In this document: positions 1-64,000 of the stretch, in pieces
Layout: the number at the start of each line of letters is the position of its first letter
Position numbering within the stretch: the first letter of the stretch is position 1
The notes under the pieces: generated by a model
Database searches by the model: none
What the model saw: the letters and a program-made list of their open reading frames with translations, nothing else
Told to the model about the DNA's origin: nothing
DNA from: Sphingomonas sp. AR_OL41
GTDB lineage: Bacteria > Pseudomonadota > Alphaproteobacteria > Sphingomonadales > Sphingomonadaceae
Assembly: GCF_029911635.1 (NCBI RefSeq)
Contig: NZ_JARYTI010000017.1
Coordinates: forward strand, 1-64,000
Direction of reading: 5' to 3'
Length of the DNA stretch: 64,000 nt
Translations under genes and position numbers: made by a program

Positions 1-67
1 ACTTGCCGCCGCCCTCCATCGCCGCAACAACCCTAACCCGCAAATCATCAGAATATGGCCTGCCCAT
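1..67 (-). CDS. IS630-family transposase, N-terminal fragment (cut by window edge)
   Basis: Read on the minus strand from an ATG at 67, the sequence encodes MGRPYSDDLRVRVVAAMEGG followed by GK, then leaves the window. This opening is characteristic of IS630-family transposases, whose N-terminus carries a helix-turn-helix that binds the element ends. Only 22 codons are visible, so whether the gene is intact cannot be judged. The element lies just downstream of the amidohydrolase stop codon and breaks no gene that can be seen here. Confidence 0.75.
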   Translation of the reverse strand, partial: MGRPYSDDLRVRVVAAMEGGGK

Positions 68-157
68 AACTCGCCAGCCTCCAACCCGGCTCGCGGGTTG
101 AATCAGCTTTCACGCCCTATGGGAATCCCCCACGATTCAACTCGGTCGGATACGGGT
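68..157. mobile_element. Terminal region of the IS630-type element
   Basis: This short non-coding stretch separates the transposase start from the stop codon of the amidohydrolase gene. It holds a perfect 8-bp inverted repeat, GTTGAATC at 97-104 and GATTCAAC at 134-141. That fits the end region of an insertion sequence. The exact outer boundary and target duplication (IS630 elements use TA) cannot be fixed because the other end is outside the window. Confidence 0.45.
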
Positions 158-1666
158 CTAATATTGCCCGTAGCGCCCCGTCACCGACCCGAGCAGCGGC
201 GCGGGATCATAACCCACGCCGTCCTTGAACACCGTCACCACCCGCTCGATGTCGGCAATGGTGATCGACGGGTCGCCCTCGACCAGCACGAGATCGGCAT
301 TCTTGCCCGGCGCGATCGTGCCGATGCGGTCGGCGAGGCCCAGATAGGTCGCTCCATTGAGCGTGCCGATCCGGATCGCCTCGACCGGCGAAAAGCCGGC
401 CTCGACCAGCAGCTCGATCGCGCGCTGGTCGCCGAAACCGGGCAGCACCTGCCCGCCGCCCGTCGGATCGGGGCCGGCAAGCAACAAGCCACCCGCCGCG
501 ACAAAGGCGCGTTCCAGCGCCAGTTCGTTGGCCCACAGCTTCGCGCCCTGCACCACCCGCGCCGCCGGTCGCGTCGCGCCGAGCGTGCGGACATAGAAAT
601 AGTCGGTCCGCGCCTCGGGCGTCATCAGCGCGAGCTGACGCGGCGGCAGCGTGCGGTAATTGGGCGACGAGCCCTCGAACACCGGCAAGGTCGAGGTCAG
701 TGCGACATGCCGCTCGACCAGCAGCCGGATCAGCGCCTTTGCCGCGTCGCTGTCGCGGGTCATCGCCGCGAGTGTCGCAGCGCCCGTTTCCTTCGAGCAG
801 CGGTCGGGCGCCTTGCCCGGGTCGAGCTGGGTATTGACCCAGAAACCGTGCTCGAGATCGTCGATCCCCAGCAACGCCGCCTCGGGATAACTCACCGAGC
901 AGAGATGCCCCGTCACCTTGATGCCGCGCTTGTGCGCCTCGTTGATCGCCGCGCCGAGTTCGGCGCGGGTGATGTTCATATAGGCCTTGAACGAGGTCGC
1001 GCCCTGCTCGGCCCAGAACGCCACCGTGCGCCGCGCGTCCTCGGCATCGCGCAGCGGATGCATCTGCAGGAAGGGGCTACCCGCTCCCTCAAGATAGGGC
1101 CCGGTCACGTCCATATGCGGGCCGGGCAGCGTGCCGGCGTCGATCGCCGCCTTCATGTTGAGGTCGGTGTACGGCTCGACGCTGCCGGCGGTGCGCAGCG
1201 TCGTGACGCCCGCCGCAAGATAGAGCCGCGGCGAGGAAAAGGCCATTTGCGGCACCATCAGCGGCGGCTCGCTGTGCCCGGCGGCGTCGAGATTGGGCCG
1301 GGCGATATAATATTGATGGTCGTGCATGCCGACGATGCCCGGCATCACGCTCTTGCCCGTTCCGTCGATCGTCACATAACCCGCCGGCACCGCATCGCCG
1401 CTGGCCTGCACGGCAACGATCTTGCCGCCATAGATCAGCAGCGTGCGATCGGCCTGGGCCGGCGCGCCCGTCCCGTCGATCACCCGCACATGGACCAGCG
1501 CGATCTTACCGCCCGCCAGCTTGACGAAGGGCTTCACCGCCGCGCCGGGCGTGGCCGGCGGCGGAAGGATCCGCGCCGCCATGTCGACCTTGCCCGGCGC
1601 CGCACCGACCAGCATCGTCGCCGCCAACAGCAAGCCCATCGCTCGTTTCATTGCCCTGCCCTTCAT
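158..1666 (-). CDS. Amidohydrolase family protein, exported
   Basis: The protein has 502 residues and belongs to the metal-dependent amidohydrolase superfamily (imidazolonepropionase/prolidase-like branch). It opens with a signal peptide (MKRAMGLLLAATMLVGAAP). The metal-binding HxH is His115-Asp-His117, followed by further His in VTGHLCSVS and DDLEHGF and an Asp in AGPDPTGGG. The C-terminus carries the typical IGTIAPGKNADLVLVEGDP strand. A periplasmic hydrolase acting on a cyclic amide, peptide or ester bond is likely, but the substrate is unknown. The start at 1666 was chosen because its ATG overlaps the upstream stop (ATGA) and follows a GGAGCG motif. It is co-transcribed with the NTF2-like gene. 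Confidence 0.85.
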   Translation of the reverse strand: MKGRAMKRAMGLLLAATMLVGAAPGKVDMAARILPPPATPGAAVKPFVKLAGGKIALVHVRVIDGTGAPAQADRTLLIYGGKIVAVQASGDAVPAGYVTIDGTGKSVMPGIVGMHDHQYYIARPNLDAAGHSEPPLMVPQMAFSSPRLYLAAGVTTLRTAGSVEPYTDLNMKAAIDAGTLPGPHMDVTGPYLEGAGSPFLQMHPLRDAEDARRTVAFWAEQGATSFKAYMNITRAELGAAINEAHKRGIKVTGHLCSVSYPEAALLGIDDLEHGFWVNTQLDPGKAPDRCSKETGAATLAAMTRDSDAAKALIRLLVERHVALTSTLPVFEGSSPNYRTLPPRQLALMTPEARTDYFYVRTLGATRPAARVVQGAKLWANELALERAFVAAGGLLLAGPDPTGGGQVLPGFGDQRAIELLVEAGFSPVEAIRIGTLNGATYLGLADRIGTIAPGKNADLVLVEGDPSITIADIERVVTVFKDGVGYDPAPLLGSVTGRYGQY

Positions 1667-2064
1667 ACCCGCTCCAGCACTGCCGCCATCGCCGGCATCA
1701 GCGCCATGAGCGCCTTGACCGGCCGCACCATCACCCGGAAAGACGTAATCCGCCCGGCCTCGTTCCAGTGGATGATGTCGACGCCGTTGAGCGCCTTGCC
1801 CTCCAGCGTCATCGTGAATTCGAGCACCGCCGAGCGCTCGCCATACCACCCTTCGACGTAACGGAAGTCGGGCGTGCCCAGCACTTCCATCGCGGCGCGG
1901 AGATATTTCATGGTGGTCGCCTTGCCGACCTGCGGCGTGTGCACCGCCGGCGACTGGAACACGCAATCCTCGTCGATCAGCGCGTCGAGAGCGGCCGGGT
2001 CGCGCCCGGCCACATAGTCATGCCACGCGGCAATCGTCGGTGGTGCGTCAGATACGGCCGTCAT
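1663..2064 (-). CDS. NTF2-like (SnoaL-type) protein
   Basis: This 133-residue protein has the pattern of the nuclear transport factor 2 fold: an N-terminal helix (IAAWHDYVAGRDPAALDALI), DEDCVFQSPAVHTPQVGK, and C-terminal strands ending VDIIHWNEAGRITSFRVMVRP. Proteins of this fold bind or isomerise small hydrophobic ligands, but nothing here identifies the ligand. The start follows a GGGGAG site. The stop overlaps the amidohydrolase start by 4 nt, so the two form a translationally coupled pair. Confidence 0.8.
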   Translation of the reverse strand: MTAVSDAPPTIAAWHDYVAGRDPAALDALIDEDCVFQSPAVHTPQVGKATTMKYLRAAMEVLGTPDFRYVEGWYGERSAVLEFTMTLEGKALNGVDIIHWNEAGRITSFRVMVRPVKALMALMPAMAAVLERV

Positions 2065-2154
2065 CGTGCTTCTCCCCTGGGCGAAGCATAGACTGCAGCG
2101 CCGCCGCCACAAGCGCGGTTGCCTCAGCCGCCGCCGTTCCCTACCTGTTCACCA

Positions 2155-4464
2155 ATGACCCTGCCCGCCGAAACCCAGCACGAGCCGCCCTATCTCGCCG
2201 GCCTCAACCCGCCGCAGCGCGAGGCGGTGTTGACCACCGATGGCCCGGTGCTGGTGCTCGCCGGCGCGGGCACGGGCAAGACCGCGGCGCTCACTGCGCG
2301 GCTCGCCCATCTGCTATTCACGCGCAAGGCCTTCCCGTCGGAGATCCTCAGCGTCACCTTCACCAACCGCGCCGCGCGCGAGATGCGCCACCGCGTCGGG
2401 CGGATCGTCGGAGATGTCGTCGAGGGCATGCCGTGGCTCGGCACCTTCCACGCGATCGGCGCCAAGATGCTGCGCCGCCATGCCGAGCTGGTCGGGCTGC
2501 ACAGCAATTTCACGATCCTCGACACCGACGACCAGCAACGCCTGATCAAGCAGCTGATTACCGCCAACGATCTCGACGAGAAGCGCTGGCCGGCGCGCGC
2601 GCTCGGCGGGCTGATCGACGAGTGGAAGAACAAGGGCCTGACCCCGGCCGATGTCGACGCCGGGGAGAGCGAGCGCTACGCCAATGGCCGCGGCAAGGAT
2701 CTCTACGCGCAATATCAGGCGCGGCTGATCGCGCTCAACGCCTGCGATTTCGGCGACCTGCTGCTGCACATGCTGGTCATCCTCAAGCGCGACCGCGCGG
2801 TGCTCGCCGATTATCAGCGCCGCTTCAAATATATCATGGTCGACGAATATCAGGACACCAACAGCGTCCAGTATCTCTGGCTCCGGCTGCTCGCGCAGGA
2901 GCGCAAGAACATCTGCTGCGTCGGCGACGACGACCAGTCGATCTATTCGTGGCGCGGCGCGCAGGTCGAGAACATCCTCAAGTTCGAAAAGGATTTCCCC
3001 GGCGCCAAGGTGATCCGGCTCGAGCAGAATTACCGCTCCACGCCGCACATCCTCGCCGCCGCCTCGGGCGTGATCGCCAATAATGGCGGCCGGCTCGGCA
3101 AGACACTGTGGACCGAGCATGAGACCGGCGAGAAGGTCAAGGTGCTCGGCGTGTGGGACGGCCCCGAGGAAGCGCGCCGCATCGGCGAGGAGATCGAGAG
3201 CGTCCAGAGAGGCGGCAAGAGCCTCGACGAGATCGCCATCCTCGTCCGCGCGCAGCACCAGACGCGTGAGCTGGAAGACCGCTTCATCTCGATCGGCCTG
3301 CCCTACCGCATCGTCGGCGGCGCACGCTTCTATGAGCGCGCCGAGATCCGCGACGCGATGGCCTATCTGCGCATCGTCAACCAGCCGGCCGACGACCTCG
3401 CCTTCGAACGCATCGTCAACGTGCCCAAGCGCGGGCTCGGCGACAAGGCGGTGCAGAAGATCCACATGCTGGCCCGCGCCGAGGGCGTGCCGCTGGCCAC
3501 CGCCGCCGCGCGCATCCTCGACACCGACGAACTGACCCCGCAGGCGCGGCGCGGGCTCGGCAATCTGGTCGGCGACATTGCGCGCTGGCGCGGCATGGCG
3601 GGCAGCATGCCGCACCCCGAACTGGCGCGACAACTGCTCGACGAGAGCGGCTACACCGCGATGTGGCAGGCCGAGAAATCGGCCGAGGCCGCCGGCCGGC
3701 TCGAAAACTTGAGCGAACTCGTCCGCGCGATGGAGGAGTATGAGAATCTCGGCGCGTTCCTCGAACATGTCAGCCTGGTGATGGACAATGAGGCGCAGGC
3801 CGACGAGGCCAAGGTGACGATCATGACGATCCACGCCGCCAAGGGGCTCGAGTTCGACACCGTGTTCCTCGCCGGCTGGGAGGAAGGGCTGTTCCCATCG
3901 CAGCGCTCGCTCGACGAGGGCGGGCTCGCCTCACTGGAGGAGGAACGCCGCCTTGCCTATGTCGCGATCACGCGCGCGCGGCGGCTGGCGGTGATCCTCC
4001 ACGCCGCCAATCGCCGCATCTACGGCCAATGGTCGTCGAGCATCCCAAGCCGCTTCGTCAACGAACTGCCCGCGGCGCACATCACCAGCGAGAGCAGCAT
4101 GGCCGGCGGCGAGAGCCTGTGGCGCGCCAACTGGTCCGACCGCAGCGACCCGTTTGCCGATGTCGCGCGCGGCACCGGCCGCGGCCCGGGCTGGCAACGC
4201 GCGGCGGGCACTGCCGGCGGAAAGATCGGCGGCGAATGGCAGGCCCGCACCTTCACGCGCGAGCCCGCCCGCGTGGTGGAAAGCCGCGCCTCGGCGGTCA
4301 GCATCGGCAACAAGGGCCGCGACGATCTGTCGGTCGGCATGCGCGTGTTCCACCAGAAGTTCGGCTATGGCGAGATCGCCGAGATCGAGGGCAACAAGCT
4401 GGAAATCGATTTCGAGGCCGCCGGACGGAAGCGGGTGATGGATAGCTTTGTCAGTTTGGGGTGA
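2155..4464 (+). CDS. uvrD: UvrD/PcrA-type ATP-dependent DNA helicase
   Basis: This 769-residue superfamily 1A 3'-5' DNA helicase would serve nucleotide excision and mismatch repair. The Q motif (LNPPQREAVL) and Walker A (GAGTGKT, residues 37-43) are followed by motif Ia (FTNRAAREM), motif II (VDEYQDTN), motif III (DDDQSIYSWRGA), motif IV (LEQNYRST), motif V (TIHAAKGLEFD) and motif VI (AYVAITRA). The C-terminal block with VGMRVFHQKFGYGEI resembles the Tudor-like tail by which PcrA/UvrD contacts RNA polymerase. A TTG 36 nt upstream is also in frame, but the ATG at 2155 begins the conserved part. The gene stands alone on this strand. Confidence 0.93.
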   Translation: MTLPAETQHEPPYLAGLNPPQREAVLTTDGPVLVLAGAGTGKTAALTARLAHLLFTRKAFPSEILSVTFTNRAAREMRHRVGRIVGDVVEGMPWLGTFHAIGAKMLRRHAELVGLHSNFTILDTDDQQRLIKQLITANDLDEKRWPARALGGLIDEWKNKGLTPADVDAGESERYANGRGKDLYAQYQARLIALNACDFGDLLLHMLVILKRDRAVLADYQRRFKYIMVDEYQDTNSVQYLWLRLLAQERKNICCVGDDDQSIYSWRGAQVENILKFEKDFPGAKVIRLEQNYRSTPHILAAASGVIANNGGRLGKTLWTEHETGEKVKVLGVWDGPEEARRIGEEIESVQRGGKSLDEIAILVRAQHQTRELEDRFISIGLPYRIVGGARFYERAEIRDAMAYLRIVNQPADDLAFERIVNVPKRGLGDKAVQKIHMLARAEGVPLATAAARILDTDELTPQARRGLGNLVGDIARWRGMAGSMPHPELARQLLDESGYTAMWQAEKSAEAAGRLENLSELVRAMEEYENLGAFLEHVSLVMDNEAQADEAKVTIMTIHAAKGLEFDTVFLAGWEEGLFPSQRSLDEGGLASLEEERRLAYVAITRARRLAVILHAANRRIYGQWSSSIPSRFVNELPAAHITSESSMAGGESLWRANWSDRSDPFADVARGTGRGPGWQRAAGTAGGKIGGEWQARTFTREPARVVESRASAVSIGNKGRDDLSVGMRVFHQKFGYGEIAEIEGNKLEIDFEAAGRKRVMDSFVSLG

Positions 4465-4564
4465 TGCTTCGCCATCGATTTTCCGGGTGTCGCATCATCG
4501 GCCGAACCACACCGCGCGCGTTTCCCGCCCGGCAGACTAGGTCAGGCACATCTCGACACGCGCC

Positions 4565-5587
4565 TCACGAACGTCGCTTGCTGCGGCAAGCGACCTCGTA
4601 ACCGATCACGACATCTCCCGTCAGCGCGCCATCCGAGTCCGCGGGTGACGTGTTGTTGAAGTCGGGATTTTCATCGGTTTCATCCCACACCAGGCCAAAG
4701 GAAAGCATGCCGGAGGGCGAGACATAGCGAAACTGGCAGTATCTGTAGCAGGCCTCGATCTCGGTCACACCGTGCCGATAATAAGTGCCATACTCGGTCG
4801 ACTGCCGGTCGATCGGCGCGTCGCGATACGGGCGCCAGCCATAGCGAAAAAGCGCGCGGCGCGCCTGCAGGATGTTCATCCGGTAGATGTTCGGTACCTT
4901 CGCGCGCCCGCCACAATAAGTAGCGACCTTCGCGATTGCGGAGAAGCGCAATGTGCGCCCTGCGAGACTCAATTCGCCCAATGGCGACCCGACTTGCCAG
5001 ACGTGTACCAGCAACGCCCCGCTCTCCAGCTTTTCGAGATTTCCGAAGCCGGCATGCAGACGATCTTCGCGTTGCACCACGCCGATAACGTGCGCCCCAT
5101 CGAACAACGCGAGCACGCCATTGTCCTGCAGGCATGAACGCCAGGCGCCATAGCCTTGGGCAATCGCCACCACCGTCAAATGCTTGAGCGGCGCTTCCGA
5201 TATGATGTGCCACCCCAGCGATCGCGCCAGCATCCCACCGGCCGTGCGCGGAACAACGTCCTGTCGCGCGCACCAGCTAGAATCATCAAGGGAGGGCGTT
5301 GGCGCAGGCACCGACACGGCCTTCGGCAATTGGGCGATGGCGGTAAAATGTATGTCGGGCACCGTCGAGTGCATCGGATAGCGACCCTTGCCGTCATGCG
5401 CCGGATCGAACTCCAATCGTTGTGGCGTGGGCGTTCCGCGCGGAACTGGTGGCGGCGCGGGCGCGACGCTGCGATCACTCGCCGTCTCATTTCCCTCGGC
5501 GCTGGGACGGCAGGCAGTCAGCATCGCGACGACCAGCGCCAGAGCGAGCCGGCCCCAGCGCCGGCCGTCGACAAACAGCCTCGTCAT
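4565..5587 (-). CDS. Lipoprotein paralogue 2, function unknown
   Basis: This protein of about 340 residues starts with a lipoprotein signal (MTRLFVDGRRWGRLALALVVAMLTAC, lipobox LTAC, Cys26) and a Pro/Ala-rich linker. The C-terminal half carries KVPNIYRMNILQARRALFRY-GW, also present in its upstream neighbour and similar in rhythm to a PASTA repeat (VPN-x-x-G-x-x-x-x-x-A-x-x-x-L-x-x-x-G). Several Cys follow. Its start lies 2 nt after the neighbour's stop, so the two are tandem duplicates in one operon. It belongs to no family I recognise. A cell-envelope location is inferred from the lipobox only. Confidence 0.75.
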   Translation of the reverse strand: MTRLFVDGRRWGRLALALVVAMLTACRPSAEGNETASDRSVAPAPPPVPRGTPTPQRLEFDPAHDGKGRYPMHSTVPDIHFTAIAQLPKAVSVPAPTPSLDDSSWCARQDVVPRTAGGMLARSLGWHIISEAPLKHLTVVAIAQGYGAWRSCLQDNGVLALFDGAHVIGVVQREDRLHAGFGNLEKLESGALLVHVWQVGSPLGELSLAGRTLRFSAIAKVATYCGGRAKVPNIYRMNILQARRALFRYGWRPYRDAPIDRQSTEYGTYYRHGVTEIEACYRYCQFRYVSPSGMLSFGLVWDETDENPDFNNTSPADSDGALTGDVVIGYEVACRSKRRS

Positions 5588-5589
5588 CG

Positions 5590-6609
5590 TCACCCCGGTC
5601 GTCCGCCATGCCGCTCGCGACATTTCACCTCGTACCAGATGGTTTCATAGCTGAGCAGCCAGTCGCTTTCGGTGTCGGTCTCGACGGTGATCGGGTCGAA
5701 CCCGGTCTCGACCTCGAGCCGCCCGGCCGGCGATGAATATCGAAAGGTGCACTGCCCCGCGGAATCCGTCGCGCAGCCCTCACCTTCCGGGATATGCGCC
5801 CGGGCAAACCGCGCGAGCGTGACGTCGAGACCCCAGTGTTCGACCTTGTCCGGCTTCCATCCAGCCACAAACAACGTCGCGCGCGCGCGCAGGATCGGCT
5901 TGCCGTAGATATTGGGGATATGCACCCGCCCGCCGCAATAGCTGTCGACCGTCGCCATGGGGCGATAGAGCAGCCGCTTGCCGCGCAGCACGAGATCGCC
6001 ACGAGGCTTCAATGGCCGGGGCGGTGCCACGCGAACCGCACCGCTTTCGAGCCTTTCCAGGCGGCCGATGCCATAGCCGTCATCGTCCTTGCGATGCAGG
6101 ATGGCGATCGGCCTGTCGCCCGCGAAGATCGCGACATTGCCATCGATCTGCTTGTCGAGCGTACCCGGCAGATGCACATAACCGCGCGAAATCCCCACCG
6201 CCGTAAGCGCACCGATGCGCGCTTCCCCGACGACGATCCAGCCGAGCGCCTGCGCCACGCGTCCGCCCGGCGTGATCGGCTTTTCGATCACCATTGCCGC
6301 ATTGTCGTTGCCGCAGTCGCTCAGGGCGATTGCCTGGCAGTCGACCTTGGGCAGCGTATCGATCCCGATGAAGCGCGTATCCGCGATCATCGAAGCTAAC
6401 GAATAAGGGTGATGCCGCGCCACGCTCGGCGTGAAGACTACCGGCGCCGGAGCGGGCTCGTCCCCGGGTGCCGTGCGCTGCGCAACGGCCGATGTCATCG
6501 GGGTCGGCGCCGCGGCATAGGTGCGATTGGCCGTCTGGCTCGGTTCCTCGCGTCGCCCGCACCCCGCGATGATCGCCAACGCCATCAACACGACCGCACC
6601 GCCCCGCAT
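5590..6609 (-). CDS. Lipoprotein paralogue 1, function unknown
   Basis: This 339-residue protein has a lipoprotein signal (MRGGAVVLMALAIIAGC, Cys17), a low-complexity linker, and a C-terminal region with HIPNIYGKPILRARATLFVA-GWKP followed by a Cys-rich segment (EGEGCATDSAGQCTFRY). It aligns with the next gene over the central and C-terminal parts, so the pair arose by duplication. The start at 6609 has a GGGGGA ribosome site, while the ORF extends further upstream without signal-peptide character. The function is unknown. The PASTA-like rhythm could mean binding to peptidoglycan or glycans, but that is conjecture. Confidence 0.75.
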   Translation of the reverse strand: MRGGAVVLMALAIIAGCGRREEPSQTANRTYAAAPTPMTSAVAQRTAPGDEPAPAPVVFTPSVARHHPYSLASMIADTRFIGIDTLPKVDCQAIALSDCGNDNAAMVIEKPITPGGRVAQALGWIVVGEARIGALTAVGISRGYVHLPGTLDKQIDGNVAIFAGDRPIAILHRKDDDGYGIGRLERLESGAVRVAPPRPLKPRGDLVLRGKRLLYRPMATVDSYCGGRVHIPNIYGKPILRARATLFVAGWKPDKVEHWGLDVTLARFARAHIPEGEGCATDSAGQCTFRYSSPAGRLEVETGFDPITVETDTESDWLLSYETIWYEVKCRERHGGRPG

Positions 6610-6703
6610 CGCTTTTCCCCCGCCCGATTCGCGCTCGGGCTGGATAGGATAACAAGCCTCCGCGTTTGGAACAATGAGGGAACGCGAGCTTCCGCAGATG
6701 TGC

Positions 6704-7138
6704 TCAGCTAGCCGTGATCTCCCCCTGCTCCTCACCATCCCAATAATGCACATGCCCGGCATGGACCTTGATCAGCGTCAGGCCCGGCGTGTCGGTGCCC
6801 TGTTCGAACCAGCGCTCGAGGTCCTTGTTCCAATGCCGCTCGAACGCCGCCTTGTCGCGGATCAGTTCCGCGGTGCCGGCGACGGTGATGAATATCGGCG
6901 GCTTGCCGAGCAGGCTGCTATTGCCGTGCAGCGTCATGCCGACTTTCGGGTTGCGCGCGATATCACCCACCACCTGCGTGTCGCCCAGCGCGAAGAAAAA
7001 GCTGTCGCCGTCGAAATCGACATCGCGATTGTTGCTCATCGGCCGGGCCGCCAGCCCGCCGTCGGCGGCCAGCGTCGTCAACAGCGTGAAGTCGATGTCG
7101 CGCATCGTTTCGGCGAGGTTGGCCAGGGTCTTTGTCAT
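6704..7138 (-). CDS. Pyridoxamine 5'-phosphate oxidase-like (general stress protein 26 type)
   Basis: This 144-residue protein of the FMN-binding split-barrel family resembles general stress protein 26. The N-terminal part (FTLLTTLAADGGLAARPMSN) and the block FFFALGDTQVVGDIARNPKV-GMTL match the family, and the C-terminus (KVHAGHVHYWDGEEQGEI) shows the usual aromatic end. Such proteins bind FMN or related cofactors and are often stress-induced, but the reaction is not known. The ATG at 7138 is preceded by GGAGA. An EcfG-like promoter candidate lies at 7170-7194. Confidence 0.85.
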   Translation of the reverse strand: MTKTLANLAETMRDIDFTLLTTLAADGGLAARPMSNNRDVDFDGDSFFFALGDTQVVGDIARNPKVGMTLHGNSSLLGKPPIFITVAGTAELIRDKAAFERHWNKDLERWFEQGTDTPGLTLIKVHAGHVHYWDGEEQGEITAS

Positions 7139-7169
7139 TGATCTGTCTCCGCAATTTCCTGCGATACGT

Positions 7170-7194
7170 ACCGTTCGGGCGTCGCTTCGGTTCC
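7170..7194 (-). promoter_or_regulatory. Possible EcfG (general stress sigma) promoter
   Basis: On the minus strand GGAAC (7194-7190) is followed after 16 nt by CGGT (7173-7170), close to the alphaproteobacterial EcfG consensus GGAAC-N16/17-CGTT. It lies about 30 nt upstream of the start of the PNPOx-like stress gene. The -10 half differs from consensus, so this is a weak candidate. Confidence 0.4.
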
Positions 7195-7325
7195 CATGCC
7201 CTTTGGGGAAGACCGCCGCCGCGACGCGCGCGCCCGTACGCACAATTGCGGATACCGACTCTCCGCCTGCCGCGCGACGATGAGGCCGCGCGGTTGCCCC
7301 GGCCGCGCATACAGGGAGAGCCGCC

Positions 7326-7574
7326 GTGACCGCCGACCAGCAAGACCGTAGCGACCCGATCACCCCGTCGCCCGCACTGGTATCCGATCCACTCGCCGCC
7401 ATGGAGGCGGTCGGCGCGGCCGCGCTCGAGCCGTGGCAATACGGGCTCGCGCTCGGCACCGCCTGGTGGAACGCCGCGATCGGCCTGTGGTGGCCGCTGC
7501 CGCCGGTGCCACATCACCATGCCGAAACCGTGCCGCCCGAGCTCGAGCGCGACGAGCCGGCGCTGTTTGCCTGA
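7326..7574 (+). CDS. Small hypothetical protein
   Basis: This 82-residue protein has a GTG start behind a clear AGGGAGA ribosome site. The middle is hydrophobic and Trp-rich (EPWQYGLALGTAWWNAAIGL-WWPLPP), which may be a single membrane or amphipathic segment. A His-rich turn (PHHH) and an acidic tail follow. Its stop overlaps the next start (TGATG), so it is coupled to the esterase-like gene. It belongs to no family I can name. The Trp-rich core recalls phasin-related or surface proteins only vaguely. Confidence 0.65.
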   Translation: MTADQQDRSDPITPSPALVSDPLAAMEAVGAAALEPWQYGLALGTAWWNAAIGLWWPLPPVPHHHAETVPPELERDEPALFA

Positions 7575-8524
7575 TGACGACGCGTCGCGCGTTTCTGGCG
7601 GCGGCCGGCGTCGCGGCGCTTGCGCCGCTGTCGCTCGCGCGTGCGGCGGTACCGTTGCCCGCGCTCGGGCGGGTGGTGACCTTGTCGGTGCGCTCGGCGC
7701 TGGTCGCGGCGCGCCCGGTGTTCGTCTGGCTGCCCGACGGCTATGACCACTATCAGCGCCGCTATCCCGTCCTCTACATGCACGATGGCGAGACTTTGTT
7801 CGCCGATGCGCCGGTCGGCGCGGTCGCTGCGCCGGGGATCGACGAGCATGTCGATGGCCTCGCCTTCGCCGGCGCGATCCGCATGCCGATCATCGTCGCG
7901 ATCGGTGCCTCGCCGATGCGCGCGCGCGAATTGCTCCCTGCCGCGCCCGTCACGCTGATGCCCGGCGATATGCGCGCCACGCTGGAACGACGGATCGGCG
8001 GCGCACCGCTGTCCGACGCCTACCTCCACTTCGTCACCAGCGAACTGAAGCCGCTGGTCGACCGGCACTTCCGCACCCTGCCCGGCCCCGCCGACACCGC
8101 GATCCTCGGCACGGGGTTGGCCGGGCTCGCCTCGCTCTACGCGCTGACGCAATATCCGCAGGTTTTCAGCAGCGCCGGCTGCCTGTCGGCGCGCACGCCG
8201 CTGGTCGCGCCCGCATCCGACGGGAACAGCACGGCGGGCGAACAGGCGACGCGGCGCTATCTGCGACAGGCCCTGCCGCGCGCCGGCGCGCACCGGCTCT
8301 ATGTCGACTTTGGCGATATCGACCGCGACACGGCCGGCCGCACGCTACACGACATCGTGCCCGACGCGGCACGGGCCAAGGGTTATGTCGAAGGCGTCGA
8401 CCTGGTCAGCACGGCGCGAAATGGTGCGGTCGATAACGCAAGGCAGCGTATAGACCGCACCGACGCCGCGCTTACGCTGCTGTTGCAGAGGCCATACCCG
8501 CCCCGCGAAGGACGTTTCGATTGA
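7574..8524 (+). CDS. Esterase-like alpha/beta hydrolase, Tat-exported, catalytic Ser replaced
   Basis: This 316-residue protein is related to the esterase D / enterochelin esterase group. A twin-arginine-like signal (MTTRRAFLAAAGVAALAPLS) leads into FVWLPDGYDHYQRRYPVLYM and HDGETLF, typical of the family. At the nucleophile elbow, where the family has G-x-S-M-G-G, this protein reads GTGLAGLASLYALTQYP. The serine position is Gly, as codons GGC ACG GGG TTG GCC GGG show. Canonical hydrolysis is therefore unlikely, and a binding or structural role is possible. It overlaps both neighbours by 1 and 4 nt, linking it to the L,D-transpeptidase that follows. Confidence 0.8.
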   Translation: MTTRRAFLAAAGVAALAPLSLARAAVPLPALGRVVTLSVRSALVAARPVFVWLPDGYDHYQRRYPVLYMHDGETLFADAPVGAVAAPGIDEHVDGLAFAGAIRMPIIVAIGASPMRARELLPAAPVTLMPGDMRATLERRIGGAPLSDAYLHFVTSELKPLVDRHFRTLPGPADTAILGTGLAGLASLYALTQYPQVFSSAGCLSARTPLVAPASDGNSTAGEQATRRYLRQALPRAGAHRLYVDFGDIDRDTAGRTLHDIVPDAARAKGYVEGVDLVSTARNGAVDNARQRIDRTDAALTLLLQRPYPPREGRFD

Positions 8525-9588
8525 AGCATCGCCTGTTGCCCCGGCCGCGTCGCGCGAGTGCGCCACGACCCACCACCATCGCCCTGCTCGCCGCCGCCCT
8601 GCTGGCCCCCTCCGGGTCCGCCGCCGCGCAAACGCTCGCCGTCCCCTCCACCACGGTGCAACAACTCCCCGCGCCGACGACCGAGCCCCAGCCGGTGCCC
8701 GAGGTCGGGCCGCTCAACAGCGGCACCGTGCTCGACGCGGTCAAGCGGCTCAAGCCCGGCGAGTTCATCTGGGCGCCACAGGTCGCGCCCGCCGGGCCGA
8801 CGCTGCTGATCGTCAATATCGCGACGCAGCGCGCGGTGCTCTACCGCAACAGCCTGCCGGTCGCGGTCACCACGGTCTCGACCGGACGGCCCGGCCACCT
8901 CACCCCGACCGGGGTGTTCACCATCCTGCAAAAGGAGGTGACGCATTTCTCGAGCATCTACGACAGCGCGCCGATGCCCTATATGCAGCGCCTGACCTGG
9001 GGCGGCGTCGCGCTGCATGGCGGCCAGTTGCCGGGCTATCCCGCGTCGCATGGCTGCATCCGCCTGCCCAAGGCCTTCGCCAAATTGCTCTATGGCGAGA
9101 CGCGTCTCGGCATGACGGTGATGGTCGTGCGCAGCGACCTGTTGCCGATCGTCGCCCCGGTGCTCGCGCCGCTGGGTGACGCCGGCACGGTGTCGGCACC
9201 ACCGACGCCCTATGTCTGGCAACCCGAAATCGCACCGACCGGCCCGGTGTCGATCATCGTCAGTTCGACCGACCAGCGCGTGCTGGTGCTGCGCAACGGC
9301 AAGCTGATCGGCTCGGCCACGGCACTTTTCGACGCCCCGCTCACTCGGCCATGGCTGTTCGTGCTGCAGTCGGTCGACGCCGCCGGCCAGCACTGGACGC
9401 GGCTCGCGCTGCCCGGCCAGGATGACGACCTGACCGCCAAGCCAAGCCCCGAGGCGCTGCACGTCGCCGAGCCGTTCAAGGCGCTCGTCGCGCCGGTGCT
9501 GATGCCCGGCACGACGGTGATTCTCACCCCCGATGCGTTGAACGCCGACGGGCCGGTGCCGCTCGCCGGATTGATGCAAAGCGAATAA
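8521..9588 (+). CDS. L,D-transpeptidase (YkuD domain)
   Basis: This 355-residue periplasmic enzyme is predicted to make or exchange L,D-crosslinks in peptidoglycan or attach proteins to it. After a signal peptide ending near SAAAQ, the YkuD domain starts at LLIVNIATQRAVLYRN. The catalytic site is ALHGGQLPGYPASHGCIRLP, with the conserved His and the Cys of SHGCIR. The C-terminal third contains a second, partial YkuD-like strand pattern (SIIVSSTDQRVLVLRNGKLI) without a catalytic Cys. The start is TTG, within the stop of the previous gene (TTGA) and behind GAAGGA. Confidence 0.88.
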   Translation: MKHRLLPRPRRASAPRPTTIALLAAALLAPSGSAAAQTLAVPSTTVQQLPAPTTEPQPVPEVGPLNSGTVLDAVKRLKPGEFIWAPQVAPAGPTLLIVNIATQRAVLYRNSLPVAVTTVSTGRPGHLTPTGVFTILQKEVTHFSSIYDSAPMPYMQRLTWGGVALHGGQLPGYPASHGCIRLPKAFAKLLYGETRLGMTVMVVRSDLLPIVAPVLAPLGDAGTVSAPPTPYVWQPEIAPTGPVSIIVSSTDQRVLVLRNGKLIGSATALFDAPLTRPWLFVLQSVDAAGQHWTRLALPGQDDDLTAKPSPEALHVAEPFKALVAPVLMPGTTVILTPDALNADGPVPLAGLMQSE

Positions 9589-9736
9589 GGTTCCGCGCTT
9601 ATGCGGCCGGCGGGGCGCTGAACACGGCGAACCGAGTGCACATCGCTAACCTCATCCTTACCATCGATACTATATGATAAGGACACGGTTCGGCTCGAAA
9701 TATTGTGCCCAACCGCGACGCTGGAGCACCTGGTAG

Positions 9737-10411
9737 ATGCAGCACGACGCGATGCATGGCGGAATCGAACGGCTCGACACGGGCGCATCGCGCCGCAATT
9801 TCTTCAAGATCGGTGCAGGAATCGCGGCGTCCGCGGCATCGGCGGCGATGCTCCCATCGATGGCACACGCCCAGTTCGCCGCTGAACCCGCCTATCCGCG
9901 CGGGCTGAAACCCGCTTTGCTCCGCCAGGCACTGGCGGCACTCAATCGCCTCGGCAGCGCCATTCCCTTTCATGATCGCATCGCGGTCGCCGATTTCAAC
10001 GCACCCTCGTCGCAGCCGCGCCTCCATCTCATCGACCTGCCGAGCGGGGCGACCACCGCGCTGCTCGTCGCGCATGGCAGCGGCTCGGACCCCGAGCATA
10101 GCGGCTGGCTGCAACGCTTCTCGAACGATCCCGGCTCCTATGCCTCGTCGGAAGGCGCGTTTCTCGCGTCGGAATATTATGTCGGCAAGCATGGCCAGTC
10201 GCAGCGCCTGATCGGGCTCGATCCGACCAACGACAATGCGCTGACGCGCGCCATCGTCATCCATTCCGCCTGGTACGCCAATCCCGATATGTTGCAGACG
10301 CACGGGCAGCTCGGCCGTAGCGAAGGCTGTTTCGCGGTTGGCGACGATGATCTCGCCCAGGTGTTCCAACGGCTCGGGCCGGGACGGATGCTCTACTCCG
10401 CCAAGGTCTGA
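9737..10411 (+). CDS. Murein L,D-transpeptidase catalytic domain protein (YkuD_2 type), Tat signal
   Basis: This 224-residue protein has a Tat signal (SRRNFFKIGAGIAASAAS) and the layout of the murein L,D-transpeptidase catalytic family distinct from classical YkuD. Supporting blocks are LLVAHGSGSD, GSYASSEGAFLASEYYVGKH, RAIVIHSAWYAN with the catalytic His, and GRSEGCFAV with the catalytic Cys. It follows the YkuD enzyme by 148 bp on the same strand, so two transpeptidases of different subfamilies sit together. The start could also be the ATG at 9752. The upstream gap has an AT-rich patch that may hold a promoter. Confidence 0.87.
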   Translation: MQHDAMHGGIERLDTGASRRNFFKIGAGIAASAASAAMLPSMAHAQFAAEPAYPRGLKPALLRQALAALNRLGSAIPFHDRIAVADFNAPSSQPRLHLIDLPSGATTALLVAHGSGSDPEHSGWLQRFSNDPGSYASSEGAFLASEYYVGKHGQSQRLIGLDPTNDNALTRAIVIHSAWYANPDMLQTHGQLGRSEGCFAVGDDDLAQVFQRLGPGRMLYSAKV

Positions 10412-10634
10412 GGGCCCGGCGCGACCCGCGTGAAAAGCGCCGCGCTGGAGCGGGATGCTTTAAGCCTTAGTGCCGCGACACGCGTTCCGCTGTCCGCAAT
10501 TCGGTGATGCAAATAGCGCACACCACCGCAAGAATGACGCGGGCCGCATGGCTATCTCGTCACAATTGTGTCACAGCGCATTCACACAATGCGGGGTAGC
10601 GTGACTACGACCGCCAGGGTCGTGGGATTACCAA

Positions 10635-11612
10635 TTGCCGCCGATTGCCATCGCGTCAGGTTTCGACGCCGCCTTACATGCTTCGATCGCTCCCGAGATC
10701 GACCGCTCGGTCATTCCGGCGCGCTGGCTGGTGCTGGCGGCGACGCTCGGGCTCGCCGTCCTGACGCTGATGATGGAATATGAGCGGCTGTCGATCGCGC
10801 CGCTCGCCCCCGCCACGCTCATTTTCTCCGCAGCCTTCGCGGCCTTTGCCGGGGTCCACTATACGCTGCGCAACCCGGTCACCCATGCGCAGCGCGTCGC
10901 GCGCGACATCGCCGAATATTATGGCCTGTTCACGATCATCGCACTGACCGGCGCGCTGGCGAGCTATCCCGTCTCGGCGATGACGAGCGGTTATGTCGAT
11001 GAAGGGCTGGTGCGCGCGGACCAGTTGCTGCGCTTCGACTGGCTGGCCTGGTACGATGTCGTCGCCGCGCACCGTTCGCTGCAGATCATCGGCACCGCTT
11101 TCTATCAAAGCATCTATGCCAGCCCGGCGATCCTGCTCGGCTGGTTCGCCTGGTCGAACCAGCGTGCCGCCGCGCGGCGTTTCCTCGCCGCCTTCTGGAT
11201 CGCCGCGGTGCTCGCGCTGCTGCTGTTCCGCTTCATGCCGGCGGTCGGCCCGTTCGCCGCCTTGTGGCACGGCCCCTTCCCCTACATGCCCGAAAGCGCG
11301 CTGTGGATGGATCAGCTGATCCCCGAATTGCGCCTGCACATCGTCCATGTCATCGATCTCGGCGCGATCCGCGGCCTTGTCTCGGCGCCGAGTTTCCACA
11401 CCGCCAGCGCGGTGCTGTTCATCGCCGCCGCCTGGCCGCACCGCACGCTGCGCTGGCCGATCCTCGCGATCAACGTCGCGATGCTGCTCGCCACCCCGGT
11501 CGAGGGAACGCATTACCTGATCGACATGATCCTCGGCGCCGCCGTCGCCGGCGCCGCGCTCGGCGCGGTCGCAGCGATCAGCGAGGCGCTGACGCGGCGC
11601 GCCGCGCGCTAA
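10635..11612 (+). CDS. PAP2-superfamily membrane phosphatase
   Basis: This 325-residue polytopic protein has about six hydrophobic segments and the PAP2/Aur1-like active site near the C-terminus: SAPSFHTASAVLFIAAAWPH and GTHYLIDMILGA, each supplying a catalytic His. Enzymes of this type hydrolyse or transfer phosphate on lipid diphosphates or phosphatidic acid at the membrane. The lengthened N-terminal part resembles the inositol phosphotransferase-like branch. The only in-frame start before the conserved region is TTG at 10635, with no strong ribosome site, so the start is uncertain. Confidence 0.82.
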   Translation: MPPIAIASGFDAALHASIAPEIDRSVIPARWLVLAATLGLAVLTLMMEYERLSIAPLAPATLIFSAAFAAFAGVHYTLRNPVTHAQRVARDIAEYYGLFTIIALTGALASYPVSAMTSGYVDEGLVRADQLLRFDWLAWYDVVAAHRSLQIIGTAFYQSIYASPAILLGWFAWSNQRAAARRFLAAFWIAAVLALLLFRFMPAVGPFAALWHGPFPYMPESALWMDQLIPELRLHIVHVIDLGAIRGLVSAPSFHTASAVLFIAAAWPHRTLRWPILAINVAMLLATPVEGTHYLIDMILGAAVAGAALGAVAAISEALTRRAAR

Positions 11613-11624
11613 CAGGCGTCTCGA

Positions 11625-12638
11625 TCAGGCCGCGCCCCACAACCGCGCCGGCACCATCACCTCGCCATCGGTATAGAGCCCCGCCGCAAGCGGGTCGTCG
11701 AGCAGGAACCACGGGCCATCGAGATCGACGATGTCGCACAGCTGGCCGAGCACGAAGGCCGGCGCGGTGGAGAGCGTCGCACCGGCCATGTTGCCGACCA
11801 TCACCTTGAGACCGAGCGCGCGCGCATGCTCGGCCATCATCAGCCCCTCGGTCAGCCCGCCGCACTTGTCGAGCTTGATGTTGATCACCTGGAAGCGATG
11901 CCGCTGCGCATCGAGTTCGGCCAGGTCGAGCACGCTTTCGTCGGCCGCGACCGGGATCGGTGAGCGCCAGCCGTCGAGCAGCGCCTCCTCGCCGCGCCGG
12001 ATCGGCTGTTCGAGCAGCGACACCTGCTGGTCGACCAGCATCGCGACGAGCCCGTCGAGATCGTCGCCGCCATAACCTTGATTGGCATCGACCCCGAGCC
12101 AGACATCGGGCCGCGCCGCGCGCACCGCGCGAACCCGCTCGCGATCGGCGGCAAGGTCCCCGTCGAGCTTGAGCTTGATCGCCTTGGCAGGTGGCAGCGC
12201 GTCGAGCCGGCGCAATATCTCGGCGGGATCGTCGGCGGGCAGCGTGAAGGTGGTGATCAGCGGCTTTGGCGCCGCGACCCCGGCGAGCTGCCATACCGGC
12301 ACCCCGGCGCGCAGCGATTCGAGTTCCCACAGCGCGCAGTCGAGCGCATTGCGCGCGCCGCCCGGCGGCAGCAGCGCTCGCAGCGCCTGACGGTCGATAC
12401 CCGCCTCGATCGCGGCGCGGCAGCGCTCGATCTCGCCCGCGATATGCTCGGGATCGTCATGGAGATAATAGACCCCCGCCGCCTCGCCCCGGCCGGCGAA
12501 TGCGCCATCCGACACCGTGGTGATTACCGCCGGCATCGACTCGAACACATAGCCCGAAATCCGGAACGGTTCGCGCATCAGCATGGCCTCGCGGCGATGG
12601 CTGAGCGTTAACGGAGCGAGCGTTGTGGCGGTCTTCAT
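11625..12638 (-). CDS. Dipeptide epimerase (enolase superfamily)
   Basis: This 337-residue enzyme is probably an L-Ala-D/L-Glu-type epimerase that interconverts stereoisomers of dipeptides such as those from peptidoglycan. The diagnostic residues are KxK in AIKLKLDGD, the metal ligands Asp in GVDANQGY, Glu in LLEQPIRRGEE and Asp in VAADESV, and the second base Lys in INIKLDKCGG. The family has several substrate specificities, so the exact dipeptide is not known. ATG at 12638 is preferred, and a GTG lies 9 nt upstream. It follows the XRE-cupin regulator by 24 nt in the same direction and faces away from the TonB receptor locus. Confidence 0.9.
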   Translation of the reverse strand: MKTATTLAPLTLSHRREAMLMREPFRISGYVFESMPAVITTVSDGAFAGRGEAAGVYYLHDDPEHIAGEIERCRAAIEAGIDRQALRALLPPGGARNALDCALWELESLRAGVPVWQLAGVAAPKPLITTFTLPADDPAEILRRLDALPPAKAIKLKLDGDLAADRERVRAVRAARPDVWLGVDANQGYGGDDLDGLVAMLVDQQVSLLEQPIRRGEEALLDGWRSPIPVAADESVLDLAELDAQRHRFQVINIKLDKCGGLTEGLMMAEHARALGLKVMVGNMAGATLSTAPAFVLGQLCDIVDLDGPWFLLDDPLAAGLYTDGEVMVPARLWGAA

Positions 12639-12653
12639 CACCGTCACATCACA

Positions 12654-12683
12654 TGAAACGACTCACGTTTCAATATGTGAAAC
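12654..12683. promoter_or_regulatory. Candidate operator with TGAAAC half-sites
   Basis: Three half-sites lie just upstream of the epimerase start: TGAAAC at 12654-12659, its reverse complement GTTTCA at 12667-12672, and TGAAAC again at 12678-12683. The half-site ATGAAACA recurs at 13441 in the promoter region shared by the XRE-cupin regulator and the TonB receptor. Repetition at both promoters suggests the binding site of that regulator, but this is inference from position and sequence only. Confidence 0.35.
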
Positions 12684-13361
12684 ATTGTTCGCGTCTGTTG
12701 AACCTGGGCTGACCGCGACGTCGTGGGCGGCGACCAGGTTCCAGCTCTGCCCGGCGGATTGCGCCACGCGTCGCATCCCCGGCCCGGCGCAGACCGACAG
12801 CACCCGGCAGGGCGACTCGCTGGTCCGCACGTAACAATGCGCCATGCCGCTGTCGAAATAGACCGAGTCGCCCTGCGCCAGCGGCAGCGGAGCATAAAGG
12901 TCCGAATGCAGCTCCATCGCACCGGACAGGACGTAGAGATATTCCTCGCCCGAATGCCGCACCAGCCCGCCGACCTCGTCGACGCTGCGGTCGTTCACCT
13001 CGATCAGGATCGGCACCATCATCTTGTCGAGCAGATCGGCCGCGGGATAAAAATGCGTAAAGCGCTCCGAGCTCGCCTCGGCCCATGTCCCGGCGCGCAC
13101 GACGCTGCGGCGCCCGAGCGCGGCGGGCGGCTTCTCGGTCGTCGCCGCGCCGGCAACGAGGCTGCCGAGATCGACGCCAAGTCCCTGCGCAAGCCTGACG
13201 AGCTTGTCGTAGGTCATCGCCATCTTGCCGTTCTCGAGCTTCGACAGCGTCGAAAAAGGCATGTCGAGCCGGGCGGCGAGCGCGCGGAGCGTAAGCCCCT
13301 GTTCGATCCGCGCGGCGCGCAGCGCAATGCCGGGGTGCGGCGGGTTGTTCTTCTTTACCAT
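12663..13361 (-). CDS. XRE-family regulator with C-terminal cupin domain
   Basis: This 232-residue transcription factor has an N-terminal lambda-repressor-type helix-turn-helix (ALRAARIEQGLTLRALAARL, DMPFSTLSKLENGK). A small cupin barrel follows (RHSGEEYLYVLSGAMELHSD and GDSVYFDSGMAHCYVRT), which senses a small molecule. Regulators of this design often control amino acid or polyamine use. The ATG at 13361 is preceded by AGAGGA. The gene is divergent from a TonB receptor and upstream of the dipeptide epimerase, so it probably regulates both in response to a peptide or amino acid. Confidence 0.88.
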   Translation of the reverse strand: MVKKNNPPHPGIALRAARIEQGLTLRALAARLDMPFSTLSKLENGKMAMTYDKLVRLAQGLGVDLGSLVAGAATTEKPPAALGRRSVVRAGTWAEASSERFTHFYPAADLLDKMMVPILIEVNDRSVDEVGGLVRHSGEEYLYVLSGAMELHSDLYAPLPLAQGDSVYFDSGMAHCYVRTSESPCRVLSVCAGPGMRRVAQSAGQSWNLVAAHDVAVSPGSTDANNVSHIET

Positions 13362-13486
13362 GGTTCCTCTGGTCATCACGCTAGCGCACTGGTCGGCGCA
13401 AGGGAACCATCGTGCACTTTCGAGAAAATAGTTGCCAATAATGAAACACGCGTCATGATGACCTGGCATTTCGAGGATTGAGAGCA

Positions 13487-15829
13487 ATGGCGATCGCGTT
13501 TCGACCAAGAGCGGCGTGGCTGGTGACCACGGCGATGATGGCCTGGATCCCGGCAGCCCAGGCCCAGCTGGCGGCACCGGCGCCGGCCGAGTCGCCCTCC
13601 CCCACCGCCGACAATCTTCCGAATGGCGACATCATCGTCACCGCGCAGAAGCGCGCGCAGACGCTGATCGACGTGCCGCAATCGATCTCGATCGTCTCGG
13701 GCGCGGTACTCGAACAACGCCACGCCACCAGCCTGGTCGATTATGCCGCGCTCGTCCCCGGCCTCAGTCTGCAACAGCAGAATGCCGGCGAGGCACGCGT
13801 CATCCTGCGCGGCATCAACACTGGCGGGTCGAGCCCGACCGTCGCCATCTATATCGACGACACGCCGTTCGGCTCGAGCACCGGCCAGACCAACGCCGCC
13901 CATCTCGCCGGCGACATCGACCCTTTCGACATCGAGCGGATCGAGGTACTGCGCGGGCCGCAGGGTACGCTCTACGGCGCCAACTCGCTTGGCGGGCTGC
14001 TCAAATATGTCACGACCGCGCCGAAGTTCGACAAACTATCGATTCGCGCGCAGGTCGGCGTCGAAACCGTCGACGGCGGCGGCACCGGCTGGTCGGGCAA
14101 TGGCGTGGTCAACGTGCCGCTCGGCGACACGCTCGCGATCCGCGTCAGCGGCTTCTACCGCGAGACGCCGGGCTATATCGACAGCCTCGGCGTGCTCGGT
14201 CACAACATCAATCATTCGACAAACTATGGCGGTCGCGCCTCGTTGCTGTTCAATCCGAGCGACCGGCTCTCGGTCAGGCTCACGGCCGTGGCGCAGAATA
14301 TCCGCGCCCATGGCCGCGATACCGTCGATGTCGACGCGGCCACGCTGACCCCGATCACCGCCGACCCGTTCACCGGCGCACGCGGTACGGGTCTGCTGCG
14401 TTATCAGACCTTCCCGGAAAGCAACCGCGTCGATTACCGGCTCTATTCGGGCACGCTGGAATATGATTTCGGTCCCGCCACCCTTACCTCGGTCACCAGC
14501 TATGCCACGCTGATCCAGCATGAGGATATCGAGGCGACGCAGCTGTTGGGCGACATCAGCCCCTTTTACGGCGCATCGACACCTTATGGCGTCGACGAGC
14601 CCTCCAACATCAGCCAGAAGAAGTTCGCGCAGGAAGTACGGCTCACCTCGGCCAAATCGAGCAGCTTCGAGTGGCTGATCGGCGGCTATTATACCCGCGA
14701 GCCCGGCCAGCTCTACCAGCTCTATCGGCCGTTCAACCCGCTGACCGGGGCGTTCCTACCCGAGGCAGGCACCATCCCGCAGGATCTGCTTGGCCCCGGC
14801 ACGCCTGCCGCGCCCCTTCCCTTCACCCATTTCCTGACCGCACAGCTCGATTCGACCTACAAGGAATATGCCGGCTTCGGCAGCGCGACATGGCATGTCA
14901 GCCACGCCTTCGATATCACCGGCGGCGTCCGCTACAGCCATAACGAGCAGCGCACGACGCAGAGCCTGGGCGGCGGTTTCGTCGTGGTGCAGGGCGCCGA
15001 CGGTACGTTGCTCGGGAGCTCGTCGGAGGGCGTGTGGACCTGGTCGGTGTCGCCGCGCTACGAGATCAACAAGCGGGTCGCGATCTATGCCCGCGTTGCC
15101 AAGGGCTATCGGCCCGGCGGCCCCAATGTCGTCCCGCCCGGCGCGCCCGCCGATTATCCCGCGCAGTTCCGCGCCGACACGCTGATCAGCTATGAAGCCG
15201 GGATACGCGCCGAAACGCCCGACCGGACCTTCGGCATTGATGCCTCGGTCTATTATCTCGACTGGAAGAATACGCAGATCACCACGACCTTCCAGACCTC
15301 GGTCGGTCCGGTCACCGCCGACGGAAATGGCGAGGGTGCGAAGAGCTATGGCGGCGAAGTAACCGCGACGTTGCGCCCGACCCGTGGTTTCATCGTTACC
15401 GGCTCGCTCGCCTATAACCACACCGCGCTCACCGGCAACATCCTGGTCGGCGGATCGGACGGCGACCAGCTGCCCTATGCGCCGCGCTGGACTGCCAACG
15501 TCTCGGCCGACTATGATTGGGCGCTCACCGACCGGGTCAAGGCATTCGTCGGCGGGTCGATCATGGCGGTCAGCGACAGGCCGGCAGATTTCGATGCCGC
15601 CTATCAGGCGACTTTCGGTCGCCGGCTTATCCTTGACGGTTATGCGACCGTCGATCTGCGCGCGGGTATCGAGATGAAGCCCTTCACGCTGAGCATCTAT
15701 GCCCGGAACCTCGCCAATTCCGGCGGGCAGACCTACGCCGGTCCCTATGGCAGTCGTTACGCCGGTCTGGTCGACGTCGGGGTGATCCGCCCACGCACCA
15801 TCGGCCTCACAGCAGGATTTGAATTCTGA
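13487..15829 (+). CDS. TonB-dependent outer membrane receptor
   Basis: This 780-residue protein has a signal peptide ending AAQAQ, a plug domain (TAQKRAQTLIDVPQSISIVS, then LRGINTGGSSPTVAIYIDDT and IERIEVLRGPQGTLYGANS) and a 22-strand barrel ending in phenylalanine (TAGFEF). It would import a substrate with energy from TonB-ExbBD. The substrate cannot be read from the sequence. The linked epimerase, serine hydrolase and XRE-cupin regulator suggest a peptide rather than a siderophore. ATG at 13487 was chosen over the TTG at 13478 because GAGGA lies at a proper distance. The stop overlaps the next start (TGATG). Confidence 0.9.
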   Translation: MAIAFRPRAAWLVTTAMMAWIPAAQAQLAAPAPAESPSPTADNLPNGDIIVTAQKRAQTLIDVPQSISIVSGAVLEQRHATSLVDYAALVPGLSLQQQNAGEARVILRGINTGGSSPTVAIYIDDTPFGSSTGQTNAAHLAGDIDPFDIERIEVLRGPQGTLYGANSLGGLLKYVTTAPKFDKLSIRAQVGVETVDGGGTGWSGNGVVNVPLGDTLAIRVSGFYRETPGYIDSLGVLGHNINHSTNYGGRASLLFNPSDRLSVRLTAVAQNIRAHGRDTVDVDAATLTPITADPFTGARGTGLLRYQTFPESNRVDYRLYSGTLEYDFGPATLTSVTSYATLIQHEDIEATQLLGDISPFYGASTPYGVDEPSNISQKKFAQEVRLTSAKSSSFEWLIGGYYTREPGQLYQLYRPFNPLTGAFLPEAGTIPQDLLGPGTPAAPLPFTHFLTAQLDSTYKEYAGFGSATWHVSHAFDITGGVRYSHNEQRTTQSLGGGFVVVQGADGTLLGSSSEGVWTWSVSPRYEINKRVAIYARVAKGYRPGGPNVVPPGAPADYPAQFRADTLISYEAGIRAETPDRTFGIDASVYYLDWKNTQITTTFQTSVGPVTADGNGEGAKSYGGEVTATLRPTRGFIVTGSLAYNHTALTGNILVGGSDGDQLPYAPRWTANVSADYDWALTDRVKAFVGGSIMAVSDRPADFDAAYQATFGRRLILDGYATVDLRAGIEMKPFTLSIYARNLANSGGQTYAGPYGSRYAGLVDVGVIRPRTIGLTAGFEF

Positions 15830-17841
15830 TGCGCACGCGATTGATCGACTCCGCCACGCGGCTGCTCCGGCTCGCTTTGCCTTCGCTGCTGCTCGTTGCC
15901 GTGCCGATCGCGGCGCAGGCACCGCAGACGCTCCTTCCGACCGCGCCCGCCGTGCCCCATGCCGGCGCGGGACAGACTGTCGCCTCCGCCACACCAGCGG
16001 GTGCACCCGAGTTGACGAAGGCCGACGTCGACAGCTGGCTCGACGGGCTGGTGCCGTACGGCCTCGACACCGGCGACATCGCCGGCGCGGTCGTCGTCGT
16101 CGTCAAGGACGGCAAGGTGCTCACCCAGCGCGGTTACGGCTATGCCGACATGAAGACGCGCGCGCCGATCGACCCGGCCAACACGCTGTTCCGCCCGGGC
16201 TCGATCTCGAAACTGTTCACCTGGACGGCGGTCATGCAGCAGGTCCAGGCCGGCAAGCTCGACCTCGACCGCGACGTGAACGACTATATCGATTTCCGCA
16301 TTCCGCCTGCCTTCGGCAAGCCGATCACGCTGCGCAACCTGATGACGCATACCGGCGGGTTCGAGGAAACCGCCAAATATCTCATCGCCACCAAGGTCTC
16401 CGACAACCGCCCGCTCGATGCCGCGCTCAAGCGCTCGGTGCCGACCCGTATCTACGAGCCCGGCAGCACTGCCTCCTACTCCAACTATGGCGCGTCGCTC
16501 GCCGGCTATATCGTCCAGCGCGTCTCGGGCGAGCCGTTCGAAGCCTATATCCAGCACCACATCTTCGCCCTGCTCGGCATGACGCAATCGACCTTCGCCC
16601 AGCCCTTGCCAGCGGCACTCGGCGCGAAGCTGTCCAAGGGTTATGCCGTGGCGTCGGGCGATCCCCAACCCTTTGAGATCATTCCGATGTCGCCGGCCGG
16701 TGCGCTGTCGGCGACCGGCACCGACATGGCGAAGTTCATGATCGCGCATCTGTCCGCCAGCAATCCGCTGCTCGACGCCAAGACCTCACAACTGATGTAC
16801 ACCACTGCCAACACGCCGATCCCCGGCATGCCCGGCATGGCGCTGGGTTTCTATCATGAGGATCGCAACGGACTGAACATCATCGGCCATGGCGGCGACA
16901 CCGACTGGTTCCACTCCGACCTGCATCTCTATCGCGACAAGGGGGTCGGGCTGTACCTGTCGTTCAACAGCGGGGGCAAGGAAGGCGCCGCGCATGTCCT
17001 GCGCGAGCGCATGTTCGACAGCTTCACCGATCGTTATTTCCCGCATGCCGACGCGGCGCTGCCGACCCTCGCCACCGCCGCCGAACATGGCCGCGCGCTG
17101 GCCGGCCACTATGTCAGCAGCCGCGGCTCGGTCACCAACTGGCTGCGCATCGTCAACCTCATCGGCCAGGCCGAAGTGACGGTGAACGACGACAACACCA
17201 TCACTGTCTCGGCGCTGACCAACGCCGCCGGCGTGCCCAAGCGCTGGCGCGAAACCGCGCCATGGCAATGGCAGGAGGTCGGCGGCGAGGATCGCCTCGG
17301 CGCCATGGTCAAGGACGGCAAGGTCACGGCCTTCGCGCCGCGCGGCTTCGCCCCGATCATCCTGTTCGTGCCGGCATCGACCGGCATGAACGCGGGGTGG
17401 ATCATCCCGCTCCTACTCGCCGCGCTGGCCGTCATGTTCGTCACCGCCCTTTCCTGGCCGATCGTCGCGCTGGCACGCCGCCGATTCGGCTATCGTCCGA
17501 CGATCGCCGGCCGCCCGCTGCTGCTCTATCGCACGACCGCGATCACCGCCTGGCTGATGCTGATCGTTGCCGGCGGCTGGATGGGCATGATCGCCGCACT
17601 GAGCAGCGACGTTGCCAATTTCGACGGCAGGCTCGATATCTGGATGCGCCTGCTGCAATTGCTGTCGCTCGCCGCGATCGTCGGCACCGCGCTGGCGGTG
17701 TGGAACGTCCGGGTGATCGCCTCCGGTCCGGAACGGCGCCGTCTCGCTATCGCCCGCGCGGTGCTGGTCGCGCTGTCGGCGGTGTTCCTCGTCTGGATGA
17801 TGTTCGACATGCGGACACTGACGCCAAGCCTGAACTTCTGA
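15829..17841 (+). CDS. Serine hydrolase (beta-lactamase/D-aminopeptidase family) with membrane tail
   Basis: This 670-residue protein is made of a signal peptide (ending IAAQA), a class C beta-lactamase-like hydrolase domain, a middle beta-rich region, and a C-terminal part with about four hydrophobic helices (starting MNAGWIIPLLLAALAVMFVT). The catalytic motifs are SISK (the SxxK motif, in RPGSISKLFTWT), YSN (TASYSNYGASLAGYI) and HGGDT. It could be a peptidase, esterase or D-amino-acid amidase anchored to the inner membrane and facing the periplasm. It is translationally coupled to the TonB receptor. Confidence 0.86.
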   Translation: MRTRLIDSATRLLRLALPSLLLVAVPIAAQAPQTLLPTAPAVPHAGAGQTVASATPAGAPELTKADVDSWLDGLVPYGLDTGDIAGAVVVVVKDGKVLTQRGYGYADMKTRAPIDPANTLFRPGSISKLFTWTAVMQQVQAGKLDLDRDVNDYIDFRIPPAFGKPITLRNLMTHTGGFEETAKYLIATKVSDNRPLDAALKRSVPTRIYEPGSTASYSNYGASLAGYIVQRVSGEPFEAYIQHHIFALLGMTQSTFAQPLPAALGAKLSKGYAVASGDPQPFEIIPMSPAGALSATGTDMAKFMIAHLSASNPLLDAKTSQLMYTTANTPIPGMPGMALGFYHEDRNGLNIIGHGGDTDWFHSDLHLYRDKGVGLYLSFNSGGKEGAAHVLRERMFDSFTDRYFPHADAALPTLATAAEHGRALAGHYVSSRGSVTNWLRIVNLIGQAEVTVNDDNTITVSALTNAAGVPKRWRETAPWQWQEVGGEDRLGAMVKDGKVTAFAPRGFAPIILFVPASTGMNAGWIIPLLLAALAVMFVTALSWPIVALARRRFGYRPTIAGRPLLLYRTTAITAWLMLIVAGGWMGMIAALSSDVANFDGRLDIWMRLLQLLSLAAIVGTALAVWNVRVIASGPERRRLAIARAVLVALSAVFLVWMMFDMRTLTPSLNF

Positions 17842-18002
17842 GCGTGGGGACCGTCGCCCGTGTCCGATAACGCGGTGTCGGCGCCACTCGCGCCAATGTT
17901 CAAGCGCGCGCGACAGGTGACCCCGTCCAGATTGTCGCGACGGGCTATCGGAGCGAGCGGCAGGTTTCCGCCACTGCTCGCCCGATATCCGCCGCGCCGC
18001 CG

Positions 18003-18515
18003 TCAGATGGTCGCTTCGGTGAACGTCGTCGTCTCGGGCTTGGGCAAGCCGCCGGCCTTGTAGGTCGCGACAAGCTCATCCTTGCGCGCGCGCAGCTGCT
18101 CGCCGAGCGCATCCATGTCGAGGCCGGCATGGCGGGCTTGGGCAAACATGCCCTCCATGCGCTTTTCCTCTTCCTCGACATGGTGCTCGATCTGCTCGGA
18201 CAGCACCTTGACCTTGGCGTCGTAATAATCGTCGTCCGGCCCCCCGGCCTCGATCTCGGCGATCAGCACCTTGGCGCCGTCATGCTCGACATAAGCTTCC
18301 TTGAGCAGATCCTCTTCGATCTTGCCCTCGCAGGCCGGGTAGAAAATCTCTTCCTCGATCTGCGCATGAACGGTGAGCTCGAGGCAGATCTGTTGCGCTA
18401 TCTTCTGCTTGGCGCCGGCGCCCTTTGCACTTTCGAATTTCTCGAACAGTTCTTCGACCGTGCGGTGGTCTGCCTTGAGCAGTGCAATAGCGTCCTGCTT
18501 GGTGTCCGTAGCCAT
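18003..18515 (-). CDS. Hemerythrin HHE cation-binding domain protein
   Basis: This 170-residue protein shows the di-iron hemerythrin pattern: KADHRTVEELFEKFE, LELTVHAQIEEEIFYPA, EAYVEHDGAKVLIAEIE and IEHHVEEEEKRMEGMF supply the His and Glu ligands. Such proteins bind oxygen, nitric oxide or sense redox state and iron. The start has a GGGAGAA ribosome site. An EcfG-like promoter lies at 18543-18567, so it is probably induced by the general stress response, which agrees with what is known of alphaproteobacterial hemerythrins. Confidence 0.9.
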   Translation of the reverse strand: MATDTKQDAIALLKADHRTVEELFEKFESAKGAGAKQKIAQQICLELTVHAQIEEEIFYPACEGKIEEDLLKEAYVEHDGAKVLIAEIEAGGPDDDYYDAKVKVLSEQIEHHVEEEEKRMEGMFAQARHAGLDMDALGEQLRARKDELVATYKAGGLPKPETTTFTEATI

Positions 18516-18542
18516 GCTGATTCTCCCGATTGTCGGGGTAGA

Positions 18543-18567
18543 AACAGCAATAGGCGCGCATCGTTCC
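18543..18567 (-). promoter_or_regulatory. Probable EcfG promoter of the hemerythrin gene
   Basis: On the minus strand GGAAC (18567-18563) is followed after 17 nt by GTTT, close to GGAAC-N16/17-CGTT, the promoter of the alphaproteobacterial general stress sigma factor EcfG. It is about 30 nt upstream of the hemerythrin start codon. Confidence 0.55.
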
Positions 18568-18593
18568 GCGACTTTATGGCCTGATGATCCAGG

Positions 18594-18632
18594 TTAAGAC
18601 GATTGTCGTCTATGCGGCGCGATAGCGCCGCA
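18594..18632. terminator. Paired hairpins downstream of the hypothetical gene at 18708
   Basis: TGCGGCGC (18613-18620) and GCGCCGCA (18625-18632) form a perfect 8-bp stem with a GATA tetraloop. A second small stem, AGACGA/TCGTCT, lies next to it at about 18598-18612. They lie between two minus-strand genes, after the stop of the gene ending at 18708. There is no clear T-tract, so termination is only a proposal. Confidence 0.35.
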
Positions 18633-18707
18633 GACCGATACTTCGACTGTTGGCTAAGGGGGCGCACGGGACGGAGCGATCGGCTCTCGCCGGCGCGGCA
18701 GAGAAGC

Positions 18708-19049
18708 TCAGGCGGGTTCGACCGCCATCAGCGTCACGTCGCGATATTTGGCATCGCCCGGCTGGAACAGCGGGTCACGAAAGAACGGGCGATCGGTCAG
18801 CGTAATGCCGGAAAGGCCCGCCAGCTTGAACGTTCCGACCTTGGGCTCGCGCGGCGGCTGGCCGTCGCGCTCGACGACCACGCCATCGACGAACAGGTCG
18901 TCATGCTTGGTGTAGAGGATGTGCGGGGCGAGCACGATCGCCGTGCGGTTGTAGGTCGCGGCAATGCAGAAGGCCCGCACGATTCCCTCGAAGATCGTCG
19001 GGACGTCGGCATTGGGCGCCGCCGGCTGGATGCTGCTTTGCTCGGTCAC
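18708..19049 (-). CDS. Conserved hypothetical protein, faint WYL-like pattern
   Basis: This is a protein of about 113 residues if it starts at the GTG at 19049, or 128 residues from the ATG at 19094. The core (IVRAFCIAATYNRTAIVLAP, HILYTKHDDLFVDGVVVERD, GTFKLAGLSGITLTDRPF) has alternating strands that loosely recall the ligand-binding half of WYL domains, without the DNA-binding part. A promoter-like pair, TTGTTG and TATGTA spaced 17 nt, ends just before the GTG. This favours the shorter form and possibly a leaderless transcript. The function is unknown. It is divergent from the DUF985 gene. Confidence 0.6.
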   Translation of the reverse strand: MTEQSSIQPAAPNADVPTIFEGIVRAFCIAATYNRTAIVLAPHILYTKHDDLFVDGVVVERDGQPPREPKVGTFKLAGLSGITLTDRPFFRDPLFQPGDAKYRDVTLMAVEPA

Positions 19050-19187
19050 CCTGCTTACATAGGCGAAATGGTGCAGTGCAACAATAGTGTGCATACGTAA
19101 AAACAGCGCCGGCCGACGATTTTCGTCGTCCTTGAGCGCGCAGACGACACCGGTTACCCAACGCGCAGTATCGACAGGAGCATAACC

Positions 19188-19595
19188 TTGGCCCGGCCCC
19201 ACCCGCTGATCGCGAAGCTCGACCTCCAGCGGCATCCCGAGGGCGGCTGGTACCGCGAGACGATTCGCCTGCCGGGTTCGCCTGGCGAACGCGATGTCGC
19301 GACAGCTATCCTGTTCCTGCTCGAGGGGGGCCAGCGTTCGCACTGGCACCGGGTCGATGCCGACGAACTGTGGCTCTGGCACGCCGGCAGCCCGCTTGCA
19401 CTAATGATCGACCTGGAGGAACATCGTCTGGGCGGTGATCCGCTGGAAGGTCAGGCACCGCAATTGCTTGTGCCGTGCGGGGCCTGGCAGGCCGCCGAGG
19501 CGCGCGAAGGCTGGGCGTTGGTCAGTTGCGTCGTGACGCCGGGATTCGATTTTGCCGGCTTCGAACTCGCGGCGCCGGGCTGGTCGCCGTCCTGA
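19188..19595 (+). CDS. Cupin protein of the DUF985 family
   Basis: This 135-residue protein has the DUF985 signature: LIAKLDLQRHPEGGWYRETI, then AILFLLEGGQRSHWHRVDAD and ELWLWHAGSPLALMI, and a C-terminal SCVVTPGFDFAGFELA. The family adopts a cupin fold with a possible metal or sugar-nucleotide site, and its biochemical role is not established. The start is TTG at 19188 behind a good AGGAG site, and no ATG fits. Confidence 0.85.
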   Translation: MARPHPLIAKLDLQRHPEGGWYRETIRLPGSPGERDVATAILFLLEGGQRSHWHRVDADELWLWHAGSPLALMIDLEEHRLGGDPLEGQAPQLLVPCGAWQAAEAREGWALVSCVVTPGFDFAGFELAAPGWSPS

Positions 19596-19673
19596 ACTTC
19601 ACCCGCCACCGACGCGGCAGCGGGTGAAGCGGAATGATTCAACTCTTCGGCGCGCTGGCTATAGCGCTGCCCT

Positions 19674-19751
19674 TCAATGCCAGAAAATCAGCAGCAGAAT
19701 GATAATCGGAATCGGTATGCCGATCAGCCACATCAAGATTCCCTTGCCCAT
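19674..19751 (-). CDS. Small membrane protein, 25 residues
   Basis: This very short gene encodes MGKGILMWLIGIPIPIIILL followed by LIFWH, a single transmembrane helix. The start is supported by a perfect AGGAGG six bases upstream. An EcfG-like promoter is found at 19785-19809. Similar tiny membrane proteins are common in proteobacterial genomes and are usually missed in annotation. Its role is unknown, and stress-linked expression is inferred from the promoter. Confidence 0.7.
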   Translation of the reverse strand: MGKGILMWLIGIPIPIIILLLIFWH

Positions 19752-19784
19752 CGTCATCCTCCTGTTCGCTGTTGGTCGGGCAGG

Positions 19785-19809
19785 AACCAGCGACCGGGCG
19801 AGCAGTTCC
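19785..19809 (-). promoter_or_regulatory. Probable EcfG promoter of the 25-residue membrane protein
   Basis: On the minus strand GGAAC (19809-19805), 16 nt, then GGTT (19788-19785), close to GGAAC-N16/17-CGTT. The start codon follows 34 nt downstream, leaving a short leader with the AGGAGG site. Confidence 0.5.
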
Positions 19810-19861
19810 CCCGCAGCCCAGTGATTGCGCCGCGCCACCCCTCGTTGCATGGGATCGCATA

Positions 19862-21259
19862 ATGACTGATGGCCTTCCCCTGCCCCGCCGCTATCTCGCG
19901 ATCGCCGCCCTCTGCCTCGGCAGCGCACTGGTCATCATCGATGGCGGCGTCGCCAATGTCGCCTTGCCAACCATCGCCCGCGACCTCGGCGTGGATTCGT
20001 CGGCAGTGGTGCTTGTCGTCACCGTCTACCAGCTCATGCTGGTCATGCTGCTGCTGCCCTTTGCCGGGCTCGGCGAGCGGATCGGGCTCAAGCGCACCTA
20101 TCAGCTCGGCCAGACCATCTTCCTTATCGCGACCTTGTTGTGCTTCTTCGCCAAGAGCCTGCCCTTCCTGCTGATCGTCCGCGCCGCACAGGCGGTCGGG
20201 GCGGCGGCGGCGCTCAGCGTCTCCGCCGCGCTGCTCCGTGCGACCTATCCGGCCAATAGCCTGGGCAGCGGGCTCGGGATCAACTCCGCGATCGTCTCGG
20301 CCTCGGCCGCGGCGGCACCGACGATCGGCGGTTTCGTACTGGGCGCGGCGCCCTGGCCATGGGTGTTCGCCTGTGCAGTGCCATTCGCGCTCGGCTCGCT
20401 GTTCCTCGGCCGGTCGCTGCCCGATCCGGCGCCGCACGAAACGCGCTTCGACGTGCTCGGCGCAGTCATGTGCGCGGCGATGTTCGGTCTGGTGATCGGC
20501 GGGCTGGAGAGCGGCGTGCACGGCAATTCGCCCGTCGTCTCGGCGGCGATCGTGCTGCTCGGCGCGCTAATCGGGGTCAGCTTCGTACGGCGCCAGCGTA
20601 GCGAGGACAGCCCGATCCTGCCGATCGACCTGCTCGCCAGCCCGGTCATTGCGCTGTCGGCGCTGAGCGGCTTCGTCGCGTTCAGTGCCTCGATGACGCT
20701 GATCATCTCGACGCCGTTCCGGCTGCAGCACGAATTCGGATTCACCCCGCCCGAGATGGGCATCATGCTTGCGCCCTGGCCGCTCACCAACGTGCTCGTC
20801 GCACCACTCGCCGGCTGGCTGTCCAACCGTATCCCGGCCGGCATCCTCGGCGGCATCGGCATGGTCATTTCGATCACCGCGCTGCTGCTCATCGCCTTCA
20901 TCCCGCCGCATCCACAATGGTACGACATCGCCTGGCGCATGGCGCTGTGCGGTTCGGGCTTCGGCATCTTCCTGCCACCCAATGCCCGGCTTATCATCGG
21001 CTCGGCGCCGCGCGAGCGGGCTGCGGCGGCGGGCGGGCTGGTCTCGACCGTGCGCCTGGTCGGGCAGACCACCGGCGCGACATTGGTCGCGACGCTGCTC
21101 GCCTTCGGCGTCGGCGGCGACAAGACCCCGCCGCTGGTCGCGGCAGGCCTCGCCGTCATCGCCGGCATCTGCAGCCTCTCCCGGCTGCGCCCCGCGATCC
21201 GCAACCCGCAGCCCGCCGAAATGCTCGACGAGGTTCCGGTGCTCAAACAGTCGCGCTGA
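19862..21259 (+). CDS. MFS transporter, DHA2-like drug exporter
   Basis: This 465-residue inner-membrane protein has about 14 hydrophobic segments and MFS features of the EmrB/QacA group. They include LVIIDGGVANVALPTIARDL in the first helix, the loop motif GERIGLKRTY (a variant of the G-x-x-D/E-R-x-G-R/K-K motif A), and the motif C-like stretch SASAAAAPTIGGFVLG typical of antiporters. Efflux of drugs or small metabolites driven by protons is likely. No regulator gene is adjacent. ATG at 19862 begins just before the first helix. Confidence 0.85.
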   Translation: MTDGLPLPRRYLAIAALCLGSALVIIDGGVANVALPTIARDLGVDSSAVVLVVTVYQLMLVMLLLPFAGLGERIGLKRTYQLGQTIFLIATLLCFFAKSLPFLLIVRAAQAVGAAAALSVSAALLRATYPANSLGSGLGINSAIVSASAAAAPTIGGFVLGAAPWPWVFACAVPFALGSLFLGRSLPDPAPHETRFDVLGAVMCAAMFGLVIGGLESGVHGNSPVVSAAIVLLGALIGVSFVRRQRSEDSPILPIDLLASPVIALSALSGFVAFSASMTLIISTPFRLQHEFGFTPPEMGIMLAPWPLTNVLVAPLAGWLSNRIPAGILGGIGMVISITALLLIAFIPPHPQWYDIAWRMALCGSGFGIFLPPNARLIIGSAPRERAAAAGGLVSTVRLVGQTTGATLVATLLAFGVGGDKTPPLVAAGLAVIAGICSLSRLRPAIRNPQPAEMLDEVPVLKQSR

Positions 21260-21282
21260 TGCCGCGGGCGATGTTCAGACCT

Positions 21283-23013
21283 TCAGAACAGGCCTTCCTC
21301 GCTCCCCAGCATCGCCTTGCGGACCAACGGGATCGGCGGTCCGCCAAAGCCGAGGAACGTGTCATGGAACGCCTTCCAGCTCTTCCGGCCGCCATGCTCG
21401 GCGGTCCAGTCGGCGCGCAGCTTGCGGATCATCAGCTTGCCCATCGTGTAGTTGAGATAGGCCGGATCATAGGTGCCGCGCGCGGCCTGCTGGTCGGCCG
21501 TGCCCTCGTCCTGATAGCATTGCTCGATGAACATCTGCTTCGACTGCGCCATGCTCATGCCGCGCGCGTGCATGCCGATCGCCGACAGATAACGGCAATC
21601 GCGCAGCAGCGCCTCGGAGATCTGGCCGACATGCGTCTCGGGGTCGCCTGCGCCGAGCCCGGCCTCCCACATCATCTCCTCGCTGTAATGCGCCCAGCCC
21701 TCGGCAAAGGCATAACCGACGAACAGGCTGCCGAACTTCGACGGCGAGCGGTTAGCATGGAGGAACTGGACGAAATGCCCCGGCATCACCTCGTGCACCG
21801 AGGTGAACAGCAGATTGCCATAGCCGGGCACGAAGGCGTCCTGCTTTTCCTTCGACCAGCTCGGGTCGGGCGGCGCGAGATAATAGACCGACGGCACGCC
21901 CTTATCGAACGGCCCCGGCGGGTCGATATAGGCCGAGTTCTGCCGGTTATAGGGCGGGCTTTCCTCGACCAGCGCCTCCTCGGTGCCGGGGATCGAGACG
22001 AGGTCGTTCTTGATCACGAAGGCGCGCAGGTCGGGGATCATCTTGCGCGCCGCCGCGACCGGACCGCCCTCGGCCTTGTGCGCCCCGGCCTTCGCCGTGC
22101 AGGCGACGATCGTCGCCCCCGGCGCATAGCGCGCACAGGCTTCCTTGAGCGCCGCCTGGTTGCGCGCCAGGTCGGCGCGGCCCGCCGCCTCGAGCAGGTC
22201 GAGCCGGACGTCGACACCCTCGGTCTGCTTGACCATCCGCGCGAAGCGGTCGGTGCCGAGCGCGAAGTCCTGCGTTGCGGTCGCCTTCTGCCCGTCGAGC
22301 CAGCTCGCCAGGTCGCGCATCGCCTTGGCGGCGGGTGCGGCGGCATCGTCGAACGCCTTTTGCAGCGCCGGGTCCTTGACGCTCGCGAACGCCGCCTTGG
22401 CGTCGCCGGTATAATAATCCGCAAAACCGTTGAACCCGGCGACGCCCAGCTTCACGAAGCTCAGCGGCATCGGCACGCGAAGGTTGGCGCGGATGTTCGC
22501 GGCGGCCTTGGGCACCTGTTTGAAATAGCCGATCAGCGCCTTCATCCGGGTCGGCGCATCGGCATAGTTGCGCGCGACATAGACATTGGGGTCGAGCCCG
22601 TTGCCGATATAATAAGCCGGGTTGGTATGCGGCTGGTCGGCATCCTCCAGCCAGAACAGCTTGCCCTGCGCGACGGTGACCAGATAATCGCGCTCGAACG
22701 CATCGTCCTTGCTCAGCTTGCTCGCGTCGAACCCTTGCGCCTTGGCGATCGCGTCGCGCAGGAAATCGCCCTGCGCCTTGAGCCCCGCCGCGCTCCAGTC
22801 GCCGAGCTTGCCGTCAAAGTCATGCTTGCCCTGATAGACCGCATTGGCCGGATCGATCACGAACCAGTCGTTGATGAAGGTATCGCGGAATTTCGCCCAG
22901 TCGTCGGTCGGCAGCGCGACCATCGCGGTCTCGTTGCCGCTCGCCACCATATTGTTGGGCGAACAGGCAGCGAGCGCGGCGAGGGCCGCCGTGGCAAACA
23001 GTTTCAATCGCAT
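21283..23013 (-). CDS. DUF885 family lipoprotein, zinc peptidase-like
   Basis: This 576-residue protein has a lipoprotein-type signal (MRLKLFATAALAALAAC) and the DUF885 architecture. The putative metal site is SVHEVMPGHFVQFLH, an H-E-x-x-x-G-H motif, with the partner acidic block FAEGWAHYSEEMMWEAGLG and the conserved C-terminal LNYTMGKLMIRKLR. DUF885 proteins are thought to be carboxypeptidase-like metallopeptidases, and few have been tested. A second member is encoded at 42961-44655. A GGAGAG ribosome site supports the start. Confidence 0.87.
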   Translation of the reverse strand: MRLKLFATAALAALAACSPNNMVASGNETAMVALPTDDWAKFRDTFINDWFVIDPANAVYQGKHDFDGKLGDWSAAGLKAQGDFLRDAIAKAQGFDASKLSKDDAFERDYLVTVAQGKLFWLEDADQPHTNPAYYIGNGLDPNVYVARNYADAPTRMKALIGYFKQVPKAAANIRANLRVPMPLSFVKLGVAGFNGFADYYTGDAKAAFASVKDPALQKAFDDAAAPAAKAMRDLASWLDGQKATATQDFALGTDRFARMVKQTEGVDVRLDLLEAAGRADLARNQAALKEACARYAPGATIVACTAKAGAHKAEGGPVAAARKMIPDLRAFVIKNDLVSIPGTEEALVEESPPYNRQNSAYIDPPGPFDKGVPSVYYLAPPDPSWSKEKQDAFVPGYGNLLFTSVHEVMPGHFVQFLHANRSPSKFGSLFVGYAFAEGWAHYSEEMMWEAGLGAGDPETHVGQISEALLRDCRYLSAIGMHARGMSMAQSKQMFIEQCYQDEGTADQQAARGTYDPAYLNYTMGKLMIRKLRADWTAEHGGRKSWKAFHDTFLGFGGPPIPLVRKAMLGSEEGLF

Positions 23014-23086
23014 TGCGCTCTCCGGCAGGGATAACCGCACGATGCTGGCAGATCGATGGACAAAGCGCCAGACGGCGCCGCCGCGA

Positions 23087-23407
23087 TTACTTCTTGCGCG
23101 GGACGATGACCTCGTCGGGATGCGCGACATTGAGGTCCTTGCGCACCAGCTCGTCGACCATGTCGGGATCGGCATGCCGCGGGTCGAGCAGATTGACCCG
23201 GTTGCGCAGCTCCGCACGGTGCTGATCGAGCGAAGCCAGCTCGACCTGGCGCTGCGCCAGCTGGCGCTTGATGTCGCCATAAGCGAGCGCACCGTTCGGC
23301 CCGAGCACCGCATAACCGCCGAAGAACAGCCCGACGATCAGCAACGCGGCCGGCGGGCCGGCGCGGCGCAACATCGTGCGGAAGGTCGATCGGCGCTTCG
23401 TCTTCAT
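23087..23407 (-). CDS. ftsB: Septum formation initiator FtsB/DivIC family
   Basis: This 106-residue single-pass membrane protein has a short basic N-terminus, one transmembrane helix (PAALLIVGLFFGGYAVLG) and a periplasmic coiled coil (DIKRQLAQRQVELASLDQHR, then AELRNRVNLLDP). The tail is MVDELVRKDLNVAHPDEVIV, the usual FtsB ending. It would join FtsL and FtsQ in the divisome. In many alphaproteobacteria the gene lies beside eno, but here enolase is 25 kb away. Confidence 0.85.
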   Translation of the reverse strand: MKTKRRSTFRTMLRRAGPPAALLIVGLFFGGYAVLGPNGALAYGDIKRQLAQRQVELASLDQHRAELRNRVNLLDPRHADPDMVDELVRKDLNVAHPDEVIVPRKK

Positions 23408-23470
23408 CACGTCCGATTCTCGCAGTCTGCGAGTCCGCGATCAAGCCCCTATTTTCACGGTATTGTGCGA

Positions 23471-24004
23471 TTACTTTCGCAACCGCCGCAAGCCCCGCGA
23501 AATCGGACTGTCGCTCAGCCCCAGCGCGGAAAACAGCGCAACGACGACCCCGACCGGCGCGATTTCGGCAAAGGTCATGCCCATGCGCCACAAGGGATTG
23601 GCGTAGATCGCGCGCATGCTTTCGCCCTCCGCGATCACCTTGGCCAGCGCCGCGCCGCTGACGCCCTGCGCCTTTTTTGCGCGGATCAGCGAGGCGATGT
23701 AATCGTCCATGAAGGTATAGTGGGTCAGCGCGAGATACAGCTCCCACACCAGCACATAGGCGATGCCCGCCACGCCCGCGATCGCCAGCCCGAGCCCCAG
23801 CGCGCGGCCGAAGCGGATCACGCCGCCACGTTCGATATCGCGGTAGCGCTTCATCCCGACGAAGATGAACACCAGCACGACCAGCATCACCAGATAGCCG
23901 AACCACAAGGAGTGGCCGAACCCGCCAAACATCATGCCGGCCATGATCACCGCGATGATCACCGTCCCCGACAATGCCCCATAGATCAGTGCATAGCGTG
24001 CCAT
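23471..24004 (-). CDS. DUF4199-type membrane protein
   Basis: This 177-residue protein has four hydrophobic helices and the layout of DUF4199: helix 1 (YALIYGALSGTVIIAVIMAG), helix 2 (GYLVMLVVLVFIFVGMKRYR) with the charged KRYRDIERGG loop, and a C-terminal helix ending in LSDSPISRGLRRLRK. The function is not known. It follows a membrane-bound LuxR-type regulator on the same strand, and genes of these two kinds often travel together, so a joint role is plausible. The start has a strong GGGGGGA site. Confidence 0.8.
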   Translation of the reverse strand: MARYALIYGALSGTVIIAVIMAGMMFGGFGHSLWFGYLVMLVVLVFIFVGMKRYRDIERGGVIRFGRALGLGLAIAGVAGIAYVLVWELYLALTHYTFMDDYIASLIRAKKAQGVSGAALAKVIAEGESMRAIYANPLWRMGMTFAEIAPVGVVVALFSALGLSDSPISRGLRRLRK

Positions 24005-24101
24005 GTCGTCCCCCCGTCCCGTAAGCCGCAACGTTGCGGCCCCCGCGATGCCGCCCTCCCCGGCCGCGCACCATCACCCGGAAGGGTGATTTGTGCGAAA
24101 T

Positions 24102-24539
24102 TCACCCCGCCGGCTGATCCGCTCCGGCGATCATCGCCAGCCGGCGCGCCTTTTCGATCGCGCGGATTCGCCGGTCGACGCCGAGCTTCTCGTAGACGCG
24201 GGCGACATGCGTCTTGACCGTGTTGGGCGAGATGCCGAGCGTCCGCGCCAGCTCCTTGTTGGAGCGGCCCGAGGCAAGCAGGTCGAGGATCTCGCACTCG
24301 CGCGCGGTCAGCCCGAGCGAGCGGATCGCCGCCTCGTTGCGCGCGAACTGGGCGGCGGGCGCAGGGCGCGGCGTCAGCCGGCGCCCCGCCCACAGGCCGA
24401 GCCCGGAGAAGCCCAGCGCGAGCAGCCCGATATAGAGTTCGGGCGAGACCGCGCGCACGGCGTAGCGCAGCTGCAGCCATTCGAGCGCGAGCAGCGCGAC
24501 GGCCAGGGCAGCGGCATAAAGGATGACGGTCCGCGACAT
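24102..24539 (-). CDS. Membrane-anchored LuxR-type transcriptional regulator
   Basis: This 145-residue protein has two N-terminal transmembrane helices (VILYAAALAVALLALEWLQL and LYIGLLALGFSGLGLWAG). A LuxR/FixJ helix-turn-helix follows (LGLTARECEILDLLASGRSN, KELARTLGISPNTVKTHVAR). There is no receiver or autoinducer domain, so the signal may come from the membrane or from a partner, possibly the downstream DUF4199 protein. A perfect palindrome at 24591-24607, in the divergent promoter region, is a candidate binding site. Confidence 0.86.
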   Translation of the reverse strand: MSRTVILYAAALAVALLALEWLQLRYAVRAVSPELYIGLLALGFSGLGLWAGRRLTPRPAPAAQFARNEAAIRSLGLTARECEILDLLASGRSNKELARTLGISPNTVKTHVARVYEKLGVDRRIRAIEKARRLAMIAGADQPAG

Positions 24540-24590
24540 GCGGCAAAGCTGCCAGAATTCGCGCCCGCATTCCACCACTGCGCGACATAT

Positions 24591-24607
24591 TGGCATTGAT
24601 AATGCCA
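24591..24607. promoter_or_regulatory. Candidate operator, perfect 7-bp palindrome
   Basis: TGGCATT (24591-24597), three bases, then AATGCCA (24601-24607) form a perfect inverted repeat. They lie in the 112-bp region between the divergent membrane LuxR gene and the MBL hydrolase gene. Autoregulation by the LuxR protein is the simplest guess. Confidence 0.4.
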
Positions 24608-24651
24608 TTACTTTCGCGCATAACCGCCCGCATAAGAATGGGGAGAGAGCC

Positions 24652-25740
24652 GTGCGCACACGCAGCAAGGTCCTGATCGCGCTGGTGGCGGTGCTGCTGG
24701 TGGTTGGGCTCGCCGTTCGTTCGCGACAGGCTGCGATCGGCGAGTCGCTGTTCGCGCGTGCCGTCGATGCACGGGTAGGGCGCGATGCGACCGCCGGGCT
24801 GCCCGACGGACTGCATGTTGCGCTCTGCGGCACCGGCTCGCCGCTTCCCAATCCCGCGCGTGCCGGGCCGTGCAATGTCGTGATCGCCGGCAAGCATATT
24901 TTCGCTGTCGATGCCGGCGAGGGCAGCGGGCGCAACATCAACGTAATGGGGCTGCCGCTCGGCCGGATCGAGGGCGTGTTCCTGACGCATTTCCACTCCG
25001 ACCATATCGACGGCATGGGGCCGCTGATGATGATGCGCTGGACGGCGGGCACCAACACCGCGCCGCTGCCGATCCATGGACCGCCCGGCGTCGACCGCGT
25101 CGTGGCGGGCTTCAACGCCGCCTATGCCATCGACGACAGCTATCGCACCGGCCATCACGGCCCCAAGATCGCGCCGCCCTCGGGTGCGGGCGGCATCGCC
25201 CTGCCCTTCGCTTTGCCCGGCCCCGGCACGGGCGACCGCGTCGTGGTGCTCGAGGAAGACGGGCTGAAGGTGACCGCGTTCCGCGTCGACCATGGTCCGG
25301 TCAAGCCGGCGGTCGGCTATCGCTTCGATTACAAGGGTCGCTCGCTGGTGCTGGGCGGCGACACCGCCAAGTCGCCGACGGTGATCGCCGCCGCGCGGGG
25401 TGCCGATCTGATCGTCCATGAGGCCCTGCAGCCGCGCCTCGTCGGAGCGATGTCGCGCAGCCTTGCCGCCAAGGGGAGCGCCAACCTCGCCCAGATCATG
25501 CGCGACATCGTCAACTACCACACCACGCCCGAACAGGCCGCCGAGGTCGCCAAGGCCGCGGGGGTGAAGGAACTGGTGCTTAGCCACATCGTTCCCGCCA
25601 TACCCAACAGCTTCTTCTACCCGGCCTTTCTCGGCGATGCGGCGACGCGCTTCGGCGGTCCGATCATCGTCGGCGAGGATGGCATGATGTTCAGCCTGCC
25701 GGCCGGATCGAGCGAGATCAAACAGACCAGGCTGATGTGA
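24652..25740 (+). CDS. MBL-fold metallo-hydrolase, membrane-anchored or exported
   Basis: This 362-residue protein has a hydrophobic N-terminal segment (VLIALVAVLLVVGLAV) and a metallo-beta-lactamase fold of the RNase Z/arylsulfatase-like type. The zinc ligands are in FLTHFHSDHIDGM, then FRVDHGPVKPAVGYRF, LVLGGDTAKS and ELVLSHIVPA. The substrate is unknown. GTG at 24652 follows a clear GGGAGAGAG site. It opens a five-gene collinear run with spacings of 12, 12, 0 and -4 nt. Confidence 0.85.
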   Translation: MRTRSKVLIALVAVLLVVGLAVRSRQAAIGESLFARAVDARVGRDATAGLPDGLHVALCGTGSPLPNPARAGPCNVVIAGKHIFAVDAGEGSGRNINVMGLPLGRIEGVFLTHFHSDHIDGMGPLMMMRWTAGTNTAPLPIHGPPGVDRVVAGFNAAYAIDDSYRTGHHGPKIAPPSGAGGIALPFALPGPGTGDRVVVLEEDGLKVTAFRVDHGPVKPAVGYRFDYKGRSLVLGGDTAKSPTVIAAARGADLIVHEALQPRLVGAMSRSLAAKGSANLAQIMRDIVNYHTTPEQAAEVAKAAGVKELVLSHIVPAIPNSFFYPAFLGDAATRFGGPIIVGEDGMMFSLPAGSSEIKQTRLM

Positions 25741-25752
25741 CGGGAGAATAGA

Positions 25753-26694
25753 GTGACCAACCGCTTCCTCGCCGCGACGGGCGCGCGCTACCCGATCATC
25801 CAGGCGCCGATGGGCTGGATCGCACGATCGCAGCTCGCGCACGCCGTGTGCGCGGCGGGCGGGCTCGGCATCATCGAGACGTCGTCGGGCGAGACCGAGG
25901 CGTGCAAGGCCGAGATCCTGAAGATGCAGGCGCTGACCGATGCGCCGTTCGGGGTCAATCTGCCGATCCGCTTCCTCAAGGACGATGCGATGCTGCACTT
26001 CATCTGCGGCTCGGGCGTGAAGTTCGTGACGACCTCGGCCGGCAGCCCGGCCAAGTTCGTCGGGCCGCTCAAGCAGGCCGGCATCACCGTCTATCATGCC
26101 GTGCCGACGGTCGACACGGCGGCGAAGTGCGTCGCCGCCGGGATCGACGGGTTGATCGTCGAGGGATCGGAAGGCGGAGGCTTCAAGAACCCCGAGGAAG
26201 TCTCGACGCTGGTGCTGCTCCAGGCGATCCGCCGCATCACCGACATTCCGCTGATCGCGGCGGGCGGGATCTGCGACGGCAAGGGCATGGCGGCGGCCTT
26301 CGCGCTCGGCGCCGAGGGCGTGCAGATGGGCACGCGCTTCGTGTCGTGCGCCGAAAGCCCGGTGCACCATAATTACAAACAGGCGATCATCGACGCCAAG
26401 GAGACCGGCACGCTGGTGCTCAACCAGAAATCGACGCCGTGCATCCGCGCGCTGAAGACCCAGCGTACCGCCGCGATCCACGAGGCCGGGCTGATGCCGG
26501 CCGATACCTTTGCGCGGTTGCAGGAGCTCTATTTCGGCGGCGACATGGAGGCTGCGGTCGGGCTCGCGGGGCAGACCGCGGGGCTGATCGACGGCATCAA
26601 GACCGCGAAGGAGATCATCGACGAGACTGTCGCCGAGTTCCACGCCATCGCCGCGCGAATGGGCGCGATGGCGACGGCCGGTGATTTCGGCTGA
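25753..26694 (+). CDS. Nitronate monooxygenase-like flavoprotein
   Basis: This 313-residue TIM-barrel flavoenzyme of the NMO/2-nitropropane dioxygenase family has YPIIQAPMGWIARSQLAHAV at the N-terminus. FMN phosphate-binding glycines follow in VEGSEGGGFKN and LIAAGGICDGKGMAAAFALG, then EGVQMGTRFVSCAESPVH. It oxidises nitronates or reduces quinones with NAD(P)H, and the family is broad. GTG at 25753 has a GGGAGAA site. It sits second in the run with the MBL, GST-like and sulfatase genes. Confidence 0.88.
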   Translation: MTNRFLAATGARYPIIQAPMGWIARSQLAHAVCAAGGLGIIETSSGETEACKAEILKMQALTDAPFGVNLPIRFLKDDAMLHFICGSGVKFVTTSAGSPAKFVGPLKQAGITVYHAVPTVDTAAKCVAAGIDGLIVEGSEGGGFKNPEEVSTLVLLQAIRRITDIPLIAAGGICDGKGMAAAFALGAEGVQMGTRFVSCAESPVHHNYKQAIIDAKETGTLVLNQKSTPCIRALKTQRTAAIHEAGLMPADTFARLQELYFGGDMEAAVGLAGQTAGLIDGIKTAKEIIDETVAEFHAIAARMGAMATAGDFG

Positions 26695-26706
26695 GGCGCG
26701 GCGGCG

Positions 26707-27696
26707 ATGTACACGATCAACGGCGCGCTCGGCTCCCCCTACTCGCTCAAGATCCGCGCGCTCATGCGCTATCGCCGGCTGCCGCACATCTGGCAGCATG
26801 GCGCCGCGACGCACGGCGCGGCCACGGCAAGGGTAAAGGCGCCGGTCATCCCGGTGGTCGCGTTTCCCGACGGCAGCTTTCACAATGACTCGACGCCGCT
26901 GATCTATGCGCTCGAAGCGCGCCATGCCGCGCGATCGGTGCTGCCGCCCGACCCGGCGCGCGCCTTCCTTGCGCATCTGATCGAGGATTTTGCCGATGAA
27001 TGGCTGACCAAGGCGATGTTCGGTTATCGCTGGCTGGCCGAAATCGACCAGGTCCAGATGAGCCGGTGGCTGGCGTTCGATGCCTTCAAGGGCGGCGGTC
27101 TCGACCGGAGCCTGGCTTATGCCGCGCAATTCCGCGAGCGCCAGGTCGGGCGCATGGCAATCGTCGGTTGTACGGCGGAGAATTTCCCGCTCATCGAGGC
27201 ATCGACCCGCGCGGTGCTCGAAGCGCTGGAGGCGCATGTCGTCAACCGCCACTGCCTGTTCGGCACGCGGCCGAGCATGGCCGAGTTCAGCCTTTACGGC
27301 CAGATTTCGCAGCTCGGCGTCGACCCGACCGCGCAGGCGATGATGCGCCGCGACTATCCTTATACCTTTCGCTGGCTGCTCCATATCGACGACATGTCGG
27401 GGATCGACGGCAGCTGGGACGATGCGGGGACGCCCCTCGACCCCGTGATCGGCCGGCTGCTGCGCTTGGTGGGCGAGGTCTATCTGCCCTTCCTGCTCGC
27501 CAATGCATCGGCACTCGATGCCGGCGAGGAGACCTTCGCGATGACCGCGATGGGGCTCCCCTATCGCCAAGGTGTGTTCAAATATCAGGTCAAATGTCTT
27601 GCCGAGCTGCGCGCCCGCTACGCCGCGCTCGATGCTGCGGCGCGCGGCCGGATCGATCCCCTGCTCGACGAAACCAACATCAGAAAGGCGCTGTAG
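26707..27696 (+). CDS. Glutathione S-transferase-like protein
   Basis: This 329-residue protein has an N-terminal thioredoxin-fold GST domain: TINGALGSPYSLKIRALMRY with the Ser-Pro-Tyr turn, VIPVVAFPDGSFHNDSTPLI with the cis-Pro, then a long helical C-terminal domain. No catalytic Cys is seen in the SPYS turn. It is longer than typical GSTs (200-230 residues) owing to the C-terminal domain. The substrate is unknown. It is directly abutted by the EF-hand gene. Confidence 0.78.
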   Translation: MYTINGALGSPYSLKIRALMRYRRLPHIWQHGAATHGAATARVKAPVIPVVAFPDGSFHNDSTPLIYALEARHAARSVLPPDPARAFLAHLIEDFADEWLTKAMFGYRWLAEIDQVQMSRWLAFDAFKGGGLDRSLAYAAQFRERQVGRMAIVGCTAENFPLIEASTRAVLEALEAHVVNRHCLFGTRPSMAEFSLYGQISQLGVDPTAQAMMRRDYPYTFRWLLHIDDMSGIDGSWDDAGTPLDPVIGRLLRLVGEVYLPFLLANASALDAGEETFAMTAMGLPYRQGVFKYQVKCLAELRARYAALDAAARGRIDPLLDETNIRKAL

Positions 27697-27951
27697 ATGA
27701 GATATATGCTTGCCCTGGCCGCGATGCTTGCGGCCGCCACACCGGCCGTCGCTCAGCTCAGCGCGACGACCAACGCGCTGCTGACCGCACGCTTCGCTGC
27801 GGCCGACAAGAACAGTGACGGCAAGCTGACGCTCGACGAGGCCAAGGCCGGCATGCCGCGCGTCGCCAAGGGCTTCAGCCAGATCGATTCCGCGCACCGC
27901 GGCTTCGTCACGCTCGAGCAGATCAGGGCATTCGCGGCAGCGCATCTGTGA
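27697..27951 (+). CDS. Exported EF-hand protein
   Basis: This 84-residue protein has a signal peptide (MRYMLALAAMLAAATPAVAQ) and one canonical calcium loop, ADKNSDGKLTLDEAKAG. A degenerate second loop, IDSAHRGFVTLEQIRAF, lacks the first acidic ligands. Periplasmic EF-hand proteins buffer calcium or support secreted enzymes. Its position right before a calcium-binding sulfatase is suggestive. Its stop overlaps the sulfatase start. Confidence 0.82.
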   Translation: MRYMLALAAMLAAATPAVAQLSATTNALLTARFAAADKNSDGKLTLDEAKAGMPRVAKGFSQIDSAHRGFVTLEQIRAFAAAHL

Positions 27952-29756
27952 CACGGTCAGCGCGCCTGCGCGTGGTGGCGGCGCTGGCTGCCCTGTTGTT
28001 CTGCGCCGCGCCGGCGATGCCCGATACGCCGGCGAAGAAGCCCAACATCGTCATCCTGCTGGCCGACGACTGGGGCTTTACCGATGTCGGGGCGTTCGGC
28101 GGCGAGATGGCCACGCCCAATATCGACGCGCTCGCCGCGCGCGGGGTGCGCTTTTCCAACTTCCATGTCGCCGGATCGTGCGCGCCGACGCGCGCCATGC
28201 TGCAGACCGGGGTGATCAACCACCGCGCGGGACTGGGCAACATGCCCGAGACGATCCCGCCGGCACATGTCGGCCAGCCCGGCTATGAAACGCATCTCAC
28301 CGACCATGTCGTGACGATCGCCGACCAGCTGCGCGCGGCGGGCTATCGCACCTATCTGACGGGCAAATGGCATCTCGGCCACACCCCGGCGACGCTGCCG
28401 ACCGCGCATGGTTACGACCATGCCTTTGCGCTGTCGCAGTCGGGCGCCGACAATTTCGAGGAGAAGCCCAACCTGCTGCTGTACGACAAGGCCGACTGGA
28501 GCGAGGATGGCAAGCCGGCGCACCTTCCCCGGCCCTATTATTCGTCGACCTTCATCGTCGACAAGATGATGCGCTACATTGATGCCGGGCAGGCGAGCGG
28601 CAAGCCGTTTCTCGCCTCGGTCAATTTCCTCGCCAACCATATCCCGGTGCAGGCGCCCGACGCGGACATCGCCGCCTATGCCGGGCGCTATGCCGCCGGC
28701 TGGACCGCGCTGCGCGAGCAACGCCGCGCCGCGGCGATCGCGAAGGGCATCATGCCGGCGGGCGTCCGTATGGGGACGATGAAATCGACCGGCGACTGGA
28801 ATGCGCTGAGCGCCGAGGACAAGACGCAGCGGGTCGGCGCGATGGCGGCCTATGGCGCGATGGCGACAGCGATGGACCGCGAGATCGGCCGGCTGGTCGC
28901 GCATCTCAAAGCAACCGGCGCGTATGACAATACGATCTTCGTGTTCCTGTCGGACAATGGCGCCGAGGCGATCGACCCGATGCATTCGGGCGCGTTCACG
29001 CGCTGGAACGCCAACCAGCATTACGACCAGAGCATCGCGCAGCAGGGTCGGCCGGGATCGCTGACCGCGATCGGCGCGGGCTTTGCCAGCGCGGCGGTGG
29101 CGCCGCTGCGCGGCTACAAGTTCAGCGCCAGCGAGGGCGGGTTGCGCGTGCCGCTGATCATCGCCTGGCCGGGCAACCCGGCGATCAGCGGCGGGCGGGT
29201 GGCGGGAAGCTTCACGCATGTCACCGACATCGTCCCGACCCTGCTCGCGCTGGCGGGCGTTCCGGGGCAGCAGGGCCGCTTCAACGGCCGAGCGGTCGCG
29301 CCGATGATCGGCTACAGCCTGGCACCGCTGCTCACCGCAACGGCAACGCAGGCGCATCCGGCCGACGCGCCGCTCGGCTATGAACTGTCGGGCAATGCCG
29401 CGCTGTTCAAGGGCGATTACAAGCTGGTCGAGAATCTGCCGCCGTACGGCAATGGCCGATGGCATCTCTACGACATCACCACCGACCCGGGCGAAACCAT
29501 CGACCTGTCGGCGGCGCAGCCCGCGCGCTTCGCGACGATGCGGGCCGATTACGACGCCTTTGCGCGCGACAACCATGTGCTGCCGATGCCGCCGGGATAT
29601 AGCGCGCCGCAGCAGATCATGGACAATGCACTGCACGAGCTGCTGATCCCGCGCCTGCTCGCGCTGTGGCCGTGGGCGGCGGCGCTGGTCGGGGCGATCG
29701 CCGGTCTGGTCTGGTGGCGACGGCGGTCGCGGCGAATGGCGCGAGCGCGCGGCTAG
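27948..29756 (+). CDS. Arylsulfatase (formylglycine-dependent sulfatase), exported
   Basis: This 602-residue alkaline phosphatase-fold sulfatase has a signal peptide, metal-binding PNIVILLADDWG (Asp40, Asp41) and the modification signature CAPTR starting at Cys78, which is oxidised to formylglycine. Further blocks are YLTGKWHLGH and FLSDNGAEAIDPMHSG. A transmembrane helix near the end (LLALWPWAAALVGAIAGLVW) followed by basic residues suggests anchoring. The start is GTG, overlapping the previous stop (GTGA). No formylglycine-generating enzyme gene is in the window. Confidence 0.9.
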   Translation: MTRSARLRVVAALAALLFCAAPAMPDTPAKKPNIVILLADDWGFTDVGAFGGEMATPNIDALAARGVRFSNFHVAGSCAPTRAMLQTGVINHRAGLGNMPETIPPAHVGQPGYETHLTDHVVTIADQLRAAGYRTYLTGKWHLGHTPATLPTAHGYDHAFALSQSGADNFEEKPNLLLYDKADWSEDGKPAHLPRPYYSSTFIVDKMMRYIDAGQASGKPFLASVNFLANHIPVQAPDADIAAYAGRYAAGWTALREQRRAAAIAKGIMPAGVRMGTMKSTGDWNALSAEDKTQRVGAMAAYGAMATAMDREIGRLVAHLKATGAYDNTIFVFLSDNGAEAIDPMHSGAFTRWNANQHYDQSIAQQGRPGSLTAIGAGFASAAVAPLRGYKFSASEGGLRVPLIIAWPGNPAISGGRVAGSFTHVTDIVPTLLALAGVPGQQGRFNGRAVAPMIGYSLAPLLTATATQAHPADAPLGYELSGNAALFKGDYKLVENLPPYGNGRWHLYDITTDPGETIDLSAAQPARFATMRADYDAFARDNHVLPMPPGYSAPQQIMDNALHELLIPRLLALWPWAAALVGAIAGLVWWRRRSRRMARARG

Positions 29757-30277
29757 GCCGGCGGGCATGACAGCTGCCGCGCGACCTCGGCGTCGACGGC
29801 GGCTTTGAAGCGCGCCTTTTCGACGACTGCCTGCTTCGCGCTCTCGCGTGCGACGCGCTGGCGGCCCTCGGCGACGAGGCGGGCGATATCGATTTCGGGT
29901 TGTTCGGGCGTGCGTGCCCATGGTTTGGGCCGGCGAATGGCGAGCCAATGCAAAGCGGCGCGGACATCGGCGGGGACATGTACCATGAAGGGCATGGCGA
30001 TCGGCGCGCCGCCGCGCGGCGTGACGATCTTTTCCGCGACATAATCGTAACCGACGGCGCGCTGGTAGAGTGAACGCTCGACGCGATCGTCGGCGGCGTC
30101 CTTGCCGACGCGCACGGCGGCGGTGAAGTCGTCATGGAGCAGGCACCAGCGATAAAAGGTGCGCACCGCGATGCCGAGAATATCGGCGACCTCGATATCG
30201 GTGGCGCCGTTGCGGCACAGCCGCCTGGCGATGCCGGCGAATTCGGGCTTGTAGGCCGTGGGGCGTCCGTTTGTCAT
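29753..30277 (-). CDS. Terminase small subunit-like DNA-binding protein
   Basis: This 174-residue protein has an N-terminal helix-turn-helix (GRPTAYKPEFAGIARRLCRN and ATDIEVADILGIAVRTFYRW) and YQRAVGYDYVAEKIVTPRGG. This combination is seen in phage terminase small subunits and their chromosomal relatives. No large terminase, portal or capsid gene lies nearby, so it is an orphan: a domesticated regulator or a prophage remnant. It overlaps the sulfatase end by 4 nt on the opposite strand. Confidence 0.75.
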   Translation of the reverse strand: MTNGRPTAYKPEFAGIARRLCRNGATDIEVADILGIAVRTFYRWCLLHDDFTAAVRVGKDAADDRVERSLYQRAVGYDYVAEKIVTPRGGAPIAMPFMVHVPADVRAALHWLAIRRPKPWARTPEQPEIDIARLVAEGRQRVARESAKQAVVEKARFKAAVDAEVARQLSCPPA

Positions 30278-30357
30278 GGCGGCGGCGGATAAAGCAGCGG
30301 CGCGAACTGTTGAATCACGCTGAACGTGGAGACGCGCGACTAAGCGATTTTTGCGTC

Positions 30358-30407
30358 GCGGGACCGCATCCTTTTGTCAGGGGCGGGACCGCATCCTTTT
30401 GTCAGGG
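30358..30407. repeat. Perfect 25-bp tandem duplication
   Basis: A 25-nt unit beginning GCGGGACCGCATCCTTTT occupies 30358-30382 and is repeated exactly at 30383-30407. The following bases GTCC start to form an inverted match with the GGAC in the unit. Short repeated ends of this kind occur at the termini of some insertion sequences, such as the IS21 family. No transposase is present here, so it may be an IS relic. Confidence 0.7.
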
Positions 30408-30632
30408 GTCCTTGGCGGATAGCCAAGTCGGATCAGCATGTAGCGATAGTCGTATTTATATATTCTATATCAGATGCTTAACTATCCATTACTGAAAGCC
30501 GCGATTGCCCTAGCCGGCGCGCGTTGCGCGAACTTAGCGGAGTGCGCGGTTTATGGAGGATGGCGGATCATTTTTCCTGCCGCGTACTTCCCGGGACGGC
30601 GAATCGGCGGTTCAACTAATTGGCAAGGCAAA

Positions 30633-30656
30633 TGGCATATGCTAAGCCATATGCCA
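30633..30656. promoter_or_regulatory. Candidate VapB operator, 9-bp inverted repeat
   Basis: TGGCATATG (30633-30641) and CATATGCCA (30648-30656) form a perfect inverted repeat with a 6-nt spacer. It is directly followed by the AGGAG ribosome site of the antitoxin gene. VapB-type antitoxins autoregulate by binding such palindromes, so this is probably the operon's operator. Confidence 0.6.
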
Positions 30657-30669
30657 GGAGATCTGGTTC

Positions 30670-30903
30670 ATGAGCGTCGAGCGACATGTGAAATTGTTCA
30701 AGAACGGCCGCAGTCAGGCGGTGCGGATCCCGCGTGAATTTGAATTGCCGGGGGAGGACGCGATCATGCGCAAGGAGAACGGGAAGATCGTGATCGAAGC
30801 GGCGCCACCACGATCGCTGCTGGCGCTTCTCGCGACGCTCGCGCCGCTCGACGAGGATTTCCCCGACATCGAGGACCCCGCGCCCGAACCGGTCGAGCTA
30901 TGA
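30670..30903 (+). CDS. vapB: VapB-type antitoxin (AbrB/SpoVT fold)
   Basis: This 77-residue protein has an N-terminal swapped-hairpin DNA-binding domain, MSVERHVKLFKNGRSQAVRI followed by PREFELPG, and a C-terminal acidic tail (DEDFPDIEDPAPEPVEL). The tail would wrap around and block the PIN toxin. ATG at 30670 sits ten bases behind AGGAG. The gene overlaps the toxin start by 4 nt (ATGA). This is the standard type II arrangement, with autoregulation likely through the upstream palindrome. Confidence 0.88.
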   Translation: MSVERHVKLFKNGRSQAVRIPREFELPGEDAIMRKENGKIVIEAAPPRSLLALLATLAPLDEDFPDIEDPAPEPVEL

Positions 30904-31301
30904 GCGGCTATCTGCTGGATACGAACATCATCTCCGATCTCGTCCGCAATCCCGCCGGGCGGGTGGCGCGCAAGATTGCCGAAGTGGGCGAGGATGCGGT
31001 CGCGACAAGTGTCATCGTGGCCGCGGAACTTCGCTTCGGCGCCGCCAAGAAGGGGTCGTCGGCGCTGTCCGCCCGGATCGACGCAATCCTCGGTGCGCTT
31101 CCGGTCCTGCCGCTCGAACCCCCGGCCGATGCCGCATATGGCGATTTGCGCGCGAAGCTCGAACAAAGCGGAACACCGATTGGCGCCAACGACATGCTGA
31201 TCGCCGCGCATAGCCTTGGTCTCGGGCGGACGCTGGTTACCGCGAACGTCGCCGAGTTCGCGCGTGTCGCGGACCTCGTCGTCGTTAACTGGCTCGAGTA
31301 G
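30900..31301 (+). CDS. vapC: VapC-type toxin, PIN-domain ribonuclease
   Basis: This 133-residue PIN domain has the acidic active-site residues in place: Asp of YLLDTNIISDL, Glu of SVIVAAELRFG, Asp of IGANDMLIAAH, and the later TANVAEFARV. VapC toxins cut tRNA or rRNA when freed from VapB. The TA pair probably stabilises this accessory stretch. The length and motifs are complete, so it is expected to be functional. Confidence 0.9.
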   Translation: MSGYLLDTNIISDLVRNPAGRVARKIAEVGEDAVATSVIVAAELRFGAAKKGSSALSARIDAILGALPVLPLEPPADAAYGDLRAKLEQSGTPIGANDMLIAAHSLGLGRTLVTANVAEFARVADLVVVNWLE

Positions 31302-31379
31302 CGATTTCGAAAGCTGGAAGACCGGCGGCAGTACGTCCGCCTGTTTCGTCCGTCCGGTTCGGGGGGGATAGATGCGCTG

Positions 31380-31820
31380 TCACCGGATCGCCGGATCGCC
31401 CTTCGCCAGGCGGGAAGGCCAACCAATGCGGACGAGGATACCATCCGGGCCGGCGATACCGACCTCATACAGCCCCCATTCCCGGTGACGAAGAACGCCG
31501 CCGGGGCGAATGACGAGATCATCGACCCGCGCGGCGATCGCGTCGACATCGGGCGTGCGGATGAAGACACCGAAGGGGTTGTGCTCCGCCGGCACGCGCC
31601 ACAGGCCGGAGCCGGCCTGCGTCAGGTGAACCTCGCATCCCCAACCGGTCATGATCATATAGGCGCTATCGCCGCCCGTCCGCGCGAAGCCGAGGCGCTC
31701 CCAGAACGGGAGGGCGCCGGACAGATCATTGTGCGGAACAATGGCGAACGCGCCCGTCGTTTCGGGGATCGGCACCGGCGGCTCCACCTTTTTCGTAGCT
31801 GGTGCTGGCGATGCAACCAC
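31380..31820 (-). CDS. VOC-family (glyoxalase/bleomycin resistance-like) protein
   Basis: This 146-residue protein has beta-alpha-beta-beta-beta pattern segments: GAFAIVPHNDLSGALPFWER, LGFARTGGDSAYMIMTGWGC, VHLTQ, and later DVDAIAARVDDLVIR and YEVGIAGPDGILVRIGWP. VOC proteins bind metals and either transform or sequester small molecules. The metal ligands here look incomplete. The first 20 residues (Ala/Pro/Val-rich) may not be translated. It stands alone in the accessory region. Confidence 0.75.
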   Translation of the reverse strand: MVASPAPATKKVEPPVPIPETTGAFAIVPHNDLSGALPFWERLGFARTGGDSAYMIMTGWGCEVHLTQAGSGLWRVPAEHNPFGVFIRTPDVDAIAARVDDLVIRPGGVLRHREWGLYEVGIAGPDGILVRIGWPSRLAKGDPAIR

Positions 31821-31908
31821 GGCGATCGGGAGGCGTCAACGACTGTCTGAATGTTGGCCCGGCGCGCTTGCTGCAAGGCGGCGTTTCATCGCGACACCAG
31901 TCGGTCGG

Positions 31909-32130
31909 CTATAAGCCAAATAGCCGTCGCATGACGCCAATTAGATAGGCGCCGGCCAGAATTATGAAAAACCCGCCTACTGTTCTGATAGCCCCTGACA
32001 ATCCGGATACGGCGTAGACGCCTCCGGATACCGCCACCGCAATCAGTATTGGCAAGCCCAACTGCTCCGGATGAGCGGCAAGGCTGATGTCGCTTCCGAA
32101 GACGTGGAAGTGAACACCCCACCAGAACAT
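31909..32130 (-). CDS. Small membrane protein, hypothetical
   Basis: This 73-residue protein has two predicted transmembrane helices (LGLPILIAVAVSGGVYAVSG and TVGGFFIILAGAYLIGVM) and a basic C-terminus (RRLFGL). The N-terminal WGVHFHVFG is aromatic and His-rich. It belongs to no family I recognise. The base composition is lower in GC than its neighbours, in keeping with acquired DNA. Confidence 0.55.
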   Translation of the reverse strand: MFWWGVHFHVFGSDISLAAHPEQLGLPILIAVAVSGGVYAVSGLSGAIRTVGGFFIILAGAYLIGVMRRLFGL

Positions 32131-32264
32131 CGCCCCAATGGCCGACGTCGCAACGACTGCCCCGTGATCAACCGCCGCTTTCGCAAGCCTTCTGGAGGAT
32201 GCACCGTCATGCCTGCAGTCTATCAGGAAATTTGATGTGAGCTACCGGGCGATAGCTGGCGCTA

Positions 32265-32462
32265 TCACCGCATGAGGCGTTCACCGGCGTCCGTCCAGCG
32301 ACCGCCCCGTCCCGACGGCTCAATCATTCCGTGCTTCACAAGCTGGGCGACGGCTTCCTCGCCAGCCCCGATGCATTCATGATCGACCCAATCACCCTCC
32401 CCGATGTATTGGGCGCACATCAGAGCGAGCGCGCGGAGCAAGTGCAGTTCGTCATCAACCAT
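32265..32462 (-). CDS. Small hypothetical protein
   Basis: This 65-residue, mostly helical protein begins MVDDELHLLRALALMCAQYI and ends EPSGRGGRWTDAGERLMR. The end resembles the wing of a winged-helix (AVAQLVKHGMIEP then a glycine turn and WTDAGE), so it could be a small DNA-binding or MarR-like fragment. The coding character is good, but the start is not backed by a strong ribosome site. The function is unknown. Confidence 0.5.
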   Translation of the reverse strand: MVDDELHLLRALALMCAQYIGEGDWVDHECIGAGEEAVAQLVKHGMIEPSGRGGRWTDAGERLMR

Positions 32463-32602
32463 CGGGTGAGACTGCCCTATGCGGTTGCATGGCGCAACGA
32501 CCGCAAATGGGGCGGCTCCCGCCGGGGCCGCTTGCCGTCGCGGCCATCTCGCATGGAACGCATCACTCCTCTCAAGGATTGAACGTTTTCCAGGAGGTGA
32601 CG

Positions 32603-32770
32603 ATGTCAGAAAACGAAAAAGCCAACCCCGCAGCGGAGACCGACCCGGCCGAGACCGTCAAGGCGCCCGACGTGGAAGATCCGACGCCCGGCACCATCCC
32701 GGACGGCCCGACACGGAGCGACCAGGTTGGCGAGAAGCCGCTGATCGCGCCGGGAAAAAGCGGCCTCTGA
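32603..32770 (+). CDS. Small acidic disordered protein
   Basis: This 55-residue protein is rich in Glu, Asp, Pro and Thr (MSENEKANPAAETDPAETVK to APGKSGL) with no hydrophobic core. It starts behind a perfect AGGAGG site. A GGAAC box at 32555-32559 could belong to an EcfG promoter, but the matching -10 is poor. The function is unknown, and small disordered proteins of this type are often stress-linked in this group. Confidence 0.6.
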   Translation: MSENEKANPAAETDPAETVKAPDVEDPTPGTIPDGPTRSDQVGEKPLIAPGKSGL

Positions 32771-32894
32771 GCACGAGATCGTGTCCGCCGCCGCCCGCCG
32801 GAATGCGAGGCGGCGGTGGCGCGCTGCGTCTCGCTCGATACTGCGCCGCCGGTAATGGCTTGCGCCGAAGTCCGTGCCCCTGCATCGCGGGCGG

Positions 32895-33092
32895 ATGCGT
32901 ACCGTCTCCGCCAGCGCCAATGTCCGGCTCTATTTTCTCGATGACGGCGATCCGGTCGCGGTGACGTTGTTCTACGGGCCGCTGGCCGAGGCGATGCAGG
33001 TTGGGCAGCGCGAGCCGGCAGAAGTCCAGGCCGCGCTGTGGATCGCTACCGAGAACGATGTCGTGGCGTTTGTGGATCTCGAAGCCGATTAG
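32895..33092 (+). CDS. Small hypothetical protein
   Basis: This 65-residue protein reads MRTVSASANVRLYFLDDGDP, then VAVTLFYGPLAEAMQVG and an acidic tail (ENDVVAFVDLEAD). Strand-helix-strand alternation suggests a small folded domain. An in-frame GTG at 32874 would add seven residues. The coding character is good, but the function is unknown. It converges on the chemoreceptor gene. Confidence 0.5.
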   Translation: MRTVSASANVRLYFLDDGDPVAVTLFYGPLAEAMQVGQREPAEVQAALWIATENDVVAFVDLEAD

Positions 33093-33402
33093 CGGGTGGA
33101 GGCGCTGCCTCCGTTGCTTTCAATCGCTGCCGTGAGGCGTGCAGCACCGTCGGATATTTTGTTCGCGCGGAGGCGCGGAGGCGCGGAGGCGCGGAGATGG
33201 TGCGCGCGGCGGCAATATTTCGCGCGTGCCCTTGTCTCGGCGCAACAGGCTTGGGCATCTTGTTGTTCGCCATCTCGCCCAGCCGCTGCGTGCTGGGCGA
33301 GATGGGATGCTACGCCGATATCACACCCTTCGACACGGTGGGGCAGCCGTCGTCTTGATGACGCGTGCGCGCCATCGGACCAACGTTGGGCCACGCGTGC
33401 CG
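33093..33402. other. Convergent intergenic region with short tandem repeats and a strong hairpin
   Basis: No supported gene is seen here. Around 33164-33196 an 8-nt unit (CGGAGGCG) is repeated about three and a half times. A perfect 13-bp inverted repeat lies at 33271-33304. Small ORFs in all frames lack ribosome sites and have poor coding character. Confidence 0.5.
33271..33304. terminator. Perfect 13-bp hairpin between convergent genes
   Basis: CATCTCGCCCAGC (33271-33283) and GCTGGGCGAGATG (33292-33304) pair perfectly with an 8-nt loop. The hairpin lies between the plus-strand gene ending at 33092 and the minus-strand chemoreceptor ending at 33403. A bidirectional transcription end is likely, although there is no T-run on either side. 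Confidence 0.45.
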
Positions 33403-35286
33403 TCAGAAGGCGTTCCAATCGTCGGCGCCGCCGGCGCTGGCCATGGACGGTGAGGCCTTGACGAGCGAGCGATAGGGCGCGGCGGCCTTTTTCGTTGCGC
33501 CGGCCCGAAGGGGCGCGGGCGATGCGGCGGGCTGCGCGCGGCGGGCGGGTGGACCATCTTCGACCCTGAACGCCGCAGCGTGTTCGGAGAGCGAGCCGAC
33601 CTCGGCCGTGAGATTGCGCGCGGCGGCGGAGGTTTGCTCGACCATCGCGGCGTTCTGCTGGGTCGACTGGTCCATCGCGCCGATCGCGGCGGTGATCTGC
33701 GAAATGGCCGAGGACTGCGCAGTCGCATCATCGGCCATCGTGCCGAGCAGGGTGTGGACCTCGCCGACATCGCCCGAGATATTGGCCAGCGCGCCGTCGA
33801 CCTTCTGCACCGCCTGTACTGCGGTGACGATATCGGTCTGCGTCAGCGTCAGCTGGTCGCGGGCGCGCTTGGCTTCTTCCTCGGCGCGCATCGCCAGTGC
33901 CGAGACGAGATCCGCCACCACGGCGAAGCCGCGCCCGGCGTCTCCCGCGCGCCCGGCTTCGACCGCCGCGTTCATCGCCAGAACGCGGGTCTGGAAGGCG
34001 ATCTTGTCGAGCCCCTCGATGACGCTGTCGATGCCCTTGGCGCTGTCCGACACGCGCTCCATCGCCTGCACCGCCTGTTCGGCGGTGGCGCGGCCGCCGC
34101 CGACCGTGGCGATCGCCTGGTCGGCGCGTGCCACCGTCTCGCTCGACGACAGCGCGGTGGCCTTGAGCCGCGTGTCGATCTGCACCAGCGCAGCGCTGGT
34201 CTCCTCGAGGCTCGCGGCGTTGCCCTCGGTGCGGCGCGCGAGATCTTCCGACGCCTGCGCAATCTCCTGCGACCCGGTGCGGATGCCGTGCGCGCTCTGG
34301 GTGACGCCACCGATCAGCGCGCGCAAATTGCCCAAAGCGGCGTTGAAATTATCCTTGAGATCCTGAAAATTGCGCGGAAAGTCGCTTTCTATGGCCGCGG
34401 TCAGATCGCCGTCGGACAGGCTGGCGAGGCTGGCCGAGACGATTTCGACGACGCGCTGCTGCCGGGCCTCGTCCGCGACCTTTTCGGCGACGGCGGCATC
34501 CTGCGCAACTGCGGCATCGCGAAACACCAGAACGGTCTTCGCCATTGCGCCGACCTCGTCACCGCGCTCGACGCCGGGAACCTCGGCGCGGTGCTCGCCT
34601 GCGGCAAGGCGGCTCATGGTTTCGCGCAAGCTGTTGAGCGGACCTGTGATGCCGAAGCGCGCGACGAGGAAGCTGACGACCATGCCGCCGACCGCGCCGA
34701 CGATGGCGAGGATCATCAACGTCCAGGAGGTTGCCGATGTCGCACTATCGAGCGTTTGGGAACCGGTGGTGCCGTTCAGTATCTGCTCCTCGTTGAAAGC
34801 CGTGACCGCCTTGGCAAGCGGCGCGCTCACGCCGTCGGACTGTTCGAGCAGCTTGACGGCCTCGGCGTTGCGATTCGCCAGGCCCAGCGCGACGGCTTCG
34901 CCGGTCAGGGCGTGCAGCGCCTCCACCCCGGCGCGAAATTCGAGGATTTTGGCGGCGAATTCGGGCTGGGCCTTTTCGATATCGGCGAGCCGGGTGCGCG
35001 CACTGTCATAGGCTTCCTTTTCGGCCAGAGCGGCCGCCTTGGCCTGACGGCTCGCGCCGTCATAGGCCATCGTTTGGTAGCCCGAGCGCGTCATCACGGC
35101 GATCCGCATATTGACCTGCGTCATCTTGATCGACGAGGAGAGATTACCGACGAGCGCCGTGTAGGTGCCATTGGTCCGGCGCAGCGCATTGGAACCGATC
35201 CAGCCGATCGCCACGGTCAACACGCCGAGCATCGCCAGAAGGCTGATGATCTTGGTCGTGATCCGGCTGTTGTCGAGAATCTTCAT
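33403..35286 (-). CDS. Methyl-accepting chemotaxis protein
   Basis: This chemoreceptor of about 627 residues has an N-terminal membrane helix ([20 protein letters not shown]), a periplasmic four-helix ligand domain, a second helix ([20 protein letters not shown]), a HAMP segment and a cytoplasmic signalling hairpin. The conserved tip reads [20 protein letters not shown], with the usual GRGFAVVA following. The C-terminus ends in DDWNAF, like the tethering pentapeptide that binds CheR or CheB. It would report to the CheA kinase, but no che genes are in the window. The second of two adjacent ATGs fits the GGAG site better. Confidence 0.92.
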
Positions 35287-35673
35287 CATTGGCTCCGGGG
35301 CGTGCCGAAGCGGCCAAATGACGCGATCGGCTCTGAGTTTACGGGGACGGCTTCAGGATAATGCGGGCTCAAGCGGCGTTACGGCCCCATGAGGAGAGAC
35401 AATTGCTGCGCTGGCATGTTCGATCAGTCATCGGCGGACTCCCGGCTTGGCCAAAATGTCGTATCCTGATGCTCGATCGAGGCGACGTTTCGCTCATTCT
35501 AGGACAGCCGCGCAGCGATAACCGGAATCGCGACAATTTTGCGCGCGGGCAGCACAGGCCAGGTGGCCGCACGCCCCGGCCGGTGCCCAATTCTTGCGGC
35601 CGCACCGCCGCATCCCGCCAAATGCCGCTAAAATGAGAGGGCCTCGATTTTGCGGCGCGGGAGGGACAGCAGA
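35287..35673. other. Divergent intergenic region without a supported gene
   Basis: It lies between the chemoreceptor and the dioxygenase genes. An ORF at 35361-35636 has no ribosome site and unnatural composition. A TAAAAT box near 35630 could be the -10 element for the dioxygenase gene, but no matching -35 was found. Nothing else is evident. Confidence 0.4.
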
Positions 35674-36675
35674 ATGGGGCAATTCGGGCAGGCGCGGCTG
35701 CGGGGTCTTTCGGATACGCCGGAGGCGGGGATCAAGGCGTGGCACGCGCAGGTGACCGAGGGGACCCGCCGCGACGGGCCATTGGCGCGGTTGCGTTATC
35801 TCGCGCGCGCCAACTATGCCTATAACTATATCTTCTGGTTGCGCACGCGATCGAACGACCCGGCCTGGGTCGGCAAGGGCGCGCGGATCGAGCAGCGGCT
35901 GAAAATGCCCTTTGCGCGCCGCGGGCAAACCGAACGCGCGGCCGCGTTCGACGCGAACGATTTTCATTTCGAGTCGCAGGCAATCCCCGCTGCCGCGCTG
36001 CGCGCCTTTGCCGAGGAGCTCGACAACCAGCCAAGCTATCACGACCCCTATGCCAGCGACTTTCGCCATGAAGGAAGCCCGCGCCACGGTGCGCACCCGT
36101 TCCTCTATATGGACCCGCAGCGCATCGTCGACAGCGCGGCGTTCTGGGACATCTGCACCGCGCCGGCGCTGGCCGAATTCTGTCGTGAGGTGCTGGGACC
36201 ATCGGCGGCGATCAGCTGGGCGTGGGCGTGGATCAGCCAGCCCGGTGCCGCGCCCTATCAGAACCAGAACTGGCACCGCGACTGTGCCGAACCGTTCAAT
36301 TTCATCCGCGTGTTCATCCCGCTCGGCGCGATCGAGAGCCGCGACGACGGCCCGACCGAGGTGATACCCGGCACCTCCGGCCTGCGCGACTTCTACGAAG
36401 TGCGGCGGTTCGGCGACGATGAGCTGGCCGGACTCAAGCTCGAAAAGGGCGCCGGCGTGGTGCTGTCGGAGCCGGGCGACGTCTATTTCGTCAACACCTT
36501 CGCACTGCATCGCGGGACGCCGCCGCAGCGCCCGCGTGCGATGCTCACGCTGCTCGTGTCGCTGTCGCCGTCGCATCGCACGCCGTCGATCCGGCGCGTG
36601 AAGCGCGCATCGCTTTCGGCGCCGGTGCGCAGCGCGATCGCCGCCAACAAGCGCTTCTTCCGTTACCTCGTCTGA
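35674..36675 (+). CDS. PhyH-like Fe(II)/2-oxoglutarate dioxygenase
   Basis: This 333-residue protein shows the facial triad of phytanoyl-CoA dioxygenase-like enzymes: His and Asp in QNWHRDCAEPFNFIRVFIPL, the distal His in VNTFALHRGTPPQRPRAMLT, and the 2-oxoglutarate-binding Arg in the same block. The substrate is unknown. Family members hydroxylate acyl chains, amino acids or secondary metabolites. ATG at 35674 follows GGAGGGA. The FkbH-like gene begins 14 nt after its stop, so they form a two-gene unit. Confidence 0.8.
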   Translation: MGQFGQARLRGLSDTPEAGIKAWHAQVTEGTRRDGPLARLRYLARANYAYNYIFWLRTRSNDPAWVGKGARIEQRLKMPFARRGQTERAAAFDANDFHFESQAIPAAALRAFAEELDNQPSYHDPYASDFRHEGSPRHGAHPFLYMDPQRIVDSAAFWDICTAPALAEFCREVLGPSAAISWAWAWISQPGAAPYQNQNWHRDCAEPFNFIRVFIPLGAIESRDDGPTEVIPGTSGLRDFYEVRRFGDDELAGLKLEKGAGVVLSEPGDVYFVNTFALHRGTPPQRPRAMLTLLVSLSPSHRTPSIRRVKRASLSAPVRSAIAANKRFFRYLV

Positions 36676-36689
36676 CCGGAGACACCGAC

Positions 36690-38225
36690 ATGTCGATCAA
36701 GCTGGTCATCTGGGATCTCGACGACACCTTGTGGGCCGGCACGCTCGCCGATGATGCGCGGGTGACGCTGTTCGCGCGCCGTGCGGACATGATCCGCACG
36801 CTCAACGCGCGCGGCGTGCTGTCGTCGATCTGCTCGAAGAACGATTTTCAGACGGCGCAGGCGCGGCTCGTCGCGCTCGGCCTGTGGGACGAGTTCGTCT
36901 TCCCGCATATCGCCTTCACCCCCAAGGGGCCGGCGGTCGCCGCGATCATCGACGACATGCAGCTGCGCGCGCAGAATGTGCTGTTCGTCGACGATAATCC
37001 GGCCAATCTGCGCGAGGTGGCGCACGCCGTGCCGCAGATCCAGCTGCTCGACGCGAGCGCGGCGGATTGCGACGACGATCTACAGGCGCTGGTCGACGCG
37101 CATGCCGGGGCCGAGCGCAACCGCATCGCCGAATATCGCATGCTCGAGCGGAAGAAAGGCGACCGCACCACCGCCGGGGTTTCCAACGAGGATTTCCTGC
37201 GCGGCTGCGGGATCAAGGCGTGCGCGCCCTATCTGATGGACAATCTCGATTTCGCCGGGCGGATCGCGGAGCTGATCAACCGATCGAACCAGCTCAACTA
37301 CACCGCCTCGCGCGTGACCGAGGAAGCGCTGGAACGCGACATCATCGACGTCGTCGCGTTCGACAGCTGGTCGATCTTCGCGTGGGACAGTTACGGCCAT
37401 TACGGGCTGGTCGGCTTCGTCATGGTCGACCGCAAGACACCCGCGCTGGTCCACTTCGCCTTTTCGTGCCGCGTGATGCATATGGGGATGGAGGCCTATG
37501 CGCTCGACCGGGTGCGCGAGAAATTCCCGGCGATCGATACAAGCGCGCTCGACGGGCGCTTCAGCCGGTCGGCGCCCGACTGGATCGCGGACCAGTCGTT
37601 CCACGATCCGGCGGTCCGCACTTCGCTGATTGCGGGCCATGTGCCCGACGTCGCGCAGGCCGCGGCGCTGCGCATCATGTTCGACTGCCAGTCAGGCGGC
37701 ATCGCGCATTTCAGTGCGCACCGCGCAGTGGTGGAATTCGACAACAACCCGCGGCTGTTCGCGCTCAAATCCCTGCGTGACGGCAGCGTCGCCGCGCAGC
37801 AGTTTCCGCCTTACGTCGTCTATGGCGCGGGGATCGACTATTCCGATCCGCGCTGGGGCGACGATGCGCAGTTTCTCGAGGTCGGGCTATATGGCTGGTG
37901 CGTCACCGCGATGTGCCGGACGCTGGGCGAGCGCGGTGTCACCGCGCTGATCGTGCTGCCGCCCGACAATGCCGCGCCCGAACAATATCGCGCGCATATG
38001 AACCACACGCGCGAGCGCACGCAGCGCTTCAACGCGATCTGGCGCGACGCTGCCGGGGCGTGGCCGCATGTGTCGCTGCTCGACCTGTCGGACCTTGCCC
38101 ATGCCGGCGAGATGATCGACGTGAGCCATTATACCGCCGGGCTGCTGCAGAAGATCGCGTGGCGGGTCGATGGGTGGTATGAGGGCGAGACTTGTGCGCA
38201 TGAACCGATGCGGCGCGTGGGGTGA
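36690..38225 (+). CDS. FkbH-like HAD-family protein with C-terminal SGNH-like region
   Basis: This 511-residue protein has an N-terminal HAD-IIIC phosphatase domain with the motif DLDDTLW (motif I) and VLFVDDNPANLREV, as in FkbH, which loads glyceryl groups onto acyl carrier proteins. GRIAELINRSNQLNYTASRV is the conserved FkbH acyltransferase-like block. The last third (FLEVGLYGWCVTAMCRTLGE to DLSDLAHAGEMIDVSHYTAG) has an SGNH-hydrolase-like ending with a DxxH. No polyketide synthase or carrier protein is nearby, so the role is open. A sugar- or lipid-decorating pathway with the adjacent dioxygenase is one possibility. Confidence 0.8.
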   Translation: MSIKLVIWDLDDTLWAGTLADDARVTLFARRADMIRTLNARGVLSSICSKNDFQTAQARLVALGLWDEFVFPHIAFTPKGPAVAAIIDDMQLRAQNVLFVDDNPANLREVAHAVPQIQLLDASAADCDDDLQALVDAHAGAERNRIAEYRMLERKKGDRTTAGVSNEDFLRGCGIKACAPYLMDNLDFAGRIAELINRSNQLNYTASRVTEEALERDIIDVVAFDSWSIFAWDSYGHYGLVGFVMVDRKTPALVHFAFSCRVMHMGMEAYALDRVREKFPAIDTSALDGRFSRSAPDWIADQSFHDPAVRTSLIAGHVPDVAQAAALRIMFDCQSGGIAHFSAHRAVVEFDNNPRLFALKSLRDGSVAAQQFPPYVVYGAGIDYSDPRWGDDAQFLEVGLYGWCVTAMCRTLGERGVTALIVLPPDNAAPEQYRAHMNHTRERTQRFNAIWRDAAGAWPHVSLLDLSDLAHAGEMIDVSHYTAGLLQKIAWRVDGWYEGETCAHEPMRRVG

Positions 38226-38262
38226 TGAACCAGCGATCCCCCTCCCCCCTTCGCTACCGCTC

Positions 38263-38826
38263 CTACCGCACGGGCGCGATCGTCAGATCCGTGAACAGGA
38301 ATTCGCCGGTCGAGCAGACGAGCCGCACGACCGGGTCGCCGATCTTGATGGGAAAGCTGCGCGATTCATTGCCGAGCGTCACGAGAACCTTGCTGCCGTC
38401 GTACGACAAGGTGAAAGCCTGCACGGTACCCGGCGCTGTCATCATCGACAAAGGCAGGAGTTCGTCTTCCTTGCCGGCGACATTGTAGCTGAGCATCTGG
38501 ATCGCGGAGGGGCCGTGGGGCGTCTTTTTCGGGTCCGTCGCCAGTGCGGCGAGCGAAAAGCCGGCATAGGCATCCGGCGCCTGCCCGGGTGCGGTGGACG
38601 CTCCGATTTGAATACGCGCGATGGGGATATAGGTCTTGCTTCCGGCAAACGCGTTCAGCTGAACGTTCCCGGAGACGGTGAACGGGACGCTCCCGGCCGG
38701 CAGGCTCAGTTCGGAGAAGTGATTGGCGGCCGTGTCGCAGTCATAGGTTATGCCCTTCGCTTCGGCTGTCGCCGGTAAAGCCAGGAGCGCGAGGCTCGCC
38801 CAATATGCGCGTGAAACCGACTTCAT
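38263..38826 (-). CDS. Exported hypothetical protein
   Basis: This 187-residue protein has a signal peptide (MKSVSRAYWASLALLALPAT, then AEAKG) and a beta-rich body (ELSLPAGSVPFTVSGNVQLN, IQIGASTAPGQAPDAYAGFS) with two distant Cys (YDCD, LVCSTGEF) that could form a disulphide. The start has an AAGGGGAA site. It belongs to no known family I recognise. A periplasmic location is inferred. Confidence 0.7.
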   Translation of the reverse strand: MKSVSRAYWASLALLALPATAEAKGITYDCDTAANHFSELSLPAGSVPFTVSGNVQLNAFAGSKTYIPIARIQIGASTAPGQAPDAYAGFSLAALATDPKKTPHGPSAIQMLSYNVAGKEDELLPLSMMTAPGTVQAFTLSYDGSKVLVTLGNESRSFPIKIGDPVVRLVCSTGEFLFTDLTIAPVR

Positions 38827-38930
38827 TGTGCTTCCCCTTTGCCGCCGATCGCGCGGTGCGCCGATATCGGCGAGGCAAAATAAAGTGAGCACGGCGAGAA
38901 GGTTACTGCAAGCCCCGCCGTGCCCCACCC

Positions 38931-39545
38931 TCATCGCAGCCGAAACCGCTCCCCCTCATAGACCCGCACCGCATTGCCGCGCTCGAGCGCGTGATGCTGC
39001 CCCCATAGTTCGCGTCGTCCACCGGCCTCACCCTCGCGGCGGCGCTCATCAAGCAGCAGCGCGAGTTTCAATCGCGCAAGCTTCTTGTTGGCGAATTGCG
39101 AGCGCTGGTCCTGCGCTGTGGTGGTCAGCCCGGTCGGCAGATGCGTCGCGCGCACCGCGCTGTTGGTGGTATTGACGTGCTGGCCGCCCGGGCCGGAGGC
39201 GCGGTAGCTTTGATAGGCGATATCGACCTCACGCAGATCGGGCGTGTCCTCGGCTTCGGCGATGGTGGTGACGGCGACGAACCAGTTGCGGCGCTTGTGG
39301 GTGGGGCGAAAGCGGCTGGTGCCGATCCAGCGGATCGTGCCCGTGCGGGCGCGGGCGAAGGTCTCGGCGCCTTCCCCTTCGACGCGGAGCAGCGCCGAAG
39401 CGATCGGGCCAGCGACGGGCTCGATGGCGACGCACGACAGGCGCTCCGCTGCCGCCTCATCGGCGAAGACGCGGACAAGTTGCGCGACGACCCAGCGACA
39501 TTCCTCGGGCCCCTGCCCCGCCGATAGATGCAGCACGACGCTCAT
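38931..39545 (-). CDS. prfH: Peptide chain release factor H
   Basis: This 204-residue release factor homologue has the peptidyl-tRNA hydrolysis motif YRASGPGGQHVNTTNSAVRA (GGQ) but no codon-recognition superdomain, as usual for PrfH. The basic tail RSQFANKKLARLKLALLLDE fits ribosome binding. It overlaps the RtcB gene by 4 nt. The RtcB2-PrfH pair is known to rescue and repair ribosomes whose 16S rRNA has been cut in the decoding centre: PrfH releases the nascent chain and RtcB reseals the RNA. Confidence 0.9.
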   Translation of the reverse strand: MSVVLHLSAGQGPEECRWVVAQLVRVFADEAAAERLSCVAIEPVAGPIASALLRVEGEGAETFARARTGTIRWIGTSRFRPTHKRRNWFVAVTTIAEAEDTPDLREVDIAYQSYRASGPGGQHVNTTNSAVRATHLPTGLTTTAQDQRSQFANKKLARLKLALLLDERRREGEAGGRRELWGQHHALERGNAVRVYEGERFRLR

Positions 39546-40657
39546 GAGCGGCGCATCTTGTAGGTGATCAGCGGGCGCAGCGTCGCGATGACGCGCACCA
39601 GCCCGGCATCGACAAGATCGGCGACGACGCGGTGGATGTCCTGATAGGCCTCGGGCGCCTCTTCACAGAGCAGCGCGCGATCCTCGCAGATCACGCGGCT
39701 GCCGAGGCGGGTGCGGGCGAGTTCGGCGACGGTAAAGCGGCGCGCGATGCGGTCGCGCGCGTCGCTGCGGCTCCAGCGGCGACCGGCGCCGTGGGCGAGG
39801 CTGTGGAGCGCCTCGTCCGCCCGCGCGGGCAGCGGCTGGACGACATAACTGAGCGCGCCGCGCGACCCGGGGATGACGATCGCGCCCTTGTCGGCGGGCG
39901 CCGCGCCCTTGCGGTGGAGCCAGCCGCCCGCGTGCGACGTGACGCTGTTGTGGCAGATGTCGAGCAGCCGCGTGCCGGCGATGCCGAGGCGATCGAACAG
40001 GCGCCCGGCAATGATCGTACGGTTGAGTTCGGCCCAGCGCACCGCCTGGTCGTGCGCGGCGAGATAGGCGGTTGTCGCCTCACTGCCTTCCGCCAACGCG
40101 CCGCCGCCTCGCGCGAGGTGGCGATCGAGGATCGCCTGGCCGAGGCCGCGCGAGCCGCTGTGGACGAGCAGCAGGAGCTGCGCCGGGTCGATGCCGAGTG
40201 CGGCCGCCCCGTCCGCATCGACCAGTTGCTCGACGCGCAGCGCCTCGGCGAAGTGATTGCCGCCGCCGATGCTGCCGAGCCCTTCGCCGTAGAGATCGGG
40301 TGGCAGGCCGGCTTCGGCGAGCGCCTCAGCATGATCGCCATCCCACGGGGCCTCCAGCCCATGCAGCTTCTTCTCGGCCGCATCGAGGCGGAAGCGGCGC
40401 AGCTTAAGGGCGGTGCGCCACAGCGCCATGCCGCAACCGATATCGCTGCCGACGAGATGCGGATGGACGACGCCGCGCGACCAGAAGGCCGCGCCGACGG
40501 CGATGCCGCGCCCGGCGTGGAGATCGGGCAGGCCGACGATTCGCGCGATACCTGCCAACGACGCGCTGGCGTTGAGTTGTTCGATCGCGACCGGATCGAC
40601 GCGCGTCGGATCGGTCGCGACGAGCGAGACGAACGCGCCTGGAGGGTCTTCACGCAT
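39542..40657 (-). CDS. rtcB: RtcB-type RNA ligase (RtcB2, PrfH-linked)
   Basis: This 371-residue 3'-phosphate RNA ligase contains LVGSDIGCGMALW with the metal-binding Asp/Cys, SIGGGNHFAEA, LLVHSGSRGLGQAI, ICHNSVTSH and LAHGAGRRWSRSDA with the His expected to carry GMP. It is shorter than classical RtcB (about 400-480 residues), consistent with the PrfH-associated subgroup. ATG at 40657 follows GGGGAGGG. The target is most likely cleaved 16S rRNA, inferred from the pairing with prfH. Confidence 0.92.
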   Translation of the reverse strand: MREDPPGAFVSLVATDPTRVDPVAIEQLNASASLAGIARIVGLPDLHAGRGIAVGAAFWSRGVVHPHLVGSDIGCGMALWRTALKLRRFRLDAAEKKLHGLEAPWDGDHAEALAEAGLPPDLYGEGLGSIGGGNHFAEALRVEQLVDADGAAALGIDPAQLLLLVHSGSRGLGQAILDRHLARGGGALAEGSEATTAYLAAHDQAVRWAELNRTIIAGRLFDRLGIAGTRLLDICHNSVTSHAGGWLHRKGAAPADKGAIVIPGSRGALSYVVQPLPARADEALHSLAHGAGRRWSRSDARDRIARRFTVAELARTRLGSRVICEDRALLCEEAPEAYQDIHRVVADLVDAGLVRVIATLRPLITYKMRRS

Positions 40658-41015
40658 GACGGCCCTCCCCGGAAACGAGGATCGGCGGACGCGTGGCCGC
40701 ACGCGGGATGCGCGACGGCGGATGTGGCGAGACGTAGGTAGAAAGTGCGACGCGACGGTCGCGGTCGGTCAGGCGGCGTGTGCCGCCCTGGCAGAAAGTG
40801 CCCATGCACATTGTCCCTGGATACGGAAATAGGAGGTCGAGCTGGCGACGGTCGCTGACATGGGACGCTTCCTTTCCGTTGGAGGGACGATGACATTCGC
40901 CGTGCCCAGGACGGGCATGACGCGGCGGCCAGTAGGGCAAGTTGCCACGTTCCGCAACCGCAGCCTCGTGCGGACAGATTTGATCAGCGCGATAAGCTCG
41001 CCCGATCCACCGCCG
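40658..41015. other. Intergenic region upstream of rtcB-prfH
   Basis: This 358-bp region has no confident gene. On the minus strand a 30-codon ORF (40861-40769, MSATVASSTSYFRIQGQCAW...) has a GGAAAGGA site and lies 110 nt before rtcB. It could be a leader peptide, or the region could encode an untranslated RNA. No tRNA-like or Y-RNA-like fold was recognised by eye. Confidence 0.35.
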
Positions 41016-42830
41016 TCACGCCGGCCGGGCGCTGTTCTGTTCGAGTTGCGCCAGCCGTTGCTGCACCTCGTCGAGCACCGAGAGCACCGCCGCCTCGCGG
41101 CGATGGCCGGGCGTGGCGACGCGCAGCGCGGTGGCGAGTGCCCCCGACGTCTGGTTCAGCGCGGCGAGCTGCGACCGGGCGAAGCGCGTGCCGTCGTCGC
41201 GCGACGCGAGCACCATCCACCCCGCCAGCCCGTCCTCATCCTCAAGCGCGAGGACATGTCCGCCGCGCGACCCGGCGCTTTCCGGCGCGAGCGCGGCGGC
41301 GTCATCGTCCGGTGCGACGCCGCGGCTGGCGAGCAGCGCGTGGCCGGTCGCGGTGCGCTTGAACACGGCACCTGCCGCCGGATGAAGCGCGCGCATCGCC
41401 ACATCAAGCGCGCGCATCGCGACCTCCCCTTCGCCGCACCGCTCGCGCCAGATACGCAGCCGATCGGGCAGACGTTCGAGCGCGATGCTCGACGGATCGA
41501 AGCGCTTTTTGGACCATTGCAGCACCAGTTGCTGGGTCGGCACGAACACCCCGACCGCGATGATCGCGCCCAGCCCCAGCCCGAGCAAGGCGTGATCCGG
41601 CCCGAGCAGCGTCGCCACCAGTTGCTTGGCGATGTCGGACAGCAGCGCCCAGACCAGCCCGACGCCCCCGGTGAGCAGGGTATAAGCGACAGAGCGCGAA
41701 ATGATCTGGTCGACATCCCACAGCCGGTAGCGGATCAGCGAGATCAGCAGGCCGAGCGGCATCATCGCGAAACCGAGGTTGAACAGGCAGATCGTACCAA
41801 GCATCCATGCACCGCGTGGGCCGGCCGGCCAGTCGTCATAGGGCTGCAGCGACATCACCACGGCGATGCCGACGAGCAGAAATCCGGCCGAAAAACCCAG
41901 CGCCGCCCATTTGATCTGCTGGCGCTTGTGGCCGGGCTCTAGCCGGCGATAGCGGACGACCTGCGCCGCGAGCAGGGCGAGCGGCACGCCAACCCCGATC
42001 AGAATCGAAAACACCTCCATCAGCGGATCGAAGGCGAGGAGCAGGCCGAGCAAGGGCGCGACGACCAGCGACCAGCGCAGCCAGCGTGGCGTGAAGCGGC
42101 CATCGGGGAAGGCCGCGAGCGCGATGACGAGAATGGTCCACCACAGGCCGGTCATCGCATCGATCACCCAGCCGGCGCCGATCGACATCCACATCAACAA
42201 GGGCGGATCGACGCTTGCCGCGATGCCGAGGAAACCCAGCCCGAGCAGCAGCGCCACCGGATCGCGCGGGCGGCGGTGCAGCAACACGAGGCTCGACCCG
42301 ATCAGCGCGAGCGAACAGAGCAGGGTGAAGAACAGCCGAACGCCCAAGCGGACATTGACGGGAATCGGCACGGGCGCTGCGGCGAGCGGTGCGCGGGAAG
42401 ACCGGCTGGCGCGGATGCTGACCTCGCGGCCGTCGGGCTTGCGAAAGACGATGGGCACGGTGTCGCCGGGTACCGCCATGATCGCGCGCGCCATCGAAAA
42501 TGCGCTGGCGTCGGCCGCAAAACGCCGTTTGCCGACCGCCGCGATCCGGTCGCCGGCGCTGACGCCGGCCGCGACGATATCGGCGCGCAGCGGGCGCACG
42601 ACCGTCAGCGAGGCGTCGTCGAACTCGATGGCGATCCCGACCTTGTGAAGCGCCGGATCGATGCGGTAGGCGTCGAAGAGCACATAGGTGAGCCCGGCCA
42701 GCTGGACGACGGCCACGATCACCAGGAGGGCAAGCCAGACAAATCGGACCAAGCGCGGGACGCCGAGCGGCGCGCCGGGGAGCACTTCGCCAAGCCATCG
42801 GCCGCGCGGCGTTTCCTCTGCGAGCTCCAT
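41016..42830 (-). CDS. PDZ-containing polytopic membrane sensor-like protein
   Basis: This 604-residue protein has a first membrane helix (VWLALLVIVAVVQLAGLTYV), a PDZ-like periplasmic segment (LRADIVAAGVSAGDRIAAVG, later DTVPIVFRKPDGREVSIR), about eight further helices, and a cytoplasmic end resembling a GAF domain (AAGAVFKRTATGHALLASRG). The layout recalls sensor histidine kinases that have lost the kinase part, and no H-box or ATPase motif is present. No partner is adjacent. It may pass a membrane signal to a separate protein. Start backed by GGGGGAGA. Confidence 0.75.
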   Translation of the reverse strand: MELAEETPRGRWLGEVLPGAPLGVPRLVRFVWLALLVIVAVVQLAGLTYVLFDAYRIDPALHKVGIAIEFDDASLTVVRPLRADIVAAGVSAGDRIAAVGKRRFAADASAFSMARAIMAVPGDTVPIVFRKPDGREVSIRASRSSRAPLAAAPVPIPVNVRLGVRLFFTLLCSLALIGSSLVLLHRRPRDPVALLLGLGFLGIAASVDPPLLMWMSIGAGWVIDAMTGLWWTILVIALAAFPDGRFTPRWLRWSLVVAPLLGLLLAFDPLMEVFSILIGVGVPLALLAAQVVRYRRLEPGHKRQQIKWAALGFSAGFLLVGIAVVMSLQPYDDWPAGPRGAWMLGTICLFNLGFAMMPLGLLISLIRYRLWDVDQIISRSVAYTLLTGGVGLVWALLSDIAKQLVATLLGPDHALLGLGLGAIIAVGVFVPTQQLVLQWSKKRFDPSSIALERLPDRLRIWRERCGEGEVAMRALDVAMRALHPAAGAVFKRTATGHALLASRGVAPDDDAAALAPESAGSRGGHVLALEDEDGLAGWMVLASRDDGTRFARSQLAALNQTSGALATALRVATPGHRREAAVLSVLDEVQQRLAQLEQNSARPA

Positions 42831-42960
42831 TGCGGACCGTCTCCCCCGGTTCGTCACGTTTGCACGGAATATCATAGAAAGCGTTGCATTTGAACGGCGA
42901 ACGCGGGCCCGTGCTTCGCCGGAAGCGGCCTCGCCCGCCCTTAACTCAGCGATTCAGCCA

Positions 42961-44655
42961 TCACGGTCGTGCAAACATCTCCGCCTCGATCAGCGCGGGC
43001 GGGACGATGCCCGCGGCGATGATCCGCGCCCAGGCGTCGCGCAGCACGAAGGGCTGGTGCTTCGCTTCGGCCTCATGCGAGGCGAGCGCGAGCAAATGAT
43101 CGAGCTGCAGCTTGCCGACGATATAGCTGGGGCCGTAACCGGGCTGGCGCAGGTAAAGGAGCTGTTCGAAACCGACCAGCTTGCTTTCCGGGTCCGACCA
43201 ATAGCGCGGGGTCCATTCGGCATGGCGGCGGCCGGCCTGGGCAAGGTCGATCGCGTTGGCCTGGACATCGAGCGAGGCGAGCCCGCGCGCGGCGCGATTG
43301 GCCAGCATGATCCAGACGATCTCGCGGCCGTGCGGGATGTCGTCATAGAGGCCGGCCTGCATCAGCAGCTCCTCCATCGCGGTGGCAAAGCCCTCCGAGC
43401 GATCGGCGAAGATGTTGAACAAAGGCGGCGTGTCGCGGATCGGGCTGGGATGCGGCTCGTGCTGGAGACGCGCCAGTTCGATCCAGTGGCTCGAATGCGA
43501 CAGCAGCGGCAGCGGATCGAGCGCGGTGCCATGGAAGAAGAAATTGCGTTCGGCCGGCGGGACATAGTCGCTGGTCTGCGCCAGCATCGCCGCGCGATAA
43601 TAGGGCGTGTCGGGCATCAACCCGGCGGCGACGAGGAAATCGTTGAACTTGCGGGTCTTGGCCTCGGCCATGGCGCGATAGGCGGCGGGATCGCTGATCT
43701 CGACGATCGGCGGCAGCGCGCGGTTGCGCAATTCCTCGATGCGCAGCGAGGCGAGCGCGCGGTCGAGTTCGCGTTGCAGCAGCAAGCGCTGTTGGTCCCA
43801 GTCATAGGGGTTGAGCGTGACGTGGCGCATATACCAATCGTAATTCGCCTTGCCGATGCCCGACGGGCCCGTGCGGCGCGGTGCCTCGGCGGCGACCCAG
43901 GCCGCGAACGCGTCGGTCGCGGCCTTGGCGTCGGCGATCGCGGCGAGGAGCGCCGGGCTCGCGCCGGTCATCGTCGCCGGCGTCTGGCCGTCGATCGTGC
44001 GCATCTTCAGCGTGCCGGCGGCAAGATCCGCGAGGACGCCGCTCTGTTCCCTGAAGGCGCGATCGCCATAGGCCCAAAGATCGTGCGCGTTGCTGCCGGC
44101 CAGGTTGACCTTGGCCGCAGCGAGCGAGGCGGGGATCGTGGCGATCGCGCGCGCCAGCTTCGCGTCGTCGGCGCGCGACAGCGGCCAGCGATAGGCGAAC
44201 AGATCGATATTGGGCTGGGCCGACGGGCCTTCATGCGCCGGTACGTCGCTCTGCTCGCCGAACAGATTCTGGTAGAAGCCGGGATCGCGCGCCCAGGGCC
44301 TGAGGATGCGCAGGTAGAAATCGAAGCCGTTCATCTCCGCCTCGATCAGGCGATAGTCACCCTGCGCCGGCGCGCTCCACCCGGTGCGATCGATAGCAGC
44401 GAGCCGCGCGCGCCATGCCGGCAGCGCCGCCGCTTTCCGCGCCATCGCCGCGGCGCTGTAGTCGGGGATGCCATCGATGATCGCCGGCTGGACGAAGGCA
44501 CGCCATTCACTGAACAGCACGACGAGGCGGGCATGGTCGGCAGGCGTCGCGACGGTGCCCGGCGCCGCGACCTGTGCAGTAAGCGGCAATGGTGTGACGG
44601 TCACCGAAACGGCAAGCAACGCGGCACACAGCAGGGCCAAGCGGATCGGGCGCAT
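42961..44655 (-). CDS. DUF885 family protein, exported, altered metal motif
   Basis: This 564-residue protein has a signal peptide (MRPIRLALLCAALLAVSVTV) and clear DUF885 features near the C-terminus (LLYLRQPGYGPSYIVGKLQL, then DHLLALASHEAEAK). The region that carries H-E-x-x-x-G-H in the first DUF885 protein (21283-23013) reads LSHSSHWIELARLQHEPHPS here, and the acidic partner block is ADRSEGFATAMEELLMQAGL. The standard zinc motif is thus not present, so activity may be changed or lost. A GAGGAGA ribosome site supports the start. Confidence 0.82.
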   Translation of the reverse strand: MRPIRLALLCAALLAVSVTVTPLPLTAQVAAPGTVATPADHARLVVLFSEWRAFVQPAIIDGIPDYSAAAMARKAAALPAWRARLAAIDRTGWSAPAQGDYRLIEAEMNGFDFYLRILRPWARDPGFYQNLFGEQSDVPAHEGPSAQPNIDLFAYRWPLSRADDAKLARAIATIPASLAAAKVNLAGSNAHDLWAYGDRAFREQSGVLADLAAGTLKMRTIDGQTPATMTGASPALLAAIADAKAATDAFAAWVAAEAPRRTGPSGIGKANYDWYMRHVTLNPYDWDQQRLLLQRELDRALASLRIEELRNRALPPIVEISDPAAYRAMAEAKTRKFNDFLVAAGLMPDTPYYRAAMLAQTSDYVPPAERNFFFHGTALDPLPLLSHSSHWIELARLQHEPHPSPIRDTPPLFNIFADRSEGFATAMEELLMQAGLYDDIPHGREIVWIMLANRAARGLASLDVQANAIDLAQAGRRHAEWTPRYWSDPESKLVGFEQLLYLRQPGYGPSYIVGKLQLDHLLALASHEAEAKHQPFVLRDAWARIIAAGIVPPALIEAEMFARP

Positions 44656-44795
44656 GATGTCTCCTCGTGGCCGGAACCCGGTACATTGCCGCGGCGGCTG
44701 GTCTCGGATCAGGCTATCGTTTTGCGACATCGGCGCAAGCTGGATGACGGCTGCCAATCACCCACTCGCGGCACGGAGACGCGTGCAAATGAAAC

Positions 44796-44824
44796 GGGCC
44801 GCCCGACGATATATCGGGCGGCCC
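44796..44824 (-). terminator. Strong hairpin terminator
   Basis: GGGCCGCCCGA (44796-44806) and TCGGGCGGCCC (44814-44824) form a perfect 11-bp stem with a 7-nt loop. Read on the minus strand it follows the gene ending at 44863 by about 40 nt and is trailed by GTTTCATTT. This is the best intrinsic terminator in the window. Confidence 0.7.
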
Positions 44825-44862
44825 AATCAAGACCCAATCAAATAATTCTCGATTATGCTGCG

Positions 44863-45450
44863 TTACTGCGCCGGTGCGGCGACCGTCAGCGTCACGTCTT
44901 CATCGACGAATCCGTGAACGGCAGCGCCCAACGGCAGCGTAGCGCTGGTCCCCGTGGTGAAGAACCCGGCGACCGGCACGAAGGCGATCGCAGCGACCAC
45001 ACCAGCCGTACCGGTTACACCCTTGTCATCGAACACCCCGCGCAGCCGAATCTTGCGATTACCGACCGTGACGTAGAGCATGCGGGCGGCGATGCGGCCG
45101 GACTTGCCCCACATCCCCTTGTTGCGGACATCGGTGACTTCGGCGACTGCCGGACTGCCGACCGGGATGACCACCACGCCATTGACCATGACGGGATCCA
45201 ACACCTCGAGATGGGCGAGATAGCCGGCCTCAAGCTTCTTGCCCTTGGTGGTAATGGTCTCCGACATCTTGAAGTTGATCGGCGTCCCGGTGCGCAACAC
45301 GTTGTCGGCCTGGCCGGTGCCCGGTGCGACGACGATCGGCGCGGTTGGCGCCGGTGGTGCTAGCGTCACCGCAGGCGCGGTTTGCGCGAGAGCCGGTGCA
45401 GCACCGACCATCAGCGCGCCAGCAAGCGCGCCGAAAAGTACAATCTTCAT
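44863..45450 (-). CDS. Exported hypothetical protein
   Basis: This 195-residue protein has a signal peptide (MKIVLFGALAGALMVGAAPA, then LAQ), a Pro/Ala-rich linker, and a beta-rich domain (GTPINFKMSETITTKGKKLE, HLEVLDPVMVNGVVVIPVGS, YVTVGNRKIRLRGVFDDKG). The rise of VIPVGSPAVAEVTDV recalls surface or periplasmic beta-sandwich proteins. The function is unknown. It is followed by a strong terminator. Confidence 0.75.
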   Translation of the reverse strand: MKIVLFGALAGALMVGAAPALAQTAPAVTLAPPAPTAPIVVAPGTGQADNVLRTGTPINFKMSETITTKGKKLEAGYLAHLEVLDPVMVNGVVVIPVGSPAVAEVTDVRNKGMWGKSGRIAARMLYVTVGNRKIRLRGVFDDKGVTGTAGVVAAIAFVPVAGFFTTGTSATLPLGAAVHGFVDEDVTLTVAAPAQ

Positions 45451-45518
45451 GATGATCCCCCCTGATTGACCGACTCGCCAGCGAGTCGCGCGGCGATGAA
45501 CACCGAATCCTCGCGGGC

Positions 45519-45557
45519 CGTCAAATTACTTATTGAAACCAAAAAATAATTTTGACG
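45519..45557. promoter_or_regulatory. AT-rich imperfect palindrome in a divergent promoter region
   Basis: CGTCAAATTA (45519-45528) and TAATTTTGACG (45547-45557) are near-perfect inverted repeats with one unpaired base. They lie in the 288-bp gap between the exported hypothetical gene and the TonB receptor gene. The patch is strikingly AT-rich for this genome. It may contain promoter elements or a regulator site. Confidence 0.35.
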
Positions 45558-45738
45558 CCGTCGGATTGCCGCAGGCGCTCGATACGACGCTGCCAGCCGT
45601 GCTGGTGGCCGTCACGCGAATGACCCCAATCTGTCGCCGAACCGACACCAAAATCGCAAAATTGTGCAACGCACCACGCCTACGGGGAGCGCGACGCGCA
45701 ACGATGCGTCGATCTGCGACATTCCAAGGGGACCCTCC

Positions 45739-48048
45739 ATGCGTACCGTTTTCGCCTGCCTGCTCGCCGGCACCGCGCTCACCGCGCCGCTTGCCGCGCA
45801 TGCCGCGACCGACCCAGCTCCCGCCGCTCCGGCGGCCGCCCCCGCCGCCGCGGACGAGCCGATGGTCGACGACATCGTCGTCATTGGCAGCGGCCAGACG
45901 CGGCAGGTGCAACAGCTGAGCCAGGCCGATATCGCCGAGCTCGCGCCGGGCACCAGCCCGTTGAAGGCGATTGCGAAACTGCCGGGCGTCAACTTCCAGT
46001 CGGCCGATCCGTTCGGTGCCTATGAATGGTCGGAGCGCGTCTCGATCCGCGGCTTCAACCAGAACCAACTCGGCTTCACGCTCGACGGCATTCCGCTTGG
46101 CGATGGCAGCTATGGCAACACCAACGGCCTGCATGTCAGCCGCGCGATCAGCTCGGAGAACATCGCCCAGACGCGCGTCTCGCAGGGTTCGGGCGCGATC
46201 GGCGCGCAGGCGACCAACAATCTCGGCGGCACGATCGAGTTCGTCTCGTCCGATCCCAAGCCGGTGTTCGGCGTCACGCTGAACGGCGCCTATGGCAGCA
46301 ACGAGACGATGCGCGGCTTCTTCCGCCTCGACACCGGCGAACTCGGCGATGGCGGACCCAGCGCCTATGTCTCCTATGGCTATCTCAAGACCAACAAATG
46401 GCGCGGTTACGGCCAGCAGCGGCAGCACCAGGTCAATGCCAAGTTCACCGCCCCGCTGACCGGCACGGTGCGCCTCGTCGGCACGTTCGATTATTCGGAC
46501 CGTCGCGAGCAGGATTATCAGGACATGTCGCTCGACATGATCAAGCGGCTGGGCTGGCGCTGGGACAATAACAGCAATAATTTCGCGCAGGCCGTGCTGG
46601 TCGCCGATGTCGGTGCCAACACCGGCTATACCGGTGCGCCGAAGCTGAACGCCGCCGCAGGCACGACCTATCCGGCACCGTTCGCCAACCCCGACGACGC
46701 GTATTTCGACGCTTCCGGCCTGCGCAAGGATTACCTCGCTTCGCTCGGACTGGAGACGATGAGCGGCCCGATCAAGGCCTCGATCAAGGCTTATTATCAC
46801 GACAATCACGGCCAGGGGACGTGGTTCACGCCCTATGTACCGTCGCCAAGCGGCGTGCCGATCTCGGTGCGCACGACCGAGTACGACATTCGCCGCAAGG
46901 GCGTGTTCGGCTCGGTCGGCGGGTCGCTCGGCAGCTTCGGCGAGCTGACGGTCGGCGCATGGTATGAGCGCAACGATTTCCACCAGGCACGGCGTTATTA
47001 CGCGCTCGACAGCCGCACGGTGTCGACGCGCTCGGCGCTGCAGTTCCAGACCAACCCGTTCTTCACGCAGTGGGACAATCGCTACCAGACCGACACCTTC
47101 CAATACCATGTCGAAGATAAGATCAGCCTCGGCGCGCTGACGCTCGATCTCGGCTGGAAGGGCTATGACGTCCGCGCCACCGCCACGCCAATCGTTGGTG
47201 GCGGGCTGGCGTCGGGCAAGATCAAGACCACCGACTGGTTCCAGCCGCATGCCGGCGCGACCTTCAAGGTCACCGACAAGGCCGAACTGTTCGCCGGCTT
47301 TACCGAGGTGACGCGCGCTTTCACCGCGGCGGCGACGAGCGGACCGTTCGCCACGACCCAGGCGGGGTTCGACGGGCTCGGCAATCTCAAGCCCGAGACC
47401 TCGGACACGTTCGAACTCGGCGGCCGGCTGCACTCCGGCATCCTCACGGCGTCGCTGGCGGGCTATTATGTCGACTTCAAGAACCGCCTGCTCGGCTTCG
47501 CCAATGGCGCGGGCATCGTCGGCAACCCGGCGATCCTGCGCAATGTCGGCGGCGTGCGCTCGACCGGCATCGAGGCGACCGCGCAGCTGCGGCTGCCCGC
47601 GGGCTTCGGGGCCTTCATGTCCTATGCCTACAACGTCTCGAAATATCGCAACAACATCTACAATGCCGATGGTTCGCTGTTCGGCGGCGTGGCGATCAAG
47701 GACAAGACAGTGGTCGATGCGCCGCGCCACATCGCGGCGGGCGAGATCACCTATGACAGCAGCATGTTCTTCGGCCGGTTCGGCGCCAACTACATGAGCA
47801 AGCGCTTCTTCACCTACAGCAACGACCAGTCGGTCGCGGCACGGGTGATCTTCGACGCGACGCTCGGCGTGCGCGTCAATCTGCCGGGCGACCACAAGGT
47901 CGAGCTGCAGGTCAACGGCACCAACCTGTTCGACAAGAAATATATCGCGACGATCGGCTCGAACGGCTTCGGCAACAGCGGCGACAACCAGACACTGCTG
48001 ATCGGCGCGCCGCAGCAGTTCTTCGTGACGTTGAAGACGGGGTTCTGA
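45739..48048 (+). CDS. TonB-dependent outer membrane receptor
   Basis: This 769-residue protein has a signal peptide (MRTVFACLLAGTALTAPLAA, then HAA), an Ala/Pro-rich stretch, and a plug domain (DDIVVIGSGQTRQVQQLSQA, VSIRGFNQNQLGFTLDGIPL). The barrel ends ...QQFFVTLKTGF. It differs clearly from the receptor at 13487. The ligand is unknown, and it has no linked hydrolase or regulator. ATG at 45739 is supported by an AAGGGGA site. Confidence 0.9.
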   Translation: MRTVFACLLAGTALTAPLAAHAATDPAPAAPAAAPAAADEPMVDDIVVIGSGQTRQVQQLSQADIAELAPGTSPLKAIAKLPGVNFQSADPFGAYEWSERVSIRGFNQNQLGFTLDGIPLGDGSYGNTNGLHVSRAISSENIAQTRVSQGSGAIGAQATNNLGGTIEFVSSDPKPVFGVTLNGAYGSNETMRGFFRLDTGELGDGGPSAYVSYGYLKTNKWRGYGQQRQHQVNAKFTAPLTGTVRLVGTFDYSDRREQDYQDMSLDMIKRLGWRWDNNSNNFAQAVLVADVGANTGYTGAPKLNAAAGTTYPAPFANPDDAYFDASGLRKDYLASLGLETMSGPIKASIKAYYHDNHGQGTWFTPYVPSPSGVPISVRTTEYDIRRKGVFGSVGGSLGSFGELTVGAWYERNDFHQARRYYALDSRTVSTRSALQFQTNPFFTQWDNRYQTDTFQYHVEDKISLGALTLDLGWKGYDVRATATPIVGGGLASGKIKTTDWFQPHAGATFKVTDKAELFAGFTEVTRAFTAAATSGPFATTQAGFDGLGNLKPETSDTFELGGRLHSGILTASLAGYYVDFKNRLLGFANGAGIVGNPAILRNVGGVRSTGIEATAQLRLPAGFGAFMSYAYNVSKYRNNIYNADGSLFGGVAIKDKTVVDAPRHIAAGEITYDSSMFFGRFGANYMSKRFFTYSNDQSVAARVIFDATLGVRVNLPGDHKVELQVNGTNLFDKKYIATIGSNGFGNSGDNQTLLIGAPQQFFVTLKTGF

Positions 48049-48055
48049 TCATCTT

Positions 48056-48233
48056 CCCCTCTCCCTTTGGGAGAGGGGCAAGCCGCGAAGCGGCGCGGGG
48101 TGAGGGCGGCTGCGATTGCGGCCCTCACCCCTCCGCCGCTACGCGGCTCCAACATTGGGTGCCCAACACCCCGTGTTGGGCAGGCCATGCCGGGGGCATG
48201 GCCGACCCAATGTTCTCTCCCGCTGGGAGAGGG
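48056..48233. repeat. Nested palindromic intergenic repeat (REP-like mosaic)
   Basis: Between convergent genes lies a dense series of perfect stems: 48056-48065 with 48069-48078 (10 bp), 48097-48107 with 48121-48131 (11 bp) nested inside 48081-48095 with 48134-48148, 48161-48169 with 48173-48181 and 48183-48191 with 48195-48203 nested inside 48151-48160 with 48205-48214, and 48215-48221 with 48225-48231. Elements of this kind are spread through many alphaproteobacterial genomes. Here it may also end transcription from both sides. Confidence 0.75.
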
Positions 48234-48244
48234 AATGAACTCGC

Positions 48245-49534
<1,290 letters not shown>

Positions 49535-49617
49535 CTAACGATGCGGAGAACGATGTGGGCGGTATCGCGGCGAGCCTCTATCGGCTATCTTCGACGGCGG
49601 CAATTCGTCACGATCGT

Positions 49618-49643
49618 GGAACCGCCAGCGATGCTGACCGGTT
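49618..49643 (+). promoter_or_regulatory. Probable EcfG promoter of the YqjD-like operon
   Basis: GGAAC (49618-49622), 17 nt, then GGTT (49640-49643) match the EcfG pattern GGAAC-N16/17-CGTT with one change. The first gene of the membrane-protein operon starts 38 nt downstream. Confidence 0.5.
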
Positions 49644-49681
49644 GAACGGCCTGACCATTTCTATTGTGAAACGAGGACATC

Positions 49682-50242
49682 ATGGCCGAAGACACTCCGA
49701 AGCCCGCCGCGCCGATCAAGAAGGCGCCGACCAAGACCGCACCCAAGGCGAAACCGGCAACAGCCGCGCCCGCGACCAAGCAACCCGCCGCCGCCAAGCC
49801 GGCAACCGCGAAGCCGGCCGCAAAGCCGAAGGCTTCCGCCAAGGACGCCTTTGCCGACGTCACGGGTGCCGCGACGCAGACGCTCAAGGAAGGCGCCGCG
49901 AAGATGACCAAGGAAGCGACCGGCAAGGCGCGGGCCTATGCCGAGGATGGCAAGGCGCGGGTCGGCGGCGTGCTCGACGAACTGTCGAAGATGATGGGCG
50001 ACGCGGCCGGGACGGTCGATGAGAAGGTCGGCGCGCAATATGGCAATTATGCGCGCAGCGCGGCAGATGCGGTGTCGGGTTTTTCGGAGTCGCTCAAGTC
50101 GAAGAATGTCGACGACATCGTCGCCGACGCGCGCGACTTCGTGAAGAAGAGCCCGGCGATCGCGATCGGCACGGCGGCGGCGATCGGCTTCGTGCTGGTG
50201 CGCCTGATCAAGTCGGGCCTCGACAGCGACGACCGCGCCTGA
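49682..50242 (+). CDS. YqjD/ElaB-like (DUF883-type) membrane-anchored protein
   Basis: This 186-residue protein has an N-terminal Lys/Ala/Pro-rich repeat region (KPAAPIKKAPTKTAPKAKPA...), like a histone H1 tail, then an amphipathic helical part and a C-terminal helix (KKSPAIAIGTAAAIGFVLVR). YqjD and ElaB anchor ribosomes at the inner membrane in stationary-phase E. coli. The same role here is inferred from architecture. The basic tail could bind nucleic acid. First gene of a four-gene operon behind an EcfG-like promoter. Confidence 0.78.
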   Translation: MAEDTPKPAAPIKKAPTKTAPKAKPATAAPATKQPAAAKPATAKPAAKPKASAKDAFADVTGAATQTLKEGAAKMTKEATGKARAYAEDGKARVGGVLDELSKMMGDAAGTVDEKVGAQYGNYARSAADAVSGFSESLKSKNVDDIVADARDFVKKSPAIAIGTAAAIGFVLVRLIKSGLDSDDRA

Positions 50243-50263
50243 TCGCCCGAAGCGGGGGCCGGC

Positions 50264-50644
50264 ATGGACGCAGATGAGCCGATCGGGGCGCCGCATGACG
50301 AGCGGCGGCGCGACCCGAACAGCATCGGCTATCTGTTCTCGCGGTTGATCGACGACGCCGAACGCTTCGTGCGGGCGGAGATCAACCTCTACCGCGCCGA
50401 AGCCTTTGCCCGCGTCAACGAGGCCAAGCTGGCGGTGCTGCTCGGCGTGACGGCGTTCCTGCTGGCGCAGGCGGCGCTGATCGCGCTGCTGGTCGGCTTG
50501 ATGTTGATCGCGCGGCGGCTGATGGGGCCGGCGCTGGCGACGCTGACGGTGGTCGGTGGCGCGCTGATCGTCGCGGGCGTGATGGTCGCGGTGGCGGTCG
50601 CGAAGATCAAGCAGATTACCCGAATCAAGGACGGGCCGGAATGA
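50264..50644 (+). CDS. YqjE-like / phage holin superfamily membrane protein
   Basis: This 126-residue protein has an N-terminal helix (SRLIDDAERFVRAEINLYRA) and two transmembrane helices (AVLLGVTAFLLAQAALIALL and LATLTVVGGALIVAGVMVAV). This matches the YqjE / Holin-X superfamily. The holin name is historical, and these are housekeeping stress proteins rather than lysis factors. It overlaps the next gene by 4 nt. Confidence 0.8.
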   Translation: MDADEPIGAPHDERRRDPNSIGYLFSRLIDDAERFVRAEINLYRAEAFARVNEAKLAVLLGVTAFLLAQAALIALLVGLMLIARRLMGPALATLTVVGGALIVAGVMVAVAVAKIKQITRIKDGPE

Positions 50645-50997
50645 ACAAGCCCGACGCCAGCCTCGCCATCGCCGCGCAACGCTCGGCCCGGGCACGGCAG
50701 CGCCTGGCCAGCACGCTCGTCGAGATCCAGGCGCGCCTCAACCCCAAGGCACTGGCGCGCGAGGCGGCGCAGGATCTGCGCGAGGCGGGCGAGGAACTGG
50801 CGCGCGAGGGGCTAGAGTCGATCAAGCGGCATCCGCTGCCCGTGGCCGGCGTGCTGGCCGCGATCGGTCTGTTCATCGCGCGACGCCCGGTGCGCGCGCT
50901 GCTCGCCAAGCTGCCGGACGAAACGCCCGCCCGTGAAACTCCAGCGATACCCCCGCGTTTGCCCCCCAAGCCACGGACACGAGGAAAGTCACGATGA
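50641..50997 (+). CDS. DUF3618-type membrane protein
   Basis: This 118-residue protein has an N-terminal coiled coil of the DUF3618 type (RSARARQRLASTLVEIQARL, NPKALAREAAQDLREAGEEL), one hydrophobic segment (HPLPVAGVLAAIGLFIARRP) and a Pro/Arg-rich tail. It forms part of the YqjD-YqjE-type operon, coupled on both sides by ATGA overlaps. The biochemical role is unknown. Confidence 0.78.
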   Translation: MNKPDASLAIAAQRSARARQRLASTLVEIQARLNPKALAREAAQDLREAGEELAREGLESIKRHPLPVAGVLAAIGLFIARRPVRALLAKLPDETPARETPAIPPRLPPKPRTRGKSR

Positions 50998-51443
50998 ACG
51001 ACATCAGCAACACCAAGTCTGCCGACAAGAACGTCGTGCGCGAGACGATGGAGACGACCTATCGCAGCGCGCGCGACGCCGCCGGCAAGGCGATCGAAAC
51101 GACGCGCGACGCGACGCGCGATGCCGTCGCGCGCACCGCGAAGAGCGTTGAGGCCAACCCGCTGGCGATACTGGCCGGGGGGATCGCGGTCGGCATGCTA
51201 GCAGGCGCGTTCCTGCCGCACAGCGAACAGGAGAAGAAGCTGCTCGGCCCGGTCGGCAAGCGCTTGACCGACACGGCGACGGGCGCGGCCCTCGCCGCCA
51301 AGGAGGCCGGCAAAGCCGAGCTCGATGCGCTGGGCCTCAATCGTGAGGCGGCGCATGATCAGGTCGGCAAGATGATCGGCGGCGTGCTCAAGGCGCTGGC
51401 CAGCGCGGGCGCGGCGGCGGTGGACAGCAAGCCGAAGGCCTGA
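50994..51443 (+). CDS. Membrane-anchored helical protein, YqjD-like
   Basis: This 149-residue protein has an amphipathic helical N-terminal part (RETMETTYRSARDAAGKAIE, TTRDATRDAVARTAKSVE), then NPLAILAGGIAVGMLAGAFL with the N/S-P plus glycine-rich helix also found in the first and third proteins of the operon. An Ala/Lys-rich tail follows. The recurrence of this helix in the operon suggests assembly with one another. The function is unknown. Confidence 0.72.
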   Translation: MNDISNTKSADKNVVRETMETTYRSARDAAGKAIETTRDATRDAVARTAKSVEANPLAILAGGIAVGMLAGAFLPHSEQEKKLLGPVGKRLTDTATGAALAAKEAGKAELDALGLNREAAHDQVGKMIGGVLKALASAGAAAVDSKPKA

Positions 51444-51616
51444 CAGTAAGCGGGGGACGTGGGAAATTGTCGCCTCCCCTGCCCGTCCGCCTGGCCGGAC
51501 GAGGGAAATCACGGCAACCCGCATTTCATATTTCGGAAGAATTTCCGCTACAGGTTCACGACGGGGAGGATGCTGGCTAAGGCAGCCTCGAATCCTTTCA
51601 GTGCGGAAAAACCATC

Positions 51617-51841
51617 ATGAGCAAGCTCCATCTCGTTTTCGGCGGCAAGGTCACCGATCCGCAGACGCTCGACTTCAAGGAAGACACGATCGAGGTCGTG
51701 GGGATCTTCCCGACCTATGCGCTGGCCGAGAAGGCGTGGCGCGCCGCGGCGCAGCGCACGGTCGACGATGCCGAGATGAAATTCGTCGTCGTTCACCTGC
51801 ACCGGCTGCTCGAACCCGATATCGATCTCGCCAAGGGCTGA
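51617..51841 (+). CDS. DUF4170 family protein
   Basis: This 74-residue protein reads MSKLHLVFGGKVTDPQTLDF, VVGIFPTYALAEKAWRAAAQ and MKFVVVHLHRLLEPD, a ferredoxin-like strand-helix-strand pattern typical of DUF4170. The family is confined largely to alphaproteobacteria and its function is not known. It is a single gene, convergent with the rhomboid-like gene. Confidence 0.85.
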   Translation: MSKLHLVFGGKVTDPQTLDFKEDTIEVVGIFPTYALAEKAWRAAAQRTVDDAEMKFVVVHLHRLLEPDIDLAKG

Positions 51842-51845
51842 GTCC

Positions 51846-52508
51846 TCAGGCCCCGCGATAATGCCATAGCAGGATCGGCTGGGCGAGCGCGAGGCCGGCG
51901 ACGAACCCGGCGATCGACGCGCCGATCGTGACCGTCGCGCCGACGGCGTGATCGGCGAGACCGATCAGCAGCTGGATGCCGATCCACGCCGCCGCCAGCC
52001 ACAGGATCGCAACCAGCCGCGCCGGGATAGGCCCGACGGCGCGCGCGCGACGGCGACCGAACAGCAAGGCATAGGCGCCGAGCATCGCCGAGACCGCGCC
52101 ATTGGCGCCGATCAGCGGCCACGGGCTGGACGCGTCCTGCAGCCAATAGCCGGCGGCAGCGGCATAAGCACCGATCAGGTAAAGCGCCGCCGTGCCGCGC
52201 CAGCCGAGCGTCCGCTCAAGCTCATCGCCGCACACCACCAGGATCAACAGGTTGAAGCCGAGATGCACGATCCCGGCATGGACCAACGTCGCGCTGAGCG
52301 GCGTCAGCCACACCGGCAACATCAGTGGTGCGCCCGGCGGCGTGGCACCATGCGCGCCGACCATCGCCGGGATGAAACCACCGCCGATCACCGCCTCACC
52401 GACGATCGCGAACAGCATCAGCAGCAGCGACACCGTGCTGGTGATTGCCACGATCGTCAGCATCGCGGGCGTGTCACGCCACTGCGCGGCGATCCGGTCG
52501 CGGATCAC
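51846..52508 (-). CDS. Rhomboid-family protein lacking catalytic Ser and His (pseudoprotease)
   Basis: This 220-residue polytopic protein has rhomboid architecture: six helices, LVHAGIVHLGFNLLILVVCG (HxxxN), ELERTLGWRGTAALYLIGAY, and the active-site loop. Where active enzymes have GASG, the sequence reads PLIGANGAVSAMLGAY, with Asn in place of the catalytic Ser. In the last helix, where AHLGG supplies the His, it reads TIGASIAGFVAG, with Ser. Proteolysis by the usual dyad is therefore not possible. A client-binding or chaperone role, as in iRhom and derlin, is an inference. Downstream of greA on the same strand. Confidence 0.82.
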   Translation of the reverse strand: MIRDRIAAQWRDTPAMLTIVAITSTVSLLLMLFAIVGEAVIGGGFIPAMVGAHGATPPGAPLMLPVWLTPLSATLVHAGIVHLGFNLLILVVCGDELERTLGWRGTAALYLIGAYAAAAGYWLQDASSPWPLIGANGAVSAMLGAYALLFGRRRARAVGPIPARLVAILWLAAAWIGIQLLIGLADHAVGATVTIGASIAGFVAGLALAQPILLWHYRGA

Positions 52509-52531
52509 CGGCCAGCCTTCGCGCCTGGCGA

Positions 52532-53008
52532 TCAGATGAACTCGATCTTCGAGACCACGTAGAAGCGGTCGCCGGCCGGGACCGAGACCTCGATCTCGTC
52601 ATCGACCTTGCGGCTGATCAGCGCGCGGCCGAGCGGCGAATTGTACGAGATGCGCCCGCCCTTGGCATCGGCCTCGGTCTGGCCGACGATCTGGTAGCGG
52701 ATCGGCTTGTCGTCCTCGTCGAGCAACGTGACGGTCGCGCCGAACACGATCTTGTCGCCCGACAATTCCTTCGGGTCGATGATCTGGGCGCGGCTGAGCT
52801 TGTCCTCGATGTCGGAGATCGATGCCTCGATCTGACCCTGGCGCTCTTTCGCGGCATGATATTCGGCGTTTTCCGAAAGGTCGCCATGGGCGCGCGCCTC
52901 TTCGATCGCGTCGACGATCAGTGGCCGCTCCGCTTTCAGGCGACGCAGATCCGCCGTGAGCTTGTCGTGCCCCTCAGCCAGCATCGGCATCTTGTCGACC
53001 GTCGCCAT
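52532..53008 (-). CDS. greA: Transcription elongation factor GreA
   Basis: This 158-residue protein has an N-terminal coiled coil ([40 protein letters not shown]) with the acidic tip residues, and a C-terminal FKBP-like domain ([20 protein letters not shown]). It rescues backtracked RNA polymerase by stimulating transcript cleavage. The longer ORF start at 53065 adds residues without family match. It is downstream of carB on the same strand (78 nt gap), as commonly found in alphaproteobacteria. Confidence 0.95.
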
Positions 53009-53086
53009 CACTCTAGTCCCTCGTAAAATCTCCGTCCCCAAGCGAACCCGAAGATCCGCCCGCACCAGTTTCTCTTCTTTCGGGGA

Positions 53087-56422
<3,336 letters not shown>

Positions 56423-56424
56423 TA

Positions 56425-56700
56425 TTATTTCCAGCCGAAAGTGCAGGACCAGACCAGAGCGTCCAGCGCCTCATCGGTAAGGTGGGGAAATTGGATCGCG
56501 AGACGTTCTCGCGCCCATTGTCCCGCGCTCACTAAATTCAAGTGACTCCAGTCGGGCTCAAGCTTTTCGGCAAAATCCAAAACCTCGCAAACTCTATGGC
56601 GAACGAGAGGATCAACGATGGCGTCAGCATTTGATTGAGGCCAACTGAACGAACCATATCCCAGATACGCCACGATCGAATCTGAGAATGGATCACTCAC
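56425..56700 (-). CDS. Small hypothetical protein inserted between carA and carB
   Basis: This 91-residue protein begins with GTG at 56700, 8 nt inside the end of carA, behind GGGGGCAGCAG, and stops 2 nt before carB. It reads [20 protein letters not shown], later [20 protein letters not shown] and [20 protein letters not shown]. The base composition is visibly lower in GC than carA and carB, which suggests later arrival. It belongs to no family I recognise. It is coupled to both neighbours and thus expressed with the CPSase subunits. Confidence 0.65.
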
Positions 56701-57928
56701 CTGCTGCCCCCAGCATCCCCACGAACTTCTCGAACAGATACAGGCTGTCCTGCGGCCCAGGGCTCGCCTCGGGGTGATACTGCACGCTGAAGGCGGGCCG
56801 ATCGGCCAGTTCGAGCCCGGCGTTACTGCCGTCGAACAGCGAGACATGCGTTTCGCGCGCCGTGGCCGGCAGGCTGTCGCGTTCGACCGCGAAACCGTGG
56901 TTCATGCTCGTGATCTCGACCGCGCCGTCGCTCAGGCGCTTGACCGGGTGGTTGGCGCCGCGATGGCCCTGGAACATCTTGGTTGTGGTCGCGCCGACCG
57001 CGAGGCCGAGCAGCTGGTGCCCGAGGCAAATGCCGAACAGCGGCTTGCCGGTGGCGAGAAGCTGCTGGATAACCGGCACGGCATATTCGCCGGTCGCGGC
57101 GGGATCGCCCGGGCCGTTCGACAGGAAGATGCCGTCGGGCTTGAGCGCCATGACCTGATCGAAGGTGGCGTTGGCGGGCACGACCGAGACCTTGGCGCCG
57201 GCGGCGACGAGGTTGCGGAAGATGTTGCGTTTGGAGCCGTAGTCGATGGCGACGACGTGGGGCCGTTTCTCGACTTCGCTCGAAACGAACGGGGGTTGTA
57301 AGGCGCCGTCACCCACCCCGGCTCCGTTCGCTTCGAGCGAAGTCGAGAAGCCGTCGCCGTCATACCCGAAGCCCAGCCGCCATACGCCGCCGGCCCAGCC
57401 ATAATGCGTTTCGGTGCTCACCTCGATCGCGAGGTCCATGCCTTCGAGGCCGGGCCAGGCGCGCGCCATGGCGAGCAGCGCGGGCACGTCGAAATCGCCG
57501 CTCGCCGAATGCGCGATGACGCCGTTGGGCGCGCCGCCTGCGCGGATGCGGCGGGTCAGGGCGCGGGTGTCGATGCCGGCGAGGCCGATGCGCGTATGGC
57601 GCTTCATCCAGGCGTCGAGCCGCTCGGTCGAGCGGAAGCTCGACGGGTCGGTGACGTCCTCGCGCACGATCATTCCGAGCGCGTGCGGGTTGTCTGCCTC
57701 GACGTCGTCGGGGTTGGCGCCGACATTGCCGATATGCGGGAAGGTGAAGGTGATGATCTGACCGGCGAAGCTCGGATCGGTCATGATCTCCTGATAACCG
57801 GTCATCGCGGTGTGGAAGCACACCTCGCCGACCGCATGGCCTTCGGCGCCGAAGCCACGGCCCCACACCACCTCACCGCTGGCAAGGACGAGAACGCCGG
57901 TGGCTCCATTCGGATCGTAGCCTGACAT
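56693..57928 (-). CDS. carA: Carbamoyl-phosphate synthase small chain, with in-frame palindromic insert
   Basis: This 411-residue glutaminase subunit has the N-terminal TGVLVLASGEVVWGRGFGAE, AMTGYQEIMTDPSFAGQIIT and the class I amidotransferase triad: Cys in FGICLGHQLLGLAVG, and His/Glu in FSVQYHPEASPGP. Between GFGYD and RPHVVAIDYGSKRN about 30 extra residues (GDGFSTSLEANGAGV...FVSSEVEK) are encoded by a palindromic repeat at 57267-57349. The linker lies before the glutaminase domain, so the protein probably tolerates it. The start at 57928 directly follows a short leader ORF. Confidence 0.94.
   Translation of the reverse strand: MSGYDPNGATGVLVLASGEVVWGRGFGAEGHAVGEVCFHTAMTGYQEIMTDPSFAGQIITFTFPHIGNVGANPDDVEADNPHALGMIVREDVTDPSSFRSTERLDAWMKRHTRIGLAGIDTRALTRRIRAGGAPNGVIAHSASGDFDVPALLAMARAWPGLEGMDLAIEVSTETHYGWAGGVWRLGFGYDGDGFSTSLEANGAGVGDGALQPPFVSSEVEKRPHVVAIDYGSKRNIFRNLVAAGAKVSVVPANATFDQVMALKPDGIFLSNGPGDPAATGEYAVPVIQQLLATGKPLFGICLGHQLLGLAVGATTTKMFQGHRGANHPVKRLSDGAVEITSMNHGFAVERDSLPATARETHVSLFDGSNAGLELADRPAFSVQYHPEASPGPQDSLYLFEKFVGMLGAAGE
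57267..57349. repeat. 26-bp inverted repeat pair inside carA
   Basis: TTCTCGACTTCGCTCGAAAC... (57267-57292) and its reverse complement (57324-57349) differ at one base and are separated by 31 nt. Both lie in frame within carA. The same 26-mer occurs at 58643-58668 and 59041-59066. Confidence 0.9.
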
Positions 57929-57930
57929 GA

Positions 57931-57990
57931 TCAGGCGGTCCGATCCGAACAACGGAAAATCTGCACGGGATAAGGCTTGGCGTCGGCCAT
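57931..57990 (-). CDS. Possible leader peptide upstream of carA
   Basis: A short ORF encodes MADAKPYPVQIFRCSDRTA (19 residues) and stops 2 nt before the carA ATG, in another frame. The ribosome site is weak (GGAG 13 nt upstream). The position is suited to translational coupling or attenuation. It might instead be the remnant of an older carA N-terminus shifted out of frame. Confidence 0.35.
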   Translation of the reverse strand: MADAKPYPVQIFRCSDRTA

Positions 57991-58124
57991 TGCGGGCGGG
58001 CACTCCGTCGGGTGGTTTTACGATGTCGCTAAGGCGCCGTCGCTAGAGACGCGGCCCGGTTGCGTCAATCTGTTAAAGACGGGCGGGTCCGGCTAGAGTG
58101 ACCGATTACCGCAAAGGACCGGGA

Positions 58125-58577
58125 ATGATTCGCGACGATATCAAGAACGCGCTCGTCAGCGCCATGAAGGGCGGCGACAAGGCGACCACCGCCGCGCTGC
58201 GCCTCGTACAGAGCACGATCAAGAACCGCGACATCGAGGCGCGCACCGGGAGCAGCCCGGCCGATGACGATACGCTGGTCGTCGAGGTGCTACAGAAAAT
58301 GGTCAAGCAGCGCCGCGAATCGGTCGAGATGTTCGTCAAGGGCGGGCGGCAGGAACTGGCCGATACCGAACTGGGCGAGATCGCGGTGATCGAGCGCTTC
58401 CTGCCGACGCAGATGGGCGAGGACGAGACCAAGGCGGCGATCGAGGCGATCAAGGCCGAACTCGGCGCATCGGGCATGAAGGACATGGGCCGGGTGATGG
58501 CCGAACTGAAGGCGCGCCACGCGCAGACGCTCGACATGAGCAAGGCGAGCGGGCTGGTGAAGGCGGCGCTGGCGTAG
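58125..58577 (+). CDS. GatB/YqeY domain protein
   Basis: This 150-residue protein has the YqeY pattern: MIRDDIKNALVSAMKGGDKA, TAALRLVQSTIKNRDIEART, VVEVLQKMVKQRRESVEMFV, EIAVIERFLPTQMGEDETKA and the final KASGLVKAALA. It is the helical tail domain shared with GatB/GatE, which bind tRNA. The free-standing protein's function is unclear. It precedes dnaG, as in many alphaproteobacteria, and ATG at 58125 follows AAAGGA. Confidence 0.92.
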   Translation: MIRDDIKNALVSAMKGGDKATTAALRLVQSTIKNRDIEARTGSSPADDDTLVVEVLQKMVKQRRESVEMFVKGGRQELADTELGEIAVIERFLPTQMGEDETKAAIEAIKAELGASGMKDMGRVMAELKARHAQTLDMSKASGLVKAALA

Positions 58578-58642
58578 CGCGACAAGCGCTTCTCGCTACC
58601 GCTCGAAGCGCACGCGCGCGCCGCGAGCGGTCGCTCTCCCCT

Positions 58643-58668
58643 CCGTTCGTTTCGAGCGAAGTCGAGAA
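58643..58668. repeat. 26-bp repeat copy, upstream of the GIY-YIG gene
   Basis: CCGTTCGTTTCGAGCGAAGT... (58643-58668) is identical to the reverse complement of the copy at 59041-59066 and of the first carA arm. It lies between the YqeY and GIY-YIG genes. Confidence 0.85.
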
Positions 58669-58740
58669 ACGGTAATCTGGCGAGGCGCTTTCGGCGCGCG
58701 CTCCCTCGACTCGGGACGGCGCCTCTTGCTAAAGTCCAAC

Positions 58741-59127
58741 ATGGCTTTTTGGACGTATATTTTGCGCTGTTCAGACGGCCGATATTACACGGGCCACACC
58801 GACAATCTCGAACATCGCGTTGGTGCGCATCAGACGGGTGGCTATTGTGACTACACCTCTCGGCGCCTGCCAGTGACGCTTGTCTGGTCGCAGGACTTTC
58901 CCTCGCGGATCGAGGCGCTCGAGGCGGAGCGGATTGTTGGTGGGTGGTCACGCGCCAAGAAGGAAGCGCTGATCGCGGGTGATTGGGCGGCGGTTTCGCG
59001 GTTCGCCAAACCTCCTGCCGAGCGTGCTGTGGAGAAAGGTTTCTCGACTTCGCTCGAAACGAACGGTGAGAGTGGCCAGGTCTCGCCTCAGCAACATGCG
59101 AAGCGGCTGCAAGGGCGTAGCGAATGA
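58741..59127 (+). CDS. GIY-YIG nuclease superfamily protein
   Basis: This 128-residue protein has a GIY-YIG domain (WTYILRCSDGRYYTGHTDNL, EHRVGAHQTGGYCDYTSRRL, VWSQDFPSRIEALEAERIVG) of the UPF0213 type, with the expected Tyr, Arg and Glu residues. After about residue 98 the C-terminal tail (VEKGFSTSLETNGESGQVSP) is encoded by a copy of the 26-bp repeat. The stop overlaps the dnaG start (ATGA), so it is coupled to the primase gene. Confidence 0.85.
   Translation: MAFWTYILRCSDGRYYTGHTDNLEHRVGAHQTGGYCDYTSRRLPVTLVWSQDFPSRIEALEAERIVGGWSRAKKEALIAGDWAAVSRFAKPPAERAVEKGFSTSLETNGESGQVSPQQHAKRLQGRSE
59041..59066. repeat. 26-bp repeat copy inside the GIY-YIG gene
   Basis: TTCTCGACTTCGCTCGAAAC... (59041-59066) is translated as FSTSLETNG within the C-terminal tail of the GIY-YIG protein. 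It is inverted relative to the copy at 58643-58668, so the pair encloses 424 bp. Confidence 0.85.
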
Positions 59128-61939
59128 CCCTCACCCCGCAATTCCTCGACGAGCTCCGCTCGCGCACCCTGCTGTCGACGCTGATCGGCCGCACCACCAA
59201 GCTGCAAAAGGCCGGGCGGGAATGGCGCGCCTGTTGTCCTTTCCACAACGAGAAGAGCCCGAGCTTCTACGTCAACGACGACAAGGCCTTCTACCATTGC
59301 CTGGCCGGCGAAACGATGGTGATCACGCGCGAGGGCACGCGGCGGATCGACAGCCTAGACGGCACATGCACGACGGTCCTGTCGCGCAACGGACAGTGGA
59401 TCGACTCGTCCTTCCGCTGTTACGGCACGCAGCGGCTGTGGAAGATCGACCTGACGCGAAACGGGCTGAAGAAATCGGTCTGGGCCACTGACGGCCATCG
59501 CTGGTTCGTCAACGGCCGCGCGTCCGAGGTGGTGACGGCCGACCTCAAGAAAAATCACGCGCTGGAAAGTGCCCTGCCGCCGCGCCGGCACAACTGGCAG
59601 CTCGACCCGGAAGGGGTGCGCCATGGCATCATTTTCGGCGACGGCACGATGTATCAGGGCGTCTATGGCACCATCAATCTGCACGGCGCCAAGGATGCGG
59701 AACTGGCTTCCTGGTTTCCGGACCAGCAGCACCATCGACACGAGCGCGCGCCGGGCAAACACTATCTCCGCGTCTATGGCGGTCGCGCATTCGAGGCGAT
59801 GAAGCAGCTTCCCGACATGTCGATGCCGGATGCTTATCTGCTGGGCTTCATCGCCGGATATCTCGCCGCCGACGGGCATGTCGCCAAGGACGGCACCGTC
59901 ATGCTCAACTCCGCCGATCCGGCGGCGCTCGACGCGGTGCGTGACATCGCGTTGAGAGTGGGAATTGCGACTTATGGCCGGACCACGCTGATGCGAAAGG
60001 GATTCGGTACGGCGCCATCCGCACTGCACCGGATACATTTCGTCTCGTCCACGCTGGACCCGGCGCTGTTTTTGCTCGCCGAAGCACGATCGCGCTTCAG
60101 CGGACACAGCAAAGCGTTCGATCGGCTGCGCTGGGTAGTTTCCTCAGTCGAACAATCCGACCGCGTCGAACCTGTCTTCTGCGCTGAAGTCCCGGGCGAG
60201 CATGCCTTTGCCCTGGAAGACAATATCCTGACCGGCAACTGCTTCGGCTGCGGCGCGCACGGCGACGCGATCCGCTGGATGACCGAGCAGCGCGGGCTGC
60301 CATTCATCGATGCGGTCAAGGAGCTGGTCCAGGCGGCGGGCATGGAGATGCCGGCGCTCGATGCGCGCGCGGCGGAGAAAGCGGAACGCGCCAAGGGGCT
60401 GCACGAGGTGTGCGCCGATGCCGCGACGTGGTTCACCGAGCAGCTGAACGGCATCGCTGGCGCCGAGGCGTGCGCGGTACTGGAGAAGCGCGGGATCAGG
60501 GCGGAGACGGCAAAGACCTTCTCGCTCGGCTTCGCGCCGGATTCGCGCGGCAAGCTCAGGACCGCGCTGAAGGAATATGGCGACGCGATGCTGGTCGAGT
60601 CCGGCATGCTGATCAAGGTCGACGACAAGGAACCCTATGACCGCTTCCGCGGCCGGCTGATGATCCCGATCCGCGATCCGCGCGGCCGCGTGATCGCGTT
60701 CGGCGGTCGGGTGATCGGCGATGGCGAGCCGAAATATCTCAACTCGCCCGAGACGCCGTTGTTCGACAAGGGGCGCAACCTCTACAATCTCGATCGCGCC
60801 GCACCGGCGAGCCGCAAGTCGGGACGGCTGCTCGTGGTCGAGGGCTATATGGACGTGATCGCGCTGGCGCAGGCCGGGTTCGGCGAGGCGGTCGCGCCGC
60901 TCGGCACCGCGCTGACCGAGGCGCAGCTCGAGCGGCTGTGGCGTCTGGTCGATGTGCCGATCCTGTGTTTCGACGGCGACAGCGCGGGGCAGAAGGCGGC
61001 GATCCGCGCCGCGCAGCGCGCGATGCCGATGCTCGCGCCGGGGCGCAGCCTGTCGTTCGTGACGCTGCCGGCGGGGCAGGACCCCGACGATCTGGTGCGC
61101 GCCAAGGGGCCCGGCGCGTTCGAGGCATTGCTCAAGGAGCCCGAGTCGCTGGTCGCGCGGCTATGGGCGCATGAGGTGGCCGCCGAACCGCTCGACACGC
61201 CGGAACAGAAGGCCGGATTGAAGCAGCGACTCGGCGAACTCGCCGCGTCGATCGCCGATGCCAATGTCCGCCAGGAATATCTCGCCGACTTCCGCCGTCG
61301 CTTCGACGACCTCTACGCCAAGAAGCGCACGCCGTATGTCGAACGCAAGCCGCAGCGCAACGCGCAGAAGAACGGCCGCTGGGCACCCCCCGTCCCGATC
61401 GGCGGCAATCACCCGGCCGCGCAGGGCATCCGTGCCGGCGGAATCGACCGCGTTCTCGCCAAGGCCGTGCTGGCCGGCCTGATCAACCATCCGACCGAAA
61501 TCGCGCGGCACATGGACGTGCTCGACCGGTTGAAACAGGCCGATGGCGCGCTGGGTCAGCTGTTCAAGGCGGTGGTCGATTTCGCGATCGAAGAACAGGC
61601 GCTTGATAGCGCGCGCCTCGTTACCATATTGGCCTCATCCGGATTCGATGATGTGACGGGCGATTTACTCCGTGCGGATCGGGCCACATTCGCGCCGAAA
61701 GGTGCGGATGAAGCCCGGGCGCGCGCCGATCTTGACGAGGCGATCCACATTCTGGTGTCGCGTCCCGAGATCGACGCCGAGCTGGCGGAAGCGACGGCCG
61801 CACTGATGAGAAATTACACGGATGAAGCGTTCGAGCGGCAGGTGTCGCTCGTAAAAGACAAACAGGCGCTGGACGCACGACTTGCAAATCTGGTTCAGTC
61901 GGATGAAGACGCGCGAGCATTAGGTACCGAGGGCAGTTG

Positions 61940-61940
<1 letters not shown>
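59124..61940 (+). CDS. dnaG: DNA primase DnaG containing an intein
   Basis: The 938-residue precursor would yield a 624-residue primase after removal of residues 59-372. The host parts are the CHC2 zinc domain ([12 protein letters not shown], then the third and fourth ligands in CFGCGAHGD after the intein), the primase core with TOPRIM residues ([40 protein letters not shown]), and a C-terminal helicase-binding region. It synthesises RNA primers for replication. Excision of the intein is needed to rejoin the zinc site. It overlaps the GIY-YIG gene and the rpoD start, the alphaproteobacterial form of the dnaG-rpoD operon. Confidence 0.96.
59298..60239 (+). mobile_element. DnaG intein with LAGLIDADG endonuclease, mixed class 1/class 3 motifs
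   Basis: This 314-residue insert runs from Cys1 ([13 protein letters not shown], block A) to Asn314 (NILTGN), followed by Cys+1 of the host. Block B is [13 protein letters not shown] with Thr64, His67 and Trp69 (B:12). Two endonuclease motifs are [10 protein letters not shown] (Asp115) and IAGYLAADG (Asp192). Block F is [14 protein letters not shown] with Cys295 (F:4). Block G has Thr312 (G:5), Gly313 instead of His, and Asn314. The Trp-Cys-Thr triplet defines class 3 inteins, while Cys1 is a class 1 trait. The insertion lies directly before the third zinc ligand of DnaG. Confidence 0.92.
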
Positions 61941-63973
<2,033 letters not shown>

Positions 63974-64000
63974 ACTGACCAACGATCACCGAAAAGGGCC

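Follow-up and report, generated by a model that had tools for sequence, protein, structure and literature searches.

A permuted FkbH-type protein with a predicted C-terminal SGNH-fold domain, encoded beside a PhyH-like dioxygenase in Sphingomonas

Background

D-1,3-bisphosphoglycerate is the substrate of FkbH proteins, which load it, remove phosphate and leave the glyceryl group bound as a thioester to a carrier protein, as set out in the available sections of two reports (PMC8949500, PMC7489565). The described examples from polyketide and nonribosomal peptide synthase (PKS/NRPS) systems are Mad7/Mad14 (PMC7489565) and the FkbH domains of vioprolide and cystomanamide (PMC8949500), again as those sections present them. 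Our literature search returned no work joining FkbH with SGNH, with Sphingomonas, or with glyceryl and polysaccharide.

Caulobacter makes ceramide phosphoglycerate by a proposed and partly unresolved route that uses nucleotidyl-type enzymes, according to the accessible text of PMC11324152. The ceramide locus of Sphingomonas and Caulobacter contains epi, acpR and spt (PMC9386255, PMC11324152). In the accessible parts of the first of these papers, the order epi-acpR-spt is given for two Sphingomonas genomes, and the S. wittichii map assigns epi to Swit_3897, acpR to Swit_3899 and spt to Swit_3900 (PMC9386255). The accessible text of both papers names no FkbH gene (PMC9386255, PMC11324152). Native gellan, a Sphingomonas product, carries L-glycerate esters on glucose according to an excerpt of PMC9104527, and the excerpts of the gellan literature at hand do not name the gene for the glycerate-adding step.

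Here we describe a protein, P0002, that shares the HAD-IIIC domain and the core of the PKS/NRPS FkbH proteins over residues 3-287 but is encoded without a synthase or carrier protein nearby. Its C-terminal end is predicted to adopt an SGNH fold.

Results

The window, which is the whole 64,000-nt stretch of DNA analysed here, comes from the genome of Sphingomonas sp. AR_OL41 (5.88 Mb in 188 contigs). On its + strand, a gene for a PhyH-type Fe(II)/2-oxoglutarate dioxygenase-like protein of 333 aa (P0001, 35674..36675) is followed, after a gap of 14 nt (36676..36689, + strand) that contains a GGAG ribosome-site-like stretch read by eye, by a gene for an FkbH-type protein of 511 aa (P0002, 36690..38225, + strand). 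The initial annotation had described a PhyH-like dioxygenase 14 nt ahead of an FkbH/SGNH-like fusion, and both open reading frames lie as it described them. The neighbours of the pair are on the opposite strand and appear to encode a methyl-accepting chemotaxis protein upstream and an unknown and a release-factor-like protein downstream; genes were called with a simple script, and neighbour names without profile support were assigned by eye. No promoter-like site was found around the pair (0.3 in shuffles), and the seven terminator-like matches (1.9 in shuffles) are all inside the two genes. Elsewhere in the window, a MazE-type antitoxin and a PIN-domain toxin form a gene pair at 30670-31301, and a DnaG primase gene at 59124-61940 apparently contains an intein: the match to the CHC2 zinc ribbon falls in two separate stretches, and between this ribbon and the DNAG_N domain is a LAGLIDADG_3 domain.

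The absence of a synthase or carrier protein nearby, also part of the initial annotation, was borne out. An acyl carrier protein (ACP) profile built from sequences of this analysis had no match in the 64-kb window (E 1e-4), and none of the window's gene calls is of polyketide-synthase size, the largest being 1111 aa (neighbour names by eye). A partner carrier may be encoded elsewhere in the genome, for instance by acpR on contig C133. The isolation of the pair in the window, together with a broken PhyH relative in one other genome (G175), could suggest the relic of a lost biosynthetic cluster. This we consider highly improbable: both genes are intact and retain their conserved residues, pN is about half of pS (pS 0.52-0.63), and intact adjacent pairs occur in two further genomes, G106 and G119, where the full-length proteins are 58-62% (P0002) and 55-62% (P0001) identical to those of the window. 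In the neighbourhoods read by eye, moreover, relatives are not located in PKS/NRPS clusters, so that the initial annotation's own counter-scenario, a pair confined to large biosynthetic clusters and surviving here as a relic, was not what we found.

Residues 3-287 of P0002 match the FkbH model TIGR01686 with an E value of 1.8e-38 and 132.5 bits, below the cut-off of 146.65; two relatives from ceramide loci also score below it, and three of four distant relatives above. The HAD-IIIC model TIGR01681 is matched above its cut-off (44.2 bits, cut-off 35.75). The HAD-IIIC domain (residues 1-141; 36690..37112, + strand) has DLDDT at residue 9, CSKN with Cys48, K79 and DD101-102, and in a model of the whole protein the structural matches of the N-terminal ~140 residues are HAD phosphatases, with 3slr the best (Z 18.5). 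NRSNQLN and SCRVMHMG are located in the remaining FkbH core (residues 142-287; 37113..37550, + strand). All 13 aligned sequences share the HAD residues (catalytic Asp pair, Lys, second Asp pair) without variation, and likewise CSKN within the HAD domain and NRxNQLN and SCR beyond it.

We compared 32 such proteins (27 loci and five long forms) with 21 ordinary FkbH loci, namely the window genome's own (L093, contig C181) and 20 chosen from ~35 low-identity rows of the genus scan. The ordinary FkbH of the window genome has an FkbH_N domain at residues 63-251 and its HAD motif at ~265; the HAD motif is at about residues 265-311 in 15 of the 21, and the other six had no match to the pattern used. 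SCRxMH(M/L)G was identified in all 32 proteins of the P0002 type and in none of the 21 ordinary ones (20 readable; the SCR hit in L188 is false). Conversely, the pattern of the ordinary tail, which we take to be GNAT-like, was found in 16 of the 21 ordinary proteins and in 0 of the 32. Cys48 of CSKN is present in 32 of 32 against 14 of 21. P0002 is called permuted because ordinary FkbH carries FkbH_N ahead of the HAD domain and P0002 an SGNH domain after the core. On the basis of motifs and models, it is a permuted FkbH with the predicted order HAD, FkbH core and SGNH, and it differs from ordinary Sphingomonas FkbH, with its extra domain before the HAD, in lacking the tail, in having a C-terminal SGNH domain instead of an N-terminal FkbH_N, and in having SCRxMHMG instead of an SCRVLG-type motif. 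Both parts of P0002 also match BF1531 of Bacteroides fragilis (3slr), in which the order is reversed, SGNH-like and then HAD. FkbH proteins can thus carry a second domain, as FkbH_N and 3slr illustrate; the C-terminal place is the unusual part.

The C-terminal end was modelled alone because the fold searches with the whole protein were filled by HAD chains. The model of residues 297-511, made from 20 sequences (pLDDT 81, pTM 0.78), has its best PDB matches among SGNH/GDSL enzymes, with EstL5 first (Z 13.1, rmsd 3.9, 170 aligned), followed by OatA (Z 12.9), PatB (Z 11.5) and the N-terminal part of 3slr (Z 11.5, rmsd 6.5). The initial annotation had placed an SGNH-like end in roughly the last 150 residues, and about 185 residues are modelled as SGNH. 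The domain (residues 325-508; 37662..38213, + strand) contains DCQSGG with Cys333, Asn448, and DVSHY with His480. Lipase_GDSL_2 matches below its cut-off (E 0.011 with the whole protein, 0.0058 with the end), sub-threshold GDSL matches were detected in 6 of the 20 members of the end alignment, and searching solved structures with the sequence of the end gave no significant hit. The SGNH end is real as a predicted fold and is hinted at by sequence. With small profiles, built from 2 and 5 sequences, hhalign gave no significant match of the end to WcbI or GSCFA (probability 1% and 0.2%); the likeness to WcbI is a 16-column NCQ/DCQ stretch only.

SGNH enzymes have a Ser nucleophile in block I and Asp-x-x-His in block V. 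The Ser/Asp/His expected from the initial annotation was only partly recovered: His480 is invariant over 15 diverse aligned rows, as are Cys333 and Asn448, but the invariant block-I residue is Cys333 of DCQSG, with a variable Ser335 two residues on, and Asp477 also varies and is not retained in distant relatives. The SGNH domains of the peptidoglycan O-acetyltransferases OatA (6vjp) and PatB (7tjb) have a fold like that of the P0002 end and are a plausible model for the transfer of an acyl group to a sugar hydroxyl, although the P0002 end is 10-15% identical to them and has Cys as its invariant block-I residue. Many structural matches of the end model are esterases or lipases, which is compatible with a reading in which the SGNH domain is an esterase, the HAD domain a plain phosphatase or other acyl-phosphate activator, and P0002 no glyceryl transferase. 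The FkbH score below the curated cut-off and the missing ordinary tail and SCRVLG-type motif point in the same direction. We regard this reading as unlikely, since the FkbH core motifs NRxNQLN and SCR beyond the HAD domain, and CSKN within it, are invariant across the aligned sequences.

Of the 295 genomes in the genus scan, 49 gave a match of any kind to P0002. Full-length relatives, counted from the genus-scan table as matches covering 390 residues or more with an identity of 50% or higher, are present in 27 genomes, four of which (G106, G119, G196 and G244) contain a second copy. Matches reaching the C-terminus were found in two other genomes (G322 and G547) of the 397 in the family scan, only in the window genome in the class scan (337 genomes) and the phylum scan (150 genomes), and in one of 55 matching plasmid records (Rhizobium rosettiformans, 40%). 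Five of the 27 genomes encode a long form with ~160-190 extra N-terminal residues (L086-L090). One G119 copy (L078) has its extra region at the C-terminus; with this copy included, the extra regions span ~150-190 residues. A HemA-like gene, identified by eye as a relative of serine palmitoyltransferase (SPT), is located beside the long form in L088 and L090; it was judged incidental because the other three long forms have different surroundings.

Most relatives are encoded in the ceramide locus. In 23 of the 27 genomes, the permuted FkbH is on the same strand as, and at most 3.4 kb downstream of, a predicted ketosphinganine/ceramide-reductase gene, annotated as an NAD-dependent epimerase of 301 aa, with obgE and proB near where in view. 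Behind the permuted FkbH, acpR-spt is also in view in 18 of the 23, and in L016 the SPT scores 822.9 bits with its curated model, above the cut-off of 670. The gene order matches the published epi-acpR-spt, and by position and family the epimerase of the relatives would be the published epi gene. The exceptions are G198, G186, G213 and the window genome, whose own ceramide locus has the order obgE-proB-epimerase-(reversed unknown gene)-acpR-spt and lacks FkbH (acpR on contig C133) and whose permuted FkbH is elsewhere. In a tree of the 32 proteins, the 19 copies from ceramide loci cluster together (100/99) in a group that also takes in the L003 and L005 copies, and the three dioxygenase-paired copies branch outside it; the branch of the window protein is long and its place unsure. 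The link to the ceramide locus reflects a single ancestral placement that has persisted despite local rearrangement, and not many independent events. The interval may also be a permissive site, since the copies form a single tree group and other genes have entered it as well.

The isolated two-gene module of the initial annotation is confirmed in the window and does not extend to the genus, where only 3 of 295 genomes have the two genes side by side and FkbH occurs in 27, in 23 of them in the ceramide locus. P0001 matches PhyH (PF05721) with an E value of 0.0018 and 19 bits, below the gathering score of 22. PhyH proteins bind Fe through the motif HxD...H, and the corresponding residues of P0001, His201 and Asp203 (HRD, residues 201-203) and the distal His279, are invariant in 9 of 9 aligned sequences including the window's. 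Relatives with at least 55% identity to P0001 were identified in 10 of the 295 genus genomes, the broken G175 gene being one of them, all within the 27 with a permuted FkbH (hypergeometric P 7e-12, a value much inflated by shared ancestry because most of the 10 genomes are in one clade); the other 17 of the 27 have no PhyH relative at this identity. The gap in the adjacent pair is 14 nt in the window and, by the gene calls, 7 nt in G106 and ~13 nt in G119. In the neighbourhood that holds the G119 pair, seven genomes have the dioxygenase next to a parC-like gene (identified by eye) and no FkbH; here the paired FkbH was probably lost and the ceramide-locus copy retained. In the remaining family-scan genomes, identity to P0001 did not exceed 37%, and plasmids gave no relative.

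Permuted and ordinary FkbH differ in their association with carrier proteins. An ACP is encoded within 3 kb in 20 of 21 ordinary Sphingomonas loci and within 300 nt in 16, the sole locus without one within 3 kb being that of the window genome itself. At permuted loci, an ACP was detected within 3 kb in 9 of 27 (acpR each time), within 6 kb in 14 of 27, and at none of the five long-form loci. The absence of a dedicated carrier is common to the permuted relatives outside the ceramide locus. A missing neighbouring ACP by itself proves little here, because the window genome's ordinary FkbH also lacks one nearby. Nine of the 27 loci have acpR directly after FkbH (80-84 nt to the matched part), in line with another reading in which FkbH loads AcpR and glyceryl-AcpR enters serine palmitoyltransferase or a related Claisen step to yield an unusual sphingoid base. 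We judge this very unlikely: 13 of 27 loci, the window included, have no ACP within 6 kb, and the ceramide locus of the window genome retains acpR and spt in the absence of FkbH.

An MBOAT-like gene is encoded within three genes of 9 of the 21 ordinary FkbH genes, L093 included (8 of 20 in the other genomes, L184-L203). By eye, the surroundings of the ordinary FkbH of L093 are those of an exopolysaccharide cluster. They include genes resembling Wza, Wzc, Wzx and polymerase genes, a hexapeptide acetyltransferase gene, and MBOAT-like and SGNH-like genes, a candidate set for exopolysaccharide glycerylation. By likeness to the SGNH gene of L093, such a gene beside an ordinary FkbH was found at that locus alone (1 of 21).

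Discussion

We tentatively propose that P0002 is a self-contained glyceryl transferase, acting most likely on ceramide or a glycosphingolipid, and that P0001 hydroxylates the product or the acceptor. From motifs, models and gene neighbourhoods we infer all functional steps, which include the glyceryl nature of the unit, its transfer with no ACP of its own, the sphingolipid acceptor and the role of the dioxygenase. The HAD/FkbH core would take D-1,3-bisphosphoglycerate and remove its phosphate. Glyceryl would be held as a thioester, either by an enzyme cysteine, for which Cys48 and Cys333 are candidates, or by a carrier borrowed from another pathway, for instance AcpR. The fused SGNH domain would then transfer it, as an ester, to a hydroxyl group on a lipid of the cell envelope or on its sugar head group. 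The acceptor would most likely be a ceramide or glycosphingolipid, and P0001 may hydroxylate the glyceryl product or its acceptor. That P0002 both makes and delivers glyceryl is the simplest reading, because the core motifs are kept and the ordinary tail is lost, no dedicated ACP travels along, and a domain with an O-acetyltransferase fold is present in cis. The more specific form of the idea, a permuted FkbH that needs no dedicated carrier and converts 1,3-bisphosphoglycerate straight to a sphingolipid-bound glyceryl ester, sometimes followed by the dioxygenase, is rather unlikely in our estimate. The route proposed for P0002 would differ from that of ceramide phosphoglycerate in Caulobacter. 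Several observations weigh against the proposal: P0002 scores below the FkbH cut-off, the ceramide locus of the window genome has no FkbH, the ceramide interval may be a permissive site, several distant relatives adjoin glycan genes, and 17 of the 27 genomes have no PhyH relative at 55% identity or more.

Since the relatives are mostly encoded inside a sphingolipid-making locus, the enzyme may decorate membrane sphingolipids or sugars. The compact pathway for decorating a lipid or glycan that the initial annotation suggested fits many of the relatives' neighbourhoods as read by eye, but FkbH is mostly in the ceramide locus and the pair is rarely adjacent. The acceptor is less sure: close relatives point to a sphingolipid, and several distant ones to glycans. 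The same chemistry may act on an extracellular or surface polysaccharide, the position in the ceramide locus being incidental, which we think possible, if doubtful. The L-glycerate esters of native gellan offer an analogy within Sphingomonas to the glyceryl ester proposed for P0002. On a Komagataeibacter plasmid (L163, 10630-13713), a DUF1796-TPR-FkbH fusion is followed by GT61 and two glycosyltransferase genes; the Rhizobium rosettiformans relative adjoins an FkbM methyltransferase and is ~7 kb from bcs genes; and the Loktanella relative adjoins a GSCFA protein. By eye, the surroundings of the G576 relative include glycosyltransferase-like genes, those of one G997 copy include UDP-sugar enzymes, and the ordinary FkbH of the window genome is in its exopolysaccharide cluster. 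A C. jejuni flagellar-glycan locus also holds an fkbH-domain gene, as the available portion of PMC7099621 describes. However, 23 of the 27 genomes with the closest relatives encode them in the ceramide locus, and G547 and the other G997 copy have no clear glycan neighbourhood by eye. Moreover, in the available text of the two sources, FkbH uses D-1,3-bisphosphoglycerate (PMC8949500) and gellan carries L-glycerate (PMC9104527). Gellan as the direct acceptor was rejected, and retained only within this polysaccharide reading, on this difference in stereochemistry and because no exopolysaccharide cluster adjoins the permuted form in the Sphingomonas neighbourhoods read by eye.

Conclusions

Ordinary FkbH with a stand-alone ACP, and often an MBOAT-like gene, are candidates for the addition of glycerate to exopolysaccharides such as gellan. 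If the glyceryl-transferase reading of P0002 is true, FkbH chemistry would move from polyketide assembly lines into the cell envelope. The permuted FkbH would then provide a genetic basis for glycerate esters of lipids or glycans and, should it act on sphingolipids with no dedicated carrier, would represent a new way to decorate a membrane lipid with a glycolytic intermediate.
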